Below are positions 1-11,746 of a stretch of 11,746 nt of DNA, in pieces. Position numbers and translations under genes: made by a program. Below the pieces are notes generated by a model. That model had not been told where the DNA came from. It did no database searches and worked only from the letters and a program-made list of their open reading frames with translations. Source of the DNA: Acidobacteria bacterium UBA7540 (GTDB lineage Bacteria > Acidobacteriota > Terriglobia > UBA7540); the NCBI GenBank assembly GCA_002478145.1, contig DLMI01000012.1, positions 1 to 11,746 on the forward strand, read 5' to 3'. Numbering within the stretch: position 1 is the first letter of the stretch; every line of letters starts with the position of its first letter.

Positions 1-1338
1 CATCAACTGCCGGAGCTCCTCAAAGCTCGGCGTTGTGGTGACTCTCGACCCTGCGGGAACGGGTGCGACCGCTTGTCTGCTTCCTGCGTCGCGGCCTGCG
101 GCGCCGGTCCCCAGCACAATGTAGAACCTGGTATTGCCAGGGACGGTCACCACGATGTTCTGATTGAACGCCAGCTCATTCAACTCCTCATCGCCTGCCA
201 CCCCGACATTATTCGCGACCCGTTCCCGGAGCAGCGCACTCTCAGAAAGCGGGCCGTAGAATCCACTGCTGCCGCCATTCCCGACCAGGTAAGCGGCGAC
301 TGTGCCAAGACCTGTGAATGTTCGCACCAGGAATTTGGTCCCTGTTTTCTTTCCGGATACAGATCCCTTAAGCGGTCGAAACGTCAGATCCATAGCTACG
401 CCATCTAGCCTCTGCGTGGTTCCGTCCGGCATTTCCAGCCTGTCGAACCTGATATCGACGTTCCCCGAGCGGTCCGCTTGACGCAACTGGCCGATCGCCT
501 TTGCTCCCGCCGGCACCACGATTTCGCCTTCCCGCTCGAAGTTGTACTCGATTACTGCGACAACCGGTTCTTTCACGCCCGTACTGACCGCCGATTCCAA
601 CCGCGCTACGAGGCGGGTGCCGGGAGGCAACAAAGTGACAAAATCGCTCTGTTCGAGGACGGCCGACCTCATCGGGGCGCCTCCAGCAACACCAGTCTCC
701 GCCCCCCGCACAAACACCAGCGACGGCTTATGCAGAGCAGCCTCAGGGGATTCGTCAGGTGAGGGAGGCTGCGGTGGGCGTTGATAGCCTGGCTCCTGCG
801 GCAGGGTGGGATCGAAATCAATCTTATTCAGCGCATACTGCGGAGTTGTTTGTTGTGCGGCGGGGGCCTTTGGCCGACCCGGCCGCGCCGTTCGCCCGAT
901 CTCCTCGGGTGTCACGTCGCCCCTATTCACTGCCTCGTCGCCGCTTACCTCGGCGTTCAACATGGGCGTTACAGATCCGCTTTGGCCACTCTCCTGGCCC
1001 GGCGTTATCCTGCGCCCCAGGTCCGGCGCGCCTGCCCGTCCCTCTGATCTCTTCGCCTTTTGAGGTGAAGAGAATATGCCCAGAAACAGCAGGAACATTG
1101 CGACGGCCGCACCACCCAGTACCACGAGCGACTTGCTTTTGTCCTTGCTGAGCTCGCGGCGGGTGGTCCTGGGCTGCTGGGTCTGCCGCGCCTTGTCAAA
1201 CGCTTGGCGGATGATTTCGCGCCATTGAATCCCGCGCTTTCCATCCGATGTTTCCTGTACCGCGGCTTCCTCCAGATCGGCTCGTGACTCCGGCGGCGTC
1301 GTGTGCAGCGTGTTATTTTCCTTTAACGGACTCTCCAT
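1..1338 (-). CDS. VirB10/TrbI-like type IV secretion protein (3' end outside window)
   Basis: The frame is open for 446 codons from an ATG at 1338 to the window edge, with no stop, so the C-terminus is missing. An ideal ribosome site AAGGAGG (1354-1348) lies 9 nt before the ATG, inside the end of the preceding gene, which it overlaps by 26 nt. Layout: charged cytoplasmic N-terminus (1-70), one membrane segment (about 71-91), Pro/Gly-rich periplasmic linker (about 95-200), then a VirB10-type beta domain from about 235. That domain shows LLPPGTRLVARLESAV, IVVPAGAKAIGQL and LEMPDGT, and later IVVTVPGNTRFYIVL. In known systems VirB10 spans the periplasm, links the inner-membrane ATPases to the outer-membrane pore with VirB7/VirB9, and can insert a two-helix antenna; residues about 335-380 sit where that would be. 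The function is assigned from layout, motif style and the VirB1/VirB9-like neighbours. Confidence 0.85.
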   Translation of the reverse strand, partial: MESPLKENNTLHTTPPESRADLEEAAVQETSDGKRGIQWREIIRQAFDKARQTQQPRTTRRELSKDKSKSLVVLGGAAVAMFLLFLGIFSSPQKAKRSEGRAGAPDLGRRITPGQESGQSGSVTPMLNAEVSGDEAVNRGDVTPEEIGRTARPGRPKAPAAQQTTPQYALNKIDFDPTLPQEPGYQRPPQPPSPDESPEAALHKPSLVFVRGAETGVAGGAPMRSAVLEQSDFVTLLPPGTRLVARLESAVSTGVKEPVVAVIEYNFEREGEIVVPAGAKAIGQLRQADRSGNVDIRFDRLEMPDGTTQRLDGVAMDLTFRPLKGSVSGKKTGTKFLVRTFTGLGTVAAYLVGNGGSSGFYGPLSESALLRERVANNVGVAGDEELNELAFNQNIVVTVPGNTRFYIVLGTGAAGRDAGSRQAVAPVPAGSRVTTTPSFEELRQLM

Positions 1339-2389
1339 GAGTAGAATCCTCCTTCAAGGTGTTAATGCCAAAACCGATGGGCGCCAAGGCAGGGTGATCC
1401 ACGGCCCCCGCTTCAGCTACCTGTAAGAAAAGCGTCTCGTTAGACTGTTTGTAGGGTGGACGATCGAAGACCACCACTCCATCTGCGCGCTCACCAGGCG
1501 CCAAACGGCGCTTGCTCAAGCGAAAATTCAGAACCGGAAGCTGTTCGGCTGTGGTCCAGCGAGACCGCCGAATGATCTTCCCTGACTTGACCTTGCCTCC
1601 AAGCTGGACTTGTGGCGGCATGATCAGAATGCTGCGGTTGGTTGGATTGAGGGCAGAGAACAACACGATGACGCGCTCCCCGCCATCTACTACCTCGCCC
1701 ACGCCGGCGCGCACTCGGTCTCCGGTGGCCGTTTCCGCCGACACATGTTCGCCGTAGAGCGGTGGCAGTGGAGACCGTTCCTGCCGGGCAAGAAGCTCAT
1801 CCAACCCCGTCGGTGCGGGGGCATCCGGTGGGTCTGCTGCGACGAGGGACACTTGCTTGACATCCGTCGCGGTCCCGCCTTTGCTTGCCGTCTCAAGAGT
1901 TGCGGACACGGCACCTGCTCCGGGCGATCCTATTTCCACAGTTTTCGCTACCAGCGCAGAGGGGTAATCGGGCTCGATTAGAAAGCCTTTGGCAGGTTTG
2001 TAATTGAGGAGAAGGTCCACGTTTTCGGGGTCGTTTGATTTTTGTTCCCCTCGGCTCACCAGCAGCAGACTTGCCTCGCGCCCGTGAGTCGTTGAAATCA
2101 GCAGATTGGTCTCCGCTGGCTTGTCCGTGAGGGCTTTAACGAACACCAGTTGTGGTTCCCGGTCCGAGTGCTCGACTTTGAATAGTGTCGGGTCGCCGAC
2201 GACTACGGAATTCACAGTCTCAGGCATGCGGATCGCCGTCACAAAGTGTGCAGCGACTTCGACTACCGCGACCTTCCCATCCATTTCCAGTTTGGTCAGC
2301 ACCCGCGGCTTGACCTCGGGAACCTGCGCCATTGACGAGCGAAAAACGAACAACATGCAGGTTACTAATGCCTTACTACCCTTGCCCAT
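1313..2389 (-). CDS. VirB9/TrbG/CagX-like secreted conjugation protein
   Basis: 358 aa from an ATG at 2389, preceded by GAGGTGA, which overlaps the stop codon of the gene upstream (3-nt gap). It opens with a probable signal peptide (about 1-22, ending SSMAQ). Residues about 35-112 resemble the VirB9 N-terminal domain: an AVVEVAAHFVTAIRMPETVNSVVVGDP-type beta domain (shown here in parts: AVVEVAAHFV, TAIRMPETVN, SVVVGDPTLF), followed by FVKAL and TNLLISTTHG. A low-complexity linker (about 155-215) leads to a second beta-rich domain (about 222-345) with VVDGGERVIVLFSALNP and ILIMPPQVQLGG. VirB9 proteins are periplasmic/outer-membrane parts of the type IV secretion core complex and bind VirB10, here encoded by the overlapping next gene. 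The C-terminal domain does not obviously match the short classical VirB9 C-terminus, so this is a divergent relative. Confidence 0.75.
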   Translation of the reverse strand: MGKGSKALVTCMLFVFRSSMAQVPEVKPRVLTKLEMDGKVAVVEVAAHFVTAIRMPETVNSVVVGDPTLFKVEHSDREPQLVFVKALTDKPAETNLLISTTHGREASLLLVSRGEQKSNDPENVDLLLNYKPAKGFLIEPDYPSALVAKTVEIGSPGAGAVSATLETASKGGTATDVKQVSLVAADPPDAPAPTGLDELLARQERSPLPPLYGEHVSAETATGDRVRAGVGEVVDGGERVIVLFSALNPTNRSILIMPPQVQLGGKVKSGKIIRRSRWTTAEQLPVLNFRLSKRRLAPGERADGVVVFDRPPYKQSNETLFLQVAEAGAVDHPALAPIGFGINTLKEDSTHGESVKGK

Positions 2390-2392
2390 TGG

Positions 2393-4017
<1,625 letters not shown>

Positions 4018-5256
4018 TCAAGCGGGCATTGGCCCGTCATGGGCGGGCTCGAACAAAGCAAGGTAAGGAGCGTAGCGAAAGCGCCGGTTGCGTTGATAGC
4101 CTGTGACCTCTTCAAGCAAACCGAGCTTCACGAATCGGTTGACCACCTTGTTTGCGGTGACGAAGACGCAGTTCAGACGCTGCGCGACCATGCGAATAGT
4201 AACGATCGGTTGCTCAAACAAGTATTCAAGCAAGAGTAGGTCATAGGGCGTAGCCCCCCCCTCGTCTCGTGAATATCCGGCAAAAGCTCTCAGGCGGCGC
4301 GACCGAAGCGACTCGGGCCCCGCAGTCGCCGACTTATCCGGCAGCAGTTTTTCACTGAGTAGCCGGCGATGCTCCTCCCTTAGCCGAACGATGGTGCGCG
4401 CCGTCTCAGTTGCCTCTCGGCTGACTTCAAGAACACCACGGACAAAAAATTTCAGCCAGCCTTCCCAGTCGCCGTCGTTGCGAATGGCCATCAGCCGGTC
4501 GTAGTACTCGGTGCGATGCTGTTTCAAGTAGTGGCTGAGATAAAGCAGGGGTCGTCCTAGCGCCTGTCTGTGGCAAAGAAGAAAAGTGATAAGGAGACGT
4601 CCGACTCTGCCATTGCCGTCAAGAAACGGATGGATGGTTTCAAACTGCGCGTGAGTAAGGCCGCATTGGATGAGCAGCGGGAGTGAGTTGTCGTGAAGAA
4701 ACTTCTCCGTATTGTCCAGCGCCTCACACATTTCGTGGACAGGAGGAGGCACGAATGTTGCAGTATTGAGTGTGCATCCCGGCGGGCCAATCCAGTTCTG
4801 AGTGGTGCGAAACTCCCCCGGGGTGCGGTGCGAGCCACGCACCCCTTCGAGCAACTTGCCATGGATTTCGCGGATCAGCCTCAGGCTCAAGGGCAGTGTC
4901 TTCAGGCGTTCCAGGCCGTAATTCATAGCGCGCACGTAGTTGACGACTTCCTGGATGTCTTTCGGAAACTCCCGCCCTTTTGAGTCCACTTCAAATTGGA
5001 GAACGTCTTCGAGATTGCTCTGGGTGCCCTCGATTTGCGAACTCAACACTGCCTCTTGCCGGACATACATGGAGACAAAGAGGTCAGGGTTGGGGAGAAC
5101 GGTCGCGACTCCGTCCAGTCGACCCAGGGCACGATCCGCTTCAGACATGAGCCGGCCCAACTCGGCATCGATTTCGATGGACGGATCAGGCGGCAATGGA
5201 GCGGGAATGAACGCCTGGTAACCCGTCGCTTGTTTTACATAAATTCCAGCTCGCAT
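4018..5256 (-). CDS. Fic-domain protein with C-terminal winged helix (probable AMP-transferase)
   Basis: 412 aa from an ATG at 5256. The N-terminal region (about 30-90) holds SSQIEG at 72-77, matching the [S/T]xxxE[G/N] inhibitory-helix motif of class II Fic proteins, whose Glu blocks ATP. The Fic core carries the full active-site motif HPFLDGNGRVGR at 209-220, with catalytic His209. The C-terminal part (about 335-400) looks like a winged helix-turn-helix (YDLLLLEYLFEQP, VAQRLNCVFVTANKVVNRF, KLGLLEEVTG). Fic enzymes usually transfer AMP from ATP to Ser/Thr/Tyr of target proteins. Built-in inhibition means no separate antitoxin is needed. The winged helix and the repeated motif upstream point to autoregulation. 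It is followed, 117 nt later, by the ATPase/T4SS-like operon. It has no visible secretion-signal domain such as BID, so an effector role is not supported. Confidence 0.93.
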   Translation of the reverse strand: MRAGIYVKQATGYQAFIPAPLPPDPSIEIDAELGRLMSEADRALGRLDGVATVLPNPDLFVSMYVRQEAVLSSQIEGTQSNLEDVLQFEVDSKGREFPKDIQEVVNYVRAMNYGLERLKTLPLSLRLIREIHGKLLEGVRGSHRTPGEFRTTQNWIGPPGCTLNTATFVPPPVHEMCEALDNTEKFLHDNSLPLLIQCGLTHAQFETIHPFLDGNGRVGRLLITFLLCHRQALGRPLLYLSHYLKQHRTEYYDRLMAIRNDGDWEGWLKFFVRGVLEVSREATETARTIVRLREEHRRLLSEKLLPDKSATAGPESLRSRRLRAFAGYSRDEGGATPYDLLLLEYLFEQPIVTIRMVAQRLNCVFVTANKVVNRFVKLGLLEEVTGYQRNRRFRYAPYLALFEPAHDGPMPA

Positions 5257-5394
5257 AACATGCAGACCGTGGTTAGCTGCTTATTTTACCGCACGGACTT
5301 CACCAGAAGGCTCCGGCACCTTATTTTACAATGCTGGCACATTGTAAAACAAGAGTGTGAGATAGGCATGCATGTTTCATCCGATAAAATAAGC
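5228..5394. promoter_or_regulatory. Cluster of five 11-bp motifs upstream of fic (candidate operator)
   Basis: Five copies of GTAAAAYAAGS surround the fic start. On the minus strand: GTAAAACAAGC (5238-5228, inside fic codons 7-10), GTAAAATAAGC (5289-5279) and GTAAAATAAGG (5329-5319). On the plus strand: GTAAAACAAGA (5344-5354) and ATAAAATAAGC (5384-5394). The TAAAAT core on the minus strand also resembles a -10 box, so binding would be expected to block transcription. The winged helix of the Fic protein is the obvious candidate reader, but this is inferred. Confidence 0.6.
5320..5353. repeat. Palindrome CTTATTTTACAATG-n6-CATTGTAAAACAAG
   Basis: The two 14-bp arms (5320-5333 and 5340-5353) are complementary at 13 of 14 positions, with the inner 10 bp (TTTTACAATG / CATTGTAAAA) perfect, around the 6-bp spacer CTGGCA. 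It is centred about 80 bp upstream of the fic ATG and contains two of the five repeated motifs. It suits a dimeric repressor site; as RNA it would be an AT-rich hairpin without a following T-run, so a terminator is unlikely. Confidence 0.7.
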
Positions 5395-5731
5395 TCCACT
5401 CGGGAGCCTGCGAAATCCAGGCAAAAGCTGACTAAGAAGGAGCGGTTCCGAAGGCAGAGGATACAAGTCGAAGAACCTGTGGCGGGACATGTGGAGCATG
5501 ACCGCCATTCGGCGTTGGCTACCTACCCCCGCCACTCACGTCAGAATAACGTTGGCATAGCACCCCAGGAGAGCAGTCCACAATTTATTTCACCGGTCGA
5601 CAAATGTGAGAACCACCTCTCAGAGCATTTTCGTGCGCGCTAGTCCTCGGGCAATGGGTAGTGTTCAAGGCTTTAAGGTCCTGTTCGGCGTGTGCCCAAA
5701 CTGCTCTCGCGCCTGAGGCAGGGGCCCTCGT
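5395..5731. other. Intergenic stretch without a supported gene
   Basis: Between the fic operator region and the promoter of the next plus-strand gene. Open frames exist on the plus strand but they are continuations of the antisense of fic or lack a ribosome site and recognisable protein features. It holds the right copy of the 21-bp direct repeat. Possibly the remnant of an old insertion. Confidence 0.4.
5595..5615 (+). repeat. 21-bp direct repeat, right copy (flanks fic)
   Basis: GGTCGAC-AAA-TGTGAGAACCA, identical at 19 of 21 positions to the copy at 3980-4000 and in the same orientation. It lies about 340 bp upstream of the fic start codon. Same-direction orientation argues against the pair being the two ends of one simple insertion sequence. 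Confidence 0.6.
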
Positions 5732-5760
5732 TTGACTGCCTTTACATCTTCCCTTACAAC
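5732..5760 (+). promoter_or_regulatory. Sigma-70-like promoter, probably giving a leaderless mRNA
   Basis: TTGACT (5732-5737, 5 of 6 to TTGACA) and TACAAC (5755-5760, 4 of 6 to TATAAT) are separated by exactly 17 bp. Transcription would be expected to begin about 7 nt after the -10 box, at about 5767, which is the ATG of the next gene. That gene has no Shine-Dalgarno sequence, consistent with a leaderless transcript. Confidence 0.5.
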
Positions 5761-5766
5761 CAAGCC

Positions 5767-6681
5767 ATGATAGACACAGCGTTGCGAGCCGAGCTAAAGA
5801 ATGCCCTCATCAAACAGGAGCTTTCCGGCGGAGGCTGGAGTTATGGTCGAGCGCCGACTCAGGCTGCCCTCGAGCCGACGTGTCTCGCTCTCCTGGCTCT
5901 GAGATGGGATTCCAGTCCTGCCCGTGCCCTCGGCCTTGAGTTTTTGCTCGGAATGCAGAATCCAAACGGAAGCTGGCCAGCGTTCAGTGGCGACGACTCC
6001 GAGGGTTCAGGTCTAACGGCTTTGGCAGTGATCGCGCTCATCAACAATGGCGAGATGGCGCTTCAAACAGAGCGCGGAGTCGAATGGCTGCTGCGATTGA
6101 AAGGAAGAGAATCACACTGGCTTTGGAGATGGAAGTTTGACACCACGGATACTCACGTCCGCTTTGACCCCAACAAGTTCGGCTGGCCGTGGCAGCCTGG
6201 CACTTGCAGTTGGGTTATCCCTACGGCTCTGTCAATCATTGCGCTGAAGCAGGGATTCGTGTGCTGCAAGCCAGAGCAGGTCAGCTTCCGAATCCGGCGC
6301 GGCAAGGAGATGCTGCTAGATCGCGTCTGCCCCGGCGGAGGGTGGAATGCCGGAAACGGTGTGGTTTACGGAGTTCCTCTGGCGCCACATCTGGACGCCA
6401 CGGCCGTCGCCTTGCTCGCCCTGGGCGGAGAGCAGAGCGATGGCGCCATAGCCTCCGGTCTTGATTGGCTCGAGCATAGGGCGGGGACTTGCTCCGCGCC
6501 TTGGAGCTTGGCCTGGTCCATCCTGGCTCTTGATGCCTACGGCCGACCCGTTGCGGGTTTGGTTGATCGCCTCTGTGCTCTGAGGGATCCAGCCCTCCTC
6601 GCGGATTCTGCCACCCTGGCCGCTGTGATCCTAGCCGTTGATTGCCTGGTCGAAGGCAACGTTTTCAAGGTGATCGCATGA
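5767..6681 (+). CDS. Squalene-cyclase/prenyltransferase-repeat protein
   Basis: 304 aa from the ATG at 5767; an in-frame GTG at 5692 would add 25 residues but would overlap the proposed promoter. The protein is built of alpha/alpha-barrel repeats like those of squalene-hopene cyclases and prenyltransferase beta subunits. Evidence is the QW-like segments GGGWSYG (about 21-27), QNPNGSWPAF (about 63-72) and GGGWNAGNG (about 190-198), each followed by Ala/Leu-rich helices such as TCLALLALR, GLTALAVIALI and ATAVALLALGG. It is about half the length of a true squalene-hopene cyclase and lacks the DxDD acid motif, so cyclase activity is doubtful. No signal peptide is evident. Its stop overlaps the start of the DUF362 gene (ATGA, 6678-6681), so the two products are probably made together and may act together. 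Substrate unknown. Confidence 0.8.
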   Translation: MIDTALRAELKNALIKQELSGGGWSYGRAPTQAALEPTCLALLALRWDSSPARALGLEFLLGMQNPNGSWPAFSGDDSEGSGLTALAVIALINNGEMALQTERGVEWLLRLKGRESHWLWRWKFDTTDTHVRFDPNKFGWPWQPGTCSWVIPTALSIIALKQGFVCCKPEQVSFRIRRGKEMLLDRVCPGGGWNAGNGVVYGVPLAPHLDATAVALLALGGEQSDGAIASGLDWLEHRAGTCSAPWSLAWSILALDAYGRPVAGLVDRLCALRDPALLADSATLAAVILAVDCLVEGNVFKVIA

Positions 6682-7655
6682 CAAGAAGAAGCTTGCTAGC
6701 CGGTTCTGTCGGACTTGCAGCGGGAGCCGCGACTGCCGCTCCCTTTCTCCTACCCAAATACGACCGAGTTCGGCGACCCGCCCGTTCACGCGTCGCCATC
6801 GTGCGTGCGGACGAGTATTCGGAACGGCTTGAATGGACCTTGATGAGCGCTTTCCGGTTATTTGATCTCGACATCGCTGGAAAGTCGGTTCTCTTAAAGC
6901 CGAACCTCGTGGACTTCGTACCGGGCGTCGCTATCAATACTGATCCCCTTTTAGTCACTACCGCCGCGGAGTGCTTCAGGCGGCTTGGTGCTCTCTCTGT
7001 CACCGTCGCTGAAGGCCCAGGGCACCAGCGGGACACACAACTTGTACTTTTTGAAAGTGGGTTCCAAGACGAACTCGCCAAACAGCATATTCCCTTTGTT
7101 GATCTGAACCGAGATGAGCTGGTTAAGATTAAGCTCTGCACAAGGTACACCGGCCTGGGCCATCTTTTTCTCCCACGGACAGTGCTCAGCCATGACTTCG
7201 TCGTTTCCATGCCCAAGGTGAAAACCCATCACTGGTCGGGTGTCACGCTAAGCATGAAGAACATGTTTGGCGTTGTCCCAGGCACAAAGTACGGCTGGCC
7301 CAAGAACATCCTGCACTGGAGCGGAATCCAGCAGAGCATCCTCGACGTTTGTGCGACGGTGCCGATTCATTTCGTCATCGCTGATGGCATTGTAGCGATG
7401 GAAGGAAACGGTCCTCTTGCCGGCACTTCCCGGCCGCTCCACAGCATTGTGCTTTCAGATGATCCTGTAGCCGCGGATGCAACGTGCGCGAGGCTCATGG
7501 GATTCAAACCGGAAAGGATTCCCTACATCTATGAAGCCGTGAAATTCCTGGGCAACGCCTCAACGAAATTGATCGATCAGCTTGCCGGCCAGGTCACAGC
7601 GCCAGACATACCCTTCAAGGTAGTGCCGGAATTTGAGCACCTGCGTGCCAGCTAA
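6678..7655 (+). CDS. DUF362 family protein with Tat signal
   Basis: 325 aa. The ATG at 6678 overlaps the preceding stop and has AAGGTGA 5 nt upstream, so this start is preferred to an earlier in-frame one at 6642. The N-terminus TRRSLLAGSVGLAAGAA is a twin-arginine signal, implying export of a folded, possibly cofactor-bearing protein. The body has DUF362 landmarks: SVLLKPNLVDF (about 69-79), VVSMPKVKTHHWSGVTLSMK (about 175-194), NMFGVVPG, IADGIVAMEGNGPLAGT (about 233-249) and VLSDDPVAADATCARLMGF (about 257-275). Many DUF362 proteins carry a 4Fe-4S ferredoxin-like domain; this one has no Cys cluster, so it is the short form. The biochemical function of the family is not established to my knowledge. 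The neighbour is a cyclase-repeat protein. Confidence 0.87.
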   Translation: MTRRSLLAGSVGLAAGAATAAPFLLPKYDRVRRPARSRVAIVRADEYSERLEWTLMSAFRLFDLDIAGKSVLLKPNLVDFVPGVAINTDPLLVTTAAECFRRLGALSVTVAEGPGHQRDTQLVLFESGFQDELAKQHIPFVDLNRDELVKIKLCTRYTGLGHLFLPRTVLSHDFVVSMPKVKTHHWSGVTLSMKNMFGVVPGTKYGWPKNILHWSGIQQSILDVCATVPIHFVIADGIVAMEGNGPLAGTSRPLHSIVLSDDPVAADATCARLMGFKPERIPYIYEAVKFLGNASTKLIDQLAGQVTAPDIPFKVVPEFEHLRAS

Positions 7656-7742
7656 TCCCCGTCGTGTTTGGGCACCTGAACCACCAAAGCTTTTCCTGAG
7701 TTAAAATACCAACAACTCGAAAGCGAGCTCTTCGATGCTTAC

Positions 7743-7774
7743 GAGCGCGGGGCTTCGGGCGCTCCGGCCTTTTT
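7743..7774 (+). terminator. Weak rho-independent terminator candidate after the DUF362 gene
   Basis: GAGCGC (7743-7748) can pair with GCGCTC (7759-7764) around a 10-nt loop. Five T residues follow at 7770-7774, after a 5-nt gap. The stem is short and the gap unusual. It lies 88 nt past the DUF362 stop and 34 nt before the methyltransferase start. Confidence 0.3.
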
Positions 7775-7807
7775 GGTTTGGCACAGCCCGCCTTCGAAGG
7801 GGGAACG

Positions 7808-8407
7808 ATGGCAGAAGAAAACCGTTTCAAGGGAAGATATCAAGCAGGCGACACCCCTTGGGATATTGGCAAGCCTGATTCGAATCTTATTCAGACCGTA
7901 ACCACGACGCCCATAAAACCCTGTAAAGCGTTGGAGATCGGATGCGGAACTGGCGACAACGCGATATGGCTTTCCCAACAAAACTTCCACGTGGTAGGAA
8001 TTGATGCTTCAGAGATTGCAATTGAGAAGGCCAAGGAGAAAGCTTCAAAAGCCAATACCAAATGTGCCTTTTTGGTCAGCGACATTCTCACAAGCCATAT
8101 CGAAGGGGCGTCATTTGGCTTTGTATTTGATCGAGGGTGCTTTCATACAATGGGTTCGGATGAAGAGCGGAAAAGCTTTGCTGAAAACGTGAACCGTCAT
8201 TTAGAAGAAGATGGCCTTTGGCTGAGTCTTCTTGGCAACGCGGATGAGAAACGTGATGGCCCTGGTCCGCCACAACGGACGGCAAGAGAAATTGTTTACG
8301 CTGTCGAGCCCTACTTCGAAATCCTTTCGTTGGTTTCTGGCTCTTTCGGATCTAACCGCCCCGACCCGCCGAGAGCCTGGGTGTGCCTGATGCGGAAAAG
8401 GCGTTAA
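7808..8407 (+). CDS. Class I SAM-dependent methyltransferase
   Basis: 199 aa from the ATG at 7808, which has AAGGGGGAA 4-5 nt upstream; a TTG at 7778 is in frame but lacks support. The SAM-binding motif I is ALEIGCGTGDNA (41-52), followed by the acidic end of strand 2 in VVGIDAS (62-68), then DI at 92-93 and the motif FDRGCFHTM (107-115). The N-terminal YQAGDTPWDIGKPD resembles thiopurine/tellurite-type (TPMT, TehB-like) small-molecule methyltransferases. Substrate cannot be read from the sequence. Codon use is richer in A and T (many AAA, AAT, GAA) than in the genes on either side, which suggests a different origin. It is followed after 6 nt by the duplicated-domain gene, perhaps co-transcribed. 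Confidence 0.88.
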   Translation: MAEENRFKGRYQAGDTPWDIGKPDSNLIQTVTTTPIKPCKALEIGCGTGDNAIWLSQQNFHVVGIDASEIAIEKAKEKASKANTKCAFLVSDILTSHIEGASFGFVFDRGCFHTMGSDEERKSFAENVNRHLEEDGLWLSLLGNADEKRDGPGPPQRTAREIVYAVEPYFEILSLVSGSFGSNRPDPPRAWVCLMRKRR

Positions 8408-8413
8408 TCAAGA

Positions 8414-9436
8414 ATGGTGAACAGCCCGAAACAGCGAACGGTGCGAACCAGTAAGGCGGAGACATGTGTGTCAGAGATGGCTCGCCGGGAAGCTGACCGG
8501 CATGCAAGGCGAATCCCATGGCAACGCCTTCTGGAAGCGAGACAACAATACGTCGAGTGGAACGCCTTCAGCCTGTGGGCGAGCGCGATCGCAGAAGCCG
8601 AGGGCTGCGCCCCCACATGGCTCGTGAAGGTTCTCGAGGAACGCTGCCCTGGGCTTTTGGGATCTGACCGAACATCCGAGACAATGCACCAGGACCCACC
8701 CCTTAACAGGCGAATATTGGAATGGTTCGAGAGCAATGTGCTCGTCCAAGCGAAGGAAGAAGGGTGGCTGCGGGCAGTCACCTTCTACGCGGTCCGAGAT
8801 CCTGCCTTCGCGCGGGACTGCGCCTATTCGCTTCACTGCGAGGCGCAATGGAAACGACAGCATCCTTCCGCCTATCCGTCATTCGAGGAGTGGAGAAGAG
8901 CCTCCGAGCAGTGTGCTGATGAGGTTCTCGACGCATTCGAGATGGCGGAGGACGAACGTCAGATTATCAAGGTTTCCAGGCTGGTTGGTCCCGAGCGTTT
9001 CGCGGCAGCAGTGGCCCAATACATGGAGTGGGAAGCTTTCACTTACTGGTTGCGGTCATTGTTGGAGTCAGATGCCAAATTCCCTGCCGCCGTAGTAAAG
9101 GAGTTACAACACCGCTGTCCAGGTTTCCTTGATTGCGACGAAGAACTTCGTACCACACTCTCGCCGGAGGATTACACCAAGAGGTGGAAAGCCCTTCTCG
9201 AGTCGGGCGAGAATCGTATCTTCAGCAACATCCAGAAAGAAGGCTGGTTCGAAGCGGTTGTATATGAGGCGCGAGCGCATCCGCGAAGCGTCCGAACCGT
9301 AGACTACTGGGTATTCTACTGGGACGAGCATTGGTCGAGTGGCCCCCTCGAAGCTTACCCTTCATTCCAGGAATGGCGCTGTGCGGCTGACGACTTTGTC
9401 ATTGGGGCAGGCGACGAACGAACTGCGGCCGTCTGA
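8414..9436 (+). CDS. Unrecognised protein with a tandemly duplicated Trp-rich domain
   Basis: 340 aa; family not recognised. The ATG at 8414 lies 6 nt after the methyltransferase stop and has no ribosome site; M22 (8477) is a possible internal start. The protein is two copies of one domain. Copy 1 (about 33-166) has QYVEWNAFSLW, ERCPGLL, KEEGWLRAV and AYPSFEEWRRASEQ. Copy 2 (about 190-327) has QYMEWEAFTYW, HRCPGFL, QKEGWFEAV and AYPSFQEWRCAADD. The conserved aromatic and charged positions keep the same order and almost the same spacing (offset 157-161). No signal peptide or membrane segment is seen, and the domain looks helical and cytoplasmic. The single conserved Cys (RCPG) in each copy is notable. 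Its last 82 bp overlap, on the opposite strand, the end of the next gene. Confidence 0.75.
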   Translation: MVNSPKQRTVRTSKAETCVSEMARREADRHARRIPWQRLLEARQQYVEWNAFSLWASAIAEAEGCAPTWLVKVLEERCPGLLGSDRTSETMHQDPPLNRRILEWFESNVLVQAKEEGWLRAVTFYAVRDPAFARDCAYSLHCEAQWKRQHPSAYPSFEEWRRASEQCADEVLDAFEMAEDERQIIKVSRLVGPERFAAAVAQYMEWEAFTYWLRSLLESDAKFPAAVVKELQHRCPGFLDCDEELRTTLSPEDYTKRWKALLESGENRIFSNIQKEGWFEAVVYEARAHPRSVRTVDYWVFYWDEHWSSGPLEAYPSFQEWRCAADDFVIGAGDERTAAV

Positions 9437-10212
9437 CTCCCTGATGCTTGCAAGCCCTTATTCGAACCGTTTTTCCGCGCACATGCTTCGACGTGCCGCC
9501 CATGGGCGTTCCCACGTGTCTTACGGCCACACCAAGCGCACACGCCTACCTTGTGAAGATGTTTGAGGGTCCCGTTTCCATTCTTCGGCTGCTTCTGAGC
9601 CGGGACGAAACCCGCATCCTCTCTCAGCCAGCGTTGCATCTCCCTATCAAGCGCGTCGTAGTTTATTTCTGAAGCGTGCTTGCGACAGAACTCCTCTAAT
9701 GATTCGTGAGTGATCCGCCCGTCGCGGCGCTCCAGGAACCCTGCTTCCTCCCAGCGCCGTACCGTTTTCGGGCTCACGCGCAGGTCCCTCGCCAGGTCCT
9801 CCTGCGAATAGTTGTCTTGAACCTTGCAGCTCTCGCCCAATTTTGCGAACCTCCACCGCACTGACCTCTCGCTTCGGTGGAGCAAACGAGCGATCATCCT
9901 AGCCGATTGCTCTTGCGCGAAATCGCGCAACAACGCATCGTCCGCAGCCGACCAGGGCGGACGTTCTTGGACATACTTTTGATCAAAACCCAGTTCTTTC
10001 GCTCGTTCCCAGACATTGTGGCTGCGCCACTTAGAATGCAAACTCTGAATTTTATTAATGGCTTCTCGGGCCCCGGACCAGCCTCGTGAGTACCCCTCAC
10101 GAATGATCGCATCCAATTCCGGGCTCCAGACGACCGGATCTCGCTTGGAATCCGTCACCGCTGCGGCCCCACTCAGGCCGTGGCCTTGATTCCCATCTTC
10201 TTGGCCTTTCAT
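9355..10212 (-). CDS. Multi-domain DNA-binding protein: SANT/Myb-like, MerR-like HTH, zinc cluster
   Basis: 285 aa from an ATG at 10212; its first bases overlap the stop of a small ORF (ATGA) and AGGGCAGG lies just upstream. Domains: a first SANT-like segment VVWSPELDAIIREGY (about 27-41) and a second, clearer one, PWSAADDALLRDFA to RSVRWRFAKLG (about 86-126), with the regularly spaced aromatics of Myb/SANT repeats. Next is a MerR-type helix-turn-helix, YSQEDLARDLRVSPKTVRRW with EAGFLERRDGRITHESLEEF (about 135-175). Then comes a probable zinc site C225-x2-C228 with H237, H240 and C244. The tail (about 250-285) is Ser/Ala-rich and disordered-looking. It is probably a transcription factor or DNA-binding component of a mobile or accessory locus; no target is evident. 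The 3' end overlaps the convergent gene by 82 bp. Confidence 0.75.
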   Translation of the reverse strand: MKGQEDGNQGHGLSGAAAVTDSKRDPVVWSPELDAIIREGYSRGWSGAREAINKIQSLHSKWRSHNVWERAKELGFDQKYVQERPPWSAADDALLRDFAQEQSARMIARLLHRSERSVRWRFAKLGESCKVQDNYSQEDLARDLRVSPKTVRRWEEAGFLERRDGRITHESLEEFCRKHASEINYDALDREMQRWLREDAGFVPAQKQPKNGNGTLKHLHKVGVCAWCGRKTRGNAHGRHVEACARKNGSNKGLQASGSQTAAVRSSPAPMTKSSAAQRHSWNEG

Positions 10213-10466
10213 ACGACCTGCCCTTCCGCAAGCGCTCTCTTCATGGCCCGTCGACCGACATATACTCTCGGGTCAGTGACTGAGCTCCAGCCACTGATTG
10301 CGGGGCGCCTGTTACGACACTTCCCTCGGCGGAGGCAGCGGGCAAATCGACGGGCCGCCAGGTTGGTGCGCAGCACGTTTTCAGGGACTGTCGTGCAGGC
10401 TGCGACGGTAAATGCGACCCTGTGCAAGCGCTTTGCTACTGAAGTGTCAGGCGACTGCATTTCCAT
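10209..10466 (-). CDS. Small basic hypothetical protein coupled to the SANT/MerR gene
   Basis: 85 aa, ATG at 10466 (a second in-frame ATG at 10460). Its TGA overlaps the ATG of the downstream DNA-binding gene in the 4-nt ATGA form, the same coupling used elsewhere in this window, which is the main reason to accept it. The middle is rich in Arg and Cys (RRFARCLRRGKCRNRR) and the C-terminal part VTDPRVYVGRRAMKRALAEG reads like a genuine short helix-forming protein segment. No family was recognised and there is no strong ribosome site. An overlapping plus-strand frame (10180-10515) is judged a shadow. It may be spurious. Confidence 0.42.
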   Translation of the reverse strand: MEMQSPDTSVAKRLHRVAFTVAACTTVPENVLRTNLAARRFARCLRRGKCRNRRPAISGWSSVTDPRVYVGRRAMKRALAEGQVV

Positions 10467-10695
10467 CTGCGCACTGCCCCATATTGAGGGAGGCCGAAAT
10501 GAGTGTCATGCTTAAGAGGCATGCATCAGCATATGTCTCCACGACTCCGAGGGGGTGGACACCAAAGGCCTGAAAAAAAGAATTGAGGCATTAAGATTTA
10601 GACAGTTTGCGGACATCTTTATTGTAGGAGGAAAAATAGTTTGGAGTCTTTGTGCGAACGTTAGAATCCTTGAGAAATGGAACGGGAGAGGCTGA
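10467..10695. other. Divergent intergenic region upstream of the sigma gene
   Basis: AT-richer than its surroundings, with an A7 tract at about 10574 and a purine-rich AGGAGGAAAAATAG at 10626. No promoter with both boxes at good spacing was found for either direction. A short CATGC/GCATG inverted repeat lies near 10508-10524. This region must hold the control signals for the sigma gene on the right and the minus-strand unit on the left. Confidence 0.4.
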
Positions 10696-11316
10696 GTGGC
10701 AACCATGCGTGGAGATTCCAGAGCTAACCCACCTGTCTGGATTTGGCAATCGGAAGGCTCTGGGGCAACGGTTGAAAAAGATCTGCTTGATGCAGCGCGG
10801 CGAAACTGGGCGCGCCTCCTTTCTTATGCCCGGCGCTACGACCAGGATTCATCCATAGCCGCAGACATACTCGAAACGGTACTGCTCGCAATTTCCAGAA
10901 CTAGAAGAGCACACAGAATCTCGGGTAATCCGATTCGAAATCTCGACAGTTACCTGTACGTGGCCTTTGTCCGCAGGCTTAACAGGCAGGTGGCTAGGCA
11001 GCCTAAAATTCAATTTGTCGGCTCGCTCCAGGATCTCGATGCCTTCAGTGGCATTCACACCCGCGGCAACCCGTCCACAGTTGAAGATGAGTTGCTCGTA
11101 AGAGAGTTGCTGAATTATATGACCGGGCGGTCGCGGGACATGTTCTTCCTGAGAACGAACGGCTACTCCTGGAAAGAAGTCGCACGCTTCCTGGGAACCA
11201 CAGCCAACAGTGCGCAGGTTCTCTTCAACAAGGGAATTGGAAAGGCCCGCAGTCGCATTATGAAGCTGAAGGGCTCGAGCAGGCGGCCTAGTGAAGGGGG
11301 TGAGGCCAATGCGTGA
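10696..11316 (+). CDS. ECF-like sigma-70 family factor
   Basis: 206 aa. The GTG at 10696 is preferred because GGGAGAGG (10684-10691) ends 4 nt before it; an ATG three codons later (10705) is possible but badly spaced. Residues about 28-105 fit a sigma region 2 (helical, with DLLDAARRNWARLLSYARR and the NLDSYLYVAFVRRLNRQV segment). Residues about 130-192 fit region 4 with a helix-turn-helix: ELLVRELLNYM, then YSWKEVARFLGTTANSAQVL and FNKGIGKARSRI. The linker between them is short, as in ECF sigma factors. It is divergent from standard ECF groups. Region 4 would recognise the -35 element of its target promoters. The gene overlaps by 8 nt the next gene, an evident membrane anti-sigma factor, which is strong support for the assignment. 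Confidence 0.85.
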   Translation: MATMRGDSRANPPVWIWQSEGSGATVEKDLLDAARRNWARLLSYARRYDQDSSIAADILETVLLAISRTRRAHRISGNPIRNLDSYLYVAFVRRLNRQVARQPKIQFVGSLQDLDAFSGIHTRGNPSTVEDELLVRELLNYMTGRSRDMFFLRTNGYSWKEVARFLGTTANSAQVLFNKGIGKARSRIMKLKGSSRRPSEGGEANA

Positions 11317-11746
11317 TCAAGCGCTCACCAAGCGAGAAGAGGCGCGACTGATCAAGACATACCAGCGCGTTCTGCAGGAAGGGGCGTTTCCCAACCCCGA
11401 TCGCGCCGGATGCCCTGATAACGAGATTCTAAGAGCCATAGCCCTCCGCAAACTCGGGACTGAACAGGTTAAGGACTGGATCGAACACCTCGGCACGTGC
11501 ACCCCGTGTTTCCGGGAGTACACCGAGTTTCGCGAAAATGTGGAATGGCGACGCGAAGCAGCTTACGTAGGAATGGCTGTCGCTGTCATCTTCTTTGTGG
11601 TCCTCGCTATCGGCTGGTGGAAATTGCGCCCCAGCCACCCAGTTGTAATCACGGCCCACAATCACATCGTCGCGGACATGCGGAACCGGTTAACGTTGCG
11701 CGGCGGTCAAGGCCGCGAACCCAGCGAGGGGCCGCTCGTGCTCGGG
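11309..11746 (+). CDS. Membrane-anchored ZAS-type anti-sigma factor (3' end outside window)
   Basis: At least 146 aa from an ATG at 11309, with GGGGTGAGG 3 nt upstream; it starts within the last codons of the sigma gene. The cytoplasmic N-terminus carries a zinc anti-sigma motif: C35, then H60-x3-C64-x2-C67 (HLGTCTPC), as in zf-HC2/RsrA-type anti-sigma domains. A single membrane helix follows (about 86-104, AYVGMAVAVIFFVVLAIGWW), and then a periplasmic region beginning about 108, cut by the window end. Such proteins bind their cognate sigma factor at the membrane and release it on a signal sensed by the outer domain or through zinc-site chemistry. The pairing with the upstream gene is inferred from the overlap and is the usual arrangement. 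Confidence 0.88.
   Translation, partial: MRDQALTKREEARLIKTYQRVLQEGAFPNPDRAGCPDNEILRAIALRKLGTEQVKDWIEHLGTCTPCFREYTEFRENVEWRREAAYVGMAVAVIFFVVLAIGWWKLRPSHPVVITAHNHIVADMRNRLTLRGGQGREPSEGPLVLG

Follow-up and report, generated by a model that had tools for sequence, protein, structure and literature searches.

The start of the fic gene in the window, that is, in the whole 11,746-nucleotide stretch of DNA analysed, is surrounded by five closely matching half-sites. With good confidence, we read this array as an autoregulatory operator of fic to which the Fic protein itself binds, most probably as a repressor. Judged from sequence, the fic product very probably controls its own production. We infer three parts of this reading, namely that Fic is the binding protein, that its binding represses and that the flanking sites cooperate.

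Within positions 5229-5393 there are five exact copies of the 9-bp core TAAAAYAAG (5229-5237, 5280-5288, 5320-5328, 5345-5353, and 5385-5393). The first-pass annotation had described five copies of the 11-mer GTAAAAYAAGS. The five sites stand at the level of the exact 9-bp core, whereas the longer motif is exact only in the three minus-strand copies (5228-5238, 5279-5289, and 5319-5329) and is off by one base in the two plus-strand copies at 5344-5354 (GTAAAACAAGA) and 5384-5394 (ATAAAATAAGC). The distribution of three minus-strand and two plus-strand copies was the same in our motif scan. Read in the direction of fic, the five cores have their first base at -137 (L), -97 (L), -72 (R), -32 (R), and +19 (R), with steps of 40, 25, 40, and 51 bp between them, and the inner four sites are symmetric around the palindrome centre. 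The sites at -97 and -72 form the central putative operator dyad, CTTGTTTTA-N16-TAAAATAAG (5320-5353). It takes in the palindrome reported in the first pass, whose 14-nt arms (5320-5333 and 5340-5353) are indeed complementary at 13 of 14 positions (93%) across a 6-nt spacer.

When the 200-bp region was shuffled 3000 times with dinucleotides preserved, the 11-mer with at most one mismatch was found in no copy in 2928 shuffles and in one copy in 72, against five observed. The exact core, also observed five times, was absent from 4969 of 5000 shuffles and present once in the other 31. The rest of the window contains only two 11-mer matches, each with two mismatches, and the seven matches found in the whole window when two mismatches are allowed are not unusual against a shuffle mean of 5.45. 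What is unusual about the array is the clustering and the closeness of the match, not the whole-window count. The Rfam scan of the window gave nothing at the gathering threshold. A terminator reading was rejected, the single weak match (5409-5391) comparing with 0.6 in shuffles.

The fic gene itself (4018-5256, minus strand) encodes a 412-residue protein, predicted from Pfam Fic_N and Fic, the PADLOC SoFic model and a structure model to be a SoFic-type class II Fic with a C-terminal winged helix. The active-site motif HPFLDGNGRVGR (residues 209-220; codons at 4597-4632, minus strand) fits the pattern HPFx[DE]GNGRxGR and is intact. In keeping with the autoinhibition suggested by the first-pass annotation, a putative inhibitory motif, SSQIEG, which follows the pattern [ST]xxxE[GN], lies N-terminal to the Fic core at residues 72-77 (5026-5043, minus strand), and S72, S73, Q74, I75, E76, and G77 are all invariant columns. 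The product scores 402 bits against the PADLOC SoFic model and 153.8 bits against the NCBIfam SoFic equivalog NF046030, whose cut-off is 550 bits; by these scores it is a relative of NF046030 SoFic and not that equivalog. The PADLOC match is the one basis on which an anti-phage role of this fic may be suggested. In the search for viral relatives of the Fic protein, none was confirmed.

The winged helix is predicted at residues 337-394 (4075-4248, minus strand). Pfam HTH_13 reaches it at a sub-threshold level only (19.4 vs 26.1). A first structure model from 19 close rows was poor (pLDDT 64.8) and was replaced by an AlphaFold2 model from a 63-row alignment (pLDDT 89.1, pTM 0.87), in which helices 337-348, 354-361, and 365-377 are followed by strands. 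The third of these is likely to be the recognition helix. The model matches SoFic (3zcn) with a TM score of 0.72 over 381 columns, at 24% identity in the structural alignment, and CbFic2 (8cil) with a TM score of 0.54. The confidence of the model and the full-length match to SoFic both support the C-terminal winged helix that the first pass had predicted.

Metagenome proteins up to 93% identical to the window's Fic exist, and among the relatives whose upstream DNA could be read, the nearest is the 81% identical protein of Candidatus Acidiferrum (locus L001). All five sites are found there in register, at -138, -98, -73, -32, and +19, each with no or one mismatch; the cores corresponding to -137 and -72 are exact, and those corresponding to -97, -32, and +19 have one mismatch each. 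In the alignment of the two upstream regions, 33 of 36 site columns are identical, compared with 62 of 118 columns between the sites. In locus L083 the N16 dyad, with a single mismatch, lies at -93/-68, and further sites are found at -119, -32 (one core mismatch), and +19. The copy within the coding start, which in the window does overlap fic as had been claimed (codons Val7-Lys8-Gln9), is exact in the window, L002, and L083. It may be kept partly by protein constraint, as it overlaps a conserved V-K-Q. Its GTA is the only one among the 27 valine codons of fic, and L004 encodes V-K-Q with the site absent. In L105 the coding copy is present and the N16 dyad is absent.

For a wider comparison, regions from -160 to +40 were taken from the best 80 fic loci, of which 76, together with the window, were usable; those left out were L003 (contig start), L054 (in-frame stop), L066 (match in pieces), and L079 (match from residue 10). 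A second set came from the 87 of 396 Acidobacteriota genomes with a match and gave 29 new loci, 26 of which served as held-out regions for the inverted-repeat count. L096 was excluded for its closeness to a contig end, and L086 and L089 because they share their contigs with L011 and L051. In the tree, the window belongs to a 15-row clade A (support 99/96), beside A2 with six more rows. Judged by the titles of the records, the members of clade A come from Acidobacteriota, Bacteroidota, Actinomycetota, Planctomycetota, Thermodesulfobacteriota, and other groups; since most of the records are metagenome bins, individual labels may be mistaken. L031 and L034, being close relatives, do not count as independent.

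Of the 77 regions, 45 contain an inverted repeat whose arms match at 9 or more of 10 positions; shuffles gave about 11, and the 373 other gene starts of the same loci predict 14.5. Of the 26 held-out second-set fic starts, 16 have one, where the controls predict 4.8. The exact core lies near the fic start in eight of the 14 other clade-A regions (0.1 in shuffles, 0.0 at control starts). With one mismatch allowed, it is present in 11 of the 14 (shuffles 1.9, control starts 0.5), in four of six A2 regions (shuffles 0.4), in five of seven regions of the AT-rich group O (shuffles 2.1), and in 10 of 41 of group B (shuffles 3.8). Group C is not enriched in the clade-A core (0 of 8 within one mismatch; shuffles 1.4). 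At this stringency, a single copy occurs in 13 of 371 control gene starts and two copies in none, while seven of the 14 clade relatives have two or more.

When up to 4 mismatches in 18 positions are allowed, the dyad CTTRTTTTA-N16-TAAAAYAAG is present in 11 of the 20 A and A2 regions and in one of 371 controls, with a peak at gap 16. The nine A and A2 regions in which it is absent at this threshold are all five Burkholderiales rows, L058, L026, L048, and L009; the last has the dyad with a gap of 17 instead of 16. The preset test of the first-pass claim, that the motif recurs upstream of homologous fic genes, came out in its favour for the 9-bp core and the N16 dyad, which transfer; the strict 11-mer does not. 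As a family motif the 11-mer was dropped, being exact in none of the 76 other first-set regions and in one of 28 second-set regions (the coding copy of L083). Single-motif expectation maximisation over the 77 regions collapsed into a mixed palindrome and was also dropped; spacing tests were used in its place.

The spacing was counted in 24 regions, without the window and without the loci found by means of the dyad; L065, L070, L083, and L084 were added after inspection. Convergent site pairs have a gap of 16 in 9 of 21 cases and everted pairs a gap of 17-18 in 5 of 6, while the same-strand distances are 40-42 in 7 and 51-52 in 8 of 19. L120, L126-L128, and L150 were found via the N16 pattern and therefore carry no information on gap 16. 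The dyad-found loci add six everted gaps of 7, with L127 and L128 being near copies. Gaps of 7 and 17, like distances of about 41 and 51, would differ by close to one helical turn.

Group B has a different half-site, CATATTAAA/TTTAATATG. It shows a gap of 7 in 25 of 41 regions (controls 1 of 371), a gap of 15 in the opposite arrangement in 21 of 41 and a direct period of 40 bp in 21 of 41, counts that are partly circular because the half-sites were read off the same sequences. Independent of this circularity are the unbiased dyad count and the held-out loci L085, L087, and L088. With no prior motif, ATATT-N13-AATAT proved common to 10 loci, against at most four in 100 resampled sets. By eye, the distant acidobacterial fic genes of L090, L091, L101, L102, and L111 seem to have other inverted repeats upstream, for example of the TAAGTCAA type in L090 and L091. 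From such sequences, each fic subfamily would seem to have its own half-site.

The specificity of the dyad was examined in ten relatives' genomes (about 48 Mb) with the pattern TTRTTTYA-N16-TRAAAYAA. It occurs at 10 places in seven of the ten genomes, where about 0.2 would be expected at equal base frequencies; the genomes of L009, L023, and L037 gave no match. Nine of the 10 places lie upstream of known fic genes, three of them before one gene (L084) and up to about 250 bp away. The tenth precedes, by 34 bp, a second fic of genome G401 that is 55% identical over residues 13-297. The reversed pattern, used as a control, was found at one place in each of two of the ten genomes and nowhere in the 396 Acidobacteriota genomes. 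In the latter, the stricter 18-position dyad occurs at five places. Four are upstream of fic, 50-65 bp before the aligned start (G001, G151, G191, and G199); the fifth (L125) is 114 bp from a contig end, so that its neighbour gene cannot be judged. Meanwhile, 71 stretches of viral contigs carry the dyad and one of the 71 is beside a fic gene, which rules out the dyad as a fic-only mark everywhere. The DNA of these is on average 65% A+T, and we read most of these viral dyads as chance. Genome G401 (L120:1567-2736) has two fic genes, 55% (in the matched part) and 70% identical to that of the window; both have the N16 dyad before them, and their products might cross-regulate.

Apart from fic, none of the window's ORFs has a relative (E <= 1e-6) next to another of the fic genes that were fetched. 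Since the sites follow one gene family across phyla, lie mostly beside it in bacterial genomes and have no shared neighbour at the window's fic, the gene's own DNA-binding product is the best explanation for them. In the window, fic is followed directly by an AAA ATPase gene of the same orientation (2905-3900, minus strand; AAA, AAA_5), possibly in an operon with it. Farther downstream, the minus-strand genes of 3-2908, with a TrbI-like product (33.8, cut-off 35), a weakly CagX-like product and SLT transglycosylase, resemble a cluster for conjugation or type IV secretion. Beyond the array, on the side away from fic, 5692-7655 (plus strand) holds a squalene-hopene-cyclase-like ORF (sub-threshold) and a DUF362 gene. 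Elsewhere, in a set of loci mostly from group B, the ORF directly upstream of fic encodes the HsdM subunit of a type I restriction-modification system; the three examined, L018, L046, and L053, all have N6_Mtase and HsdM_N. Related ORFs stand in about ten other loci, with one ORF shared by up to 13 others, and in the Synechocystis plasmid matches, restriction endonuclease subunit S is also found under the fic match.

The array plausibly overlaps the fic promoter. The first pass had placed a -10-like TAAAAT in each copy; every copy contains either TAAAAT or TAAAAC. The R arm of the central dyad provides TAAAAT, which matches five of six positions of the -10 hexamer, and the L arm provides TTGTTT, 18 bp upstream, which matches three of six positions of the -35 and is a weak likeness. 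With these elements on the two arms and an 18-bp spacer between them, a bound dimer could block polymerase. A consensus promoter scan flagged none on the minus strand at the array and two on the plus strand (0.3 in shuffles); for one of these two, the TAAAAT comes from the outermost copy.

In the mechanism that we propose, a Fic dimer would set its two C-terminal winged helices on the central dyad (-97 to -64), probably overlapping the fic promoter. The outlying half-sites 40 or 51 bp away, roughly on the same face of the helix, could be occupied by additional dimers or by single winged helices. This negative feedback would keep the transcription of a potentially toxic AMP-transferase low.

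Repression is likely by analogy with CccR of Yersinia pseudotuberculosis, a distant Fic relative reported as a proven autorepressor (PMC9755527). CccR, too, is a class II Fic with a C-terminal DNA-binding domain and an inverted repeat at its own promoter, and the window likewise has an inverted-repeat candidate operator upstream of its fic. CccR is described as repressing its own gene as a dimer; a lacZ fusion was up 3.3-fold in the mutant, and the footprint covered the inverted repeat near -35 and -10 (PMC9755527). The reported CccR operator is a single dyad, AGATAATCAT-N26-ATGATAATCT, whereas the window has five 9-bp half-sites of another sequence with an N16 spacer; TAAAAYAAG/N16 shares neither the sequence nor the spacing given for AGATAATCAT/N26 in that source. 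The CccR spacer would be about one turn wider. In addition, CccR is a T6SS effector, a role of which nothing was seen for the window's fic.

Other Fic systems are alike in part. SoFic of Shewanella oneidensis and the Sofic defence proteins have the fold in common over its full length and match the same PADLOC model, but the identity to SoFic in the structural alignment is 24% and the window's Fic is far below the NCBIfam cut-off. DNA binding by SoFic is stated not to have been demonstrated as of 2023 (PMC10628234), and the Sofic paper of 2025 reports a downstream antitoxin, AS1 (PMC12249575). CbFic2 of Coxiella burnetii is a class II Fic with a winged helix that does bind DNA; it was studied with random DNA, and the passages of PMC10628234 drawn on here report no operator. 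The Phd-Doc operon offers an analogy, made in PMC2686095, of a Fic-fold toxin whose expression is autoregulated at DNA, but its DNA binder is a separate antitoxin, whereas here it is a domain of the enzyme. The same source proposed in 2009 a possible role in controlling fic expression for the HTH domains that are fused to Fic, and a 2026 review mentions that CccR binds its own promoter (PMC12894286). In the open-access full-text literature that we searched, subscription journals lying mostly outside this scope, we recognised no operator of a Fic-winged-helix protein besides that of CccR.

Fic might also bind the array mainly for control of the enzyme, through its AMPylation/deAMPylation switch, or for activation, with repression secondary or absent. 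DNA-binding induced (de)AMPylation is indeed reported for CbFic2, already in the title of the paper (PMC10628234), which differs from CccR on coupling, and half-sites beyond one dyad exceed what is needed for blocking one promoter. However, the sites are confined to the fic promoter region, which fits transcriptional control, and CccR, whose regulatory and toxic activities are reported to be independent, autorepresses: repression was lost in its mutant, with only a marginal change in toxicity (PMC9755527). We consider enzyme control or activation as the main role clearly unlikely.

Motif linkage alone cannot identify the binding protein, and the group-B loci have hsdM upstream in common, so that the sites could belong to another transcription factor controlling fic genes. 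We regard this as highly improbable, given that no ORF beside the window's fic is common to another locus and that the fic product carries a predicted winged helix of its own. Moreover, in the relatives' genomes the dyad lies almost only at fic, including two paralogues in one genome, which is unlike a global regulator.

That the array amounts to AT-rich, -10-like elements and codon constraint with no operator is hardly credible: TAAAAT or TAAAAC is present in each copy, the conserved V-K-Q means that the coding copy alone proves little and the core exceeds shuffles in AT-rich group O as well, but inverted partners, N16 spacing, and AAG ends are not promoter features, the repeated cores of clade relatives are absent from control starts, and V-K-Q without the site in L004, like the unique GTA valine codon of the window, argues against codon constraint.

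The autoregulatory operator can be extended to a broader reading, which we think unlikely, in which SoFic-type Fics of many phyla have a common operator grammar and the array is a resting state that couples promoter occupancy to the AMPylation/deAMPylation switch. The 9-bp half-sites would then be separated by 16 bp where they face inward and by 7 or 17 bp where they face outward, placing neighbouring dimers whole helical turns apart. If true, this would be a one-protein equivalent of a toxin-antitoxin module, and stripping of the array, for example by phage infection, would release both transcription and enzyme activity.

Fic proteins with a C-terminal winged helix are common, and some are anti-phage toxins; among the literature searched, a defined operator was found for CccR only. 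A conserved, spaced candidate operator that marks these fic genes in several phyla provides a probe for gel shifts and reporters, and through the array the interplay of DNA binding and AMPylation in one polypeptide becomes directly testable. The reading of the array as an operator bound by Fic itself predicts that a potentially toxic enzyme would limit its own production.
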